Of a DNA stretch of 64,000 nt, positions 1 through 64,000 are shown piece by piece. The position numbers and the translations under genes are program-made. Every line of letters begins with the position of its first letter. The first letter of the stretch is position 1. The DNA lies in the NCBI RefSeq assembly GCF_001579805.1, contig NZ_CP014546.1, positions 1,922,001-1,986,000 of the forward strand, written 5' to 3'. Source of the DNA: Pseudomonas azotoformans (GTDB lineage: Bacteria; Pseudomonadota; Gammaproteobacteria; Pseudomonadales; Pseudomonadaceae). The notes beneath the pieces are model-generated. The model saw only the letters and a program-made list of their open reading frames with translations, did not search any database and was not told the DNA's origin.

Positions 1-615
1 ACTGGGGCCACTGCGGCGCTGCTGTACTTCAGCATCGCGTTCGGCAAGGTCACCATCTCCACGCTGAACTCCTACGGCAGCTTCATGTGCATTGCCACCA
101 TCATCAGCGGCTTCCGTGGCCGCCTGGAGGTCACGCGCTTGCAACGCCTGATGTTCGTGCTGGCGATTGTCGGCACCGCGACCTTGATCGCCTTGCTCGG
201 CCAGCATTCGTTCCTCGGCGCGTTCAAGTCTTTCATCCTGTTCCTGCTGGCGTTCTTCACGCCCTGGAGCGCGATCAACCTGGTGGACTACTACTGCATC
301 ACCCGTGAGCGTTATGACGTGCCGGCGCTGGCCGATCCGAACGGTCGCTACGGTCGCTGGAACCTGCTGGGGATCAGCGTGTACGTGTTCGGCGTGCTGG
401 TGCAATTGCCGTTCATCTCCACCAAGTTCTACACCGGTCCTTTGGTGGCCGCGCTGGGTGATGTGGACATTTCCTGGATCATCGGTCTGGTACTGCCGGC
501 AGCGCTGTATTACCTGTGTGCGAAAAAATGGCACGGCACGGTGCCCGATCAACTGATCCTGCCAACAGAGCAGGGCGCTATACCAAGAACAAACGGGCTG
601 GCGACACAAGCCTGA
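1..615 (+). CDS. NCS1-type permease, C-terminal part (candidate urocanate transporter)
   Basis: The reading frame is open from the first base, so this is the 3' end of a gene that begins upstream. The visible 204 residues are hydrophobic with about five membrane segments and resemble the C-terminal half of cytosine/purine/hydantoin (NCS1) permeases. The stretch WSAINLVDYYCITRERYD with the following DPNGRYGRWN loop is typical of that family. It lies directly upstream of hutX. From memory, the P. fluorescens SBW25 hut locus has an NCS1 gene here called hutTu, proposed as a urocanate transporter; substrate assignment is therefore inference. The family call is firm, the substrate is not. Confidence 0.8.
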   Translation, partial: TGATAALLYFSIAFGKVTISTLNSYGSFMCIATIISGFRGRLEVTRLQRLMFVLAIVGTATLIALLGQHSFLGAFKSFILFLLAFFTPWSAINLVDYYCITRERYDVPALADPNGRYGRWNLLGISVYVFGVLVQLPFISTKFYTGPLVAALGDVDISWIIGLVLPAALYYLCAKKWHGTVPDQLILPTEQGAIPRTNGLATQA

Positions 616-684
616 TGGGACGTGGACAGGGCAGGATGCCTACTGACTGCCGTAATCCATTTCAAGATTGGGAGCGTCACAACA

Positions 685-1650
685 ATGAAAATGCATAAGA
701 CCCTGATGGCCACCCTGCTCTCTGCAGGTTTGCTGGCAAGCGCTGGCGCCCAGGCGGCCGGCTGGTGCGAATCCGGCAAGCCGGTGAAATTCGCAGGCCT
801 GAACTGGGAAAGCGGCATGTTGCTCACCGACATCCTGCAAACCGTGCTGGAAAAAGGCTACGACTGCAAAACCGACAGCCTGCCGGGCAACTCCATCACC
901 ATGGAAAACGCCCTGAGCAGCAACGACATCCAGATCTTTGCCGAAGAGTGGGTGGGCCGCAGTGAGGTCTGGAACAAGGCCGAGAAGGCCGGCAAAGTCG
1001 TCGGCGTCGGCGCCCCGGTAGTCGGTGCCATCGAAGGCTGGTACGTGCCGCGTTATGTGATCGAAGGCGATGCCAAACGCAAGCTGGAAGCCAAGGCCCC
1101 CGACCTGAAAAACATTGCTGATCTGGCCAAGTACGCCTCGGTGTTCAAGGACCAGGAAGAACCCTCCAAAGGCCGTTTCTACAACTGCCCGGCCGGTTGG
1201 ACTTGCGAGCTGGACAACAGCGAAATGCTGAAAAGCTACGGCCTGGAAAATTCCTACACCAACTTCCGCCCAGGCACCGGCCCGGCGTTGGATGCAGCGG
1301 TGTTGTCGAGCTACAAGCGTGGCGAGCCGATCCTGTTCTACTACTGGTCGCCAACCCCGCTGATGGGCCAGGTCGACCTGGTCAAGCTGGAAGAAAAACC
1401 CGGTGTGGATAAAAGCGTGAGCATCAAGGTCGGCCTGTCCAAGACCTTCCACGAGCAAGCCCCGGAACTGGTGGCCGTGCTGGAAAAGGTCAACCTGCCG
1501 ATCGACCTGCTGAACCAGAACCTGGGTCGCATGGCCAAGGAGCGAATTGAGTCGCCAAAACTGGCGAAAATTTTCCTCAAGGAACATCCTGAAGTCTGGC
1601 ACGCCTGGGTGAGCGACGACGCAGCCAAGAAAATCGACGCGGCCTTGTAG
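685..1650 (+). CDS. hutX: HutX, periplasmic binding protein of the histidine/quaternary-amine-type ABC transporter
   Basis: The 321-residue protein starts with a signal peptide (MKMHKTLMATLL, cleavage near AQA-AG around residue 24) and continues as an OpuAC/ProX-type substrate-binding domain. Cysteines in AGWCESG, YDCKTD and YNCPAGWTCEL could form disulfides in the periplasm. The ATG at 685 follows GGGAG at 670-674; an upstream in-frame start at 622 would put 21 residues in front of the signal peptide and is rejected. It is the first gene of hutXWV. The OpuAC family usually binds betaines, but in the hut locus this set is known as a histidine-inducible uptake system. The bases AACAATGA at 681-688 overlap the start and nearly match the Hfq/Crc target pattern. 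Confidence 0.88.
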   Translation: MKMHKTLMATLLSAGLLASAGAQAAGWCESGKPVKFAGLNWESGMLLTDILQTVLEKGYDCKTDSLPGNSITMENALSSNDIQIFAEEWVGRSEVWNKAEKAGKVVGVGAPVVGAIEGWYVPRYVIEGDAKRKLEAKAPDLKNIADLAKYASVFKDQEEPSKGRFYNCPAGWTCELDNSEMLKSYGLENSYTNFRPGTGPALDAAVLSSYKRGEPILFYYWSPTPLMGQVDLVKLEEKPGVDKSVSIKVGLSKTFHEQAPELVAVLEKVNLPIDLLNQNLGRMAKERIESPKLAKIFLKEHPEVWHAWVSDDAAKKIDAAL

Positions 1651-1721
1651 GTCAAGCGTGCCCGGCTACCCTGAGGGGCAGCCGGGCGCCTGGCCACAAC
1701 CCACTGGATCGAGAGCACGAT

Positions 1722-2573
1722 ATGTTTCCTGAGAGTTTTACGTTTTCCATCGCCGACTGGGTCAACGGTTGGGTGGACTCATTGGTCACCAACTACGGTG
1801 ATGTGTTCCGGCACATTTCCGACACCCTGCTATGGGCCATCGTCAACCTGGAAGGGCTGCTGCGCGCAGCGCCCTGGTGGCTGATGCTGGCCATCGTCGG
1901 CGGCGTCGCCTGGCACGCCACCCGCAAGGTGGTGACCACGGCGGTGATCGTCGGTTTGCTGTTCCTGGTGGGCGCGGTTGGCCTGTGGGACAAGCTGATG
2001 CAGACCCTGGCCTTGATGATGGTCGCCACGGTGATCTCGGTGCTGATCGGCGTGCCGCTGGGCATTCTGTCCGCACGCAGCAATCGCCTGCGCTCGGTGC
2101 TGATGCCACTGCTCGACATCATGCAGACCATGCCGAGTTTCGTGTACCTGATCCCCGTGCTGATGCTGTTCGGTTTGGGCAAGGTCCCGGCGATTTTCGC
2201 CACCGTGATCTACGCCGCGCCGCCGCTGATCCGCCTCACCGACTTAGGGATTCGCCAGGTCGACGGCGAAGTCATGGAAGCCATCAACGCCTTTGGTGCC
2301 AACCGCTGGCAGCAACTGTTCGGCGTGCAACTGCCGCTGGCGTTGCCGAGCATCATGGCCGGGATCAACCAGACCACCATGATGGCGCTGTCGATGGTGG
2401 TGATCGCCTCGATGATCGGAGCCCGTGGCTTGGGTGAAGACGTCCTCGTCGGCATCCAGACCCTCAACGTCGGCCGTGGCCTCGAAGCCGGGCTCGCGAT
2501 TGTAATTCTCGCAGTGGTCATCGACCGCATTACCCAGGCCTATGGTCGTCCACGGCATGAGGCGAGCAAATGA
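1722..2573 (+). CDS. hutW: HutW, inner-membrane permease of the hut ABC transporter
   Basis: This 283-residue protein has a single binding-protein-dependent transport permease domain with about six membrane helices. The cytoplasmic EAA-like loop that docks the ATPase is visible as [20 protein letters not shown] around residues 186-205. It resembles ProW/OpuAB of the proline-betaine family. The gene sits 71 bases after hutX and its stop overlaps the start of hutV by four bases (ATGA), so hutWV are translationally coupled. It would pass the HutX ligand across the inner membrane. Confidence 0.9.
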
Positions 2574-3394
2574 CTACTGTCAGCAAAATCGAAGTTAAAA
2601 ACGTCTTCAAGATCTTCGGCGCCCGCTCTAAGGATGCGCTGGCCATGGTCGGCCAGGGCAAGACCAAGGACCAGGTGCTGGCCGAGACCGGTTGCGTGGT
2701 CGGCGTGAACGATTTGTCGTTGAGCATCGGCACTGGCGAGATCTTCGTGATCATGGGGCTGTCGGGTTCCGGCAAGTCCACGCTGGTGCGCCACTTCAAC
2801 CGCCTGATCGACCCCACCAGCGGCGCGATCCTGGTGGACGGCGAAGACATCCTGCAACTGGACATGGAAGCCCTGCGCCAATTCCGTCGGCACAAGATCA
2901 GCATGGTGTTCCAGAGCTTCGGCCTGCTGCCCCACAAGAGTGTGCTCGACAACGTCGCCTACGGCCTGAAAGTGCGTGGCGAAACCAAGCAGGTCTGCGC
3001 CGAACGCGCCCTGCACTGGATCGAAACCGTGGGCCTCAAGGGCTACGAAAACAAATACCCGCACCAGCTTTCCGGCGGCATGCGCCAGCGCGTCGGCCTG
3101 GCCCGCGCCTTGGCGGCGGACACCGACATCATCCTGATGGACGAGGCTTTCAGTGCACTCGACCCACTGATCCGCGCCGAGATGCAGGACCAGTTGCTGG
3201 AGCTGCAAAAGACCCTGCACAAAACCATCGTCTTCATCACCCACGACCTCGACGAGGCCGTGCGCATCGGCAACCGTATTGCGATCCTCAAGGATGGCAA
3301 GCTGATCCAGGTCGGCACCCCTCGGGAGATCCTGCATTCGCCGGCGGATGAATATGTGGATCGGTTTGTTCAGCGGCGGGCGGCGGTGGTTTGA
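2570..3394 (+). CDS. hutV: HutV, ATPase of the hut ABC transporter
   Basis: The 274-residue protein is an ABC nucleotide-binding subunit of the ProV/OpuAA type. Walker A is GLSGSGKST at about residues 63-71. The signature is [16 protein letters not shown], Walker B is [12 protein letters not shown], and the switch histidine lies in FITHDLDEA. An N-terminal segment of about 40 residues precedes the core, as in ProV. The C-terminal CBS domains of E. coli ProV are absent, so the osmotic sensing known for ProV/OpuA is not expected. The start overlaps hutW by four bases, and the next gene starts 16 bases after the stop. Confidence 0.92.
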
Positions 3395-3410
3395 ATTGAA
3401 GAGGTCAACC

Positions 3411-4919
3411 ATGTTCCAGGCAGCAAAAATCATCATTGCCGACGCCCCGCTGCGCTGGCAGGACGTCGTCGCCGTCGCCCGCCAAGGCGCGGTGCTTGAA
3501 CTCTCGGGCCAGGCCTGGGCACGCATCGACAATGCCCAGGCCATCGTGCAACGCATTGTCACCAGCGGTGAGCGCGCCTATGGCGTGAACACCGGCCTGG
3601 GCGCGCTGTGCAATGTGTCGCTCAAGGGCGAGCAACTCAGCCAGCTGTCGCGCAATACTTTGCTGAGCCATGCCTGTGGCGTTGGCCCGGTGCTGAGCGA
3701 CGAGCAGACCCGTGCGATCATCTGCGCGGCGATCATCAACTACAGTCATGGCAAATCCGGCCTGCATCCGCAGGTGGTGCACTCGTTGCTGGCGTTGCTC
3801 AACCACGGCATCACACCGCAAGTGCCGTCCCAGGGTTCGGTGGGTTACCTGACCCACATGGCCCATGTGGGCGTGGCCTTGTTGGGCGTGGGCGATGTGA
3901 GTTACCGAGGCCGCATCGTTCCGGCTCAAGAGGCCTTGAGCGCGGAAGGATTGCATCCGGTCGTGCTTGGCGCCAAGGACGGCCTGTGCCTGGTCAACGG
4001 CACGCCGTGCATGACCGGCCTGAGCTGTCTGGCCCTGGCCGACGCCCATCACTTGCTGCAGTGGGCCGACGTGATCGGCGCCATGAGTTTTGAAGCCCAG
4101 CGCGGCCAGATCGACGCGTTTGACGAAGAGATCATCGCCTTAAAACCGCACCCTGGCATGCAACACGTCGGCATCAACCTGCGCGCCTTGCTCGATGGCA
4201 GTGAAGTGATCGCCAGCAGCAAAGGCATCCGCACCCAGGACGCCTTGAGCATCCGTTCGATCCCACAGATCCACGGTGCAGCCCGCGACCAGGTGGAACA
4301 CGCCACCCGCCAGATCGAGACCGAACTCAACAGCGCCACCGACAACCCGCTGGTACTCGGCACGCCAGACCATTACCGCGTGGTGTCCCAGGCCAACCCC
4401 CACGGACAATCCGTGGCACTGGCGGCGGACATGCTGGCAATCGCCATGGCCGAAATCGGCTCGGTGGCCGAACGCCGCCTGGACCGCCTGATCAACCCGC
4501 ACGTCAGCGGCTTGCCGGCGTTTCTGGTGAGCAACCCTGGGGTCAACTCCGGGATGATGATCGTGCAGTACGTCGCCGCTTCGCTGTGTGGGCAAAACCG
4601 CCAGTTGGCGCAACCGGCGGTGCTCGACAACTTCGTCACCTCGGGCCTGCAGGAAGACCACCTGAGCATGGGCACCAATGCCGCGCTCAAGCTGCACCAG
4701 GTGTTGGCCAACGTGACGCAGATCCTCGCTATCGAGTACTTGCTGGCGGCCCAGGCGTTCGAATTCTTGAAGGACCAGCGCTTCGGCGCCGGCACCGACC
4801 GCGCGTGGCGCCTGTTGCGTGAAGTGGTCCCGGCCTACGAGCAGGACCGCTGGCTGGCGCCGGACATTGCGGCCGCTGCCCAACTGCTCAAAGACACCGA
4901 CTTACCGAATTTGCACTGA
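3411..4919 (+). CDS. hutH1: HutH1, histidine ammonia-lyase homologue lacking the MIO triad (predicted pseudoenzyme)
   Basis: A 502-residue member of the aromatic amino-acid lyase (HAL/PAL) family, with the fold conserved end to end and the motif AYGVNTGLG near the N-terminus. The Ala-Ser-Gly that cyclises to the MIO electrophile is missing: after GSVG (residues 142-145) comes YLTHMAH, where HutH2 has [11 protein letters not shown], a net in-frame loss of three residues. The Tyr of the DPYSLR motif is replaced (DALSIR) and the Phe of GNFH is Pro (ANPH), while the QEDH glutamate remains. The ATG at 3411 is chosen over an upstream in-frame start at 3348 because that one lies inside hutV. Lyase activity is therefore unlikely; the reading frame is otherwise intact, so a structural or regulatory role is possible. 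Confidence 0.85.
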
Positions 4920-4931
4920 AGCCTTATTCAA

Positions 4932-4939
4932 AAGAACAA
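4932..4939 (+). promoter_or_regulatory. Candidate Hfq/Crc catabolite-repression motif before hutH2
   Basis: AAGAACAA fits the published AANAANAA target of Hfq/Crc and lies directly 5' of the ribosome-binding site of hutH2 (AGGAG at 4946-4950). Binding there would block translation when preferred carbon sources are present. The motif match is seen; the function is inferred from other Pseudomonas catabolic genes. Confidence 0.45.
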
Positions 4940-4957
4940 TTCAAAAGGAGTATGAAT

Positions 4958-6490
4958 GTGACTGCGCTAAACCTGATTCCAGGCCAACTGAGCCTTGCCC
5001 AACTGCGAGCCATCTACCAGCAGCCGGTAACCCTCAGTCTGGATGACAGCGCCACGGCGCAGATCGACGCCAGTGTTGCTTGCGTGGAGCAGATTCTCGC
5101 CGAGAACCGCACCGCCTACGGCATCAACACCGGTTTCGGCCTGCTGGCCTCGACCCGCATCGCAAGTGTTGACCTGGAAAACCTCCAGCGTTCCCTGGTG
5201 CTGTCCCACGCCGCCGGCGTCGGTGAGCCGATCAGCGATGCCCTGGTGCGGCTGGTCATGGTGCTCAAGGTCAACAGCCTCAGCCGTGGGTTCTCCGGGA
5301 TCCGCCGCCAGGTGATCGACGCGCTGATCGCGCTGATCAACGCCGAGGTGTACCCGCATATTCCGTTGAAAGGTTCGGTCGGTGCCTCCGGCGACCTGGC
5401 GCCCTTGGCGCACATGTCCCTGGTGCTGCTGGGCGAAGGCAAGGCGCGCTACAAGGGCGAATGGCTGGAAGCCACCGACGCGCTGAAAGTCGCCGGCCTG
5501 ACGCCGCTGACCCTCGCCGCCAAAGAAGGCCTGGCGCTGCTCAACGGCACCCAGGTGTCCACCGCGTACGCCCTGCGTGGCCTGTTCGAAGGCGAAGACC
5601 TGTTCGCCAGTGCCCTGGCATGCGGCGCGCTCACCGTGGAAGCAGTGCTGGGTTCGCGCTCCCCCTTCGACGCACGCATTCATGCCGCACGCGGCCAGCG
5701 TGGGCAGATCGATTCAGCAGCAGCCTATCGTCACCTGCTGGGCGAAAGCAGCCAGGTGTCTCAGTCGCACCAGAACTGCGACAAGGTGCAGGATCCATAC
5801 TCGCTGCGCTGCCAGCCGCAAGTCATGGGCGCGTGCCTGACCCAGTTCCGCCAGGCCGCCGAGGTGTTGGTGGTAGAAGCCAACGCCGTATCGGATAACC
5901 CGCTGGTCTTTGCCGCCGAAGGTGACGTGATTTCCGGCGGTAACTTCCACGCCGAACCGGTGGCCATGGCCGCCGACAACATGGCACTGGCCATCGCTGA
6001 AATCGGCTCGCTCAGCGAGCGCCGTATCTCGCTGATGATGGACAAGCACATGTCGCAACTGCCGCCGTTCCTGGTGGGCAATGGTGGTGTGAACTCCGGC
6101 TTCATGATCGCCCAGGTGACCGCTGCCGCGCTTGCCAGCGAAAACAAGGCGCTGGCCCATCCCCATAGCGTCGACAGTCTGCCGACCTCGGCCAACCAGG
6201 AAGACCACGTTTCGATGGCCCCGGCTGCGGGCAAGCGCCTGTGGGAAATGGCCGAGAACACCCGTGGCGTTCTCGCCGTGGAATGGCTGGCCGCGTGCCA
6301 GGGCCTGGACCTGCGCGAAGGCCTGAAAACCTCGCCTGCGCTGGAAAAAGCGCGCGGGATCCTGCGCGACAAAGTGGCGTTCTATGAGAAGGACCGTTTC
6401 TTCGCACCGGACATCAACGCCGCCAGCGAGTTGTTGGCCAGCCGCTGCCTGAATGAGCTGGTGCCGGCCAAGCTGCTGCCGAGCCTCTAA
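4958..6490 (+). CDS. hutH2: HutH2, histidine ammonia-lyase
   Basis: The 510-residue enzyme deaminates L-histidine to urocanate, the first step of the hut pathway. The MIO-forming triad Ala143-Ser144-Gly145 is present in [12 protein letters not shown]. Other catalytic motifs are [33 protein letters not shown] and NQEDHVSM. I start it at the GTG at 4958, because AGGAG (4946-4950) is seven bases away. The in-frame ATG at 4952 is only one base from AGGAG, and the GTG gives the 510-residue length known for Pseudomonas HutH. It is the functional partner of the degenerate hutH1 upstream. Confidence 0.95.
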
Positions 6491-6500
6491 GGGCGACATT

Positions 6501-6533
6501 CTGTAGTGAGCGGGGCAAGCCCGCTCACTACAG
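6501..6533. repeat. REP-like hairpin between hutH2 and hutT
   Basis: A perfect 14-base stem (CTGTAGTGAGCGGG with its complement) encloses a five-base loop, starting 11 bases after the hutH2 stop. The arm TGTAGTGAGCGGG recurs at 20114-20159, and a TGTGGTGAGCGGG version opens the REPIN at 25909. No T-tract follows, so it is more likely a REP element that tunes mRNA stability than a full terminator. Confidence 0.8.
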
Positions 6534-6567
6534 TTGTCAGGCGACAGGGTCGAAATTTTCTCGGGAT

Positions 6568-6575
6568 AAAAATAA
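6568..6575 (+). promoter_or_regulatory. Candidate Hfq/Crc catabolite-repression motif before hutT
   Basis: AAAAATAA fits AANAANAA exactly and sits just upstream of AGGGAAGAG, the ribosome-binding region of hutT (start 6589). This is the second such motif in the hut genes, at the same position relative to the start as the one before hutH2. Function is inferred. Confidence 0.4.
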
Positions 6576-6588
6576 CTAGGGAAGAGAA

Positions 6589-7998
6589 ATGCACCAGCAA
6601 GAGAAAGGATTGAAACGCGGGCTCAGCGCCCGACATATTCGCTTCATGGCACTCGGTTCCGCGATCGGCACCGGGCTGTTCTATGGCTCCGCCTCCGCCA
6701 TCCAGATGGCCGGTCCCGCTGTGCTGCTGGCCTACCTGATCGGCGGCGCCGCTGTATTCATGGTGATGCGCGCCCTCGGCGAAATGGCCGTGCACAACCC
6801 GGTGGCCGGTTCGTTCGGCCAGTACGCCAGCACCTACCTGGGCCCCATGGCCGGGTTTATCCTCGGGTGGACCTACGCCTTTGAGATGATCATCGTCTGC
6901 CTGGCCGACGTCACCGCCTTCGGTATTTACATGGGCTTCTGGTTTCCCGACGTCGCGCGTTGGGTCTGGGTGCTCGGCATTGTGTTTTTGATCGGCGGCC
7001 TGAACCTGTGCAACGTCAAAGTGTTTGGCGAAATGGAGTTCTGGCTGTCGCTGCTCAAGGTCGGTGCCATTGTGGCGATGATCCTCGGCGGGTTTGGCAT
7101 CATGCTGTTCGGCATTCATTCGGCCGGTGAAACCCAGGCCAGCGGCCTCAGCAATCTGTGGGCCCACGGCGGTTTCATGCCCAACGGCATTGGCGGCCTG
7201 ATCGCCTCGTTCGCGGTGGTGATGTTTGCCTTTGGCGGCATCGAAATCATCGGCATCACCGCCGGTGAAGCCAAGGACCCACAGCGCGTGATCCCCAAGG
7301 CGATCAACGCGGTGCCGCTGCGCATCCTGTTGTTCTACGTTCTGACCCTGTTCGTGCTGATGGCCATCTATCCATGGCCGCAAATCGGCAGCCAGGGCAG
7401 CCCGTTCGTGCAGATCTTCAGCAACCTCGGCATCGGCTCGGCGGCGACCATTCTCAATATCGTGGTGATCTCGGCGGCCGTTTCGGCGATCAACAGCGAC
7501 ATCTTCGGTGCCGGCCGCATGATGTACGGCCTGGCCCAGCAAGGGCAGGCGCCCAAAGGCTTTGCGCAATTGTCGAAACACGGCGTGCCGTGGATGACTG
7601 TTGTGGTGATGGGCGCGGCGCTGCTCGGCGGTGTGGTGCTCAACTACCTGATCCCGGAAAACGTGTTCCTGCTGATCGCCTCGATTGCCACCTTCGCCAC
7701 CGTGTGGGTGTGGCTGATGATCCTGTTCACCCAGGTCGCCATGCGCCGTTCGATGACTAAAGAGCAGGTGGCCGAACTGAAATTCCCCGTGCCGTTCTGG
7801 CCCTATGCGCCGGCGGCCGCCATTGTGTTCATGCTGTTCGTGTTTGGCGTGCTGGGTTACTTCCCGGACACCCAGGCCGCTTTGCTGGTCGGTGCTGTGT
7901 GGATCGTGCTGCTGGTGGTGGCTTACCTGCTGTGGGTCAAGCCCGCTGCCGGGCAAGCGGCCAAGGTCCATTACGACCCGGCTTTGTCTCATCGTTAA
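6589..7998 (+). CDS. hutT: HutT, histidine permease (APC superfamily)
   Basis: The 469-residue protein is an amino-acid/proton symporter of the AAT family (ProY/HisP/AroP type) with about 12 membrane segments. The N-terminal [13 protein letters not shown] in helix 1 and [17 protein letters not shown] in helix 6 are the unwound substrate-binding regions of this fold. The position between hutH2 and hutI points to L-histidine as substrate. It has a well-placed AGGGAAG ribosome-binding site and a REP hairpin upstream. The locus therefore has three uptake routes: NCS1 permease, HutXWV and HutT. Confidence 0.9.
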
Positions 7999-8013
7999 TC
8001 TAGGGAGGCGTTG

Positions 8014-9219
8014 ATGAAAACGCTTTGGCAACACTGCCACGTCGCAACCATGGCACAGGGCAAATACTCGATCATCGAGGATGCCGCCATGGTGACCGTC
8101 GGTTCGCTCATCGAGTGGATCGGCCCCCGCAGCCAGGCGCCCACGGCGGATTACGCCCAGGTGCATGACCTGCAAGGCGCGTGGGTCACCCCCGGGCTGA
8201 TCGACTGCCACACCCACACGGTGTTCGGCGGCAACCGCAGCGGCGAGTTCGAGCAACGCCTCGAAGGCGTGAGCTACGCCGAGATCGCGGCCAAGGGCGG
8301 CGGTATTGCCAGCACTGTGCGTGCCACCCGTGCGGCGACGGAAGATGAACTGTTTGCCAGCGCTGAAAAACGCCTGCGCAGTCTGCTACGCGATGGCGTG
8401 ACCACCGTGGAGATCAAGTCCGGCTACGGCCTGGACCTGGCCAACGAACGCAAGATGCTGCGCGTCGCCCGTCGCCTTGGTGAAGCGCTGCCGGTCAGCG
8501 TGCGCGCCACGTGCCTGGCGGCCCACGCGTTGCCGCCGGAATACAAGGACCGCGCCGACGACTACATCGAGCACATCTGCGCCGAGATGCTGCCGGCCTT
8601 GGCGGCGGAAGGGCTGGTGGACGCGGTGGATGCGTTTTGTGAATACCTGGCGTTTTCCACCGAGCAGGTGGAGCGCGTGTTCAAGGTTGCCCGGCAACTC
8701 GGCCTGCCGGTGAAACTGCACGCCGAGCAACTCTCATCGCTGCACGGCTCCAGCCTGGCGGCGCGTTACCAGGCGCTGTCGGCGGACCACCTGGAGTTCA
8801 TGACCGAAGAAGACGCCATCGCCATGGCCGCTGCCGGCACCGTCGCGGTGCTGCTGCCGGGCGCGTTCTACTTCCTGCGCGAAACCCAGTTGCCGCCGAT
8901 GGACGCCCTGCGCAAGCACGGCGTGAAAATCGCCATCGCCAGCGACCTCAACCCCGGCACCTCGCCGGCTCTGTCGGTGCGCCTGATGCTGAACATGGCC
9001 TGCACACTGTTCCGCATGACCCCGGAAGAAGCCTTGGCGGGCGCCACTCAACATGCGGCCACTGCGTTGGGCATGGGCGATACCCACGGCTCCCTGGAAG
9101 TGGGCAAGGTCGCGGATTTCGTCGCCTGGCAGATTGATCGTCCTGCCGACCTGGCCTATTGGCTGGGCGGCGAGCTGGATAAACGCGTCGTGCGCCATGG
9201 CGTCGATGTCACTGTTTGA
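8014..9219 (+). CDS. hutI: HutI, imidazolonepropionase
   Basis: The 401-residue amidohydrolase opens the imidazolone ring to give N-formimino-L-glutamate, the third step of histidine degradation. Metal and substrate motifs visible are [20 protein letters not shown] near residue 68, KSGYGL, KLHAEQ and SDLNPGTSP near residue 310. The ATG at 8014 follows GGGAGG at 8003-8008. An in-frame TTG three bases earlier is possible but unlikely. It is 15 bases after hutT and 12 bases before hutG, within one operon. Confidence 0.95.
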
Positions 9220-9231
9220 GGAGTACTGTTC

Positions 9232-10032
9232 GTGGATAAGGTTCTGAACTTCAAACAAGGCCGTGTGCCGCTGCTGATCAGCATGCCCCACGCCGGCCTG
9301 CGCCTGACGCCTGCTGTCGAGGCGGGGTTGATTCCCGAGGCGCAAAGCCTGCCGGACACCGATTGGCATATCCCCACGCTGTATGACTTTGCCGAGGCGC
9401 TGGGTGCTAGCACTTTGTCGGCAGAATATTCCCGATTTGTGATCGACCTGAACCGGCCATCCGACGACAAGCCGCTGTATGTCGGCGCCACCACCGGGCT
9501 GTATCCGGCGACGCTGTTCGACGGCGTGCCCTTGTTCCGCGAGGGGCTGGAGCCGAACGAGACCGAGCGCGCCAGTTACTTGCAGAAAATTTGGGGCCCG
9601 TATCACCGCACCCTGCAGGAGGAACTGGCACGGCTCAAGGCCGAGTTCGGCTACGCCTTGCTGTTCGATGCGCACTCGATCCGTTCGGTCATCCCGCACC
9701 TGTTCGAAGGCAAGCTGCCGGACTTCAACCTCGGCACCTTCAATGGCGCCGCCTGTGATCCGGAACTGGCCAGCCAGTTGGAAGCTATTTGCGCGACGCA
9801 TCCGCAGTACACCCATGTGCTGAACGGGCGCTTCAAGGGCGGCCACATCACCCGGCATTACGGTGACCCGGGCCAGGATATCCACGCGGTGCAGCTGGAG
9901 CTGTGCCAGAGCGCCTATATGGAAGAGTTCGAGCCGTTCCGGTATCGAGCGGATCTGGCCGAGCCGACGCGGGTGGTGCTCAAGCAATTGTTGCAAGGTT
10001 TGTTGGCGTGGGGGCAGAAGCGCTACGGCTGA
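9232..10032 (+). CDS. hutG: HutG, N-formylglutamate deformylase
   Basis: The 266-residue protein belongs to the N-formylglutamate amidohydrolase family and releases formate to give glutamate, the last step of the five-step pseudomonad hut pathway. Conserved zinc/catalytic segments seen are SMPHAGL near the N-terminus, LFDAHSIRS, and GRFKGGHITRHYGDP in the C-terminal half. It starts with GTG at 9232, with GAGGAG about eight bases upstream across the hutI stop. HutF, which would make formylglutamate, is not in the window; it is expected upstream. Confidence 0.93.
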   Translation: MDKVLNFKQGRVPLLISMPHAGLRLTPAVEAGLIPEAQSLPDTDWHIPTLYDFAEALGASTLSAEYSRFVIDLNRPSDDKPLYVGATTGLYPATLFDGVPLFREGLEPNETERASYLQKIWGPYHRTLQEELARLKAEFGYALLFDAHSIRSVIPHLFEGKLPDFNLGTFNGAACDPELASQLEAICATHPQYTHVLNGRFKGGHITRHYGDPGQDIHAVQLELCQSAYMEEFEPFRYRADLAEPTRVVLKQLLQGLLAWGQKRYG

Positions 10033-10161
10033 CCGTCTGTCGCCTGGGTGCAAAACCCGGTCGCCACAGGTCGCTTTTATCGAGGTCTCGCTGGGTAAGG
10101 TTGTGGATACGGCGCGTCAGACGCCACTCCTACAATAAAGCTGCCGAGTGAGACCTCTTCC

Positions 10162-11094
10162 ATGAAAAAACTGTTGTTGACCCTCACCGGCGCCGCGTTG
10201 CTCAGCGCCAACGCCATGGCCGCCGAACCGGCCTCCTGCAATAACATCCGCATGGGCGTGGTCAGTTGGACCGACGTGGTCGCCACTTCCGGCATGGCCG
10301 ACGTGCTGCTCAATGGCCTCGGCTACGACAGCAAGCAGACCAGCGCCGTGCAGCAGATCATCTTTGCCGGCATCCGCGACAAGCGCCTGGATATTTTCCT
10401 CGGTTACTGGAAACCGGCGATGGACAACAACATCGCGCCGTTCCTGGCGGCCAAGCAGGTCAAGGTATTCGATACACCCAGCCTCGCCGACGCCCAGGCC
10501 ACCCTGGCCGTGCCGCAATACGTGGCGGATGCGGGCTTGAAGACCTTCGCCGATATCGCCCGTTTCAAGGACAAGCTCGGCGGCAAGATCTATGGCATCG
10601 AGCCGGGCAGCGGTGCCAACACCGATATCCAGAAAATGATCGACACCAACCGCTTCGGCCTTGGCGGCTTCAAGTTGGTTGCCTCCGGTGAAGCCGGGAT
10701 GCTGGCAGCGGTGCAGCGCGCGGTGAATCGCAAGGAATTCGTGGTGTTCGTCGGTTGGACCCCGCACCCGATGAACATCAATATGAAGATGGCCTATCTC
10801 ACCGGCAGTGAAGACGTATTCGGCCCCGACGAAGGCCGCGCCACCGTCTCCACCGTCACCGCGCCGGATTTTGCCGAGCGCTGCCCCAACGCCAATCGCC
10901 TGTTGGAAAACCTCACCTTCACTGCCGCCCAGGAAAGCCAGTTGATGGTGCCGATCATGGAGCGCAAATCGCCGCAGGACGTGGCCAAGCAATGGCTGCG
11001 TGATCACCCCGAGGATTTGCAGCGCTGGCTGGCTGGGGTCAAGGCGCTCGATGGCAGCGATGGGGCGGCGGCAGTGCAGGCGAGTCTTAAATGA
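10162..11094 (+). CDS. Orphan choline/betaine-type ABC substrate-binding protein (ChoX/CaiX/BetX-like)
   Basis: The 310-residue protein has a signal peptide (MKKLLLTLTGAALLSANAMA) and an OpuAC-type domain close to choline-binding ChoX, with RMGVVSWTDVVATSGMADVL and FLGYWKPAMDNN. No permease or ATPase gene is adjacent. In P. aeruginosa, orphan binding proteins (CaiX, BetX) are known to feed a shared CbcWV core, and this is probably such a case. Its stop overlaps the start of the esterase that follows by four bases. The exact ligand (choline, carnitine, betaine or an ester of these) cannot be read from the sequence. Confidence 0.8.
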   Translation: MKKLLLTLTGAALLSANAMAAEPASCNNIRMGVVSWTDVVATSGMADVLLNGLGYDSKQTSAVQQIIFAGIRDKRLDIFLGYWKPAMDNNIAPFLAAKQVKVFDTPSLADAQATLAVPQYVADAGLKTFADIARFKDKLGGKIYGIEPGSGANTDIQKMIDTNRFGLGGFKLVASGEAGMLAAVQRAVNRKEFVVFVGWTPHPMNINMKMAYLTGSEDVFGPDEGRATVSTVTAPDFAERCPNANRLLENLTFTAAQESQLMVPIMERKSPQDVAKQWLRDHPEDLQRWLAGVKALDGSDGAAAVQASLK

Positions 11095-12026
11095 GTCGAT
11101 ACCCGATCTCGCCAGAACTGGCAGCGTTCGTGGAGAAGACTGAGTCCTTCACCCGTGACGACTCATCGCTGGCGGGCTTACGCCAAAACTACGACAGCAT
11201 GTGCCAGGCATTCACCCCGGCGAAACCCGAAGGCTTGCAGGTCGAAGACCTGACCCTGGCCGGCGTAGGCGTGCGCAGTTATCTGCCGACCTCGCCGGTT
11301 CCTGCTGATGGCTGGCCTTGCCTCCTTTATATGCACGGCGGCGGTTGGGTCGTCGGCGGGCTGGATTCCCACGATTTCATCTGCTTCGAGCTGGCCACGG
11401 CCTTGCAGGTGTTGGTGATCGCCATCGATTATCAGCTGGCGCCTGAACACCCGTTCCCGGCCGCCTATGAGGATTGTCGCGCCGTGTGGCAGGCCATCCA
11501 GGCGGGGCAGGCGCCGTATGCCATCAACCTGCGGCGCCTGGTGGTCATGGGCGACAGTGCAGGCGGCAACCTGGCGGCAGCATTGTGTATGGGATTGCGC
11601 GACGACGGGCAACCGTTGCCGCGCGCCCAGGTCTTGATCTATCCGGGGTTGGGCGGCCCCTGCGACTTGCCATCGCGGCGCGACTGCATGGACGCGCCCT
11701 TGCTCAGCAGCGCCGACACCGATGGCTACCTGGCGCTGTACCTGCAGGGCAGCGACAGGCCGTCGCCCTACGCGATGCCGCTGTCGGCCGCAGACTTCAG
11801 CGGTTTGCCCAAGGCGTTGATCGCCGTGGCCCAGTTCGACCCGCTGCGCGACGACGGCATGCTCTACGCCGAACGTCTGCAGGCGGCAGGCGTGGCCGCC
11901 GTGCTGTATCCCGGCAAAGGCCTGGTCCACGGCTGCCTGCGGGCGCGGCGGCAAGCGCCGGAAGTGGACCGGCTCTATGAATACCTGCTGGACTACCTGG
12001 GGAGCGAAGGGCTGACACAGGTCTAA
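11091..12026 (+). CDS. Alpha/beta hydrolase, hormone-sensitive-lipase (family IV) esterase
   Basis: The 311-residue protein carries the oxyanion motif HGGGW near residue 82 and the nucleophile elbow GDSAGGN near residue 154. The candidate acid is the Asp in QFDPLRDDG and the histidine lies in LVHGCL. No signal peptide is seen, so it is cytoplasmic. The ATG overlaps the preceding binding-protein gene (ATGA), so the two are probably co-translated. This suggests hydrolysis of an ester taken up with a quaternary amine head group, which is inference. From memory, PAO1 has a similar esterase near its carnitine genes. Confidence 0.82.
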   Translation: MSRYPISPELAAFVEKTESFTRDDSSLAGLRQNYDSMCQAFTPAKPEGLQVEDLTLAGVGVRSYLPTSPVPADGWPCLLYMHGGGWVVGGLDSHDFICFELATALQVLVIAIDYQLAPEHPFPAAYEDCRAVWQAIQAGQAPYAINLRRLVVMGDSAGGNLAAALCMGLRDDGQPLPRAQVLIYPGLGGPCDLPSRRDCMDAPLLSSADTDGYLALYLQGSDRPSPYAMPLSAADFSGLPKALIAVAQFDPLRDDGMLYAERLQAAGVAAVLYPGKGLVHGCLRARRQAPEVDRLYEYLLDYLGSEGLTQV

Positions 12027-12128
12027 GTGCTCTAGGACATGCTCATTGCACAATTCGGGTTTATAGTGCCAGACGGCAAAATAAAAGACGTCCCCCAGGG
12101 ATGAACCCGACCCCTTACGGAGCGCGCA

Positions 12129-13100
12129 ATGCAGACTTGGTTCCCGCAGATCAAACCCCACGCCCGGCACGATCTGGCCGTCGATGACATCCACACGCTG
12201 TACGTCGATGAAAGTGGCTCCCCCGAAGGCTTGCCCGTCGTCTTTATCCATGGTGGCCCGGGTTCCGGTTGTGATGCCCAGAGCCGTTGCTATTTCGACC
12301 CTAACTTGTACCGCATCGTCACCTTCGACCAGCGTGGCTGCGGGCGCTCCACCCCGCGCGCCAGCCTGGAAAACAACACCACCTGGGACCTGGTCGCCGA
12401 CCTTGAGCGCATCCGCGAGCATCTGGGCATCGACAAGTGGGTACTGTTCGGCGGCTCGTGGGGCTCGACCCTGTCACTGGCCTACGCGCAAACCCATCCC
12501 GAGCGTGTGCTCGGCCTGATCGTGCGCGGCATTTTCCTGGCCCGGCCGCAGGACATCCATTGGTTCTACCAGGAAGGCGCGAGCCGCCTGTTCCCGGATT
12601 ACTGGCAGGACTACATTGCGCCGATCCCGCCGGAAGAGCGTCACGACATGATCGCGGCCTACCACAAGCGCCTCACCGGCAACGACCAGATCGCCCAGAT
12701 GCACGCGGCCAAGGCCTGGTCCGGCTGGGAAGGGCGCATGCTCGGCCTGTGCCCGAGCCCGCAGCATGTGGAGCGGTTTTCCGAGCCACAGCGCGCGCTG
12801 TCCATCGCGCGGATCGAGTGCCACTACTTCACCAACAACTCCTTCCTGGAGCCCAACCAGCTGATCCGCGATATGCACAAGATCGCCCATCTGCCTGGCG
12901 TAATCATTCACGGGCGCTACGATATGATTTGCACTTTGGATAACGCCTGGGAGTTGCACCAGGCGTGGCCCAACAGTGAGTTGCAGGTGATTCGCGAGGC
13001 CGGCCATGCCGCGTCCGAGCCCGGCATCACCGATGCCTTGGTGCGGGCGACCAGCCAGATGGCACGTCGCTTGCTCGACCTGCCGCCCGAAGAAGCATGA
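12129..13100 (+). CDS. pip: Pip, proline iminopeptidase
   Basis: The 323-residue alpha/beta hydrolase (peptidase family S33) releases N-terminal proline from peptides in the cytoplasm. The oxyanion segment [18 protein letters not shown], the nucleophile motif [17 protein letters not shown], the acid in GRYDMICT and the histidine in [11 protein letters not shown] are all present. Length matches Pseudomonas Pip. The stop overlaps dtd by four bases, so the pair is coupled. Confidence 0.93.
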
Positions 13101-13534
13101 AGGGCCTGCTGCAACGGGTGCGCGGCGCCCGGGTCGAGGTTGCGGGCGAAATCGTCGGCGCCATCGACCAGGGGTTGCTGGTGCTGGTGGCCGTCGAGCC
13201 TGCGGATACGCCGGAGAGTGCCGATAAGCTGTTACACAAGCTGTTGAACTATCGGGTGTTCAGCGACGACGAAGGCAAGATGAACCTGTCGTTGAAGGAT
13301 ATCGACGGCGGTTTGTTGCTGGTGTCGCAGTTCACCCTGGCGGCGGATACCAAGAGCGGGCTGCGGCCGAGCTTCTCTACAGCGGCCCCACCGGCCCTGG
13401 GAGCGGCGCTTTTTGATCACTTGCTGTTACAAGCGCAACAATTGCATGGCAAGGTGGCGTCAGGGCGTTTTGGCGCGGATATGCAGGTGCATTTGGTCAA
13501 TGATGGCCCTGTGACCTTCCTCTTGCAGACGTGA
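13097..13534 (+). CDS. dtd: Dtd, D-aminoacyl-tRNA deacylase
   Basis: The 145-residue protein hydrolyses D-aminoacyl-tRNA (and Gly-tRNA-Ala), a proofreading role. The diagnostic SQFTLAAD segment and the C-terminal NDGPVTF with the Gly-cisPro motif are present. It begins inside the end of pip (ATGA overlap). An A/T-only inverted repeat (ATTAAAA and TTTTAAT, 13539-13557) follows the stop and may be a weak terminator. Confidence 0.95.
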
Positions 13535-13686
13535 ATGTATTAAAAACGACTTTTAATGCCTAAAAACGCAGGGTTTCGCTACAAATACTTCGTTATCCCT
13601 GATGCGTTGTTTCGCGGGCTACTAGATAATCGCGCGCTACGGGGATCAGCGTTGTTTGGTCCATTTTTGACTTAGGTAGAGACTTG

Positions 13687-13729
13687 TCCGACAACCCATG
13701 GGGAATCATTTTGCCCCAGGGGAGTCGGA
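13687..13729 (+). promoter_or_regulatory. Nested hairpin in the leader of opgG
   Basis: The outer arms TCCGAC (13687) and GTCGGA (13724) and inner arms TGGGG (13699) and CCCCA (13714) can form a two-tier hairpin about 70 bases before the opgG start. The 267-base gap after dtd holds nothing else I recognise. A structured 5' leader is possible; the pairing is seen but the function is unknown. Confidence 0.35.
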
Positions 13730-13801
13730 ACAATGCTCGCCAACCTGGCATATAGATAGCTGGCCGTTGGTTTTTTGATCTGTTTTCGGCGAGGGTTGCT
13801 C

Positions 13802-15538
13802 GTGATTGTTAGTCCCTGTAATGCACCAAAATTGTCTGCCAAACGGTTACGAAACGCACTGGTGACGGGCTCCGCCCTGTTTTGCCTGTTCGGCGCGGGT
13901 CAACTGTGGGCATTCAGTCTGGATGATGTGTCGGCCAAGGCAAAAGAGCTGGCCGGGCAGAAATACGAAGCTCCGCGCAGCAATCTGCCGAACGAATTCC
14001 GCGAAATGAAGTTCGCGGACTATCAGAAGATTCGTTTCCGCAACGAAAAAGCCGAGTGGGCTGATCAAAACACCCCGTTCAAGCTGTCCTTCTATCACCA
14101 GGGTATGCACTTCGATACACCGGTGAAAATCAACGAAGTCACCGCCGACAGCGTCCAGGAAATCAAATACGACCCGACGCGCTTCGATTTCGGCGACGTG
14201 AAGTTTGATCCTAAAGCCACCGAACAGCTGGGTTATGCCGGCTTCCGTGTGCTGTACCCGATCAACAAGGCCGACAAACAAGACGAAATCATGACCATGC
14301 TCGGCGCGAGCTACTTCCGCGTAGTCGGCAAGGGCCAGGCGTACGGTCTGTCTGCCCGTGGCATGGCGATCGACACTGCATTGCCGTCCGGCGAAGAATT
14401 CCCGCGTTTCACCGAGTTCTGGATCGAGCGTCCAAAGCCGGGCGAGAAGCAGTTGGTGATCTTTGCCCTGCTGGACTCCCCACGGGCGACCGGCGCGTAT
14501 CGCCTGATCCTGCGTCCGGGCACCGACACCATTGTCGACGTGAAATCCCAGATGTTCCTGCGCGACAAGGTCAGCAAACTGGGCGTTGCCCCGTTGACCA
14601 GCATGTACCTGTTCGGCGCGAATCAGCCTTCCAAAGTGCTGAACTACCGTCGTGAGCTGCACGATTCCAGCGGTCTGTCGATCCATGCCGGTAATGGCGA
14701 GTGGATCTGGCGCCCACTGAACAACCCAAAACACCTGTCGGTCAGCAACTTCACCGTAGAAAACCCGAAGGGTTTCGGCCTGCTGCAACGCGGTCGCGAC
14801 TTCAGCCACTACGAAGACCTCGACGACAACTACGACAAGCGCCCAAGCGCCTGGATCGAGCCTGAGGGCGACTGGGGCAAAGGCACCGTCAACCTGGTAG
14901 AGATTCCGACTGCCGATGAAACCAACGACAACATCGTTGCGTTCTGGAGCCCTGCGGAACTGCCGGAAGTCGGCAAACCGCTGGACGTTTCCTACCGCCT
15001 GCACTGGACCATGGACGAAAAAGCCTTGCACCCGGCCGACAGCGCCTGGGTCAAGCAGACCCTGCGTTCTACCGGTGATGTGAAGCAATCCAACCTGATC
15101 CGCCAGCCTGACGGCAGCGTGGCTTACCTGGTGGACTTCGAGGGCCCGTCCCTCAAGGCCCTGCCGTCGGATGCCCCGGTGCGCAGCCAAGTGAGTGTCA
15201 GCGACAACGCTGAACTGGTTGAGAACAGCGTGCGCTACAACGAACACACCAAAGGCTGGCGCCTGACCCTGCGCATGAAGATCAAGGACGCAGGCAAGCC
15301 GACCGAAATGCGCGCGGCGCTGGTGCAAGATGTTGCCCCACCTGCGCCTGAACAGGACTCGAGCCACGTGCTCAAGGCTGACAAGGTCCTGGCCAAGCAG
15401 CACGAGAAACAGGCCAAGAAAGACGCGAAAGACAAGGAAGCCAAGCAGCCAGAAGCTGCCCCAGCCACACCGGAGCCGATCAAGACCGAACAAGTCCTGA
15501 CCGAAACCTGGAGCTACCAGTTGCCTGCCGATGAGTAA
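13802..15538 (+). CDS. opgG: OpgG (MdoG), periplasmic glucan biosynthesis protein
   Basis: The 578-residue secreted protein shapes the branched beta-glucan backbone made by OpgH (osmoregulated periplasmic glucans). After an N-terminal signal ending near LWAFSLDD comes the MdoG domain, with [17 protein letters not shown] and [17 protein letters not shown] Lys/Ala/Glu-rich tail follows ([20 protein letters not shown]). I use the GTG at 13802, which has GAGGG at 13791-13795; a TTG at 13775 is in frame but has no ribosome-binding site. The last eight bases overlap opgH. Confidence 0.92.
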
Positions 15539-18101
15539 TTCTCAAGTCCAGCCAGAAACTCTGCAGGAGTATCTGGCGCATCTACCGATGACCGCTGAGC
15601 AGCGCGCCGAACTGGCGGGCTGCACATCCTTCACCGAGTTGCACGAGCGCTTGTCGTCCTCGACCTTCGACGCGCCGGTCGACGCCGCCCAGGCGTCGGT
15701 TGGCACGCGGTTGACCCTCAACACCGCCGAAGAGCTGCAAGACGCCGAAATGCTGGCGGTCGACGCTGCTGGCCGCGTGTGCCTGAAGGCCACGCCGCCA
15801 ATCCGTCGTACCCGCGTGGTGCCGGAGCCGTGGCGCACCAATATCCTGGTGCGCGGCTGGCGCCGACTCACCGGGCGCAGCAATCCTCCGGCGCCGCCGA
15901 AGGATGAGCGTGTATTGCCGGCTGCGCGCTGGCGTACGGTCGGTTCGATCCGTCGTTACATCCTGCTGGTGCTGATGCTCGGCCAGACCATCGTGGCTGG
16001 CTGGTACATGAAAGGCATCATGCCGTACCAGGGTTGGTCGCTGGTCGACTTCGACGAAATCCGCAACCAGACCCTGCTGCAAACTGCCACCCAGGTACTG
16101 CCATACGCTTTGCAAACCAGCATCCTGATCATGTTCGGGATCCTGTTCTGCTGGGTGTCGGCCGGTTTCTGGACCGCGTTGATGGGCTTCCTGGAATTGC
16201 TGACGGGTCACGATAAATACCGGATCTCCGGTAAAAGTGCCGGTGACGAGCCGATTCCAAAAGACGCCCGTACCGCGCTGGTGATGCCGATCTGCAACGA
16301 AGACGTGCCTCGGGTATTTGCCGGTTTGCGCGCCACGTTCGAATCGGTCGCCGCAACCGGTGACCTGGACCGCTTCGACTTCTTCGTGCTCAGCGACAGT
16401 AATGACGCCGACATCTGCATCGCCGAGCAGCAAGCCTGGCTCGACGTGTGCCGCGAAGCCGGTGGCTTCGGCAAGATCTTCTATCGCCGCCGTCGCCGTC
16501 GCGTAAAGCGCAAGAGTGGCAACCTCGACGACTTCTGCCGTCGTTGGGGCGGTGACTACAAGTACATGGTCGTGCTCGACGCGGACAGCGTGATGAGCGG
16601 CGAGTGCCTGACCAGCCTGGTACGCCTGATGGAAGCCACGCCGGATGCCGGGATCATCCAGACCGCGCCGCGTGCGTCGGGCATGGACACCCTGTATGCG
16701 CGCATGCAGCAGTTCGCTACCCGCGTGTATGGCCCGCTGTTCACCGCCGGCTTGCACTTCTGGCAGCTGGGTGAATCCCACTACTGGGGTCACAACGCAA
16801 TCATCCGCATGAAGCCGTTCATCGAGCACTGCGCCCTGGCGCCGTTGCCGGGCAAAGGCGCGTTCGCCGGTTCCATCCTGTCCCACGACTTCGTTGAAGC
16901 GGCGTTGATGCGCCGTGCCGGCTGGGGCGTGTGGATTGCCTACGATTTGCCGGGCAGCTATGAAGAGTTGCCGCCGAACCTGCTGGACGAACTCAAGCGT
17001 GACCGTCGCTGGTGCCACGGCAACCTGATGAACTTCCGCCTGTTCCTGGTGAAGGGCATGCACCCGGTGCACCGTGCGGTGTTCCTGACCGGCGTGATGT
17101 CCTACTTGTCGGCGCCGTTGTGGTTCCTGTTCCTGGTGCTGTCCACGGCCCTGCTGGCGGTGAACACCCTGATGGAACCGCAGTACTTCATGGCGCCACG
17201 CCAGTTGTACCCGCTGTGGCCGCAATGGCATCCGGACAAGGCGGTGGCGCTGTTCTCCACCACCATCGTGTTGCTGTTCCTGCCGAAACTGCTGAGCATC
17301 ATCCTGATCTGGGCCAAGGGCGCGAAAGAGTTCGGCGGCAAGTTCAAGGTGACCTTGTCGATGCTGCTGGAGATGCTGTTCTCCATGCTGCTGGCGCCGG
17401 TGCGGATGATTTTCCACACCCGCTTTGTACTCGCCGCGTTCCTCGGCTGGGCTGCGACCTGGAACTCGCCGCAGCGTGACGACGACTCCACCCCATGGAG
17501 CGAAGCGGTCAAGCGCCACGGTCCGCAAACCGTGTTGGGCTTCCTGTGGGCCCTGCTGGTGGTGTGGTTGAACCCGAGCTTCCTGTGGTGGTTGGTGCCG
17601 ATTGTGGGGTCGCTGATGCTGTCGATCCCGGTGTCGGTGATCTCCAGCCGTGTCGGGCTGGGCCTCAAGTCCCGCGACGAGAGCCTGTTCCTGATCCCCG
17701 AGGAATACAATCCGCCGCAAGCGTTGCTGTCGACCGAGCAGTACACCCACGAAAACCGTTGGCATGCGCTGAACGATGGCTTCGTGCGCTCGGTGGTCGA
17801 CCCGCAGCAGAACGCCCTGGCCTGCGCCTTGGCGACCTCGCGTCACCGTGAAGCGGAGCCGATCGAGTACCTGCGTACCGAACGTGTGCGTCACGCGTTG
17901 AAAGTCGGCCCGGCCGGCCTCAACAACGGTGAACGCCTGGCTCTGTTGAGCGACCCGGTCGCCCTGGCTCGCCTGCATGAGCACGTCTGGAACGAAGGCC
18001 ATGCCGAGTGGCTCGCCGCCTGGCGTGACTCGATCAAGGCTGATCCACACGCGCCGTTGCTACCGTTGCAACCGCTGTCGTCCCAGGCCCAACCGGCCTG
18101 A
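15531..18101 (+). CDS. opgH: OpgH (MdoH), glucans biosynthesis glucosyltransferase
   Basis: The 856-residue inner-membrane GT2 enzyme uses UDP-glucose to polymerise the glucan backbone and export it. Two N-terminal membrane segments precede a cytoplasmic GT domain with [26 protein letters not shown], the [13 protein letters not shown] acceptor region and the RDRRWCHGN motif. Several C-terminal membrane helices follow. In E. coli, OpgH also moonlights as a UDP-glucose-dependent division inhibitor through its N-terminal part; whether that applies here is unknown. It overlaps opgG by eight bases and ends at a hairpin terminator. Confidence 0.95.
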
Positions 18102-18106
18102 TTCAG

Positions 18107-18135
18107 ACGCCCCCGAGGGTTCTCCTCGGGGGCGT
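18107..18135 (+). terminator. Hairpin terminator after opgH
   Basis: A perfect 12-base stem (ACGCCCCCGAGG and complement) with a five-base loop starts six bases after the opgH stop. The T-tract is poor, so termination may be partial. The gap to the next gene (to 18287) also holds a short TTGTTT/AAACAA repeat near 18191. Confidence 0.7.
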
Positions 18136-18287
18136 TCCAAGCGCTGGTCCTACAGCGTTTTCCGCTCCCTCCTATCTCCTGCTAACGTCTTGTTTTTTCG
18201 AAACAAAAGTCCCTCGTCCGAGGCATATTGCCGTGCCCGTGACTGAGTTAGCATCGCCCCGGATTTGGACTTGCCACAGGGGTATTC

Positions 18288-19088
18288 ATGAGCAAAGGCT
18301 ATTGTTTGGCGCTGCTGCTAAGCGCTGCCGCATTGATTCACATGGGGTTGGCGCAGGCCGGCGCGATTGACGACGCCGTTCGACGCGGCGTGCTGAAGGT
18401 CGGCACCACACCCACCTATGTGCCCTTCGAAATGACCGACAAACAGGGGCGAATCATCGGCTTTGAAATCGACCTGCTCAAGGTCATGAGCCAAGCACTG
18501 GGTGTGGAACTTGAGTTGGTCGCAGTGCCCTACACCGAGCTGGTGGCGGGGTTGCAGGCGAAGAAATTCGACCTGATCGGCAGCGGCATGACGGTCACCC
18601 AGGAGCGCAACCTCAAGCTGAATTTCAGCGACTCGTTCATTGTGGTCGGCCAGTCCGTACTGTTGCATCCGAGCCTGGCGGGCAAGGTCAGCAGTGTCGA
18701 AGACCTGGACGACGCCAGCTACCGGATCGCCACCACCGAAGGCACCACCGGTGAGCTGGCGGCGCGACGGTTTCTAGGGGCGGCCCGACTCAGCAGCTTC
18801 TCAACACCGGAGGAAGGAGTACGCCAAGTGGTACAGGGCAAGGCAGATGCTTTTATTTATGACGCGCCCTACAACCTGATCGCCCTGAACCGCCCGGAAA
18901 ACACCACGCTACTGGCGCTCGAGCAACCTTTCACGTTTGAACCGCTGGCGTTTGGCTTGAAAAAAGGCGATTTCGACAGCCTCAACTGGATCAATCATTT
19001 TCTCAACCAGATTGCCCAGGACGGCACCTACGATCGTCTTCACGATAAGTGGTTTAAAGACACCGCCTGGCTGGCGGAGATCGACTGA
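18288..19088 (+). CDS. Polar amino-acid ABC binding protein, copy 1
   Basis: The 266-residue periplasmic binding protein (SBP family 3) has a signal peptide ending near AQA-GAIDD. It shows the family pattern RGVLKVGTTPTYVPFEM and the conserved GSGMTVTQERNLKLNFSDSF and YDAPYN segments. It is a clear paralogue of the next gene, sharing these segments at the same positions and the same length, but more diverged. ATG 18288 follows AGGGG. A GTTAGCATCGC element 35-45 bases upstream resembles the one before copy 2. Ligand unknown; acidic, basic or polar amino acids are possible. Confidence 0.85.
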   Translation: MSKGYCLALLLSAAALIHMGLAQAGAIDDAVRRGVLKVGTTPTYVPFEMTDKQGRIIGFEIDLLKVMSQALGVELELVAVPYTELVAGLQAKKFDLIGSGMTVTQERNLKLNFSDSFIVVGQSVLLHPSLAGKVSSVEDLDDASYRIATTEGTTGELAARRFLGAARLSSFSTPEEGVRQVVQGKADAFIYDAPYNLIALNRPENTTLLALEQPFTFEPLAFGLKKGDFDSLNWINHFLNQIAQDGTYDRLHDKWFKDTAWLAEID

Positions 19089-19213
19089 AAGTCATAACTG
19101 CTTACATATCAAACCGTTGCTTCCATCGACCTTGCATGTGTCTACATCTGCCCTTTGCTGCGCGGTTGTGGGGCTTTTCCGACATACGCCGACAACAAAT
19201 AGCCGTGAAACCT

Positions 19214-19241
19214 TTGTGACAGCAGGCGAGTGGGTTAGGAT
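19214..19241 (+). promoter_or_regulatory. Candidate sigma70 promoter of the second binding-protein gene
   Basis: TTGTGA (19214-19219), 16 bases, then TAGGAT (19236-19241) lie in the 219-base gap before the gene. The context GTTAGGATCGCACC matches GTTAGCATCGCCCC before the first binding-protein gene, which suggests a duplicated promoter. Confidence 0.45.
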
Positions 19242-19307
19242 CGCACCCCGAAATGGTGCAGCCCGTTTGCGCGCCGACCTCATAAGAATCGTTCAGGGGA
19301 CTTGATG

Positions 19308-20105
19308 ATGAAAAAGTATCTTTCGATGCTGCTGCTTGGCGTCACCGCGCTGGTCGCGGTCAATGCGGCCCAGGCCGGCGCCATCGATGATGCGGTCAAG
19401 CGCGGCACGCTGAAAGTCGGCATGGACCCGACCTACATGCCGTTCCAGATGACCAACAAACGCGGCGAAATCATCGGTTTCGAAGTGGACATCCTCAAGG
19501 CCATGGCCAAGTCCATGGGCGTCAAGTTCGAGCCAATCTCCACCGGCTACGACGGCATCATCCCGGCCCTGCTGACCAACAAGTTCGACATGATCGGCAG
19601 CGGCATGACCCTGACCCAGGAACGCAACCTGCGCCTGAACTTCAGCGAACCCTTCATCGTGGTCGGCCAGACCCTGCTGATCCGCAAGGAACTGGAAGGC
19701 ACCATCAAGTCCTACAAAGACCTGAACGACGAGAAATACCGCCTGACCTCCAAGCTCGGTACCACCGGCGAAATGGTGGCCAAGAAGCTGATCTCCAAGG
19801 CCAAGTACCACGGCTATGACAACGAGCAGGAAGGCGTGCTGGATGTGGTCAACGGCAAGGCCGATGCCTTTGTGTATGACGCGCCGTACAACGTTGTGGC
19901 CGAGAAAAAGGTCGGTAACGGCAAGCTGGTGTACCTCGAAGAACCCTTCACCTTCGAACCTTTGGCGTTCGGCCTGAAGAAAGGCGACTACGACAGCATC
20001 AACTTCATCAACAACTTCCTGCACCAGATCCGCAACGACGGCACCTACGATCGCATCCATGACAAGTGGTTCAAGAGCTCCGAGTGGCTCAAGGACATGG
20101 AATAA
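19308..20105 (+). CDS. Polar amino-acid ABC binding protein, copy 2
   Basis: The 265-residue secreted binding protein (SBP family 3) has signal peptide MKKYLSMLLLGVTALVAVNA, then GAIDDAVKRGTLKVGMDPTYMPFQM and GSGMTLTQERNLRLNFSEPF. It is the copy next to the permease and ATPase genes and so is probably the main ligand receptor. Three starts are in frame (TTG 19302, ATG 19305, ATG 19308); AGGGGA at 19295-19300 best serves the last. A REP hairpin separates it from the permease. The ligand is not determinable here. Confidence 0.88.
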   Translation: MKKYLSMLLLGVTALVAVNAAQAGAIDDAVKRGTLKVGMDPTYMPFQMTNKRGEIIGFEVDILKAMAKSMGVKFEPISTGYDGIIPALLTNKFDMIGSGMTLTQERNLRLNFSEPFIVVGQTLLIRKELEGTIKSYKDLNDEKYRLTSKLGTTGEMVAKKLISKAKYHGYDNEQEGVLDVVNGKADAFVYDAPYNVVAEKKVGNGKLVYLEEPFTFEPLAFGLKKGDYDSINFINNFLHQIRNDGTYDRIHDKWFKSSEWLKDME

Positions 20106-20113
20106 GGCTGGTT

Positions 20114-20159
20114 TGTAGTGAGCGGGCGGTGCGACGATTCGACAAGCCCGCTCACTACA
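20114..20159. repeat. REP-like hairpin between binding-protein and permease genes
   Basis: A 14-base stem (TGTAGTGAGCGGGC and complement) encloses about 18 bases, starting nine bases after the binding-protein stop. The arm is the same as in the hairpin at 6501. Such elements between a binding-protein gene and its permease often lower distal expression; that effect is inferred. Confidence 0.78.
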
Positions 20160-20197
20160 CAAAGGCGTTTGCCTTAGACTTTTTTGGATGTTGAGTA

Positions 20198-21157
20198 ATG
20201 AAACAGAAAAAAGCCCAATGGCCCTGGCACCTGCTGACCGTGGTCGTGCTGGTCGGCCTGGCTGGCGCCTTGTACTACGCCACGTCGCTGATGTCCTACG
20301 AGTGGCGCTGGAACCGTGTACCGCAATACTTCGCCTACCAGGCTGAAACGTCCCAGCGCGCCGCTGATATCTCCACGGTCGTCGAGTTGGTACGCAAAGG
20401 CGATATCGCCGAAGTGACCTTGCGCAACGACGCGGGCGCCGAGCAAAAGCTGACCGTTGCCGACAACAGCCTGCAAGTGGCGCGTGGCGACGATGTGGCC
20501 GAAGGCGATGTGGTCGGCGTGACCCGCCATTGGGCGTTGGGCCCACTGATGTGGGGTTTGTGGACCACACTGTGGCTGTCTGTTGTCTCTGGCATCCTTG
20601 GCTTGATCATCGGCCTGGCGACCGGGCTGTGCCGCTTGTCCAGCAACCCGACCTTACGAGATTTGTCGACGATCTACGTCGAACTGGTACGCGGCACGCC
20701 GCTATTGGTGCAGATCTTCATTTTCTACTTCTTTATCGGAACGGTGCTCAACCTGTCCCGTGAATTTGCCGGGATCGCCGCGCTGTCGCTGTTCACCGGC
20801 GCCTACGTGGCGGAAATCGTCCGCGCTGGCGTGCAGTCCATTACCCGTGGCCAGAACGAAGCCGCGCGGTCCTTGGGCCTGAGCGCGAGCCAGTCAATGC
20901 GCCATGTGGTATTGCCGCAGGCGTTCAAGCGCGTGCTGCCGCCATTGGCTGGGCAATTTATCAGCCTGGTGAAAGACACTTCGCTGGTCTCGGTGATTGC
21001 GATTACCGAATTGCTCAAGAGCGGCCGTGAGGTGATCACCACCTCGTTCTCGCCTTTTGAAATCCTGTTCTGCGTCGCAGGCCTGTACCTGCTGATCAAC
21101 CTGCCGCTGTCGAAAATGGCCAGCCGGCTTGAGCGGAGGCTCGCGCAAAGTGATTGA
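20198..21157 (+). CDS. Polar amino-acid ABC permease with a periplasmic insert
   Basis: The 319-residue protein belongs to the HisM/GlnP permease family. Residues about 100-319 form the transmembrane domain, with the ATPase-docking loop [21 protein letters not shown]. Unlike minimal permeases of about 220 residues, it has an N-terminal helix followed by roughly 80 soluble residues before the core. These probably lie in the periplasm and may contact the binding proteins (inference). Its end overlaps the ATPase gene by eight bases. Confidence 0.88.
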
Positions 21158-21884
21158 AGTCCGCGATCTGGTAAAAGTCTTCGACACCCGTGGGCAGGTG
21201 GTCCGCGCGGTCGACAACGTGACCACCCAGGTGGCCAAGGGTGAAGTGCTGGTGGTGATCGGCCCGTCCGGCTCCGGCAAGTCCACCTTCTTGCGCTGCC
21301 TCAATGGCCTGGAAGAATTTGACTCGGGCTCGGTGAGCATCGACGGCCTGCAACTGGCCGACCCGAAGACCGACGTGAATGCCTATCGCCGCGAAGTCGG
21401 CATGGTGTTCCAGCATTTCAACCTGTTCCCCCACATGACGGTGCTGGAAAACCTGTGCCTGGCGCAGAAAGTCGTGCGCAAGCGCAGCAAGAAAGAGCGC
21501 GAGGCCAAAGCCCTGGCGTTGCTGGAAAAGGTCGGAATTGCACAGAAGGCCAATGAGTTTCCATCACGCTTGTCCGGTGGCCAACAGCAGCGCGTCGCGA
21601 TTGCCAGGGCCCTGGCGATGGACCCCAAGGTCATGCTGTTCGACGAGCCCACCTCGGCGCTGGACCCGGAAATGGTCGGCGAAGTGCTGGACGTGATGAA
21701 GACCCTGGCCCTGGAAGGCATGACCATGGTCTGCGTTACCCACGAAATGGGCTTTGCCCGTGAAGTGGCTGACCGCGTGCTGTTTTTCGATCATGGCAAA
21801 CTGCTGGAAGACGCCGCCCCGGCTGCGTTTTTCGATGCGCCGAAAGACCCACGGGCCCAAGCTTTCCTGCGTCAGGTCCTATAA
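21150..21884 (+). CDS. Polar amino-acid ABC ATPase
   Basis: The 244-residue GlnQ/HisP-type ATPase has Walker [11 protein letters not shown]-loop [13 protein letters not shown], signature [16 protein letters not shown], Walker [15 protein letters not shown] and the H-loop THEMGFA. I start at GTG 21150, ten bases after GGAGG (21135-21139); the in-frame TTG at 21129 lacks a ribosome-binding site. It overlaps the permease by eight bases and, at its stop, the convergent chemoreceptor gene by six. Confidence 0.9.
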
Positions 21885-23786
21885 CCTGAATTTGCCCACC
21901 AGCGCTTGTAGATCCAGGCTCAGCCGGGTTAGTTGAACACTCGCCGCCGCCGTCTCCTCACTGGCGGCGGCAGTTTGTTCGGACACATCGCGCACCTTCA
22001 ACACACTGCGATTGATCTCTTGCGCCACCGCGCTCTGCTCCTCGGCGGCAGCGGCGATCTGCGGGTTCATTTCCTGGATGATCGACACCGTGCGGATAAT
22101 CGCCGCGAGTGCATCGCCTGCATCACGGCTCAGGTCGACGCTGTAGTCAGTCAGGGCGCGGCTGCCGTCCATGATATCGGCCACCTGCTGGGTGCCGGTG
22201 TGCAATCCGAGTATCAGCCCTTCGATCTCTTCAGCGGATGCCTGCGTGCGTAAAGCCAGGCTGCGCACTTCGTCTGCGACCACGGCAAACCCTTCGCCTG
22301 CCGAGCCAGCCCGCGCGGCTTCAATGGCGGCGTTCAACGCCAGCAAGTTGGTCTGCTGCGACACGGACTTGATCACGTCCAGCACGCCGCCGATCTTTTG
22401 GCTCTCCTGTTGCAGTGCAATCATCGCCTGGCCGGCGCGCGCCATTTCGTGGGCCAGATGACCAATCTGCTCGACGGCCTGCCCGACAACCTTGTCGCCA
22501 GCCGTGGCTTGTTCATCGGCCTCCCTGGCCGCCGCCGAGGCTTGTTCGGCATGTCGCGCGACCTCCTGGGCAGTGGCGAGCATTTCATTCATCGCGGTGG
22601 CCACCTGGTCGGTTTCGTCCCTTTGGTTACTGACCCCGGCGCGGGTCTGTTCGGTGACGGTGGAGAGCTGGGTGGCCGCGCTGGCGATCTGCCGGGCGCT
22701 GTCGCCGATGCCGCTGATCAAACTGCGCAGGTTGCGAGACATTTGCGCGATGCTTTGCTGAAGTTGGCCGAGTTCATCCCGACGCTCCACCACCAGGTTG
22801 TCGCTCAGGTTGCCCTCGGCGATGCGGTTCGCCGCGGCCAAGGCCTGACGCAACGGTAGGGCGATTTGCCGGGCGATCCACCAGGCCGCCAGCGCACCCA
22901 GCAACAGTGCGGCAACCGTGACGCTCACCAGCAACAGGCGAGTCTGTTGCGCCTCACCGTCACGCTTGACGATTTGCCCCTCGCTCACCCGGTCGGTTTT
23001 TTCGAGCAACTGGTTGAGTTGTTGCTCGAAGCGGTTCTGCACGGTTTCAGTCGTGACTTGAGCGTCCTTCAGCGCCAGTAACTGCGCGCGATAATTGGCC
23101 AGGTCGGTTTTGAGCAGGGCCGAGTCCACGGGCAGCTCCGTGACGGCGGCTTGAGCGATGTCCAGAGCATCGAGTGTTGTACCGAGCACTTCGACATAGG
23201 CTTTTAGCGATTCGGCAGCCCAGGCAGGGCTGCGGGCACGCTCTTCAGCTTGTTCCATGGTTTGCCGCAGGTTCTCGATGGCATCGAGTGCTTTTTGATC
23301 CTGCTGGTCGGGTAGTTCACTGGCTAATTGGGCGAGGGTGTCGCTGGCTTGTAGGGCGGATTTGCGCAGCACAGGCCGGGTGGTTTCGCGTTGTTCGATC
23401 AGCGGCGACAGTTCAACGAGTGCCGTTTTGAAGCTGACCACCAAACCCTTCGCTTCCTGGATACGTTGCAGGTCGGCTGTGTCTTTCAGGTGGTTTTGCA
23501 GGTAGTCGAGGTGCTGGTCGATTTTTTCGATCTGCAATTTCATTTTGCTTAGGCTGGCGGTGTCCGTCAGGGTGCGGTACACGATACGGTCGGCGCGCAT
23601 GGCTTCTGCCACCGCGGCCAGCTTGCCCAGCTCGGTCAGGTTGCCCGAACGAAATAGCACGGCATTCAAGGCTTGCCAGCCGGTCATGGCGATGATGAAG
23701 CTGAGGATCAGCACCTGACCAAAACCCAGTGCGAGCTTGAGGCGGACGCTGGCATTGACCAGCAAGCGGGTCAGCCGAGAAAACAT
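21879..23786 (-). CDS. Methyl-accepting chemotaxis protein, HBM/McpS-like, copy 1
   Basis: The 635-residue chemoreceptor has a first membrane helix at about residues 18-38, a roughly 245-residue helical periplasmic region, a second helix near 285-305 ([17 protein letters not shown]), HAMP, and a long coiled-coil signalling domain. The size and helical character fit the helical bimodular (HBM) ligand domain of the McpS family. In the signalling tip the usual [12 protein letters not shown] reads [12 protein letters not shown]: an Arg conserved in most receptors is Glu (codon at 22293-22295). It is a tandem paralogue of the next receptor. Ligand unknown, organic acids possible. Confidence 0.88.
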
Positions 23787-23892
23787 GATGAACCTCCGAA
23801 TCTGAAGAAGCGTTTCGCAACAAAGGAAACGCTAATTCGATTCGGTGTAACGCTGGGCTGATAACTACGTAGGACGTTTCACAAATTTTGGA

Positions 23893-25809
23893 TCAGATCC
23901 GGAAACGCCCCACCAGCGTTTGCAGGTAAATCCCCAAGCGGGCCAGCTCGGCACTGGATGCAGCGGTTTCTTCACTGGCCGACGAGGTCTGTTCCGACAC
24001 ATCGCGCACGTTCAACACGCTGCGGTTGATCTCTTCCGCCACTGCGCTTTGTTGCTCGGCGGCCGTGGCGATCTGTGAGTTCATCGCCTGGATGGTTGAG
24101 ACCGTGCGGGTGATACTCGCCAAGGCGCTGCCGGCGCGGCGGGTCAGTTCGACGCTGCTGTCGGTCAAGCCACGGCTGTTGTCCATGATGGTCGCCACCT
24201 GCTGAGTGCCGCTTTGCAGGCCGACGATCAGCTCTTCGATCTCTTCGGTGGACTTCTGGGTGCGCTGGGCCAGGCTGCGCACTTCGTCCGCCACCACGGC
24301 GAAGCCACGCCCGGCTTCACCGGCGCGCGCGGCTTCAATCGCGGCGTTGAGGGCCAGCAGGTTGGTTTGCTGGGCCACGGACTTGATCACGTCGAGCACG
24401 CTGCCGATCTTGTCGCTTTCGCGCTTCAGGTCACCCATGGCGACCGTGGAGTTGCCCACTTCGGTGGCCAGGCGTTCGATCTGAGCGATGGCTTCGCCGA
24501 CCACCTTGTCGCCTTCACGGGCCTGCTGGTCAGCCGCCACGGCGGCTTCGGAGGCCTCCTCGGCGTTGCGTGCCACTTCCTGCACGGTCGCGGTCATTTC
24601 GTTCATGGCGGTGGCGACCTGGTCGGTCTCGACCTTCTGGCTGTTGACCCCGGCGCTGGTCTGTTCGGTCACGGCCGACAGTTGCTCGGCGGCGCTGGCG
24701 ATCTGGGTGACACCGTCGCTGATACCACCGATCAGCTCGCGCAGGCCGACGGTCATGCTTTGCATGGCCCGTTGCAGTTGGCCCAGTTCGTCCTGGCGCG
24801 TGGAGGTCAGGTTGTGGCTCAGGTCACCGGAGGCGACGCGCTCGGCCACCTTGAGAGTCTGGTTCAGCGGGATGACGATCTGGCGCGTGATCGCCCAGGC
24901 GGCCACCAGGCCGAAGATCAGCGCCAACACGGTCGCCAGCAGCAGGAGTTGTTTGGCCTGCGCGGCGTCGGTGTCGCGCACCACGGTTTGCGAGGTGGTG
25001 AGTTTTTCGCTGTGGGCCTGCAGGATGTCACCCTGGGCGCTCATGATTTTCAGCGCCTCGGCGGCAGCGGTCTGTGAGTCACGGTACTGGCTGACGGCCG
25101 CGCGGTAGGCCTGCAGCGAGGTGCTGGCCTGCTGCAGGTTGGTCTGGTACTGCGTGGGCAGTTGGCCTTCCAGTTCGGTGATCTTCTTGATGGCGTTATC
25201 AATCGCATCGAGGGCCGGCTGTTCAGCCTCGACCTTGGCGCTGTAGGTGTAGCCGCGCACCTGGAAACGCGCTTGCTGAATCAGTTTGCTCAGGTCGACC
25301 ACGCTGTTGAACAGGGTGACGCTGTCGCCTTGCAGCAGGCTTTTTTCGACCTCGCTGACTTTTTCCACGGCGTTGTCGGCGGTGTCGCCCAGTTTGCTGC
25401 GGGCACCTTCGCGCTTGAGCCCGGCCTGGACCATGGCGGCAAAGGCTTTTTTGTATTGGTTCAGGGCGTCTTGTTGCTGTTCCACAAGGGCCTTGTCGTC
25501 GGGTTGCTCGATCAGGTCGGCGGCGGTTTTCAGGCCACTGTCCAGTTTGGTGATCAAGTTGTTGACCGCGTCGGTGCCTTGTTCGCCGCGCCGCATTTCG
25601 AAGTCCAGGCGTGCCAGGCGCAAGTCCTTGGTCAGGCCGTTGAGGCTGGAGATATAGCCCAGCTTGTCACCGCGACTGATCACGTCGCCCAGGCCGGTCC
25701 AGCCGGTGAAGGTGATCAACAACGTCAGGATCAACACCAAGCCAAAACCTACGCCCAGCTTGCGATTGACACCCACATTCCCCAGCTTTTCGGCTAACCA
25801 ACGATACAT
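23893..25809 (-). CDS. Methyl-accepting chemotaxis protein, HBM/McpS-like, copy 2
   Basis: The 638-residue receptor has the same layout: helix at about 18-40, a 240-residue helical periplasmic domain, second helix near 288-308 ([20 protein letters not shown]), HAMP, and a signalling domain with a canonical [18 protein letters not shown] tip. From memory, the gene in this position beside rsmE in P. aeruginosa PAO1 is McpK, which senses alpha-ketoglutarate through an HBM domain, and P. putida McpS (TCA intermediates) has the same length. An organic-acid ligand is thus plausible. The 106-base gap to copy 1 holds no gene. Confidence 0.9.
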
Positions 25810-25908
25810 GCTGCGAACTCCCCTGAAACAAGGCTTGGACTTATTAAGAGCTTATCGGCAGCGTAGGTGAGTTCTGTAGCAACAAGGTCGAATGTCGGAG
25901 AGGGTTTG

Positions 25909-26042
25909 TGTGGTGAGCGGGCTTGCCCCGCGCTGGGTGGCGGAGCCGCCCTAAACCCAGGCATCGCGGTCTTGCTGATACACTGCGGCGTCCTTGTTGG
26001 GGCCGCTGCGCAGCCCAGCGCGGGGCAAGCCCGCTCACCACA
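25909..26042. repeat. REPIN: two REPs in inverted orientation
   Basis: Two perfect 29-base arms (25909-25937 and 26014-26042; inner end GCGCTGGG) face each other across 76 bases. The outer part TGTGGTGAGCGGGCTTGCCC is a common P. fluorescens REP. It fills the 262-base gap between the chemoreceptor and rsmE, with no coding sequence. Such doublets are mobilised by RAYT transposases elsewhere in the genome. Confidence 0.85.
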
Positions 26043-26071
26043 AAAAGCCCATCCATCCGGAGTAAGCGGGG

Positions 26072-26779
26072 TTAGAACAAGCGGGCGAGCAGGGCGGTGA
26101 CGGCAGTTTCGACGCGCAGGATGCGGGCGCCGAGTTGTACCGGCTGCAAGCCGGCCTTGGTCAGCAGGTCCACTTCATAGGGGATCCAGCCACCTTCCGG
26201 GCCGATCGCCAGGGTAACCGGCTGGTCCAGCCCACGCGGGCAGGCCGGGTAATCACCGGGATGACCGATCAGGCCCAGGGTGCCGGCGGTCATGGCTGGC
26301 AGGCGGTCTTCGACGAACGGCTTGAAGCGTTTTTCGATGATGATCTCGGGCAGCATCGTGTCCCGCGCCTGTTCCAGGCCGAGGATCAGTTGCTCGCGAA
26401 TCGCTTCAGGTTCCAGGAACGGGGTTTGCCAGAAGCTTTTTTCGACGCGGTAACTGTTCACCAGCACCACCTTAGGCACGCCCATGGCGGCCACGGTTTG
26501 CAGCACCCGACGCAGCATCTTCGGGCGTGGCAGGGCCAGCAGCAGGGTTAGCGGTAATTTGGCCGGTGGCGGCTGGTCGAAGCTCACTTGCAGCTCGGCT
26601 TCGGTGGCTTCCAGGCGCAGCAGTTGCGCATTGCCCATCAGCCCGCCGATGCGGCCGACGCGCAGGCTGTCGCCGACGGCGGCGCGATGGACTTCCTGCA
26701 TGTGCACCAGGCGCCGATCACGCAGCACCACACGGTCGGCCGCGATGAAGTCGGCCTCTTCGAGGAGCAGCAGGTTCAC
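26072..26779 (-). CDS. rsmE: RsmE, 16S rRNA m3U1498 methyltransferase
   Basis: The 235-residue SPOUT-class enzyme methylates N3 of U1498 in 16S rRNA. An N-terminal PUA-like part ([17 protein letters not shown]) precedes the knotted C-terminal domain with [20 protein letters not shown] and the SAM-binding AIGPEGGW and [12 protein letters not shown] segments. It is translated after tatC with a four-base overlap. Confidence 0.95.
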
Positions 26780-27564
26780 GGCTGGGTCGCTGGCGGCTGG
26801 TCGTCGTCGGGTTGGTCATCCGGGTGTTCGCCGCGCTTGCTGATCAAGCCGCTGAACAGGATGCCGATCTCGAACAGCATCCACATCGGCACGGCCAGAA
26901 GGGTCTGGGAGAAGATGTCCGGCGGCGTAAGGATCATGCCGACCACGAAGCAGCCGATGATCACGTACGGGCGGATTTTCTTCAGGTACGCCACGTTGAC
27001 CACGCCGATCCATACCAGCAGCACCACGGCTACCGGGATTTCGAAGGCCACGCCAAAGGCGAAGAACAGCGTCATCACAAAGTCGAGGTAGCTGGTGATG
27101 TCGGTCATCATTTCCACGCCGGCCGGGGTGGCGGCGGCGAAGAACTTGAAGATCAGCGGGAACACCAGGAAGTAGGCGAACGCCATGCCGGTGTAGAACA
27201 GCAGGATGCTCGACACCAGCAGCGGCACGGCGATGCGCTTCTCATGCTTGTACAGGCCCGGCGCGATAAAGCCCCAGATCTGATGCAGGATCACCGGGAT
27301 CGCCAGGAACAGCGAGACCATCATGGTCAGCTTCAACGGCGTGAGGAACGGCGACGACACGTCGGTGGCGATCATCGTCGCACCGGCCGGCAGGTATTGG
27401 CGCAGCGGCGTGGAGACGAAGGTGTAGATCTGCTGGGTAAAGGCGAACAACCCGGCAAAGATGATGAAGATGGCCGCTACGCAACGCAGCAGGCGGGTAC
27501 GCAGCTCGGTGAGGTGCGAGACCAGCGGCATATGCTGGTCGTTTTCCGGTTTATCAGCGCTCAT
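26776..27564 (-). CDS. tatC: TatC, twin-arginine translocase core subunit
   Basis: The 262-residue inner-membrane protein has six predicted helices and the conserved N-terminal [11 protein letters not shown] that binds twin-arginine signals together with TatB. The family segments [22 protein letters not shown] and [20 protein letters not shown] are present. A polar tail follows the last helix. It overlaps tatB and rsmE by four bases each, giving a tightly packed tatABC-rsmE operon. Confidence 0.96.
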
Positions 27565-27965
27565 GGGGCTCGCGGCGGCAATGTAGGGTCATGGGGCGCG
27601 GGCGACGCGGTGGGCGTCGGCGCAGGCTCGGTGGGCGCGGTCGGTGCCACGGGGGCGGCTTCGGCAACCGGTGCAATGCTGTTTTCAGGCACAGGCTCCG
27701 CCGGTTTGGCGGGCTCCTGCACCGGCGACAGAATCTTCCGGGCCTCCTGCTCCAACGACAGGATGTGCTCGTTGTGCAGTTGCCGGCGGATCTCGTCCGC
27801 ACCGATTTCCCGTTCAACTTCCTGTTTGATTGCGTTGAAACTGCGTTTCAGGCGCCCGATCCACAGGGCGGCCGTGCGTGCTGCACCGGGCAGGCGTTCC
27901 GGCCCCAGTACCAGCAGGGCCACGAGGCCGACGAGCAGCAGTTCAGAGAAGCTGATACCAAACAT
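27561..27965 (-). CDS. tatB: TatB, twin-arginine translocase subunit
   Basis: The 134-residue protein begins [26 protein letters not shown], the single TatB membrane helix with its Glu and the hinge Gly-Pro. An amphipathic helix follows, then a long Pro/Ala/Thr-rich tail ([18 protein letters not shown]). It works with TatC as the signal-peptide receptor for folded proteins. It starts ten bases after tatA. Confidence 0.94.
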
Positions 27966-27975
27966 TAGTCAGTGC

Positions 27976-28254
27976 TCACGAGTCTTTGCGGGTCGGCTCT
28001 TCGACTTTCTCAGCCTGCACGTCGAAGGTGCGACGCTCGGTGATCGGCTGGGTGGCCTGCGGGTGCACAGGCTGCGCCGGAGGCACTGGGTTGGCGGCCG
28101 GGTCGGCCGGTTTTTCGTCGTCGTTCATGGCCTTGCGGAAGCCCTTGATCGACTCGCCCACATCGGTGCCCAGGTTTTTGAGTTTCTTGGTGCCGAACAC
28201 CAGTACCACCACCACCAGAATGACGATCCAGTGTTTCCAGTCAAAAATGCCCAT
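27976..28254 (-). CDS. tatA: TatA, twin-arginine translocase pore subunit
   Basis: The 92-residue protein starts [20 protein letters not shown] and continues with [23 protein letters not shown], the TatA membrane helix, hinge and amphipathic helix. I use the ATG at 28254, since the conserved N-terminus begins there and an upstream in-frame start would add five residues. It is the first tat gene, 26 bases after hisE. Confidence 0.95.
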
Positions 28255-28280
28255 GCTGCAAATCCTCAAGTCTTAGTTAT

Positions 28281-28613
28281 TCAGGCGGACGGGCGCGAGG
28301 CTTTCTCGGCATGCCCGGACAAGCCGAAGCGTCGGTCCAGTTCATCCAGCACAGCCTGCGGATGCTGCCCCAGTTGGGCGAGCATGACCAGGCTATGGAA
28401 CCACAAGTCAGCGGTCTCGTAGATTACATCGCTGTAATCACCGCTGATTTGCGCGTCCTTGGCTGCAATGATGGTCTCGACGGATTCTTCGCCGAGCTTT
28501 TCCAGGATCTTGTTCAAGCCCTTGTGGTACAGGCTGGCGACGTAGGAACTGTCGGCATCCGCGCCTTTGCGGTCTTCCAGCACCTGGGCCACGCGGTTCA
28601 GGGTATCGCTCAT
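28281..28613 (-). CDS. hisE: HisE, phosphoribosyl-ATP pyrophosphatase
   Basis: The 110-residue enzyme removes pyrophosphate from phosphoribosyl-ATP, step 2 of histidine synthesis. The MazG-like core shows [13 protein letters not shown] and [15 protein letters not shown] with the metal-binding Glu/Asp residues. ATG 28613 gives the usual length; the longer in-frame start lies inside hisI. It follows hisI by two bases, so HisI and HisE are separate proteins here rather than the HisIE fusion of enterics. Confidence 0.95.
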
Positions 28614-28615
28614 GT

Positions 28616-29008
28616 CTAGTGTCCTGCCGAGTAGATGGCGTGCGGGTCTTTGAGCACCGGCTCGACGGTCTTCCATTCGCCGTTCTCGAACACGCGATAG
28701 AAGCAACTGTGACGGCCGGTGTGGCAGGCGATGTCGCCGATCTGCTCAACCTTGAGGATCACCACGTCGGCGTCGCAGTCGATGCGCATCTCGTGCAGGG
28801 TCTGCACGTGCCCGGACTCTTCGCCCTTGCGCCACAGTTTGCCACGCGAGCGTGACCAGTAGATGGCGCGCTGCTCAGTGGCGGTGAGGCTCAGGGCCTC
28901 GCGGTTCATCCAGGCCATCATCAGCACGCGCCCGGTCTTGTAGTCTTGGGCAATGGCCGGCACCAGGCCGTCACTGTCCCACTTGATCTCGTCCAGCCAG
29001 TCTTTCAT
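28616..29008 (-). CDS. hisI: HisI, phosphoribosyl-AMP cyclohydrolase
   Basis: The 130-residue zinc enzyme opens the adenine ring of phosphoribosyl-AMP, step 3 of histidine synthesis. The conserved [44 protein letters not shown] and the [11 protein letters not shown] zinc/metal region are all present. Start at ATG 29008 with GGAG six bases upstream; an upstream in-frame start adds only five residues. It heads the hisI-hisE-tatABC-rsmE stretch on the minus strand. Confidence 0.96.
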
Positions 29009-29049
29009 GTTCGGCTCCGGCAATTTGCGACAGTGTATAACCGGATTGG

Positions 29050-30654
29050 CTATCGACGCACGATCAGATAAACACCCACGGCGACCATGATGCCAGCCGG
29101 CCAGTGGCCCAGTTGGTTCAGCGGGCCACCGATGGCCAGCATCACCCCGCCGACCAGGTGCGCAGCGCCCAGCAGGCGCAGGAACCAGTCGTCCTTGCGC
29201 TGCTTCCAGGGCGGCGCCGGGTCCTTGGCGTGGGGCTGGGACATGCGCTCCAGCAGGTCGCGGGTCATGTTGGCCAGGTGCGGCAGTTGTTCCATCTGGC
29301 TATGCAGGTTGCCCAGCACGGTTTTCGGGCTCATACGCTCGCGCATCCAGCGTTCGAGGAACGGCTGGGCGGTGTTCCACAGGTCAAGGTCAGGATACAA
29401 CTGGCGGCCCAGGCCTTCGATGTTCAGCAGGGTTTTTTGCAGCAAAACCAACTGCGGTTGCACTTCCATGTTGAAGCGTCGCGCGGTCTGGAACAGGCGC
29501 ATCAACACCTGGCCGAAGGAAATATCTTTTAACGGTTTTTCAAAGATTGGCTCGCACACGGTGCGGATCGCCGCTTCGAATTCGTTGAGCTTGGTTTCTG
29601 CCGGCACCCAGCCCGAATCAATGTGCAACTGCGCCACGCGGCGGTAGTCGCGCTTGAAGAAGGCGAACAGGTTGCGCGCTAGGTAGTCCTGGTCTTCCGG
29701 GGTCAGGCTGCCGACGATGCCGCAGTCGATCGCAATGTACTGCGGGCTCCACGGGTTCACGGTGCTGACGAAGATGTTGCCGGGGTGCATGTCGGCGTGG
29801 AAGAAACTGTCGCGGAACACCTGGGTGAAGAAGATCTCCACGCCGCGCTCGGCGAGCATCTTCATGTCGGTGCGCTGGTCTGCCAGGGTTGCGAGGTCGG
29901 TGACCTGCACGCCGTAGATGCGCTCCATCACCAGCACTTTCGGGCGGCACCAGTCCCAATACACTTGCGGCACGTACAGCAGGGGCGAGCCTTCGAAGTT
30001 GCGCTTGAGCTGGCTGGCATTGGCGGCTTCGCGCAGCAGGTCGAGTTCGTCGTAGATGGTTTTTTCGTAGTCGGCGACCACATCCACCGGGTGCAGCAGG
30101 CGCGCATCGGCCGAGAAACGCTCGGCGGCGCGGGCGAGGATGAACAGCCACGCCAGGTCCTGGCCGATGATCGGCTTGAGGCCGGGGCGGATCACTTTCA
30201 CCACCACTTCTTCGCCAGTCTTGAGCTGCGCCGCGTGCACTTGGGCCACGGAGGCCGACGCGAGAGGCTCGACGTCAAAGCGGCTGAAGACTTCGCTGAT
30301 CTTCTTGCCCAATTGTTCTTCGATCAGCGCCATCGACTGTTGGGAGTCGAACGGCGGTACGCGGTCCTGCAGCAGCATCAGCTCGTCGGCGATGTCTTCA
30401 GGCAGCAAGTCGCGGCGGGTCGAGAGGATCTGTCCGAACTTGATGAAGATCGGCCCCAGGTCCTGCAACGCCAGGCGCAGGCGCGCGCCACGGCTGAGCT
30501 CCAGCTTCTTGCGCGGGAACCAGCGCCACGGCAGCACATAGCGCACCGCCAGCAGGAACCACGGCAGGGGCAGGGCGAACAGCAGGTCATCGAGTTGGTA
30601 GCGGATTACGACGCGCTGGATACGAAACAAACGGCGGACGGCGAGCAGCTTCAT
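29050..30654 (-). CDS. ubiB: UbiB, ubiquinone biosynthesis regulatory kinase-like ATPase
   Basis: The 534-residue atypical kinase-like (ABC1/ADCK) protein supports early steps of ubiquinone synthesis. The N-terminal extension with [17 protein letters not shown] (KxGQ motif), an ASVAQVHAA nucleotide loop, [11 protein letters not shown] and IDCGIVGSL mark the family. Two helices at the C-terminus ([17 protein letters not shown] and the following stretch) anchor it in the membrane. It overlaps ubiJ by four bases. Confidence 0.96.
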
Positions 30655-31274
30655 GCGTTATCGCTTGGATCAAGGGAACGGCTCAGGCGCTCGAAGCGGG
30701 CCTCAAGGCGTTCCAGGTCGATTTTGGCCTTGTCGAGTTCACGAAAGCGCGCTTGCGCTTCCCGTTCTCCGACCAGGGTGCGCGATTCTTCGCTCAGGTA
30801 TTCGGCGAGGTTCTGGTTGAGGCTGGCGAACCCTTGTTGGTACCAGCGCGAACGACTGCGCAGGTGCCCGCTGATCAACTGGGTGGCGACGGGGCCGATC
30901 CAGCGTGACAGCTCGTATTCCCAGTCCAGTTCCAGGTCTTGCAGCACGGCGGCCAGGTCCATCAGCACCGAACTGTCGCCTTCCAGCTCCACTTCGGCGC
31001 TGTGCAGGATGGCGGTCTTGTTGCGGCTCAGGGCCAGGTGCAACAGGCTCGATGCCGGCGCACGCAGGGTGCAGTCGGCTTCGGCGGCCCACTGGGTCGC
31101 GAGCATCAGGCCTTCATCGCTGGGCAGGATAAACAGCTGCAAGGCGGGGCTACGGCAGTCGACGGCAATCACTTTGCCATTGAGGTGCGCAAGCCGCGCC
31201 AGGGCGGTGCTGTCCAGGCGCAGCACACGGTTGAGGCCGTGTTCAACGCTGGCGAGAAAGCCTGCGAGCAACAT
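30651..31274 (-). CDS. ubiJ: UbiJ, ubiquinone biosynthesis accessory factor
   Basis: The 207-residue protein has an SCP2-like lipid-binding N-terminal domain (about residues 15-115) and a Glu/Arg-rich coiled coil at the C-terminus ([21 protein letters not shown]). In E. coli, UbiJ scaffolds the soluble Ubi complex and carries hydrophobic intermediates. It starts on the stop of ubiE (TGATG) and overlaps ubiB, completing ubiE-ubiJ-ubiB. Confidence 0.92.
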
Positions 31275-32044
31275 CAGGGCTTGATGCCACGGTGCAGGGC
31301 GACGATACCCGAGGTCATGTTGTGGTAGGTCACGCGGTCGAAACCGGCTTCTACCATCATCGACTTCAGGGTTTCCTGGTCGGGGTGCATGCGGATCGAT
31401 TCGGCCAGGTAGCGATAGCTCTCGGCGTCATTGGTGATCAGCTTGCCCATCAACGGCATGAAGGCGAAGGAGTAGGTGTCGTAGACCTTGGACATGATGG
31501 CGTTGGTCGGCTTGGAGAACTCCAGCACCAGCAGGCGGCCACCCGGCTTGAGCACGCGCAGCATCGAGCGGATCGCGTCTTCCTTGTGGGTAACGTTACG
31601 CAGGCCGAAGGCGATGGTGACGCAGTCGAAATGGTTGTCGGGGAATGGCAGTTTTTCTGCGTCGGCCTGGACGAATTCGATATTGCCGGCCACGCCTTTA
31701 TCCAGCAGGCGGTCGCGCCCGACCTTGAGCATCGAGCCGTTGATGTCGGCCAGTACCACTTGGCCAGTCGGGCCCACCAGCTTGGAGAACTTGGCCGCCA
31801 GGTCACCCGTGCCGCCGGCGATGTCCAGCACACGGTTGCCAGGGCGAACACCCGACAACTCGATGGTGAAACGCTTCCACAGGCGGTGCATGCCGCCCGA
31901 CAGTACGTCGTTCATCAGGTCGTACTTGGCCGCGACCGAGTGGAACACCTCAGCGACTTTTTCCGCTTTCTGGCTTTCCGGGACGTTCTTGAAGCCGAAG
32001 TGAGTGGTGGGTTCGGCATCGCTGCCTTTGCGCTGATCAGTCAT
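31274..32044 (-). CDS. ubiE: UbiE, ubiquinone/menaquinone C-methyltransferase
   Basis: The 256-residue SAM-dependent enzyme methylates C2 of the demethoxy-ubiquinone ring. The SAM-binding motif is [12 protein letters not shown]; UbiE signatures [18 protein letters not shown] and [17 protein letters not shown] are present. ATG 32044 is chosen because the family N-terminus ([18 protein letters not shown]) begins there; the longer open frame adds 21 unrelated residues. It leads ubiE-ubiJ-ubiB on the minus strand. Confidence 0.97.
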
Positions 32045-32188
32045 ATCGCTGTCACCAAAAGAGAATGCGGGACATGATAATCCCCAAGGCCTGCTTTGTC
32101 TTGGCAAGGCTGCAGGTAAGATGGGTGGTCACCGAGACCTTTTGCCGCATCGAAGGTATTCACGTCCCTATAAAGAGGAGTCATTGCA

Positions 32189-32464
32189 ATGGCCCGTATA
32201 ACCGTTGAGCGCGCACATTCACTGGGTAAAGAGGGCGCGCGGGCGAAGGCCGACAAGTTGGCGCACAAACTCAAAGAGCAATATGGCCTGGAGCCGTCGT
32301 GGTCCGGCGATACCTTGAACCTCAAGCGTTCGGGGGTTAAGGGCACGGTATTAGTCACTGAAGATTCGTTGCGCATCGATGTGGAACTGGGCCTGTTGAT
32401 GTCGGCCATGAGTGGCACCATCAAGTCCGAAATCGAAAAAGCCCTGGATAAAGCCTTGGTGTGA
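32189..32464 (+). CDS. Polyhydroxyalkanoic acid system family protein
   Basis: This 91-residue protein (MARITVERAHSLGKEGARAKA) is conserved beside phaI in pseudomonads and belongs to the PHA granule region family. It is predicted to be soluble, with an alpha/beta pattern and amphipathic C-terminal helix. The function is not established; it may bind the polymer surface. It is divergent from ubiE (144-base gap) and lies 105 bases before phaI. Confidence 0.8.
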   Translation: MARITVERAHSLGKEGARAKADKLAHKLKEQYGLEPSWSGDTLNLKRSGVKGTVLVTEDSLRIDVELGLLMSAMSGTIKSEIEKALDKALV

Positions 32465-32569
32465 TCCGTCTGTTCTTAGGGTGCCGATTCTAATTTTCCA
32501 GCCTACTTTGTGCCCAAGCCCTCAACTCCTGCGGGCCGTTCCTCCCCCCTAATCTGCGTGAGGTGCACC

Positions 32570-32992
32570 ATGGCCAAAGTTATCCTGAAGAAAAAAATCG
32601 ACGCCCAGACCACTACCCTGAGCGAGGTTAAATCCTACGCCCGCAAGATCTGGCTGGCAGGACTTGGTGCTTACGCCAAGGTTGGAAGCGAAGGCAGCGA
32701 GTACTTCAAAGAGCTGGTTAAGACCGGTCAACATGTTGAAAGTAAAGGTAAAAAAGTTGCAGTTGAACAACTTGAGGCCGCCAACAGTCAGATTGACCAA
32801 GTAAAGAGTAATGTCTCCTCCGTCAAAGGTCTGGTAGAAGTTCAGCTGGATAAAGTTGAAAAAGCTTTTGATACTCGCGTTGCCAGTGCCTTGAATCGAA
32901 TCGGCATTGCGTCTAAACATGACGTTGAGACACTCTCTGCTAAGCTCGAAGAGCTGACGACATTGCTAGAACGTGTCGCGCGTAAACACTAA
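32570..32992 (+). CDS. phaI: PhaI, PHA granule-associated phasin
   Basis: The 140-residue protein carries the phasin domain: KSYARKIWLAGLGAYAKVG near the N-terminus, then amphipathic helices and a C-terminal leucine-rich coiled coil (VETLSAKLEELTTLLERV). It coats medium-chain PHA granules. ATG 32570 starts at MAKVILKKK; the upstream in-frame start at 32510 adds 20 residues unlike the family. It is 12 bases upstream of phaF and homologous to its N-terminal half. Confidence 0.93.
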   Translation: MAKVILKKKIDAQTTTLSEVKSYARKIWLAGLGAYAKVGSEGSEYFKELVKTGQHVESKGKKVAVEQLEAANSQIDQVKSNVSSVKGLVEVQLDKVEKAFDTRVASALNRIGIASKHDVETLSAKLEELTTLLERVARKH

Positions 32993-33004
32993 GGAGACAT
33001 CGGG

Positions 33005-33988
33005 ATGGCTGTTAAAAAGACTACTCAGAAAGAAGGCAGCTCGTGGGTCGGGGAAGTTGAAAAATATTCCCGTAAGATCTGGCTTGCTGGTTTAGGCGTG
33101 TACTCGAAGGTTAGCAGTGACGGCGGCAAATACTTCGAGACTTTGGTCAAGGACGGCGAGAAGGCCGAGAAGTTGACCAAAACCACGGTTGGTAAAAAAG
33201 TTGAAGCCGCCAAGGCAACTGCCGGCTCCGCCAAGTCGAGCATTTCTGACACGTGGGGCAAGTTGGAAGAAACTTTCGACAAGCGCCTTAACAGTGCCAT
33301 TTCGCGACTGGGCGTGCCGAGCAAGGCAGAGCTGAAGACGCTGCACAGCAAGGTCGATACCCTGACCAAGCAAATCGAAAAACTGACCGGCGCTAAAGTG
33401 GCTCCCGCGAAAACGGCTGCTGCAAAACCGGCTGCCAAGCCTGCGGCTAAAACCGCAGCGGCCAAACCGGCTGCGAAATCGGCCGCCAAGCCTCTGGTAA
33501 AAGCGGCCGCCAAACCTGCTGCCAAGGCTCCTGCCAAAGCAGCGGCTAAACCAGCCGCCAAGCCTGCGGCAAAAACCGCCGCTGCCAAACCGGCCGCCAA
33601 GCCTGCCGCTAAACCAGTTGCCGCTAAAGCTGCTGCCAAGCCAGCCGCCAAACCAGCAGCCAAGGCCGCCGCTAAACCAGCCGCCAAGCCTGCGGCCAAA
33701 ACTGCAGCTGCAAAACCCGCTGCCAAGCCAGCCGCTGCGAAACCTGCAGCCAAGCCGGCCGCCGCGAAACCGGCTGCCAAGCCTGCTGCAGCCAAGCCCG
33801 CGGCAAAACCAGCCGCCGCGAAGAAGCCAGCGGTAGCAAAAAAACCAGCAGCACCCAAGCCTGCTGTTGCGGCCAAGCCTGCTACTGCGCCGACCGCTTC
33901 CACAGCCAACTCGGTGTCCGCACCGACCCCTGCTGCTGTGACCCCGACTGCAACGCCGGCAACCCCGACGCCATCCAGTCAGTCCTGA
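33005..33988 (+). CDS. phaF: PhaF, bifunctional phasin and histone-like protein
   Basis: The 327-residue protein has an N-terminal phasin domain (KYSRKIWLAGLGVYSKVS, about residues 1-130) and a long C-terminal tail of AAKPA-type repeats (about residues 135-300), rich in lysine like eukaryotic histone H1. PhaF is known to bind granules and DNA, aiding granule segregation and controlling phaC1. The repeats explain the low-complexity DNA at 33410-33830. A strong bidirectional terminator follows. Confidence 0.95.
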   Translation: MAVKKTTQKEGSSWVGEVEKYSRKIWLAGLGVYSKVSSDGGKYFETLVKDGEKAEKLTKTTVGKKVEAAKATAGSAKSSISDTWGKLEETFDKRLNSAISRLGVPSKAELKTLHSKVDTLTKQIEKLTGAKVAPAKTAAAKPAAKPAAKTAAAKPAAKSAAKPLVKAAAKPAAKAPAKAAAKPAAKPAAKTAAAKPAAKPAAKPVAAKAAAKPAAKPAAKAAAKPAAKPAAKTAAAKPAAKPAAAKPAAKPAAAKPAAKPAAAKPAAKPAAAKKPAVAKKPAAPKPAVAAKPATAPTASTANSVSAPTPAAVTPTATPATPTPSSQS

Positions 33989-34003
33989 TTTTTCCCAGGA
34001 CAC

Positions 34004-34040
34004 AAAAAATGCCCGGCCTGCAAAGGCCGGGCATTTTTTT
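34004..34040. terminator. Bidirectional terminator between phaF and the fimbrial genes
   Basis: ATGCCCGGCC pairs with GGCCGGGCAT around a six-base loop, flanked by six A and seven T, so it works on both strands. It ends phaF on the plus strand and the fimbrial operon (last gene stops at 34050) on the minus strand. Confidence 0.9.
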
Positions 34041-34049
34041 GCGTCTGTA

Positions 34050-34577
34050 TCAGTTGTAAGTGATAGACACGGTCACAGCGCTGGCCAAGCTGCCTTGAGT
34101 GATGGCTTCACCGGTTTTATGGTAAGCCGCTGCAAGCGCAAGGACAGCTTTGTTGCCGCTGGTTGCAACCGTTCGGCTGCGCTGGTCAGGGGTGCCATTG
34201 GCCGGGATGGTTGAAAGCGCGGGTGCGCGATGCGCCAGTAACAGCGCGGTGCCTTTCGAGCCACCGGTATTGGCAAATAACTCGCCATTGCCCGCTGAGG
34301 GCGTGCCGGTAAACAGGAAGATCACGTTGCGGATATCGGATTCACAGTCGGCGGAGACCTCGAAATCGAGCTGCCCGGCGGAGGGGGTCGCGTCCAGGTC
34401 GGAAATCTTGATGGTTGGCAAGGTAAGGGTGCGGTTCTCGTCGCCGGCGGCCAGGTTGCAGGTGCCGGCGTCGACCTGCCCGGCAAAGGTCAAGGTGCCG
34501 GTTGTCGCGGCCTGGGCGCTGAAGCTGGCGAGCCCGCCGGTCATTGCCAACAGAAGGGGAATGCTGCGTAGGTACAT
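34050..34577 (-). CDS. Fimbrial protein, minor pilin of a chaperone-usher system
   Basis: The 175-residue secreted protein has a signal peptide ending near AQA-ATTGTL, then an Ig-like pilin domain with TFAGQVDAGTCNLAAGDENRT and a C-terminal beta-strand ending VSITYN, the element that binds the chaperone and the next subunit. It is paralogous to the C-terminal half of the tip adhesin encoded next to it (shared AYHKTG/AYHKNG and QGSLAS motifs). It is the last gene of the operon. Confidence 0.85.
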   Translation of the reverse strand: MYLRSIPLLLAMTGGLASFSAQAATTGTLTFAGQVDAGTCNLAAGDENRTLTLPTIKISDLDATPSAGQLDFEVSADCESDIRNVIFLFTGTPSAGNGELFANTGGSKGTALLLAHRAPALSTIPANGTPDQRSRTVATSGNKAVLALAAAYHKTGEAITQGSLASAVTVSITYN

Positions 34578-34594
34578 CGGGTTTTCCTCAGGTT

Positions 34595-35530
34595 TCAGTT
34601 GTAGGTGATGTTGACGGTGGCGGTACTGGCCAGGGAGCCTTGGCTGACCGTGCCGTTTTTGTGATACGCGGCGCTAAGTGGCAAGACCGCGCGGTCGCCG
34701 GACACCGCCACGGTGCGTTCCTCGTTGGCGCTGATGGTCTGGGGCACGCCGTTGAGGCGTGAGTACAGCCACAGGTCTACGCCGCCGGCAGTGCCGGTGT
34801 TGTCGAAGAGCAGGGGGTTGCCCGGCGCCGGGGTGCCGCTGAAACGGAATGTGACGTTGGCCGCGTCGCTGCACTGGGCGGTCAGCTCGAAGTCATGTAC
34901 GCCCGCGTAGACAACGTCCTTCAAGGCGCTGGCTTGTATCGTGGGGAGCGTGATTGTGCGGTTGACGTCACCGGCGGCCAGGTCGCAGGTGGCGGCGGGC
35001 CTGACAAAGCGCACCGCGTTGCCGAGGTCAAGACGGTAAACCTCTGGGGTGTGTATCCAGCGGTGCTCCCAGAGGTTTCCGGCCGGGATCGTTCCGTCTG
35101 TGACAGGCCCCATTTTGTAAAAGTGCGCCGTCGCAGAGGTGTAGCTGGGGATCTTGCCGTATACCTGCTGGGGCGGCTGGGTGTGAATGGCGAAGAACGC
35201 TTCGTTGGCGCCGTCGGCCCACATCAGGGAAATGCGTACGCCAATACCGGGGACTTCGGTGCGGTAGATGAGGGAGCCTGGGTATCGCTGGTCCGGGTAT
35301 CGCCCGACATACCATCGGCGCACAGCCACAGGGCAATTGGCGACGAAGGCCGGAGAAGGACCGCTGAATGCCTGGCTGGTGATGAGGCTTCCGTCAGGCA
35401 GGCTGTCCGGCACCGTGATGGTCGCCGGCAGGTTGAGGGTCAGCGTTGAGTCTGGATACCGATCGCAATACGCTTGGGCGGTCAGCGGCAGGCTCAGTAC
35501 TGTCAAAACGAATTTGATGGAGTGTTTCAT
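34595..35530 (-). CDS. Two-domain fimbrial adhesin (FimH-like)
   Basis: The 311-residue protein starts with a signal peptide (MKHSIKFVLTVLSLPLTAQA-YCDRYP). Residues about 21-180 form a unique domain with three cysteines, the likely receptor-binding part. About 181-311 form a pilin domain (CDLAAGDVNRTITLP ... VNITYN). Two-domain architecture at the end of a chaperone-usher operon marks a tip adhesin; the ligand is unknown. ATG 35530 is at the signal peptide; the 51-residue upstream extension of the open frame is rejected. It is 17 bases upstream of the minor pilin gene. Confidence 0.82.
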   Translation of the reverse strand: MKHSIKFVLTVLSLPLTAQAYCDRYPDSTLTLNLPATITVPDSLPDGSLITSQAFSGPSPAFVANCPVAVRRWYVGRYPDQRYPGSLIYRTEVPGIGVRISLMWADGANEAFFAIHTQPPQQVYGKIPSYTSATAHFYKMGPVTDGTIPAGNLWEHRWIHTPEVYRLDLGNAVRFVRPAATCDLAAGDVNRTITLPTIQASALKDVVYAGVHDFELTAQCSDAANVTFRFSGTPAPGNPLLFDNTGTAGGVDLWLYSRLNGVPQTISANEERTVAVSGDRAVLPLSAAYHKNGTVSQGSLASTATVNITYN

Positions 35531-35573
35531 CTTCAGTCCCGTCGTAAGAAATAGGGCGTTCGAGCGCACCTGA

Positions 35574-38135
35574 TCAACCGTTGGCCGCGGCTTGGCAAGT
35601 GCCTGCGTCCAGATGGCGCAATCGGTTGCCGCCCTCCGGCCCCCGCTGCGGACCCACGCCGTATTGCAACCGGCAAGAGGCATTGCCCCCCCACTTGACC
35701 TTCAGTTGCCCCTGCGGGCGAGAGACCCGCACAAAGGCTTTACCGCCTTGCCCGACAATGCCGACGCTGGCGCCGTCTTCATCGAACACATCCGAACCGA
35801 ACGGCAGCGAGCTACCGTCCTCGCGCAGGGCCGTGATCAAGATCGCCTGGCCGCTGACCGTGTCGAATTGCAGCTTCACCACCGAGCCCGCACGGGGTGC
35901 GACGTTTTGCGCGGCGGTCTTGAGCTCTACGTCGACGGACAGGTCCTTGGGGTCCAACTCGACCACGTTCTGGCGATAGGGAGTGAGGTGGGGCACCACG
36001 GCATAACCGCGCTTGCCGACCTGGGCGCCGTGGTTGCCGTTGATCCGCGCACCCTGCGCGTCAGGCGCCTGGACGATGCCAAGGGTGTCGCCCAGTTCCG
36101 GGGCGAAAATCACGCCATCGGCGTGGGCGACGATGCCGCCGGTCATGCCGAGGGAGGTTGCGCGGTAAGCATTGCTTTGTCCGAAACCTGCGGACAGCAC
36201 GCCATGGCTGGCCTGGTATTTCATGTCGGCGGTCACTGAGTTGCTGCTGCCCTGCGTGCGACTGCCGCCCACGCCGTAGCTGAATTGGCTGCGTTCGCCC
36301 AGGGTGCCGCCGAGGTTCATCCGATCACCGCTGCTTTGATCGCCGCGATAGGCGGTGGTGGTCAGGGTGGGTGCGCGAGCGTCGCTGCCCAGGGGCAGGC
36401 TCAGGGTCAGTTCCACTTGTTTGTCGACCCGCTCGCTCAGCAAATCCTTGGTGCGCTGGGCACTGACGGTGTAGTGCAAGCCCTTCCAACTGCCGCTGTA
36501 GCCGGTGGTGAAGGTCAGGTTGCCGCTGCTGCGATTCCAGTAGTTTTGCGAGGAGCCGGTCAGGTAGACCGTGCCGTTCGCCAGGCCTTGGTTGAGGCTG
36601 ATGTCCATCCTGTCGCGCAGGCGCGAGACGTTATCCAGGTTGTTGCCGTCGATGGCGAGGTCGCGAACCCGTGCAGCGTCAGCGACGCTCAGAAAGCCCT
36701 GCGTGGAGTAGCGGTAGGCGCCGAGGGCAAAGTGGGTGCCGGTGTCGGTGAAATTCTTGCTGTAGCGCAACTGCAGGCTTTGTCCTTGACGAGCGCCGTG
36801 GCCCGGTAGTGCTGCGTTCGAGTGGGTCAGGTCAAGGGACAGTGCGCCATACGGCGTATTGAACGCCGCCCCCAGCAGCTGCGACAGATAGTCGTCACCC
36901 GCCACAGCGCCGGTGTAGCCGGTCAGCAGGTTGCTGAGGCCGTGCTGGTAAGTGGCTTGCATCAGCCTGGGGGGATGACGCAGGCCGATTTCGTCGAGCA
37001 GGCCGGCGCTCAGCGAATAGCGGCTATGGCCGGTGCGCAACAGGTTGGCGTTGGCGGCGAACGGCACGATGAATTCGCGCTGACGGCCGTCGGCCTCGGT
37101 CACTGTGACAGTCAAGTCGCCGCCATAGCCGGTGGCAAACAAGTCGTTGAGCACGAACGGGCCAGGCGCGACCGACACTTCATCCAGCAACACACCGCGC
37201 TGACGCACGGTGACCCGCGCGTTGGTCTCGGCGATGCCGCGCACGACCGGGGCAAAACCGGTCTGGGAATCCGGCAGCATCCGATCATCGCTGAACAGGC
37301 TGGCACCGCGCAGGCGCACGCTGTCGAACAGCTGGCCTGGGGTATAGATCTCGCCGACCATCAGCTGTGATCGCAACGGGCTCAATTCGCGCTGCACATA
37401 GGTGCTGCTGCTCTGGTAGCCCGCGACGGCATCGGTCTGGCTGAAGCTGCCGTTGTGGCGCCAGTGCCAGTCACCCAGGTTGAGCCCGGTGTTCAGGCCC
37501 AAGTAATGAGAGTCGATGGAGCGACCATTCGTACGCGTCGTGAAGGTGTTGGCGTTGTAGCGCACAAACGCCGCATCGACCCCGCCGTCCCAGTGTTTGG
37601 GGTCGACATACCCGCGCGCTTTACGCGCCAGGTAGATCTGTGGAACCTGCAACGTCAGGCGGTTTTCGCCCGAGTCGAATTGAGCGGTGCTGCCTGGCAG
37701 GTAGGTTGCAATGTCTTCGCAGGGGGCGAATGCGGGAATAGGCGCCTGACCGGCTTCGGCGGGTTGATTGTGTGGCGCCTCCAAGTCGATGCCAAACCTG
37801 AGCACGGCGTCGCGCTCCAGGCACATCTGTGCAGCGTCCCGGCCCTTGACCGCGACGAACGTCAGGGTTTCACGGCCGATCCACTGGCCATTGAGATAAA
37901 CGTCGGTGCGGTAACTGCCGGGCAGCACCACGTTGCCCTGGCTGAATTTGGCGATATCGACCTGCCGGCCGCCCACGCCATCCGGAAAGAAGGCGGGGTT
38001 GAACCCGACGCTCTCGGCACCTTGGGCGCCCACGGCATAGGCGCTGCTCAGCAGCCAAAGGCAGCGCGTCATCAGCGTCCAACGATGACGTGCAAGGAGC
38101 CAGCTGTTCGGGCTGGCGTGGATGTTCAGACTCAT
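35574..38135 (-). CDS. Outer-membrane fimbrial usher
   Basis: The 853-residue protein is a FimD/PapC-type usher, a 24-strand beta-barrel that assembles and exports pilins. After a signal region come the N-terminal periplasmic domain (VGFNPAFFPDGVGGRQVDIAKFSQG), the barrel with a plug domain (GVLLDEVSVAPGPFVLNDLFATGYGG), and C-terminal domains ending near a Cys pair (NASCRLQYG and DAGTCQ). ATG 38135 has GGAAAGGG upstream. It lies 122 bases after the second chaperone gene. Confidence 0.93.
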   Translation of the reverse strand: MSLNIHASPNSWLLARHRWTLMTRCLWLLSSAYAVGAQGAESVGFNPAFFPDGVGGRQVDIAKFSQGNVVLPGSYRTDVYLNGQWIGRETLTFVAVKGRDAAQMCLERDAVLRFGIDLEAPHNQPAEAGQAPIPAFAPCEDIATYLPGSTAQFDSGENRLTLQVPQIYLARKARGYVDPKHWDGGVDAAFVRYNANTFTTRTNGRSIDSHYLGLNTGLNLGDWHWRHNGSFSQTDAVAGYQSSSTYVQRELSPLRSQLMVGEIYTPGQLFDSVRLRGASLFSDDRMLPDSQTGFAPVVRGIAETNARVTVRQRGVLLDEVSVAPGPFVLNDLFATGYGGDLTVTVTEADGRQREFIVPFAANANLLRTGHSRYSLSAGLLDEIGLRHPPRLMQATYQHGLSNLLTGYTGAVAGDDYLSQLLGAAFNTPYGALSLDLTHSNAALPGHGARQGQSLQLRYSKNFTDTGTHFALGAYRYSTQGFLSVADAARVRDLAIDGNNLDNVSRLRDRMDISLNQGLANGTVYLTGSSQNYWNRSSGNLTFTTGYSGSWKGLHYTVSAQRTKDLLSERVDKQVELTLSLPLGSDARAPTLTTTAYRGDQSSGDRMNLGGTLGERSQFSYGVGGSRTQGSSNSVTADMKYQASHGVLSAGFGQSNAYRATSLGMTGGIVAHADGVIFAPELGDTLGIVQAPDAQGARINGNHGAQVGKRGYAVVPHLTPYRQNVVELDPKDLSVDVELKTAAQNVAPRAGSVVKLQFDTVSGQAILITALREDGSSLPFGSDVFDEDGASVGIVGQGGKAFVRVSRPQGQLKVKWGGNASCRLQYGVGPQRGPEGGNRLRHLDAGTCQAAANG

Positions 38136-38257
38136 GTGTACCCTTTCCAAAAATGGGCGCTGTCCGAATTCAGGCAAAGCAAAGCCCTGCCCCGAGAAAT
38201 GGGCATCAGACGAACGTGTGCAGTGAGGTCAGTCGTTGGCCAGACTGGCCGTGTGGG

Positions 38258-39013
38258 TCATGTCGAGAGCGGGCTGCTGTGGGTGCTGCGCACCCCGTAG
38301 TCGTCGAGCGTCTGGAACTCCACGGTGGCGGCGCTGCCCGGGGGCTTTTTGAGGCTGGGCAGTTCAAAGCGCGTGCGACCGCCAGGCGGCACCATGTTCC
38401 CGGCACCTGAAGCCGAGGGCTTGCGTGCATGACGCTGCTGAGCGTCCAGCACGTCGACCTGCTCGAAGGTCACGTGATAGGGCGTGGGGTTATAGACTTC
38501 CAGGGCCTGGCCGTGCTCGGTCGACTCACCTCGCCATTGCAGTTTTCCGGGCGCGGCGTCGACGCCATACGGCAGGTTCGGTGGCCGGAAAAACAGCTTG
38601 ATCCGCGAACGGAAGGCCAGTTGCAGCTGATTGGCCTCCTGGGAATGCGCGGGCACCTCCAGCAGGTTGAACCAGAACAGGCTTTCCCGTTCCGTCGGCA
38701 GGCTGTCACCCGTGTACGCCAGGCGTAGAACCTGTTGCTTGCCCGGTTCCATACGAAAGATCGGCGGCGTGGCGATAAACGGCACCGTGGCCCGATCCGG
38801 GGTGGAGTGTTCGTCACCGCTGTCCAGCCACACCTGGATCAGCACGGGCGCCTGGTTCTTGCTTTCCAGCCGGACCGTCACCTCCTTGTCGTCCTGTGGG
38901 TAGATGATCCGGGTGCTGCTGATGACCACGCTGGCCTGCGCGGCGGCGCTCAGCAGTGCAAAGGCCAACGCGATCAGGCGGGCCGACAGGTGTGAAGCGA
39001 AAACGGCGTTCAT
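38258..39013 (-). CDS. Periplasmic pilus chaperone 2 (PapD-like)
   Basis: The 251-residue secreted protein has two Ig-like domains. The conserved Arg in STRIIYPQDDKEVTVRL and Lys in FRSRIKLFFRP anchor pilin C-termini, and VWLDSGDE and APPIFRMEP-like segments match the family. A signal peptide ends near AAAQA-SVVIS. It starts six bases after the stop of chaperone 1, and the two are paralogues. Two chaperones in one cluster usually split the work between subunits. Confidence 0.92.
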   Translation of the reverse strand: MNAVFASHLSARLIALAFALLSAAAQASVVISSTRIIYPQDDKEVTVRLESKNQAPVLIQVWLDSGDEHSTPDRATVPFIATPPIFRMEPGKQQVLRLAYTGDSLPTERESLFWFNLLEVPAHSQEANQLQLAFRSRIKLFFRPPNLPYGVDAAPGKLQWRGESTEHGQALEVYNPTPYHVTFEQVDVLDAQQRHARKPSASGAGNMVPPGGRTRFELPSLKKPPGSAATVEFQTLDDYGVRSTHSSPLST

Positions 39014-39019
39014 GGTCTG

Positions 39020-39796
39020 TTACCCGGCGACTGGAGGCGTAAGGTCTGCCGAGTGGCGAACGCGGGCACCGAAGTCGCTGACGGCGGTGAATTCGACCTT
39101 GAGCGCACCGTTAGGGCGTTCGCGCAGCGACGGCAGCGCGAATACTTTCACGTCGCCGGCCGGCATCATCAGGCTGTCGTTGGCTTCCTTGTTGGCGGCT
39201 TTGCCGAAGCGCCTTCCTTCGCTCACCAAGACCACTGAACTCAGGGAAACATGGTACGGCGTGGGGTTGGTCGCTTGCAGGGCATAGCCCTGGTGGTGGG
39301 CAACCAGTTTCCATTGCAACTTGGACGCCGCGCTGCCCACCGAGTAAGGCAATGCCTGCGGTCGCAGAAACACCCGCAAGCGAGTGCGAAAGGCCAATTC
39401 GATCTGGTTGTTCTGTTCGGCACCGGCGGTCAGCGGTGGGACTTCCAGCACGTTCAGCCAGTACAGGCTTTCGCGGTCGGCGGCCGCGCCCTCCCCGGAA
39501 TAGCGCAGGCGCAGCGCCTGTTGCTGGTGCGGCTCGATGCGGAAGATCGGTGGCGAAACGGTAAACGGCGTCTGCGCCGTGACTGGCGTGGAGCGGATGT
39601 CGCCCGTGTCCAGCCAGGTTTGTACCAGGGCCGGGCGGTCACCTTTGTTTTCCAGGCGCACGACCACTTCCTGCTGATCGGCGGGGTAGATCACGCGGGT
39701 GCCATAAATAATGACCCCAGCCTGGGCGGGAAATGCGTGTAGCAGTAACCCTGCGATACCCCAGGTGGCAAGCGCGAGGCAGACCAGCTTTTTCAT
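39020..39796 (-). CDS. Periplasmic pilus chaperone 1 (PapD-like)
   Basis: The 258-residue protein has a signal peptide (MKKLVCLALATWGIAGLLLHAFPAQA-GVIIYG) and a PapD-type fold. The catalytic Arg lies in GTRVIYPADQQEVVVRL and the Lys-equivalent position in RTRLRVFLRP is Arg. The segment FTVSPPIFRIEPHQQQALRL is typical. ATG 39796 is preferred to a TTG six bases upstream. It is 63 bases downstream of the ancestral stop of the frameshifted major pilin. Confidence 0.91.
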   Translation of the reverse strand: MKKLVCLALATWGIAGLLLHAFPAQAGVIIYGTRVIYPADQQEVVVRLENKGDRPALVQTWLDTGDIRSTPVTAQTPFTVSPPIFRIEPHQQQALRLRYSGEGAAADRESLYWLNVLEVPPLTAGAEQNNQIELAFRTRLRVFLRPQALPYSVGSAASKLQWKLVAHHQGYALQATNPTPYHVSLSSVVLVSEGRRFGKAANKEANDSLMMPAGDVKVFALPSLRERPNGALKVEFTAVSDFGARVRHSADLTPPVAG

Positions 39797-39859
39797 GCTC
39801 AATGTTCTCTACGAATCAGGCGGATGGGCCTGCCTGGCAACTGCAGGCCCGCTTGCGGT

Positions 39860-40442
39860 TTAGTTGTCGTACACGACCATGAAGCCGACGCGGGTCTTGA
39901 CCGTGCCTTCAGTTGCGGCACCGCTGGCGTACATCTGCGCGGGCCAGTGGGATGACCGCCTGGTTGTCGGCGATCACTACGCCTTCGGATTTTTCGGTGT
40001 AGACGTTGATCGGCAAGCCGTTACGGTTCGTCACTTCAACCTGGACGTTCTTGGCGTTGGTGGTGTCGGACGGGTCATCGTAGCCGTCGATGTTCAAGCG
40101 TCCGGTTGCCACATCAATGGCCGGGCTGGTGGGGTCGAAGGCAACCATCGCGGTGCGGCCGTTGGTGCAGCCACCTTCGCCAGGCGCACCAATGCGAATG
40201 GTGAAACCGGTGAGGTTGGCGCGATCACCCGGCTTCGCCAGGCGTGCGGCAGACACACCGCCGAGGTTGACGTCTTTGACCACGGCACCGGTGCCCGGCG
40301 CTGCGCCTTCGATGGTGCAGGTCGTATCGTTCACCAGCCCGGTGAAATTGATGGTTCCGTCGTTGGCGGCGTGTGCCGTTTGCGATACGGCCGCAGCCAA
40401 GGCAAGTGCGGCGGCAAGGGTGGAGAAAGTGTTGACTGTCAT
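39860..40442 (-). pseudogene. Major fimbrial subunit (type 1 pilin) with a C-terminal frameshift
   Basis: The frame from ATG 40442 encodes a signal peptide (ending QTAHA-ANDG) and an Ig-like pilin with NFTGLVNDTTCTIEG. It then ends early at 39909 as ...IPLARADVRQRCRN. In the next frame the DNA continues as QMYASGAATEGTVKTRVGF and then MVVYDN to a stop at 39860-39862, exactly the expected pilin C-terminus. One extra base in the GGG at 39941-39943 (CCC on the coding strand) explains the break; without it the join reads PLAAQMYA. The lost beta-strand is the one that chaperone and neighbour subunits bind. Real mutation, phase variation or sequencing error are all possible. Confidence 0.85.
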
Positions 40443-40810
40443 AGAGCTCCCAATCGTGAGTTATTTGCGTAACCCGCCGCACAGTGATGTGCTGCATCGG
40501 TAATTTGTTTCGTTTTTTTACCGAATTGCGGGGAGCTCTAATTTGGCTGGGAACGTTAACGATGCCTATAGAGATGTAACGAGATTTATCTCGTAATTGT
40601 TCGAAGTCCAAAATATTAATTAAAACAATTGTATGGGTCTGCGTCTGTAAGAATCAGGTGTAAGGCATATATGTAGGATTAAGTTGTAAGGGCGGGTCGA
40701 GTTGATTTTTCTATGTTGAAGCATCAAAAAAGCTGCGCTATACCCTGTTCGTGCAATGAGCGTATTTGAACTAAGTTGTACCTACTTGGGCGAACTTTCT
40801 GGTGGCCGAT
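40443..40810. promoter_or_regulatory. AT-rich divergent promoter region between pilin and response regulator
   Basis: About 360 bases with no gene, clearly lower in GC than its neighbours, especially 40500-40720. It must hold the promoters of the fimbrial operon (minus) and of the regulator (plus). The inverted repeat ACGAGATttATCTCGT at 40579-40594 is a candidate operator. I cannot fix the promoter elements by eye. Confidence 0.5.
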
Positions 40811-41485
40811 ATGCACACCATCATGTTGTTGGATGATCACGAGATGGTTCGACAGGGGATCGAACTGGGCCTGCGTAAAGAGACCGATCTGGATGTCATC
40901 GGCTCATTCAGCACGTCCAGGGCGTTACTGGATGCGCTCACACAGCGACCTGCGGATGTGGTGGTGATGGACTTTACGCTGGGGCCGTCGGACATCGATG
41001 GCCTCAGCCTGATCCAGATGCTGAGCCGGCGCTTTAAGCGCTGCAAGGTGCTCGTTGTGTCGTCGCACTGCACACGTGCAAGGGTCACGCTGGCGCTGAA
41101 GGCTGGAAGCCTGGGGGTACTGGGCAAGACCCAACAGCTCACGGAATTGGTCGTGGCTATTCGAACCGTCGCCCAAGGGCGGATTTACCTGCAACGTTGC
41201 ATGTTGTCGGTATTGCAGGAGGGTGAGTCTGCTTTGCGGCAGATGAATATCGAGTCGAAACTTGAAACGGCTATGCCGTTGCGATTAAGTGGCGCTTTAA
41301 CGCCCAAAGAACAAGAAGTATTGCGTTGTTTTTTGGATGGCATGTCCGTGAACTCAATTGCGGCAAAGTTTTCGCGCAGTGCAAGTACCATCAGTACACA
41401 AAAACAATCGGCTTATCGAAAGCTGGGGATCAGGACCGACAGTGAACTTTTCATGTTCACTAAACAGTTTGGTCGACCTGATTGA
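40811..41485 (+). CDS. LuxR/FixJ-family response regulator, orphan, likely fimbrial regulator
   Basis: The 224-residue protein has a receiver domain (acidic pair LLDDHE, phospho-acceptor Asp in VVVMDFTL, Ser in LVVSSH, Lys in GVLGKTQ) and a C-terminal LuxR-type helix-turn-helix (LTPKEQEVLRCFLDGMSVNSIAAKF). No sensor kinase is nearby. Divergent position next to the pilin operon suggests fimbrial control, comparable to FimZ-type regulators (inference). A GTG at 40802 is an alternative start adding three residues. It ends 13 bases before the convergent phaD stop. Confidence 0.85.
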   Translation: MHTIMLLDDHEMVRQGIELGLRKETDLDVIGSFSTSRALLDALTQRPADVVVMDFTLGPSDIDGLSLIQMLSRRFKRCKVLVVSSHCTRARVTLALKAGSLGVLGKTQQLTELVVAIRTVAQGRIYLQRCMLSVLQEGESALRQMNIESKLETAMPLRLSGALTPKEQEVLRCFLDGMSVNSIAAKFSRSASTISTQKQSAYRKLGIRTDSELFMFTKQFGRPD

Positions 41486-41498
41486 TTTCAATGAGTCT

Positions 41499-42119
41499 TT
41501 AAGTCGGATTGTCCAGATAACGCAGCGCCCATTGCTCTGTGGCCTGTCGTGCCGGCGACTGCAGATGGGGCGCCACCAGCATCATGATCTGGTAGATCAC
41601 TACTTGCACCTCACCTTCGCGATCGAGAATCCGCTGGTAATCCAGGGAGAACAGCAAGGTCATGGTGATTTGCTCAACCAGTTGCCCCAGCGCCTGGGTG
41701 TCGCTGACCAATTGCCCGGCGGCCTTGAGCCGTGCCAGCAGAGACGCCAAGGTCCGTTTGAGCGCCGTCAGCAGGTTGCGAATGCCCTTGGCCAGCTTTG
41801 GCAGGCGTCCCGCCAGGTTCGACAAGTCCTGGAACAAGAACCGGTAATGCGCCATGCGCTCGACGATCAGGTGCAGGAACAGCCAGTAATCCTCGGCTTC
41901 CAGTTGCGCGTCCGCCGGAGGGTCGAGCAGGGGCGCCAACTCATTCTGGAAACGCTCGAACAACCCGAGCACCAACGGTTCCTTGCCATGGAAGTGGTAG
42001 TAGAGGTTGCCGGGGCTGATCCCCATTTCATTGGCCACCTCCATGGTCGACACGTTCGGCTCGCCCTTTTGGTTGAACAACTGCAGGGCACATTCAAGGA
42101 TACGGTCGCGGGTCTTCAT
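41499..42119 (-). CDS. phaD: PhaD, TetR-family regulator of PHA genes
   Basis: The 206-residue protein has an N-terminal TetR helix-turn-helix (RDRILECALQLFNQKGEPNVSTMEVANEMGISPGNLYYHF) and a helical ligand domain. In P. putida, PhaD activates phaC1 and phaI promoters and responds to an acyl-CoA-type effector. It follows phaC2 by 27 bases. In most pseudomonads the next gene, convergent, is phaF; here the fimbrial cluster intervenes. Confidence 0.93.
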   Translation of the reverse strand: MKTRDRILECALQLFNQKGEPNVSTMEVANEMGISPGNLYYHFHGKEPLVLGLFERFQNELAPLLDPPADAQLEAEDYWLFLHLIVERMAHYRFLFQDLSNLAGRLPKLAKGIRNLLTALKRTLASLLARLKAAGQLVSDTQALGQLVEQITMTLLFSLDYQRILDREGEVQVVIYQIMMLVAPHLQSPARQATEQWALRYLDNPT

Positions 42120-42146
42120 CCAGTCTTCTTAATGTGATCGTTGAGC

Positions 42147-43829
42147 TCAGCGCACGCGCACATAGGTGCCGGGCGCCGCTTCCATCGGTGGGTAATTCTG
42201 GTTGCCCAGGGCGGTAAGGGTTTCCCGTTGCGCGCCGGAGCGCTGCTGGATCCAGTCCAGCCACTGCGGCCACCAACTGCCTTCGACGTGGTTGGCGTCG
42301 TAGTACCAGGCGCGCGGGTCGCTGCTCAGCTTGGGGTTCTCGACGTAGTTGGCCTTGGGGTTGCCCGGCGGGTTGAGAATGCTCTGGATATGCCCGCTGT
42401 TGGACAGCACGAAGCGCCGCTCGCCGCCCAGCAATTGGGTGGAGCGATACACCGCGTCCCACGGCGTGATGTGGTCGTTGATGCCCGCCACACTGAAGCT
42501 GTCCACCGTGACCTTCTGCAAATCGATTGGCGTGCCGCACACTTCCAGGCCACCGGGATGACTCAGCGGGTTGTGCTTGAAGAAGTCCAGCAGGTCGCCG
42601 TGCAGCGCGGCGGGCAGGCGCGTGTTGTCGTTGTTCCAGTACAGGATGTCGAAAGCCGGCGGTTCCTTGCCCAGCAGGTAGTTGTTGATCCAGTAGTTCC
42701 AGATCAGGTCATTGGGGCGCATCCAGGCGAACACCTTGGCCATGTCGCGGCCGTCCAGCACGCCTTGCTGGTAGGAGCGGCGCTTGGCCGCTTCCAGGGT
42801 TTGTTCATCGGCGAACAGGGTGGCGGGGCTGTCGATCTGGCTGTCCAGCAGGCTCACCAGGTAGCTGGCGCTGGAGATGCGGCGCAACTGGCGCTTGGCT
42901 TGCAAGTGCCCTTGCAGTGCGGCGATGGTCAGGCCACCGGCGCAGGCGCCCATCAGGTTGACCTCACGGGCGCCGGTGATCGCGCGGCACACGTTGAGCG
43001 CTTCTTCCAGCGCAGCGACGTAGGTGGACAGGCCCCATTCGCGATGCCGCACATCCGGATTGCGCCAGCTGACCATAAAGGTCTGCAGGCCATTCTTGAG
43101 GGCGTACTGCACAAAGCTGTTGGCGGGGCTCAAGTCGAAAATGTAGTACTTGTTGATTTGCGGCGGCACGATCAATAGCGGCTTGGCGTACTGCTTTTCG
43201 CTCATGGGTTTGTACTGGATCAGCTCCAGCAGCTCATTGCGAAACACCACCGAGCCTGGGGTGGTGGCGACCGTCTTGCCCACCTCGAAGGCGTGCTTGC
43301 TCACCTGGCGCGGCAGGCCATTGTTGTGCAGCAGGTCTTCGAACAGGTTGGTCACACCGCGCACCACGCTGTTGCCGCCGGAATTGAGCAGTTCCTTGAT
43401 CGCCAGCGGGTTGAGCAGGGTGTTGGAAGGGGAGACCGCATCGTTGATCAACGAGAAAGCAAAATGCGCTCGGGCGCGGTCATCGGCGCTCAGGTTGCTG
43501 TCATCGATCCAGTGGCGCGTCTGCTTCTGCCAGCTCAGATAGGCTTGCAGGCTACGCCGGTACAGCGGATTGAGTTTCCAGGTGGGGTCGGTGAAGCGGC
43601 CGTCGTTGGGGTTGGGTTCGTGCACGGTTTCACCGAGCAGCACGCGGCCCAGTTGACCGCTCAACGCCCAGGCATGGCGAGCGGTATGCACCGGGTTGCG
43701 CAAGCCATGGGCGGCCACGCTGCGCAGGGTCGACAGCAGGTCCCGACCGCGCAGGCCGGTGATCGCATTTTGCGCATTGATGAACGCGGCAGGGGTGGGC
43801 GCCGGGTTCGTCACGGGTCTTTCTCGCAT
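42147..43829 (-). CDS. phaC2: PhaC2, class II PHA synthase
   Basis: The 560-residue enzyme polymerises medium-chain 3-hydroxyacyl-CoA. The lipase-box-like GACAGGL carries the catalytic Cys; the Asp lies in AGINDHITPWD and the His in NSGHIQSILN. It is a paralogue of PhaC1 with the same ends (APGTYVR at the C-terminus). ATG 43829 has AAGGAG upstream; the longer open frame adds 23 unlikely residues. It lies 89 bases after phaZ. Confidence 0.96.
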   Translation of the reverse strand: MRERPVTNPAPTPAAFINAQNAITGLRGRDLLSTLRSVAAHGLRNPVHTARHAWALSGQLGRVLLGETVHEPNPNDGRFTDPTWKLNPLYRRSLQAYLSWQKQTRHWIDDSNLSADDRARAHFAFSLINDAVSPSNTLLNPLAIKELLNSGGNSVVRGVTNLFEDLLHNNGLPRQVSKHAFEVGKTVATTPGSVVFRNELLELIQYKPMSEKQYAKPLLIVPPQINKYYIFDLSPANSFVQYALKNGLQTFMVSWRNPDVRHREWGLSTYVAALEEALNVCRAITGAREVNLMGACAGGLTIAALQGHLQAKRQLRRISSASYLVSLLDSQIDSPATLFADEQTLEAAKRRSYQQGVLDGRDMAKVFAWMRPNDLIWNYWINNYLLGKEPPAFDILYWNNDNTRLPAALHGDLLDFFKHNPLSHPGGLEVCGTPIDLQKVTVDSFSVAGINDHITPWDAVYRSTQLLGGERRFVLSNSGHIQSILNPPGNPKANYVENPKLSSDPRAWYYDANHVEGSWWPQWLDWIQQRSGAQRETLTALGNQNYPPMEAAPGTYVRVR

Positions 43830-43918
43830 GAGCCAACACTCCTTCGTCAAGCCATCAAACAGGCACGCCAATTCAGAACCATAGCCGGTTCCTGGCAAGT
43901 TGCGCGGCGGTGTGGTCC

Positions 43919-44764
43919 TTACACGGCCGGTCGCGGATGGATCACCGCGCGCATGCGCTCCTCTTCGAGAAATTTCATGATGATCGGCGCCACGGCTTCC
44001 GCCCGGGTGATCAGGAACAGGTGGCCGTCATCGATGATGTGCAACTGTGCATTGGGGATGCGCCAGGCCAGCATGCGCATGTTGATCAGCGGGATCAGCG
44101 GGTCATCGTCCCCCGCCAGCACCAGGGTGGGTTGGCGGATCTTGTGCAGCCAGTGGATGCTGGTCCAGCCCAACCCGGCGAACAGCTGCCAGTAGTAGCC
44201 CAACTTGCCGGCCGAGCGCACTTTGCTCGCGTGTTCGGCGGCCAGTTTCGAATCGCGGCGGAACGAGCCGCCGTAGATCATCGGCGCGATGCGCACCACA
44301 TGGGACGGTTGGATGTAACGGCGCGGGCTGGCCATCAACCACAACACTTTCGGCTTGCCCGGCACCATCACCGCACCCGCCGCTGTGGCCGCCAGGATCA
44401 GCTTCTTGCAGCGCTCCGGGTAGTCGTAGGCAAACTGCTGCGCCAACGCGCCCCCCCAGGACACACCCACCGCGTTCACCTGGCCATAGTCCAGGTAATC
44501 GAGCATACGTGCGGTGAGCTTGGCCAGGCCGGGAAAGCGGTACGGTCGATTGGGTGTGGAGGAACCGCCCACGCCGGGCACATCGAACGCGATCACTTCC
44601 AGGTCTGGGTCCAACGCCTGGACGAACGGAAACACCAACTCAAGGTTGGCGCCGATGCCATTGAAGATCAGCAACGGCGTCAAGTGAGGCTTGCCCGGGC
44701 GCACCGCCGTGCGGATGGTCTGGCCATCCAGGTCGATGGTGCGGAAGATGAACGGTTGCGGCAT
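43919..44764 (-). CDS. phaZ: PhaZ, intracellular PHA depolymerase
   Basis: The 281-residue alpha/beta hydrolase degrades granule PHA. The nucleophile motif is GVSWGGA, the acid is in AGDDDPLIPL and the His in IIDDGHLFLI. It sits between the two synthase genes, the standard class II order phaC1-phaZ-phaC2-phaD, so synthesis and turnover are co-transcribed. It starts 22 bases after the phaC1 stop. Confidence 0.96.
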   Translation of the reverse strand: MPQPFIFRTIDLDGQTIRTAVRPGKPHLTPLLIFNGIGANLELVFPFVQALDPDLEVIAFDVPGVGGSSTPNRPYRFPGLAKLTARMLDYLDYGQVNAVGVSWGGALAQQFAYDYPERCKKLILAATAAGAVMVPGKPKVLWLMASPRRYIQPSHVVRIAPMIYGGSFRRDSKLAAEHASKVRSAGKLGYYWQLFAGLGWTSIHWLHKIRQPTLVLAGDDDPLIPLINMRMLAWRIPNAQLHIIDDGHLFLITRAEAVAPIIMKFLEEERMRAVIHPRPAV

Positions 44765-44786
44765 GGGCTTACCCTACGGGTGAGGA

Positions 44787-46466
44787 TTATCGTTCGTGTA
44801 CATAAGTGCCCGGCGCCGCTTCGGCCGCCGCATAGGTTTTGTTACCCAGGCTTGTAGGTGCTTTCTTCAACTTACCCGCCCGTTCCGCCTGCCAGGCTTG
44901 CCAATGCAGCCACCACGAATCGGTGTGCTTGGTGGCATTCTCCTGCCACTCCAGCGGCTTCGCCGTCAGGCTGTCGCTGGTCTGGTAACGCGCCTTGGGG
45001 TTGCCCGGCGGGTTGAGGATGCTCTGGATATGCCCGCTGCTGGACAGCACGAACTCCACCTTGCCGCCAAACAGCTGCGCCGATTTGTAGCACGACTGCC
45101 ACGGCGTAATGTGGTCATTGGTGCCAGCCAGGGAATAGATATCGGCAGTGACCTGCTTGAGGTCGATGGGCGTGCCGCACACTTCCAGTGCGTTGGCGCG
45201 CACCAGTGGGTTGTTCTTGAACAGCTCGATCAGGTCACCGTGGAATGCCGCCGGCAACCGCGTGGTGTCGTTGTTCCAGAACAGGATGTCGAACACCGGC
45301 GGTTCGTTGCCCAGCAGGTAGTTGTTGACCCAGTAGTTCCAGATCAGGTCGTTGGGCCGCATCCAGGCAAACACCTTGGCCATGTCGCGGCCTTCCAGCA
45401 CGCCGGCCTGGTAGGAGTGGCGCTTGGCCGCCTCCAGGGTCTGTTCGTCGACGAACAGCGCTACCTGGGTGTCCAGCGTGGTGTCGAGCACACTCACCAG
45501 CAGGGTCAGGGCGTTGACCTTCTTCTCTCCCAGCGCCGCGTAGTGGCCGAGCAGGGCGGTGCAGGTGATACCCCCCGAGCAGGCGCCGAGCATGTTCACA
45601 TCTTTGCTGCCGGTAATCGCCGTGACCACATCCACCGCTTCCTTGAGCGCCTCGATATAGGTCGACAGGCCCCACTCGCGCTGGGCCTTGGTCGGGTTGC
45701 GCCAGCTGACGATAAAAGTCTGCTGGTTATTGCGCAGGCAGAAGCGCGCCAGGCTCTTCTCAGGGCTCAGGTCGAATACATAGAATTTGTTGATCTGCGG
45801 CGGCACCACCAGCAGCGGGCGTTCGTGCACCTGTTCGGTGATCGGCTTGTACTGGATCAGCTCCAGTACGTCGTTGCGAAACACCACGGCGCCTTCGGTC
45901 GTGCCCAGGGTCTTGCCCACTTCAAAGGCGCCCATATTGACCTGGCTCGGCATGCCGCCGTTGTGCACCATGTCCTTGGCCAGGTGGGACAGGCCATCGA
46001 GCAGGCTCTTGCCGCCGGTTTCAAAGAAACGTTTGACCGCCGCCGGGTTGGCCGCGCTGTTGGTGGGCGCCATGGCTTCGGTCATCAGGTTGATCACGAA
46101 GTGGCCGCGGCTGATGTCCTGTTCCGACAGGTTGCTGTCGCCGATCCAGTCGTGCAGTTCCTTGCGCCACGCCAGGTAGGTTTGCAGGTAGCGTTTGTAG
46201 AGCGGGTTCTGGCTCCAGGCCGGGTCCTGGAAACGACGGTCGTCGTTCTCGGGCACCAACGCGGATTTGCCGAACATCACGTTCTTCAACTCGACGCCAA
46301 AATGCGCGACGTGCTTGACGCTGTGCAACGGTTGTTTGATGGCTTGGGTCAGCACCATCTTCGCCGAGGCGAGTAAATCCTTTTTACGTAACGCGATGAT
46401 CGGGTTGAGCCCCAGGGTGTTTTCCGAGGCCTGGCGTTTCAAGTCATCGTTATTCTTGTTACTCAT
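44787..46466 (-). CDS. phaC1: PhaC1, class II PHA synthase
   Basis: The 559-residue medium-chain PHA synthase carries GACSGGI with the catalytic Cys, LAGTNDHITPW with the Asp and SSGHIQSILNPPGNPKARY with the His. It is the first gene of phaC1ZC2D. A ribosome-binding GGAG precedes the ATG, and a sigma54-like sequence lies about 120 bases upstream. PhaD and PhaF are the known regulators in related species. Confidence 0.97.
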   Translation of the reverse strand: MSNKNNDDLKRQASENTLGLNPIIALRKKDLLASAKMVLTQAIKQPLHSVKHVAHFGVELKNVMFGKSALVPENDDRRFQDPAWSQNPLYKRYLQTYLAWRKELHDWIGDSNLSEQDISRGHFVINLMTEAMAPTNSAANPAAVKRFFETGGKSLLDGLSHLAKDMVHNGGMPSQVNMGAFEVGKTLGTTEGAVVFRNDVLELIQYKPITEQVHERPLLVVPPQINKFYVFDLSPEKSLARFCLRNNQQTFIVSWRNPTKAQREWGLSTYIEALKEAVDVVTAITGSKDVNMLGACSGGITCTALLGHYAALGEKKVNALTLLVSVLDTTLDTQVALFVDEQTLEAAKRHSYQAGVLEGRDMAKVFAWMRPNDLIWNYWVNNYLLGNEPPVFDILFWNNDTTRLPAAFHGDLIELFKNNPLVRANALEVCGTPIDLKQVTADIYSLAGTNDHITPWQSCYKSAQLFGGKVEFVLSSSGHIQSILNPPGNPKARYQTSDSLTAKPLEWQENATKHTDSWWLHWQAWQAERAGKLKKAPTSLGNKTYAAAEAAPGTYVHER

Positions 46467-46582
46467 CTACGACGCTCCATTGTCCGAAAGACGAGTACCG
46501 GGGACCGCTGCGCACCCAGTTTCGATACACAACACAAGCCTGGTACTGCGACTCGGGTGACCGTTGATACCGCATCGTCAAA

Positions 46583-46598
46583 TGCAGGGAACTTGCCA
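46583..46598 (-). promoter_or_regulatory. Candidate sigma54 promoter of phaC1
   Basis: Read on the minus strand, TGGCAAGTTCCCTGCA has the GG-N10-GC spacing of sigma54 promoters and matches TGGCAC-N5-TTGCA at nine of eleven positions. It ends 116 bases upstream of the phaC1 ATG. RpoN control of phaC1 has been described in P. aeruginosa. The 249-base gap also holds a wide AGGGCATT/AATGCCCT repeat (46660-46694) near the DUF971 gene end. Confidence 0.45.
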
Positions 46599-46715
46599 GC
46601 TCCATTGGTTACCCGAGTTTAATTTTTTTCGCAAGCGGACCAATCGTTGGTCACGCGACAGGGCATTCAAGCAGATGAAATTAGAAAATGCCCTCTAAAG
46701 AGCAAGAGGCCTGTG

Positions 46716-47093
46716 CTAGAGCATCAGCCGTACGACCGACTGATCCGGATCGCGGGTTTTGCCGGCGGCTTTGAGTTCGGCCAGATAATCGACCCACAAC
46801 GCGTCTTGGCGCACGGCGAGTTGGTAGAGGTAGTCCCAGGTGAACAGTCCGCTGTCATGACCGTCGTCGAAGGTCAATTTCAGTGCGTACTGGCCAGCGG
46901 GTTCTACCTTGGTCAACCGAACGTTGAGCTTGCCGAATTGCAGGATGGGTTTGCCGTGCCCCTGGACCTCGGCGGAAGGCGAGTGGGTGCGCAGCAGCTC
47001 GGCGGGGAGTTGGTACACCTCGTCGGGCCCGTAGGTGAGGCCGAGGGTGTTGGAGGTTTTGTGCAGGTTTACAGCGGTGGGAAATTTTGACAT
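46716..47093 (-). CDS. DUF971 (gamma-butyrobetaine hydroxylase-like N-terminal) protein
   Basis: The 125-residue protein consists only of the small DUF971 domain (VNLHKTSNTLGLTYGPDEVYQLPAELLRTHSPSAEVQGHG), known as an N-terminal module of gamma-butyrobetaine hydroxylases and as a stand-alone protein linked to Fe-S metabolism. No catalytic motif is apparent. It lies between hslU and phaC1 as in other pseudomonads. Function unknown. Confidence 0.85.
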   Translation of the reverse strand: MSKFPTAVNLHKTSNTLGLTYGPDEVYQLPAELLRTHSPSAEVQGHGKPILQFGKLNVRLTKVEPAGQYALKLTFDDGHDSGLFTWDYLYQLAVRQDALWVDYLAELKAAGKTRDPDQSVVRLML

Positions 47094-47115
47094 GGGTGCC
47101 TCCAGCGGCAAGCCT

Positions 47116-47165
47116 TAAGCTACAAGCGGCAAGTTGAATGGGCTCAACTTGAAGCTTGTAGCTTA
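47116..47165. repeat. Imperfect palindrome downstream of hslU
   Basis: Two 22-base arms (47116-47137 and 47144-47165, two mismatches) contain the AAGCTACAAGC and GCTTGTAGCTT pair common in pseudomonad intergenic repeats. It lies between the hslU stop and the start of the DUF971 gene and may act as a transcript end or stabiliser. Confidence 0.7.
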
Positions 47166-47176
47166 CAGCTTGAGCT

Positions 47177-48514
47177 TTACAGAATGTAGCGCGACAGATC
47201 TTCGTTCTGCGCCAATTCGCCCAAGTGGCTGTTGACGTATTCAGCGTCGATCTTGATCACTTCGCCATTCTGCGCGCCAGCCAAATCACCAGCACTGAAG
47301 GAGACTTCCTCCAGCAAACGCTCCAGCAAGGTGTGCAAACGACGGGCACCGATGTTCTCGGTCTTCTCGTTGACCTGCCAGGCGATCTCCGCCAGGCGCT
47401 TGATGCCGTCCGCTTGGAATTCGATACCCAAGCCTTCGGTTTTCAGCAGCTCACGGTATTGCTCGGTGAGCGACGCGTGCGGCTCGCTGAGGATGCGCTC
47501 GAAGTCGCCTGGGGTCAGCGCCTTGAGCTCCACGCGGATCGGCAGGCGACCTTGCAGCTCTGGGACCAGGTCGCTTGGCTTGCTCAGGTGGAACGCGCCG
47601 GAGGCAATAAACAGGATGTGGTCGGTCTTGACCATGCCCAGCTTGGTGTTCACCGTGCAGCCTTCGATCAGCGGCAGCAGGTCGCGCTGTACGCCCTCGC
47701 GGGACACATCGACACCGCCGGAGTTGCCGCGCTTGGCCACCTTGTCGATCTCGTCGATAAACACGATGCCGTGCTGCTCGACCGCTTCCAGGGCCTTGGC
47801 CTTGAGTTCTTCCTCATTCACCAGGCGCCCGGCTTCTTCGTCGCGCACCAGTTTCAGCGCTTCCTTCACCTTGAGCTTGCGGCTTTTCTTCTTGCCCTTG
47901 CCCATGTTGGCGAACAGGTTCTGCAACTGGCTGGTCATTTCTTCCATGCCAGGCGGGGCGGAGATGTCGACGCCGGAGACTTCAGCGACTTCGATCTCGA
48001 TTTCCTTGTCGTCCAGTTGGCCTTCACGCAGGCGCTTGCGGAACAGCTGGCGGGTGTTGGAGTCCGAGGCAGGCGCGGCGTCTTCGTTGAAACCCATGCG
48101 TGCCGGTGGCAGCAGGGCGTCGAGGATGCGTTCTTCGGCGGCGTCTTCGGCGCGGTGGCTGACCTTGGTCACTTCCTGTTCGCGCAGCATTTTCAGGGCG
48201 GCGTCGGCCAGGTCACGGATGATCGACTCGACGTCGCGGCCCACGTAGCCCACTTCGGTGAACTTGGTGGCTTCGACCTTGATGAACGGTGCATTGGCCA
48301 GCTTGGCCAGGCGACGGGCGATTTCGGTTTTACCGACGCCGGTCGGGCCGATCATCAGGATGTTCTTGGGCGTTACTTCAACGCGCAGTTCTTCGGGCAG
48401 TTGCATCCGGCGCCAGCGGTTACGCAGCGCAATGGCTACGGCGCGCTTGGCATCGTCCTGGCCGATGATATGGCGGTTGAGTTCATGGACGATTTCGCGG
48501 GGAGTCATGGACAT
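47177..48514 (-). CDS. hslU: HslU, ATPase of the HslVU protease
   Basis: The 445-residue AAA+ unfoldase feeds substrates to HslV. Walker A is GPTGVGKTE at about residues 57-65, Walker B includes [13 protein letters not shown], the pore loop region is [13 protein letters not shown], and the C-terminus ends EDLSRYIL, the tail that docks into HslV. ATG 48514 (MSMTPREIV) matches the family start. It follows hslV by 36 bases. Confidence 0.97.
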
Positions 48515-48550
48515 AGTGTTTGGCGGCCTCAAGCGGAATAAGCCTACGGC

Positions 48551-49081
48551 TTACTCAGCGAGGTCCTGCTCCTCAATGGTCTGGTTGTGGTTGGTGAACA
48601 CGCAGATATCACCGGCAATACCCAGGGCGGTCTCGACGATTTCGCGAGCCGACAGGTCGGTTTTCTTCAACAGTGCGCTGGCGGCCGCTTGGGCGTAGCC
48701 ACCGCCGGAACCCATGGCGATCAGGCCATGTTCAGGCTCAACCACATCGCCGTTGCCGGTGATGATCAGGGAAGCGTCTTTGTTGGCGACGGCCAGCATG
48801 GCTTCCAGGCGGCTGAGGGAGCGATCGGTGCGCCATTCTTTGGCGAGTTCAACCGCAGCGCGCACCAGGTGGCCCTGATGTTTCTCTAGCTGGCCTTCGA
48901 AACGCTCGAAAAGGGTGAAAGCGTCGGCGGTAGCGCCGGCAAAGCCCGCGAGAACCTGGCCGTGGTACAGGCGACGCACTTTCTTGGCGTTGCCTTTCAT
49001 CACGGTATTACCCAGGGAAACCTGGCCGTCGCCGCCCATGACGACTTTGCCGTGGCGACGTACTGAAACGATGGTGGTCAA
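48551..49081 (-). CDS. hslV: HslV, peptidase of the HslVU protease (TTG start)
   Basis: The 176-residue threonine peptidase must begin Thr-Thr-Ile-Val-Ser-Val after removal of the initiator, because Thr1 is the nucleophile. The only start directly before these codons is the TTG at 49081, with GGAG nine bases upstream. A GTG at 49096 would add five residues in front of the nucleophile. Other motifs: [22 protein letters not shown] and the C-terminal [13 protein letters not shown]. It is coupled with hslU in one operon. Confidence 0.93.
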
Positions 49082-49225
49082 GGGGAGAGTCTCCACGCAG
49101 CGGGGCGAAAATGCCCTGATGGAAACTGATATGGGGGTGGTGGGGGGGATTTCAACTGTAGGACGGGAGGGTGGACGAGTGGTGTTTATAGGCCTTACAC
49201 AATTTTGAGGACACCCGAAACCAAA

Positions 49226-49315
49226 TGTGGGAGCTGGCGTGCCTGCGATGGCGGTGTGTCAGTCACTGAAAATATTGACTGTTACACCGCCATCGCAGGC
49301 ACGCCAGCTCCCACA
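49226..49315. repeat. REPIN with 32-base perfect arms
   Basis: Arms at 49226-49257 and 49284-49315, beginning TGTGGGAGCTGGC, are perfect complements around 26 bases. This is the other main P. fluorescens REP family. It sits between hslV and the SPOR protein gene; the 256-base gap has no gene. Confidence 0.85.
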
Positions 49316-49337
49316 ATTGTACTGTGTTGGCTGCGAG

Positions 49338-50039
49338 CTAGCGGCTCTGGCGTTGTTGTAACAACAGGTTGCTAAAGCCCGCGCCAGCCAGTTGTTTCTG
49401 CGCCACGGTCAGCTGTTCACGGTTGCTGAACGGCCCCACCAGCACGCGATACCAGGTCGCATCCTTCACCGTACCCGACTCAACCGTCACCGACTGCCCC
49501 AGCAGAATGATCTGCGCCCGCACGCGATCCGCATCCGCCTGTTTCGGGAACGAACCCGCTTGCAGGAAGAACTTCGTCACCGGCGCGGCTTTGGTCTCGG
49601 CAACCGGCGGTGCTGGCGGCGGCGTAATGCCAGCCAGCGCAGCCTGGGCGCGCGCCGTGTCGATTTTCGCCGCTTCCGCTGGGGTGACCGGGGTGGTCGG
49701 TACCTGTGGCGTCGGCAGGGTTTTCTCCGGCACGGCGTCAGGCGGCACGATCACTTCCGATTCCGGCAGCAGCGTGTAGAAGTCGTACTTCGGCTTCACA
49801 GGTGCGGTCGGGCTTGGCGCCGTCTTGTTGGCTTCGGCCATTTTCGTGGCCTTCTGCTGTTCCTGCTTGACCCGTTTGACGTCATCGCCCTTGCCCGGAT
49901 CCAGCTTCATCAGGAACACGATAAACGCACCGACGGTGAGGCCGATCGCCATCCACAACCAGCCCGGGATCGGCTTCTTCGCCGGGGCCTGGTAGCGGCT
50001 GGCGCCGCGCTTGGGTGCAGGTTTTTTCTTGGCAGCCAA
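49338..50039 (-). CDS. SPOR-domain membrane protein (FtsN-like)
   Basis: The 233-residue protein has a short basic cytoplasmic N-terminus, one membrane helix (WLWMAIGLTVGAFIVFLM, about residues 27-44), a Pro/Thr-rich periplasmic linker and a C-terminal SPOR domain (about 155-230, KFFLQAGSFPKQADADRVRAQ). SPOR domains bind denuded septal peptidoglycan. The layout is that of FtsN, but essential FtsN function cannot be judged. It starts one base after the argS stop. Confidence 0.88.
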   Translation of the reverse strand: MAAKKKPAPKRGASRYQAPAKKPIPGWLWMAIGLTVGAFIVFLMKLDPGKGDDVKRVKQEQQKATKMAEANKTAPSPTAPVKPKYDFYTLLPESEVIVPPDAVPEKTLPTPQVPTTPVTPAEAAKIDTARAQAALAGITPPPAPPVAETKAAPVTKFFLQAGSFPKQADADRVRAQIILLGQSVTVESGTVKDATWYRVLVGPFSNREQLTVAQKQLAGAGFSNLLLQQRQSR

Positions 50040-50040
50040 C

Positions 50041-51777
50041 TTACATACGCTCCAGAGTTTCCAGGCCCAACAGTTCCAGGCCTTGCTTGAGGGTCCGTCC
50101 CGCCAAGGCGGCGAGGCGCAGGCGGCTTTGCTTCTGGGCTTCGTCGTCGGCGCTCAGGATCGGGCAGTTCTCGTAGAAGCTGGAGAACAGGCCCGCGACT
50201 TCATACAGGTAAGTGCACAGGATATGCGGCGTGCCTTTCTCGCCGACGCTGTTCAGCACTTCGCCGAATTGCGCCAGTTTGGCGGCCAGTTCCTGTTCGT
50301 GCGGGGCGTCCAGCACGATCTGGCCTTCAACCTCGCTGAAGTCCTTGCCCAGCTTGCGGAAAACGCCCGCCACACGGGTATAGGCGTAGAGCAGGTACGG
50401 CGCGGTGTTGCCTTCGAAGTTCAGCATCAGCTCGAAGTTGAAGCTGTAGTCGCTGGTGCGGTGCTTGGACAGGTCGGCGTATTTCACCGCCCCGATGCCC
50501 ACCACGCGGGCGATGTTGCGAAGGTCGGCCTCGGCCAGCTCCGGGTTCTTTTCCTTCACCAGGTTGTAGGCACGTTCCTGGGCTTCGGTCAGCAGGTCGA
50601 TCAGCTTCACGGTGCCGCCGTCACGGGTCTTGAACGGGCGGCCATCGGCGCCGTTCATGGTGCCGAAGCCCATGTGTTCCATGTGCATCGGGTGGGTGAC
50701 GAAGCCGGCGCGACGCGCCACTTCGAACACCTGCTGGAAGTGCAGGGCCTGGCGCTGGTCAACGAAATACAGCGCGCGATCAGCCTTGAGCACGCCGCTG
50801 CGGTAGCGCACGGCGGCCAGGTCGGTGGTAGCGTAGAGATAGCCACCATCGGCCTTGACGATGATCACCGGCAGCGGTTCGCCTTCGGCGGTCTTGAACT
50901 CTTCGAGGAACACGCACTGCGCGCCGTTGCTTTCTACCAGCAGGCCTTTGGCCTTGAGGTCGTTGACCACGTTGATCAGGTCGTCATTGTAGGCACTTTC
51001 GCCCATCACGTCGGCCATGGTCAGCTTGACGTTGAGCAGCTCGTAGATTTCCTGGCAGTGGGACAGGGAAATCTCACGGAAGCGGTTCCACAGCTCCAGG
51101 CATTCCTTGTCACCGGCTTGCAACTTGACCACCAGGCCACGGGCGCGGTCGGCGAATTCTTCGGATTCATCGAAGCGCTTCTTGGCGGCGCGATAGAAGT
51201 TTTCCAGGTCCGACAGCTCGTTGCTGGTGATCGGGTTTTCCTGCAGGTAAGCCATCAGCATGCCGAACTGGGTGCCCCAGTCGCCCACGTGGTTCTGACG
51301 GATCACGGTGTCGCCGAGAAATTCCAGGACCCGCGCCACGCCGTCGCCGATGATGGTGGAGCGCAGGTGGCCCACGTGCATCTCTTTGGCCAGGTTCGGT
51401 GCCGACAGGTCAATCGCCACGCGTTGCAGCGGGCCGGCTTTGCGCACGCCGATCTTGGCGTCGGCCAGGGCCGCATCCAGGCGCGAAGCCAGGGCCTGGG
51501 TGTTCTGGAAGAAGTTGATGAAGCCTGGGCCGGCGATTTCAGCCTTGGTGACGCTTTCGTCCACCGGCAGCGCGGCGATGATTTTCTCTGCCAGGTCGCG
51601 CGGCTTCATGCCCGCAGGCTTGGACAGCATCATCGCGATGTTGCTGGCGAAGTCACCGTGGGTCTTGTCGCGGGTGTTTTCCACCTGGATCGCCGGCGTC
51701 AGGCCTTCAGGCAACACACCTTCGTTGACGAGTTGGGTGAGGGCTTGTTGGATCAGCTGGCGAATGGTGTCTTTCAT
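50041..51777 (-). CDS. argS: ArgS, arginyl-tRNA synthetase
   Basis: The 578-residue class I synthetase charges tRNA-Arg. The HIGH-type motif is HVGH in [19 protein letters not shown]. The N-terminal Add-1 domain (about residues 1-110) and the C-terminal anticodon domain with the DALR-type [18 protein letters not shown] segment are present. ATG 51777 begins [13 protein letters not shown]; the 49-residue upstream extension is rejected. It lies 110 bases after priA. Confidence 0.96.
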
Positions 51778-51887
51778 GGTGTTCTCTTTCAACCGCAAGC
51801 GGCGGCGCGCGATGCGCAGGTGGAAAAACTGGGCATTATCCGTGGCGAGGGCGGGCTTGCCAACCTTCGCGGGACCTATGGCCAGGC

Positions 51888-54106
51888 TTAATACAAATCT
51901 ACCGGGTCTACGTCCAACGACCATCGCACTTGGCGACCGCTGGGCATTTGCTCCAGGGCAAGCAACCAGCTACTTAATAGTCGATGCAGGGGCGCGCGCG
52001 AGGTTGCCTGCAAGAGTAGCTGAGCGCGATAACGTCCGGCGCGGCGCTCCATCGGGGCGGGCACCGGGCCGAGCAGTTCGATACCGCTCAGGCCCAGTTC
52101 GCCGAGCAAACGTTCGGCGGCGCTGCACGCCTCATCCAGAAAACTTTCCGCCTGCCCTGGTTTGTGGGCTTCGGCGCGCAGCAGGGCCAAATGGGAAAAC
52201 GGCGGCAGGCCCGCCGCGCGACGTTCGCTCAGCGCCTGCTCGGCGAAGGCGAAGTAGCCTTGTTCGGTCAGCTGGATCAGCAGTGGATGGTCGGCCAGGT
52301 GAGTCTGGATGATCACCCGGCCGGGTTCTTCGGCGCGGCCCGCACGACCGGCGACCTGCACGATCAACTGCGCCATGCGCTCGCTGGCGCGGAAATCCCC
52401 GGAGAACAACCCGCCATCGGCATCCAGGATCGACACCAGGGTCACCCGTGGAAAGTGGTGCCCTTTGGCAAGCATCTGCGTGCCGATCAGGATGCATGGG
52501 TGGCCTTTCTGGATGGTCGCGAACAACTGGTTCATCGCGTCCTTGCGCGAGGTGCTGTCGCGATCGACCCGCAAAACCGGGTAATCCGGGAACAGAATGC
52601 CCAGGCGCTCTTCAGCCCGTTCGGTGCCGGCGCCCACCGGTCGCAGGTCGACTTTGCCGCACTGCGGGCAGTGGCGCGGTACGCGTTCCACATGGCCGCA
52701 GTGATGGCAGCGCAGTTCGCCGTAGCGCTGGTGCACGGTCATGCGCGCATCGCAGCGCTCGCATTCGGACATCCAGCCGCAGTCGTGGCACAGCAGGGTC
52801 GGTGCAAAACCGCGCCGGTTGAGGAATACCAGGACCTGTTGGCCAGCGGCGAGGGTCTGGCCGATGGCTTGTTGCATCGGCCCGGAAATCCCGCTGTCCA
52901 GTGGACGGCTTTTGACGTCCAGGCGCAGGAATTTGGGTTGCTTGGCGCCACCCGCGCGCTCGTTGAGGCGTAGGAGGCCGTAACGCCCGGTGTAGGCGTT
53001 GTGCAAGCTCTCGAGTGATGGCGTGGCCGAGCCCAGCACAATCGGGATGTCTTCCTGGCGTGCACGCACCAGTGCCAGGTCGCGGGCGTGGTAACGCAAG
53101 CCTTCCTGCTGTTTATAGGAGCCGTCGTGCTCCTCGTCGATGATGATCAGCCCGGGGTTTTTCATCGGGGTAAACAGCGCTGAACGGGTGCCGATAATAA
53201 TGTCGGCCTCGCCATCCCGTGCGGCCAGCCAGGACTCCAGGCGCTCACGGTCATTGACTGCCGAGTGCACCAGGGCGATGCGCGCGTTGAAGCGCTGTTC
53301 GAAGCGCGCCAGGGTCTGTGGGCCCAGGTTGATCTCGGGGATCAGCACCAGCGCCTGTTTGCCGGCTTGCAGGGTTTCGCGGATCAACTGCAGATAGACT
53401 TCGGTCTTGCCGCTGCCGGTGACGCCCGCCAGCAGGAACGCGTGGAAACTGTCGAAGCCGGCGCGAATCGCTTCATAAGCGGCGCGTTGCTCGGGTTCAG
53501 TGGCAGTTCCGGTTGGGCCAGCCAGTGTTCGTGGCGGGCATCCGGGGCGTGCTTGCGGATTTCCACCTGCACCAGGCCCTTGGCGAGCAACAGGTCGAGG
53601 CTGTCTTTGCTCAGCATCAACTTGCTTAATAGCTGATGGGCCACGCCATGGGGGTGCTGGGCCAGTGTCGCCAGGGCTTCACGCTGGCGCGGGGCGCGTG
53701 CGATGCGCGGGTCGTCGAGGCGCGCACCGGGCACCATCGACCAGAAACGTTCCTGGCGCGCTTCGGCCAGTTCGCCCTGGCGCAGCAGTACTGGCAGCGC
53801 CCAACTGAGCGTATCGCCGAGGCTGTGCTGGTAATACTGGGCGGTCCACAGGCACAGCTTGAACAGGGCAGGCGGCAACGGTGGGGTGGCGTCGAGCATC
53901 GCCAGCGCAGGCTTGAGCTTTTCCGCCGGGACTTCGCTGTGGTCCGCGACTTCCACCAGAATGCCGATCATTTCGCGCCGGCCAAACGGCACGCGCACGC
54001 GCATGCCCGGCTGCAACTGCGCCCGCAGCACGCCGGCCGGGGCCCGGTAATCGAACAGGCGGCGCAGGGGCGAGGGCAGGGCTAGGCGCAAAATGGCGTC
54101 GGGCAC
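51888..54106 (-). pseudogene. priA: PriA, primosomal helicase, split by a one-base frameshift
   Basis: The first part (GTG 54106, VPDAILRLALPSPLRRLFDY) encodes the DNA-binding N-terminal region up to LPLNP. After that the frame runs into an unrelated tail. From 53492 the next frame continues as EQRAAYEAIRAGFDSFHAFLLAGVTG with Walker A GVTGSGKTE, DEEHDGSYKQQ, the zinc cysteines (CHDCGWMSECERCDARM, CHHCG, CPQCG) and the end DVDPVDLY. One missing base in the run at 53493-53495 accounts for the split, and restoring it gives 739 residues, the normal length. PriA restarts stalled replication forks. Loss would be costly, so sequencing error is quite likely. Confidence 0.88.
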
Positions 54107-54224
54107 GCGGGGGGTCTCATATAAAGGCAGGCGGTGGCGCAGGGGCGGGAGCCTAGCAGACGGGGGAGGGCTTGGGTATGCCATGGTTTTCTGATGAAAG
54201 GCGGTTTTCAGCCGGATACGCGGC

Positions 54225-54252
54225 TTGCGCGATTAAAAAGGTCTGGTAGAAT
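54225..54252 (+). promoter_or_regulatory. Candidate sigma70 promoter of rpmE
   Basis: TTGCGC (54225-54230), 16 bases, then TAGAAT (54247-54252), about 70 bases before the rpmE start and divergent from priA. Spacing and the -10 box fit a strong ribosomal-protein promoter; start site not verified. Confidence 0.5.
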
Positions 54253-54321
54253 CCGCGGCCTAATTACGTGCGGTATTCGACAATAGTGTCGAGTGGCGGC
54301 ACGCTAGCCCGAGGAAGTGCC

Positions 54322-54552
54322 ATGAAAGCCGATATCCATCCAGCGTACGAAGTCATCGACGTAACTTGCAGCTGCGGCAACAAGTTCCAGACCCGTTCGA
54401 ACCTGTGCAAGCCACTGGGTACTGACGTATGCAACGAGTGCCACCCGTTCTACACCGGTAAGCAGAAAACTCTGGACACCGGCGGCCGCGTACAGCGCTT
54501 CGCAGATCGCTTTGGTGCTTTCGGCAAGAAGCCTGCTACTCCAGCAGAGTAA
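54322..54552 (+). CDS. rpmE: Ribosomal protein L31, zinc-binding form
   Basis: The 76-residue large-subunit protein begins [26 protein letters not shown]. Cysteines in TCSCG and [15 protein letters not shown] form the zinc site of the C+ L31 type, in contrast to the zinc-free paralogue used in zinc starvation. ATG 54322 has GAGGAAG upstream; the upstream in-frame start adds 18 residues. Two hairpins follow, within the start of the next gene. Confidence 0.97.
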
Positions 54553-54557
54553 GGCTC

Positions 54558-54617
54558 AAAAGCCTTATGGGCTTTTGCCAGCTGTTGAAAAAGGCGTCCC
54601 TTGTGGGCGCCTTTTTT
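54558..54617 (+). terminator. rpmE terminator overlapping the next gene
   Basis: Two hairpins: AAAAGCC/GGCTTTT (54558-54576), which covers the nuclease ATG, and AAAAAGGCG/CGCCTTTTT with an inner CCC/GGG pair (54588-54616), ending in a T-tract. The second has all marks of an intrinsic terminator, yet it encodes KKASLVGAFF of the downstream signal peptide. Confidence 0.75.
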
Positions 54618-55373
54618 GTGCCTGGGATTTGGCTGCCGGCTGCCCAGGCCGAGGTGTTTTGCCCCGCGCCGGCCTCCTTGGTCCCGGTAGAAGTGCAGCG
54701 CGTGGTGGATGGCGACACGGTGCGCCTCACGGATGGCCGCAGCGTGCGGATGATCGGCCTCAATGCCCCGGAAACTGGCAAGAAAGGCCGCCCCGACGAG
54801 CCTTACGCGGTTGCTGCCCGCCAGCGTTTACAGGTATTGGTCGACGCGAGCGACGGTCGCGTCGGGTTGGTGCCTGGGCGCGAGAGCAAGGACCGCTATG
54901 GCCGCACGTTGGCCCACCTGTACGGCGCGGATGGCGAGAATCTTGAGGCGCGGCTGCTGGCCGAAGGCCTGGGCTTTCAGGTAGGTGTTGCGCCCAACGT
55001 CGATCTTGTCGACTGCCAGCAGGCCGCTGAAAACAGCGCCCGTGATACGCGGTCGGGCCTGTGGCGGCAATCTCCGGTGCAAAACGTGGCCCGGCTCAAG
55101 CAATCCGGCTTCGCCTTGGTCAGCGGCCGGGTGAGCAAGATCGAACGCAATCGCGGCGGAATCTGGATCGAATTGCAGGGTTCACTGGTATTACGCATTG
55201 CACCCGACCTCGTCAAACAATTCGACTCTGCAACCCTCAGTGGTCTGCAAGGCAAGGCAATCGAGGCGCGTGGCTGGGTGCAGGATCGCGCCAAGCGCGG
55301 TGGCCTGAAAAACGGCCACGCACGTTGGGTACTGCCATTGACCGACTCCAGCATGCTCAAATCGACTGATTAA
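54567..55373 (+). CDS. Secreted thermonuclease (staphylococcal nuclease-like) protein
   Basis: The 268-residue protein has a signal peptide (cleavage near AQA-EVFCP, residue 27) and an SNase OB-fold domain with VEVQRVVDGDTVRL, RMIGLNAPETGKKGRPDEPYA, GRESKDRYGRTLAHLY and AEGLGFQV. The catalytic Arg/Asp/Glu pattern (VVDGDT, IGLNAPE, KDRYGR) is kept. A C-terminal OB-like extension of about 100 residues (RLKQSGFALVSGRVSKIERN) is not in S. aureus nuclease. Expression may depend on read-through of the rpmE terminator or on an unseen promoter. Confidence 0.85.
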   Translation: MGFCQLLKKASLVGAFFVPGIWLPAAQAEVFCPAPASLVPVEVQRVVDGDTVRLTDGRSVRMIGLNAPETGKKGRPDEPYAVAARQRLQVLVDASDGRVGLVPGRESKDRYGRTLAHLYGADGENLEARLLAEGLGFQVGVAPNVDLVDCQQAAENSARDTRSGLWRQSPVQNVARLKQSGFALVSGRVSKIERNRGGIWIELQGSLVLRIAPDLVKQFDSATLSGLQGKAIEARGWVQDRAKRGGLKNGHARWVLPLTDSSMLKSTD

Positions 55374-55554
55374 GAAAAAATTGTAGACATTTTTTTAATC
55401 GATTGTGAACAGTTGAGCCCTTGTATCCCGTGGCTCTTGGCCAAAAGTCGTAGCGCAGGGCCCTTGACACCTGTGACTGCCCAGTCTTGTAGGGACTTTG
55501 CGACACGCGTATCCTCGGCGGTCCGTCGACCAACAGTAAAAGCGGAATGCCGAT

Positions 55555-56823
55555 ATGTCTGATTTGAAAACTGCCGCTCTCGAATATCATGCCCATCCTC
55601 GTCCAGGAAAGCTGAGTGTAGAGCTCACCAAAGCCACTGCCACCGCTCGCGACCTGTCGCTGGCCTACAGCCCTGGTGTTGCCGAGCCCGTACGTGAAAT
55701 CGCCCGCGACCCTGAACTGGCGTACAAGTACACCGGCAAAGGCAACCTGGTTGCAGTGATTTCCGATGGCACCGCGATTCTGGGCCTGGGCAACCTCGGC
55801 CCATTGGCTTCCAAGCCAGTCATGGAAGGTAAGGGCGTGCTGTTCAAGCGCTTTGCCGGCATCGACGTTTTCGACATCGAAGTCGACTCCGAAAGCCCGC
55901 AGGCTTTCATCGACACGGTCAAGCGCATTTCCATCACCTTCGGTGGCATCAACCTGGAAGACATCAAGGCACCTGAGTGCTTCGAGATCGAAAAGGCCCT
56001 GATCGAACAGTGCGACATTCCGGTATTCCACGATGACCAGCACGGCACCGCGATTGTTACTGCGGCCGGCATGATCAACGCCCTGGAAATCGCTGGCAAA
56101 ACCCTGGCTGACGCACAGATCGTCTGCCTGGGCGCCGGCGCTGCGGCCATCTCCTGCATGAAGTTGCTGGTGAGCATGGGCGCCAAGCTGGAAAACATCT
56201 TCATGGTCGACAGCAAGGGCGTGGTCCAGTCCGAGCGTACCGACCTGAACCAGTACAAGGCGATGTTCGCTCACGCCACCGACAAGCGCACCCTGGCTGA
56301 CGCCCTCGACGGTGCAGACGTGTTCGTCGGCCTGTCCGGCCCTAACCTGCTGAGCGCCGAAGGCCTCAAGTCCATGGCGGCCAACCCAATCGTATTTGCT
56401 TGCTCCAACCCTGATCCAGAAATCTCTCCGGAACTGGCGCACGCCACCCGTAGCGACGTGATCATGGCCACTGGCCGTTCGGACTACCCGAACCAGGTCA
56501 ACAACGTATTGGGTTTCCCGTTCATCTTCCGTGGTGCCCTGGACGTTCGCGCCAAGCGCATCAACGAAGAGATGAAAGTGGCTGCCGCCAACGCCCTGCG
56601 CGAACTGGCCAAGCTGCCGGTGCCTCAGGAAGTGTGCGACGCCTACGGTGGTATCAAGCTGGAATTCGGTCGTGAGTACATCATTCCGAAACCAATGGAC
56701 AAGCGCCTGATCACCCTGATCTCCGATGCCGTGGCCAAAGCCGCCATCGAGACCGGTGTGGCCACCCTGCCGTATCCGAAGCACTACCCGCTGCAAAGCG
56801 TGGATGATGTGTTCAACGGCTAA
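55555..56823 (+). CDS. maeB: MaeB-type NADP-dependent malic enzyme
   Basis: The 422-residue enzyme decarboxylates malate to pyruvate, making NADPH. Malic-enzyme motifs are SLAYSPGVAEPVREI, DGTAILGLGNLGPLASKPVMEGKGVLF, the metal-binding FHDDQHGTAIV, and CLGAGAAAISC for nucleotide. It lacks the phosphotransacetylase-like domain of E. coli MaeB (759 residues), so it is the short form. The 181-base gap upstream contains no gene. A strong terminator follows. Confidence 0.93.
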   Translation: MSDLKTAALEYHAHPRPGKLSVELTKATATARDLSLAYSPGVAEPVREIARDPELAYKYTGKGNLVAVISDGTAILGLGNLGPLASKPVMEGKGVLFKRFAGIDVFDIEVDSESPQAFIDTVKRISITFGGINLEDIKAPECFEIEKALIEQCDIPVFHDDQHGTAIVTAAGMINALEIAGKTLADAQIVCLGAGAAAISCMKLLVSMGAKLENIFMVDSKGVVQSERTDLNQYKAMFAHATDKRTLADALDGADVFVGLSGPNLLSAEGLKSMAANPIVFACSNPDPEISPELAHATRSDVIMATGRSDYPNQVNNVLGFPFIFRGALDVRAKRINEEMKVAAANALRELAKLPVPQEVCDAYGGIKLEFGREYIIPKPMDKRLITLISDAVAKAAIETGVATLPYPKHYPLQSVDDVFNG

Positions 56824-56842
56824 GCCGTTGTAGCGCACCAAC

Positions 56843-56877
56843 AAAAAGCCCCGGCTCTTGCGAGTCGGGGCTTTTTT
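56843..56877. terminator. Terminator between maeB and mrcA
   Basis: AAAAAGCCCCGGCTC pairs with GAGTCGGGGCTTTTT (one G-T wobble) around a four-base loop, flanked by A and T runs. It can end maeB and the convergent mrcA, whose stop is at 56932. Confidence 0.9.
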
Positions 56878-56931
56878 GTGGCGAATCATTTTGTGCTGGG
56901 CAGGCTCTTGCGGTGAGCCCTGCTTCCTACC

Positions 56932-59394
56932 TCAGAACAGATCAATCGGCGCCGCCTCATCCGCCGGCAGCGGGCTGCCAGGCACAACGCCATTGCCCAG
57001 CTCGTTGACCGACGGCGGCGTGTCTTCGCTCTTGAACAGTTCGAAGTACGCATTCGGCGTGCTTGGCGACGCTGCACGGCCACTCACCGGGTCGATGCGC
57101 AGGCTGAGGATACCTTCCGGCTCCGGCTGGGTATGCGGCGGCTTGTCCTTCAGGGCGGCGCCCATGTAGCTCATCCAGATCGGCAGCGCGACGGTGCCAC
57201 CAAACTCGCGGCGACCCAGGCTTTCCGGTTGGTCGTAGCCGGTCCACACGGTGGTCACGTAATCGGCGTTGTAACCGGAGAACCAGGCATCCTTGGATTC
57301 GTTGGTGGTACCGGTCTTGCCCGCGATATCCGGACGGCCCAGGGCCAGGGCGCGGCGGCCGGTGCCCTTCTTGATCACGTCTTCCAGGATGCTGTTGAGG
57401 ATGTAGGTGGTACGGCCATCCACGATGCGCTCGGCCACGGCAGGCGCCTGCGGCTCGGTGGCGGCAGCGTTGGTGGCAGGTGCGGCACCTGGCGTCGGCT
57501 CAATGGTGATACCGCCATTGCTTGGGGCCGCCAGCCCATCCGTCGCCGCCACGCCATTGACCACATCCCCCGGCACTCGCGGCGGGTTGGCGGTGAACAG
57601 GGTGTCGCCGTTACGGCTTTCAATCTTGTCGATCAGGTACGGCGCGATCTTGTAGCCGCCGTTGGCAAAGGTGCTCCAGCCGGTGGCGATTTCCATCGGT
57701 GTGAGGGTCGCGGTGCCCAGGGCCAGGGACAGGTTTGGCGGCAGGTCCGACTTGTTGAAGCCAAAGCGCGTCATGTAGTCAATGGTCTTGCCGACGCCCA
57801 TGGCCTGCAGCAAGCGGATCGATACCAGGTTACGCGACTTGTACAGCGCTTCGCGGATACGGATCGGGCCGAGGAAGGTGTTGGTGTCGTTCTTCGGGCG
57901 CCACACCTTGTCCAGGTACTCGTCGACAAACACGATCGGCGCATCGTTGACCAGGCTGGCGGCGGTGTAGCCATTGTCCAGCGCGGCGCTGTAGATGAAC
58001 GGCTTGAAGCTCGAACCCGGCTGGCGCTTGGCCTGGGTGGCGCGGTTGTAGTTACTTTGCTCGAAGGCGAAGCCACCGACCAGAGCGCGGATTGCACCAT
58101 TCTGCGGGTCCAGCGACACCAGCGCGCCCTGGGCGAGCGGCACCTGGCTGAACTTGAGGCTGTCGTCCTTCTGGCGTTGCACGCGGATCAAATCACCCAC
58201 CTGGGCCACGTCAGACGGCTGCTTGGGCAGCGCGCCCATGCTGTTGGTGTTCAGGAAGGGACGCGCCCATTTCATGCTGTCCCACGCTACATGGGCTTCG
58301 CCGGTGCGGGTCAGCACCTGTACGCCGTCTTTCTTGACCTGGGTGACGATAGCCGGCTCCAGGCCACTGATGGCGCGCTGCTTGCCCAGTTCGGTGGTCC
58401 ACGCGCTCAGGGTCTTGCCTGGCAGGCGTGATTCAGGGCCACGGTAGCCGTGGCGCTGGTCGTAGGTGATCAGGCCGGAATGCACCGAGTCATTGGCGAT
58501 TTCCTGCAGGTTGCTTGGCACCGTGGTGGTCACCCGGAAACCTTCGGTGTAGGCCTCACTGCCATAGCGGCCGACCATCTCGGCGCGCGCCATTTCAGCA
58601 ATATAAGGCGCGTTCACTTCCGGCGTCGGCACGTGGTAGCTGGCGTTCAGCGGTTCGGCGATGGCGCTTTCGTAAGCGGCCTGGTCGATCTTGCCCAGCT
58701 TGTACATGCGGCCCAGGATCCAGTCGCGGCGTTCTTTGCTGCGCGCCGGGTTGGCCAGGGGGTTGAAGCGTGAAGGGGCCTTGGGCAGGCCGGCAATCAT
58801 CGCCATCTGCGCCAGGCTGGCGTCACGGATGGACTTGCCGTAGTAGACCTGCGAAGCCGCCTCGATGCCGTAGGCACGGTTGCCCAGGTAGATCTTGTTG
58901 ACGTACAGCTCAAGGATCTCGTCCTTGGTCAGCTGGCGTTCGATCTGCAGCGCCAGGAGGATCTCGGTGGCCTTGCGCGAAAAGCTGCGCTCGCTGGTGA
59001 GGAAGAAGTTCTTCGCCACCTGCATGGTGATGGTGCTGCCGCCGGACTGGATGTGTCCGCTTTTTACCAGTTGTGTCGCCGCACGCACCAGGCTGCTGGG
59101 GTCGACGCCATAGTGGTTGGCAAAATTATCGTCTTCAGCCGACAAAAGGGCGCTGATGAAATTGGGCGGAATATCGGCAAAACGGATCGGTGTGCGGCGC
59201 ATTTCGCCGAACTCCGCGATCAGTTTTTCATCGCTGCTGTAGACCCGCAAAGGAATCTGCAACTGGATACTTCTGAGGGCCTCTACCGAGGGCAAACCCG
59301 GACTAAGGTAGAGGTAGGCCCCGCTGAGCACGAGCAGCAGCCCGCAAACGATGGCGACAATGGAGTACCCGAAAAACTTCAGCAGACGAATCAA
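56932..59394 (-). CDS. mrcA: PBP1A, bifunctional peptidoglycan synthase
   Basis: The 820-residue class A penicillin-binding protein has an N-terminal anchor helix (FGYSIVAIVCGLLLVLSGAYLYL). The glycosyltransferase domain contains SAEDDNFANHYGVDP and GGSTITMQVAKNFFLTSERS. A transpeptidase domain follows with the SxxK serine in RQPGSSFKPF, SRN in YKSRNLVS and KTGTT in IAGKTGTTNESKD. An OB-like insert typical of PBP1A lies between them. It polymerises and crosslinks glycan at the inner membrane. It is divergent from pilM. Confidence 0.96.
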   Translation of the reverse strand: MIRLLKFFGYSIVAIVCGLLLVLSGAYLYLSPGLPSVEALRSIQLQIPLRVYSSDEKLIAEFGEMRRTPIRFADIPPNFISALLSAEDDNFANHYGVDPSSLVRAATQLVKSGHIQSGGSTITMQVAKNFFLTSERSFSRKATEILLALQIERQLTKDEILELYVNKIYLGNRAYGIEAASQVYYGKSIRDASLAQMAMIAGLPKAPSRFNPLANPARSKERRDWILGRMYKLGKIDQAAYESAIAEPLNASYHVPTPEVNAPYIAEMARAEMVGRYGSEAYTEGFRVTTTVPSNLQEIANDSVHSGLITYDQRHGYRGPESRLPGKTLSAWTTELGKQRAISGLEPAIVTQVKKDGVQVLTRTGEAHVAWDSMKWARPFLNTNSMGALPKQPSDVAQVGDLIRVQRQKDDSLKFSQVPLAQGALVSLDPQNGAIRALVGGFAFEQSNYNRATQAKRQPGSSFKPFIYSAALDNGYTAASLVNDAPIVFVDEYLDKVWRPKNDTNTFLGPIRIREALYKSRNLVSIRLLQAMGVGKTIDYMTRFGFNKSDLPPNLSLALGTATLTPMEIATGWSTFANGGYKIAPYLIDKIESRNGDTLFTANPPRVPGDVVNGVAATDGLAAPSNGGITIEPTPGAAPATNAAATEPQAPAVAERIVDGRTTYILNSILEDVIKKGTGRRALALGRPDIAGKTGTTNESKDAWFSGYNADYVTTVWTGYDQPESLGRREFGGTVALPIWMSYMGAALKDKPPHTQPEPEGILSLRIDPVSGRAASPSTPNAYFELFKSEDTPPSVNELGNGVVPGSPLPADEAAPIDLF

Positions 59395-59612
59395 GGCTTT
59401 TGGATTTCCAGAGAAAAGAATGAGTTAGGCGTCGGGGCATGCATGGCAAACGATGGATCGACCCGAGCTGCAGATAAAAAGCGGGAAAAAACGCTGGGCA
59501 TTAAAGCATTTTTCGACTTGGGACGTCATTCGCACCTGTTCAACAAATCGACCGAATGCATGGCGCCCAGCGGCAATCAGGCGGTATGACAGGCAAAGCT
59601 TTAGGGAGTTTT

Positions 59613-60266
59613 ATGGGAAAGGGATTTTTCACGGGAAAAGGCGGCACCTTGCTGGGTGTTGACATCAATGACACGGCCATCCGCTTGATCGAGCTGGGCC
59701 GTTCAGCTTCAGGCTACAACGTTCAAGGCTACGTCACACAGGCGCTGCCGGCGCAAGCGGTAGTCGATGGCACGCTCCTTGATCTCGACGGCGTAGGGCG
59801 CGCCCTGCGCAGCGCGTGGTCGCGGTTGTCGACTTCGGTTCGTGGTGCTGTCGCTGCGGTGTCCGGGCCCTCGGTGATCACGCGGATGATCGAGATGGAC
59901 GCCGGGCTCTCTGATGATGAGATGACCTGGATGATCCAGATGGAGGCGGACCAGTACATTCCTTATCCGCTGGATGATGTGGCTATCGACTTTCAAGTGC
60001 GCGGGCCGACGGCCCTGGATCCGAGTCGGGTCGAGGTACTGCTGGCTGCATGCTTGCAGGAACACGTGGAGGCCCGCGAGGCGGTTTTGACCCTGGCGGG
60101 GCTGGTGCCGAAGGTGATCGATATCGAAGCGTTTGCATTGGCGCGCGCTTGCCGTCAGGATTTCGCCAGCTTCACGCCGAGCCATCGCGTCGATGGTGCA
60201 CAATGGGCCGTGGATGCCCAGGGGATGGGAATTGCTTGCGGGTTGGCCCTGAGGAGTTTCGCTTGA
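59613..60266 (+). CDS. pilM: PilM, type IV pilus actin-like protein with a large internal deletion
   Basis: The 217-residue protein starts MGKGFFTGKGGTLLGVDINDTAIRL, the first actin-like phosphate loop, and follows PilM to VIDIEAFALARACRQD. It then jumps directly to FASFTPSHRVDG and the conserved end IACGLALRSFA. About 135 residues of the normal 354 are missing, with the frame kept (junction near 60158-60162). The deleted part holds the second phosphate loop and adenosine motif, so ATP binding should fail. GGGAG precedes the ATG. The stop overlaps pilN (TTGA). Confidence 0.85.
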   Translation: MGKGFFTGKGGTLLGVDINDTAIRLIELGRSASGYNVQGYVTQALPAQAVVDGTLLDLDGVGRALRSAWSRLSTSVRGAVAAVSGPSVITRMIEMDAGLSDDEMTWMIQMEADQYIPYPLDDVAIDFQVRGPTALDPSRVEVLLAACLQEHVEAREAVLTLAGLVPKVIDIEAFALARACRQDFASFTPSHRVDGAQWAVDAQGMGIACGLALRSFA

Positions 60267-60817
60267 AGACACGAATCAACCTACTGCCTTGGCGTCAGGC
60301 GCTGGCAGAGCGGCGACGCAAGTATCTACTGGCGTGCTTGCTGGCGTTCGCCTGTGCGGCGCTCGCGACCGTGTGGCTGGCGGACCAGGTCATCGACCAG
60401 GCCATCGATCGTCAAGTGACCCGCAATGACCATCTGGGCAAGGAGGTCATCGGCCTGGATTCACGCATCAAGACCATCGACGATCTGCAGGAGCAAAGCC
60501 AGCAATTGGCCCAGCGCATGAAAGTCGTGCAAGACCTGCACGATGCCCGCTCGCCAGGCGCGCAGCTATTGGACCAACTGGCGCGCGCGGTCCCCGACGG
60601 CGTGCACCTGCATGAAGTGGTCGCCAAGGGCGATACGGTCAGTATCAGCGGCAGCGCTGAGTCCAGCCAGGACGTCGCCCAATTGATGCGTCGCCTGGAG
60701 GCGGCGGAAGGTGCCCATTCCACGCGTCTGCAGCATGTGCGAACGGATGGCGCGCGCGGTAACAATGAATTCCAGCTGATGGTGCGTCAGGGAGAGTCCT
60801 CCGAGGCTCAACCTTGA
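60263..60817 (+). CDS. pilN: PilN, type IV pilus inner-membrane alignment protein (TTG start)
   Basis: The 184-residue protein starts at TTG 60263, with GAGGAG six bases upstream, and reads KTRINLLPWRQALAERRRK. The INLLPWR tail is the known docking site for PilM and is kept. One membrane helix (about residues 22-41) and a periplasmic ferredoxin-like domain follow. It overlaps pilM and pilO by four bases. An earlier in-frame start (60050) lies inside pilM and is rejected. Confidence 0.9.
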   Translation: MKTRINLLPWRQALAERRRKYLLACLLAFACAALATVWLADQVIDQAIDRQVTRNDHLGKEVIGLDSRIKTIDDLQEQSQQLAQRMKVVQDLHDARSPGAQLLDQLARAVPDGVHLHEVVAKGDTVSISGSAESSQDVAQLMRRLEAAEGAHSTRLQHVRTDGARGNNEFQLMVRQGESSEAQP

Positions 60818-61773
60818 GCCTGCCAAGGCTCAATCTTTCTGCACTCACTCACAACGCTGCAAAATGGCCCCTACCTGGCAAGGCCCTGTTGGGCTGTGCG
60901 CTGGCGGGCGTGGTGTTTGTGGTGGGCGACCTTGTGTACCTGAGCCCTTCGCGGGAGCGGTTGCGTCAGGTCGAAGCGCGGGAAGTGGCCCTACAACAGC
61001 AAATCGCACACAAGACTGGCCTGGCCGCCAGCCTTGAAGCGCGCGCACAGCAGCTTCAACGGATGCAAGTTAAGGTCAATGAACTAACGCAGGCGTTGCC
61101 CGGCGAGTCCGAAATGCCTGGCTTGCTCGAAGATATCGCGCGCCTGGCACTGGCCAATGGCTTGCTGGTCGAGAGCGTCACGCCGTTGGATGAGGAGTCT
61201 CAGCCGTTCTTTCACGAACAACCCGTGCAGGTCGGCGTCATGGGCACTTATCACGATCTGGCAATGTTCCTCACGGGTCTGGGCAGCCTGTCGCGCATCG
61301 CTACGGTGCACGATATGGCCCTGCGGCGTGATGGCAAGCTGCTGCGTCTGGACCTGCTGGTCAAGACTTACTGGCATGCGCAGGGCGGCGGGCAGCGTGT
61401 ACCGCGACAGCTTTTTGCCTACGACTTGTCGGGGTTGCGTGATCCCTTTCAACTGCTCGCAGCGCAGGTCGACCCTGTGAAGGGGCGGCCGGCCCGGGCG
61501 CCGGATCTCACCCGGCCGCGTGGCGTGCTGGAAAGCCTCGCGGTTGACCAGTTTGAAATGGTCGGCACGCTGTCCCGTGGGGTGCAGGTTTTTGCCTTGC
61601 TACGTGCTGCCTCCAAGGTCCATCGCCTGGCGGTCGGAGACTACTTGGGGCCGGACCATGGTCGGATCACGGCCATCCATGAGCGCGCTATAGAACTGGT
61701 CGAGCTGTTTCCCGATGGTCAGGGCGCATGGCTGGAACGCCCGCGAACCTTGTTGTTAAACATCAACTCATAA
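60814..61773 (+). CDS. PilO-PilP fusion protein (TTG start)
   Basis: The 319-residue protein joins two usually separate alignment proteins. Residues about 1-190 are PilO: a membrane helix (LLGCALAGVVFVVGDLVYL), a coiled coil, and the LEDIARLALANGLLVESVTP and GTYHDLAMFLTGLGSLSRI fold. Residues about 200-319 are PilP: YDLSGLRDPFQ, VDQFEMVGTLSRGVQVFALL and DYLGPDHGRITAIHERAIELVEL. The lipoprotein signal of PilP is gone, so its anchor is the PilO helix. GAGG lies seven bases before TTG 60814, which overlaps the pilN stop. Confidence 0.88.
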   Translation: MSLPRLNLSALTHNAAKWPLPGKALLGCALAGVVFVVGDLVYLSPSRERLRQVEAREVALQQQIAHKTGLAASLEARAQQLQRMQVKVNELTQALPGESEMPGLLEDIARLALANGLLVESVTPLDEESQPFFHEQPVQVGVMGTYHDLAMFLTGLGSLSRIATVHDMALRRDGKLLRLDLLVKTYWHAQGGGQRVPRQLFAYDLSGLRDPFQLLAAQVDPVKGRPARAPDLTRPRGVLESLAVDQFEMVGTLSRGVQVFALLRAASKVHRLAVGDYLGPDHGRITAIHERAIELVELFPDGQGAWLERPRTLLLNINS

Positions 61774-61785
61774 CGGAATCAAACA

Positions 61786-63168
61786 ATGAAAAGGACTTTC
61801 TCGTCCTTCGGTGTGGCGCTATGGATAGCGTTCACGGCACCGATGGCTGCTGCTGTGCCCAATCGTGTGGATCTGATCCAGTTGCCGCCACCCGGCGTCG
61901 GTACACTGAGCGCCTACACAGGCGATAAGATCACCCTCAACTTCCAGAGCATCGAGTTGCGCACCGCGTTGCAACAAATTGCCGATGTGGCGGGCCTCAA
62001 CTTGGTTGCCAGCGATGATGTGCAAGGCTCGATCACCCTGCGTCTCAAGGAGGTGCCCTGGGATCAGGCGCTGGACCTGGTGCTGCAAGCCAAGGGTCTA
62101 GACAAGCGGGTCAAGGCCGGTGTGTTGCTGGTGGCGCCGGCCGAGGAACTGGCTGCGCGTGAGCTGCTGACGCTGGAATCGCGCAAACAGATGGCCGAAT
62201 TGGCGCCGTTGCGCCGGGAGCTGCTGCAAGTCAATTACGCCAAGGCGGCGGACCTGGCCAAGTTGTTCCAGTCGGTCACCGGCCTTGAAGGCGTGACCGA
62301 TGAGCGCGGTTCGGTGGCGGTGGATGATCGCACCAACAACATCATCGCCTACCAGACCGTTGAGCGGCTGGAGGAGCTGCGGCGGATCGTGGCACAGCTG
62401 GATATTCCGGTACGCCAGGTGATGATCGAGGCGCGGATTGTCGAGGCCAATGTCGATTACGACAAAAGCCTCGGCGCACGTTGGGGTGGGCGGCTCAATC
62501 GGGGCAACTGGGGTGCCGGGGGCATTCCGAAACCTCAGCCTGAAGGCTCGGAACCGCCGGAAAATCCACCCAGTTCGCCTTTCGTGGACTTGGGATCACT
62601 CACCGGCACTTCGGGCCTCGGCATCGCCTATATCACCGACAACCTGCTGCTGGACCTGGAACTCACCGCCATGGAGAAAACCGGCAACGGTGAAATCGTC
62701 TCGCAACCCAAGGTGGTCACGTCCGACAAGGAAACCGCGCGCATCCTCAAAGGCACCGAAATTCCCTATCAGGAATCCAGCTCCAGTGGCGCTACGTCGG
62801 TTTCATTCAAGGAGGCCTCGCTATCGCTGGAAGTCACCCCGCAAATCACCCCGGATGACCGTGTGATCATGGAGGTCAAGGTCACCAAGGACGAGCCCGA
62901 CTACCTGAACAAACTCAACGACGTACCACCGATCAAGAAGAACGAGGTCAACGCCAAGGTGCTGGTCAAGGACGGCGAGACCATCGTCATCGGCGGGGTT
63001 TTCTCCAATACCCAAAGCAAAGTGGTAGATAAAGTGCCATTTTTGGGCGATGTGCCGTATCTTGGCCGCCTTTTCCGGCGCGATGTGCTGGCGGAGAAAA
63101 AATCCGAGCTGCTGGTATTCCTGACTCCGCGTATTATGAATAACCAGGCGATTGCTGTGAGTCGTTGA
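61786..63168 (+). CDS. pilQ: PilQ/HofQ-like short secretin
   Basis: The 460-residue outer-membrane secretin has a signal peptide, an STN/N0 domain (about residues 45-110, [20 protein letters not shown]), an N1 domain and the secretin core ([56 protein letters not shown]). P. aeruginosa PilQ is 714 residues and begins with AMIN peptidoglycan-binding domains; none is present here. The size fits HofQ/ComE-type secretins of DNA uptake. It is 12 bases after the PilO-PilP gene. Confidence 0.9.
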
Positions 63169-63172
63169 TTCT

Positions 63173-63691
63173 GTGCGAAATTTGATTCTTGTAGGACCGA
63201 TGGGCGCTGGAAAAAGCACCATCGGCCGTTTGCTGGCCAAAGAGCTGCGCCTGCCGTTCAAAGATTCCGACAAGGAAATTGAATTGCGCACGGGTGCCAA
63301 TATCCCATGGATCTTCGATAAGGAAGGCGAACTGGGCTTTCGTGACCGCGAGCAGGCGATGATCGCCGAGCTGTGCGGCCTCGACGGCGTGGTATTGGCC
63401 ACCGGCGGTGGCGCAGTGATGCGCGAAGAAAACCGTCGCGCGCTGCATGCCGGTGGTCGGGTGGTCTATCTGCATGCGTCGGTCGAGCAGCAGGTGGGCC
63501 GCACCGCCCGCGATCGCAATCGCCCGTTGCTGCGCACGGCCAACCCGGAAAAAACCCTGCGGGACCTGCTCACGCTGCGCGATCCCCTGTATCGGGAAAT
63601 CGCCGATCTGGTGGTGGAAACCGATGAGCGGCCACCTCGGATGGTGGTCCTCGACATTCTTGAGCGCCTGCAACGGCTGCCACCCCGTTAA
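63173..63691 (+). CDS. aroK: AroK, shikimate kinase
   Basis: The 172-residue kinase phosphorylates shikimate in aromatic amino-acid synthesis. Walker A is GPMGAGKST, the magnesium/shikimate site DSDKEIE, the GGGA loop ATGGGAVM, and the lid contains ARDRNRPLL. It starts with GTG at 63173, four bases after pilQ. In many proteobacteria aroK follows pilQ, as here. Confidence 0.95.
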
Positions 63692-63816
63692 AGCCCGGCT
63701 CGAAATGCGCTATTCTCGGCGGCGCGCTATCACCCTGTGGGGTGTGGCGTAGAGCCATCAGGTGACGTCAGAACGTGACGTCATCGGTCGTCACAATATC
63801 TCTAACGCGGGGACAC

Positions 63817-64000
63817 ATGCAGACACTTAAGGTCGATCTAGGCGAGCGCAGCTACCCGATCCATATTGGCGAAGGTCTGCTGGACCAGCCCGAGTTGCTC
63901 GCACCGCATATTGCCGGGCGGCAAGTGGCGATCATCTCCAACGAAACGGTCGCGCCGCTGTATCTTGAGCGTCTGAGCCGCAGCCTGTCGGCCTATTCGG
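63817..64000 (+). CDS. aroB: AroB, 3-dehydroquinate synthase (N-terminal part)
   Basis: The window ends 61 codons into this gene. The visible start [22 protein letters not shown] and [20 protein letters not shown] match the AroB NAD-binding region. It makes 3-dehydroquinate from DAHP. The gap of 125 bases after aroK has no other gene. Confidence 0.93.

Follow-up and report, generated by a model that had tools for sequence, protein, structure and literature searches.

A MIO-less histidase homologue in the Pseudomonas hut operon as a candidate MIO-independent lyase of histidine betaine

The hut operon of Pseudomonas azotoformans carries two adjoining genes of the histidase family, and one of them, hutH1, raises the question of what such a protein does once the Ala-Ser-Gly triad that forms the MIO cofactor is gone. 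In histidine ammonia-lyase (HAL), the MIO ring and Tyr280 handle the amino group of the substrate, and the initial annotation of the window (the whole 64,000-nucleotide stretch of DNA that was analysed) took HutH1 for a pseudoenzyme kept for another role, such as forming mixed tetramers with HutH2. Three points are already established: the HAL fold, catalysis without MIO (ergothionase), and the fact that P. fluorescens SBW25 can do without hutH1, its second “histidase.” On the evidence below, HutH1 is quite probably an enzyme of some kind, and we lean somewhat towards a MIO-independent lyase that would split imported histidine betaine (hercynine) into urocanate and trimethylamine.

BLASTP of HutH1 against the HutH2 of the window (38% identity), itself a close match to P. 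putida HAL, left a three-residue gap exactly at the Ala-Ser-Gly of HutH2, so the in-frame loss read in the initial annotation is real, and alignment also bore out its reading that catalytic Tyr280 and Phe329 are replaced and Tyr53 and Glu414 kept (residue positions in P. putida HAL numbering; features of the window in Table 1). His83, Asn195, Gln277, and Arg283 are likewise kept, and all six retained residues (Tyr53, His83, Asn195, Gln277, Arg283, and Glu414) are unchanged in 37/37 aligned HutH1-type rows, in every one of which position 280 is Leu and position 329 Pro or Ala. Judged by alignment, HutH1 has dropped MIO and Tyr280, yet the positions predicted to engage the substrate’s imidazole and carboxylate and to act on its beta proton remain. 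The position of Tyr387 is Tyr in 42/42 HutH1-type rows and Val or Ile in 26/26 MIO-containing rows, with Tyr also present in one MIO-containing Thermoplasma HAL outside those 26 (7tqr); Trp218 occurs in 41 of the 42 and is absent from all 26 of those MIO-containing rows. Tyr146 and His149 are constant in the HutH1-type rows, which were picked by a motif containing both.

Table 1. Features of the hut region, with positions numbered from the first nucleotide of the window.
Feature	Position	Strand	Remark
hutTu-like permease gene, 3′ part	1..615	+	Gene starts upstream of the window (L143)
hutX	685..1650	+	ProX-type substrate-binding protein with three ProX tryptophans
hutW	1722..2573	+	ABC permease, ChoW/ProW type
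hutV	2570..3394	+	ABC ATPase, ChoV/ProV type
hutH1	3411..4919	+	502 aa, HAL fold, no MIO; predicted to act as a betaine lyase without this cofactor
Tyr57 (HAL Tyr53)	3579..3581	+	Kept; alignment
Site of the absent MIO triad Ala-Ser-Gly	3834..3866	+	Residues 142-152; Tyr146 right after GSVG
Leu279 (HAL Tyr280)	4245..4247	+	Replaced as in ergothionase; motif QDALSIR; alignment
Pro330 (HAL Phe329)	4398..4400	+	Pro/Ala throughout the clade; motif ANPH; alignment
Tyr387	4569..4571	+	Alignment
Glu415 (HAL Glu414)	4653..4655	+	Kept; alignment
hutH2	4952..6490	+	Canonical MIO histidase, 512 aa
hutI (presumed)	8011..9219	+	Named by position
hutG (presumed)	9232..10032	+	Named by position

The profile models place HutH1 in the aromatic lyase fold, with Pfam PF00221 spanning residues 14-471 at 557 bits, and its score against the NCBIfam hutH equivalog TIGR01225 is just above the cut-off (541.5 vs. 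539.15 bits; HutH2 scores 729.4 bits), although two marks of HutH, the Ala-Ser-Gly triad for MIO and the catalytic Tyr280 (Leu279 here), are absent. A current NCBI equivalog rule thus lets a protein without the cofactor pass for a histidase, and pipelines that use TIGR01225 would call it histidine ammonia-lyase on a margin of about 2.4 bits. The AlphaFold model has the HAL fold with a mean pLDDT of 86.1, falling to about 73 around the lost triad and below 50 at residues 375-378 and 407-414, the latter beside Glu415. In a Foldseek search with this model, HAL entries ranked first (TM 0.91 to HAL) and ergothionase 6s7j twelfth (TM 0.89); because both match so closely, the two cannot be told apart by fold alone. 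PDB titles include the HAL mutants Y280F, F329A/G, and D145A.

The triad loss is shared far beyond this genome. In total, 280 of 298 sampled Pseudomonas genomes gave HutH1 matches with E ≤ 1e-60. Counted by hand, the HutH1 type (E ≤ 1e-130) is present in 208, weaker matches alone in 72, and none in 18, with no stop in any HutH1 match among the genus matches listed. Relatives at 47-70% identity occur in other orders and classes, one at 71% identity lies on an Erwinia plasmid, and others lie on Burkholderia and Rhizobium plasmids. At the aligned site, 91/91 loci (89 distinct) whose HutH1 match reaches 45% identity or more, drawn from 114 fetched loci with rows chosen by similarity and not by motif, have GSxGY without ASG and no stop in the match. 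The best 80 named loci of a longer list (54 Burkholderiaceae, 17 Rhizobiaceae, and 9 others), which was obtained with search patterns that demanded QD[AP]LS, also have GSxGY at this site in 80/80 cases when rows are again taken by similarity, with a stop inside the match in one and an intact frame of at least 440 aa in 78 (exceptions L247 and L248). Since the site state is the same throughout both sets, chance and a sequencing or frame error were set aside. A class-wide pattern scan was positive in 2 of 369 genomes, including that of the window, with a pattern that requires HMAH and so misses rhizobial variants.

Pairwise dN/dS was estimated by the Nei-Gojobori method for 595 pairs from 35 genomes near the window that have both genes, giving a median of 0.070 for HutH1 (5-95% of pairs, 0.045-0.168) and of 0.029 for HutH2 (5-95%, 0.015-0.104). 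Both genes are under purifying selection, with weaker constraint in HutH1. A recent pseudogene was set aside on this ratio together with the 91 stop-free matches; the 502-residue frame is intact, as first described. The proposal that the gene has been kept for some role therefore stands on the dN/dS of 0.070, but not the reading of that role as one for a pseudoenzyme.

A phylogeny of 69 proteins with the MIO columns removed placed the 37 HutH1-type rows in one exclusive clade (support 100/99), which takes in Pseudomonas, Burkholderiaceae, and Rhizobiaceae, and all 26 MIO-containing rows on one side of a branch with support of 98/92; a single change of MIO state suffices on this tree. In a second tree of 49 rows, to which three ergothionase-type proteins had been added, the HutH1 type and the ergothionase type formed separate clades, each supported at 100/99, and the grouping of the HutH1, ergothionase, and L004 types against the remainder was supported at 92/79 only. 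With the rooting by midpoint and several branches long, MIO may have been lost a single time.

Other MIO-less relatives were encountered alongside. L004/L145, in the window’s own genome (C1:6721118-6722452), has GSLGESD at this site, finds its best PDB match by sequence in ergothionase, and lies beside genes for a relative of ornithine cyclodeaminase, for binding proteins of the OpuAC and NMT1 types, and for a TonB receptor. A further family (L052/L144, L146, and L147 in G276, G285, and G271) has GSVGYLGPEGH with Tyr280 and Phe329 kept, and in these three loci it lies directly behind a polar-amino-acid/opine-type ABC transporter.

Within the window, hutH1 is directly preceded by hutXWV, which encodes an ABC transporter of the ChoXWV/ProXWV type. 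HutX and 19/19 homologues, two of which are paralogues away from HutH1, have tryptophans at the places that match residues 65, 140, and 188 of E. coli ProX. These three ProX tryptophans form the betaine cage, but they may be general to that protein family. A part in histidine uptake has been reported for HutXWV, and SBW25 hutTu, listed in the stretch between hutU and hutX, is a urocanate transporter, in the available text of PMC8871633. After hutG, at 10162-12026, the window also holds a gene for a ChoX-type choline-binding protein and a lipase/esterase-like gene.

The transporter differs from locus to locus. Among 25 regions of a wider set, the transporter beside HutH1 is HutXWV in 6 (L125-127, L130, L139, and L140), a BCCT betaine/carnitine/choline carrier assigned by Pfam and located between hutU and hutH1 in 6 (L119-121, L128, L134, and L135), a polar-amino-acid-type ABC transporter in 10, and none that was recognised in 3. 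An ABC ATPase gene directly precedes HutH1 in 73 of the best 80 named loci (63 polar-type and 10 HutV-type), and a recognised transporter is missing in the other 7. The binding protein of the commoner, Erwinia-type operon has octopine- and nopaline-binding proteins as its nearest PDB entries (214 and 207 bits), and on the Erwinia plasmid the ABC genes and HutH1 are followed by a permease 52% identical to that encoded between hutU and hutX in the window. One BCCT region, L135 (genome G1081), is a hut locus that also holds, next to hutG, an L004-type MIO-less lyase and an OpuAC-type betaine-binding protein.

HutU was found in 18/18 HutH1 genomes tested, and was not found on two HutH1 plasmid records in which the plasmids were searched alone. 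Among the best 80 named loci, HutU lies in the flank of 13, a HutC-like gene is nearby in 67, and HutU-I-F-G stands behind HutH1 in 6 of the remaining 13, so that hutC or hutU-I-F-G accompanies HutH1 in 73; in six Caballeronia or Burkholderia loci, ABC-HutH1-HutU-HutI-HutF-HutG all run in one direction. The lyase, urocanase, and the urocanate-sensing repressor thus keep company with importers of three types, of which two belong to betaine families. This company would be explained if HutH1 turned an imported histidine derivative into urocanate.

By PAO1 numbering, PA5093 of P. aeruginosa is presumably a hutH1 orthologue, and the gene order U-H2-T-X-W-V-H1-I-G at L130 supports this assignment. 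PA5093 has been called hutG, and its mutant grows poorly on histidine (PMC12772324). The gene order suggests an orthologue of hutH1, in conflict with the published label, and the “hutG” mutant deserves a second look.

Pseudomonas HutC binds TGTA-N2-TACA, as footprinted in the available text of PMC12977541, and this core precedes only 5 of 73 operons. In an unbiased palindrome count over the 54 operons of the Burkholderiaceae type, whose binding protein is of the Erwinia type, a palindrome stood before 32 of them, whereas controls gave no more than 6, and after widening on the same data TGT[AC]TA[GT]ACA precedes 51 of these 54, compared with a mean of 1.45 and a maximum of 6 in random windows of the same loci; the 54 promoters are related and not independent, and the final pattern was derived from them. 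None of the 19 other operons has it. The palindrome is probably of HutC type, being close to the footprinted sequence.

It is unlikely that HutH1 is a histidase that has lost its activity and persists because it partners HutH2, in structure or regulation, or because it binds histidine or urocanate. MIO and Tyr280 are lost as such a reading would have it, HutH2 adjoins HutH1 in 39/39 loci nearest the window (within a locus of roughly 4.5 kb), and by hand count, with the homologues typed in part, 207 of the 208 HutH1 genomes of the genus have at least one further homologue. To this extent the evidence favours a HutH2 partner. A HutH2-type gene was found by similarity in 17 of 18 HutH1 genomes tested (broken in G080). 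However, HutH2 lies in the flank of only 11 of the 25 wider-set regions and 3 of the best 80 named loci, where the gene before HutH1 is in 73 cases a transporter ATPase, which argues against an obligate partner in spite of the loci nearest the window. G1081 has HutH1 and HutU and no canonical HutH, with another MIO-containing lyase present (L188), and is suggestive only. The unchanged substrate-side positions and Tyr53 in 37/37 rows also speak against a dead protein. The initial annotation held MIO to be essential for this chemistry, but in this fold it is not: ergothionase is MIO-free yet active (available text of PMC13405746), so the loss need not end catalysis, and “pseudoenzyme” is not supported for a protein that shares most of its active-site pattern. 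In G080 (C1:580809-582337), a stop interrupts the HutH2-type gene and HutH1 is intact; as a natural case of broken HutH2 this genome was dropped, since an ATPase gene is also split there (L123) and completeness is 86.

If HutH1 is active, histidine itself is an unlikely substrate because MIO is gone, and the loss would fit a substrate with an amine that departs readily by itself. Hercynine (N-alpha-trimethylhistidine), which is made by fungi and actinobacteria, is most likely the natural compound that fits best. In the mechanism that we infer, for substrate, catalysis, and the parts of single residues alike, HutXWV would import a histidine derivative with a quaternary ammonium group, of which hercynine is the most likely, and HutH1 would bind its imidazole and carboxylate through residues common to histidase. 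Tyr57 (HAL Tyr53) would take the beta proton, and trimethylamine would depart without the MIO electrophile, being a good leaving group as it stands; the replacement of Tyr280 by Leu and of Phe329 by Pro or Ala may free the space that the three methyl groups need. The urocanate formed would enter HutU-HutI-HutF-HutG and relieve HutC.

Several observations count against hercynine. In the commoner operon type, the binding protein resembles octopine/nopaline binders and not betaine binders, HutXWV has its reported role in histidine uptake (available text of PMC8871633), and HutH2 is adjacent in all 39 nearest loci. The Lys of the ergothionase type is Tyr in HutH1, a Tyr also present in MIO-containing 7tqr; the palindrome is absent before 19/19 other operons and HutU from the two plasmid records; model confidence is low beside Glu415; and loci without a recognised transporter (3/25 and 7/80) exist. 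The conflicting assignment of PA5093, with the poor growth of its mutant on histidine, also counts here. The first of these points favours another N-substituted histidine, such as a histidine opine, that HutH1 would split to give urocanate together with an amine or an amino acid, and the urocanate context fits this as well. By general chemistry, however, a secondary amine leaves less readily when MIO is absent, and both remaining transporter types belong to betaine families; this is the least probable of the readings considered.

Also decidedly unlikely is that HutH1 is an ergothionase, splitting ergothioneine into thiourocanate and trimethylamine. The loss of MIO, Leu at 280, and the retention of Tyr53, His83, Gln277, Arg283, and Glu414 are as in 6s7j, and betaine-type transporters adjoin HutH1 at part of the loci. 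Yet the two types form their separate clades, with HutH1 outside that of 6s7j, and ergothionase-type rows have Ser at HAL 195 (4/4) and Lys at 387 (3/4), where the HutH1 type has Asn and Tyr; a plain ergothionase was set aside on these grounds. Of the ergothionase-type genes L273, L274, and L275, the last lies on a Burkholderia replicon and is without annotation, and the annotated loci L273 and L274 list no other hut gene. The hut context of HutH1 points to urocanate.

The cleavage of hercynine by HutH1 would explain both the second, dispensable “histidase” of SBW25 and a betaine-type ABC transporter in a hut operon. There is a little better than an even chance that a large class annotated as histidine ammonia-lyase consists of hercynine trimethylamine-lyases with their own importer, an unrecorded route to urocanate; in the literature searched, mostly outside subscription papers, no statement was found of MIO loss in HutH1 or of a hercynine lyase, and no paper that brings hercynine, trimethylamine, and urocanate together. 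If so, hercynine would pass through urocanate into central metabolism with release of trimethylamine in Pseudomonas, Burkholderiaceae, rhizobia, and relatives. This would define a catabolic route for hercynine, name a trimethylamine source in soil and plant bacteria, and give the aromatic lyase superfamily its second reaction without MIO.

Among known systems, the nearest in operon layout are hutH1 of P. fluorescens SBW25 and, in Sinorhizobium meliloti, the hutH that is linked to hutXWV (available text of PMC8871633; L272). The S. meliloti plasmid copy is also without ASG; both genes are described or annotated as histidases, and neither their MIO loss nor the betaine idea was found in the literature text consulted. 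P. putida HAL (1b8f) shares with HutH1 the fold (TM 0.91), the residues on the imidazole and carboxylate sides, and the hut operon, but MIO, Tyr280, and Phe329 are lost in HutH1. Ergothionase of Treponema denticola (6s7j/6s7q) resembles HutH1 in its HAL fold without MIO, in Leu at HAL 280, and in the same retained Tyr, His, Gln, Arg, and Glu, and differs in its separate clade, 28-32% identity to HutH1, the residues at 195 and 387, and Phe329, kept in the ergothionase type and lost in HutH1. Its substrate is ergothioneine, from which it removes trimethylamine and not ammonia (available text of PMC13405746 and PMC7653990), the same leaving group that HutH1 would release from hercynine.
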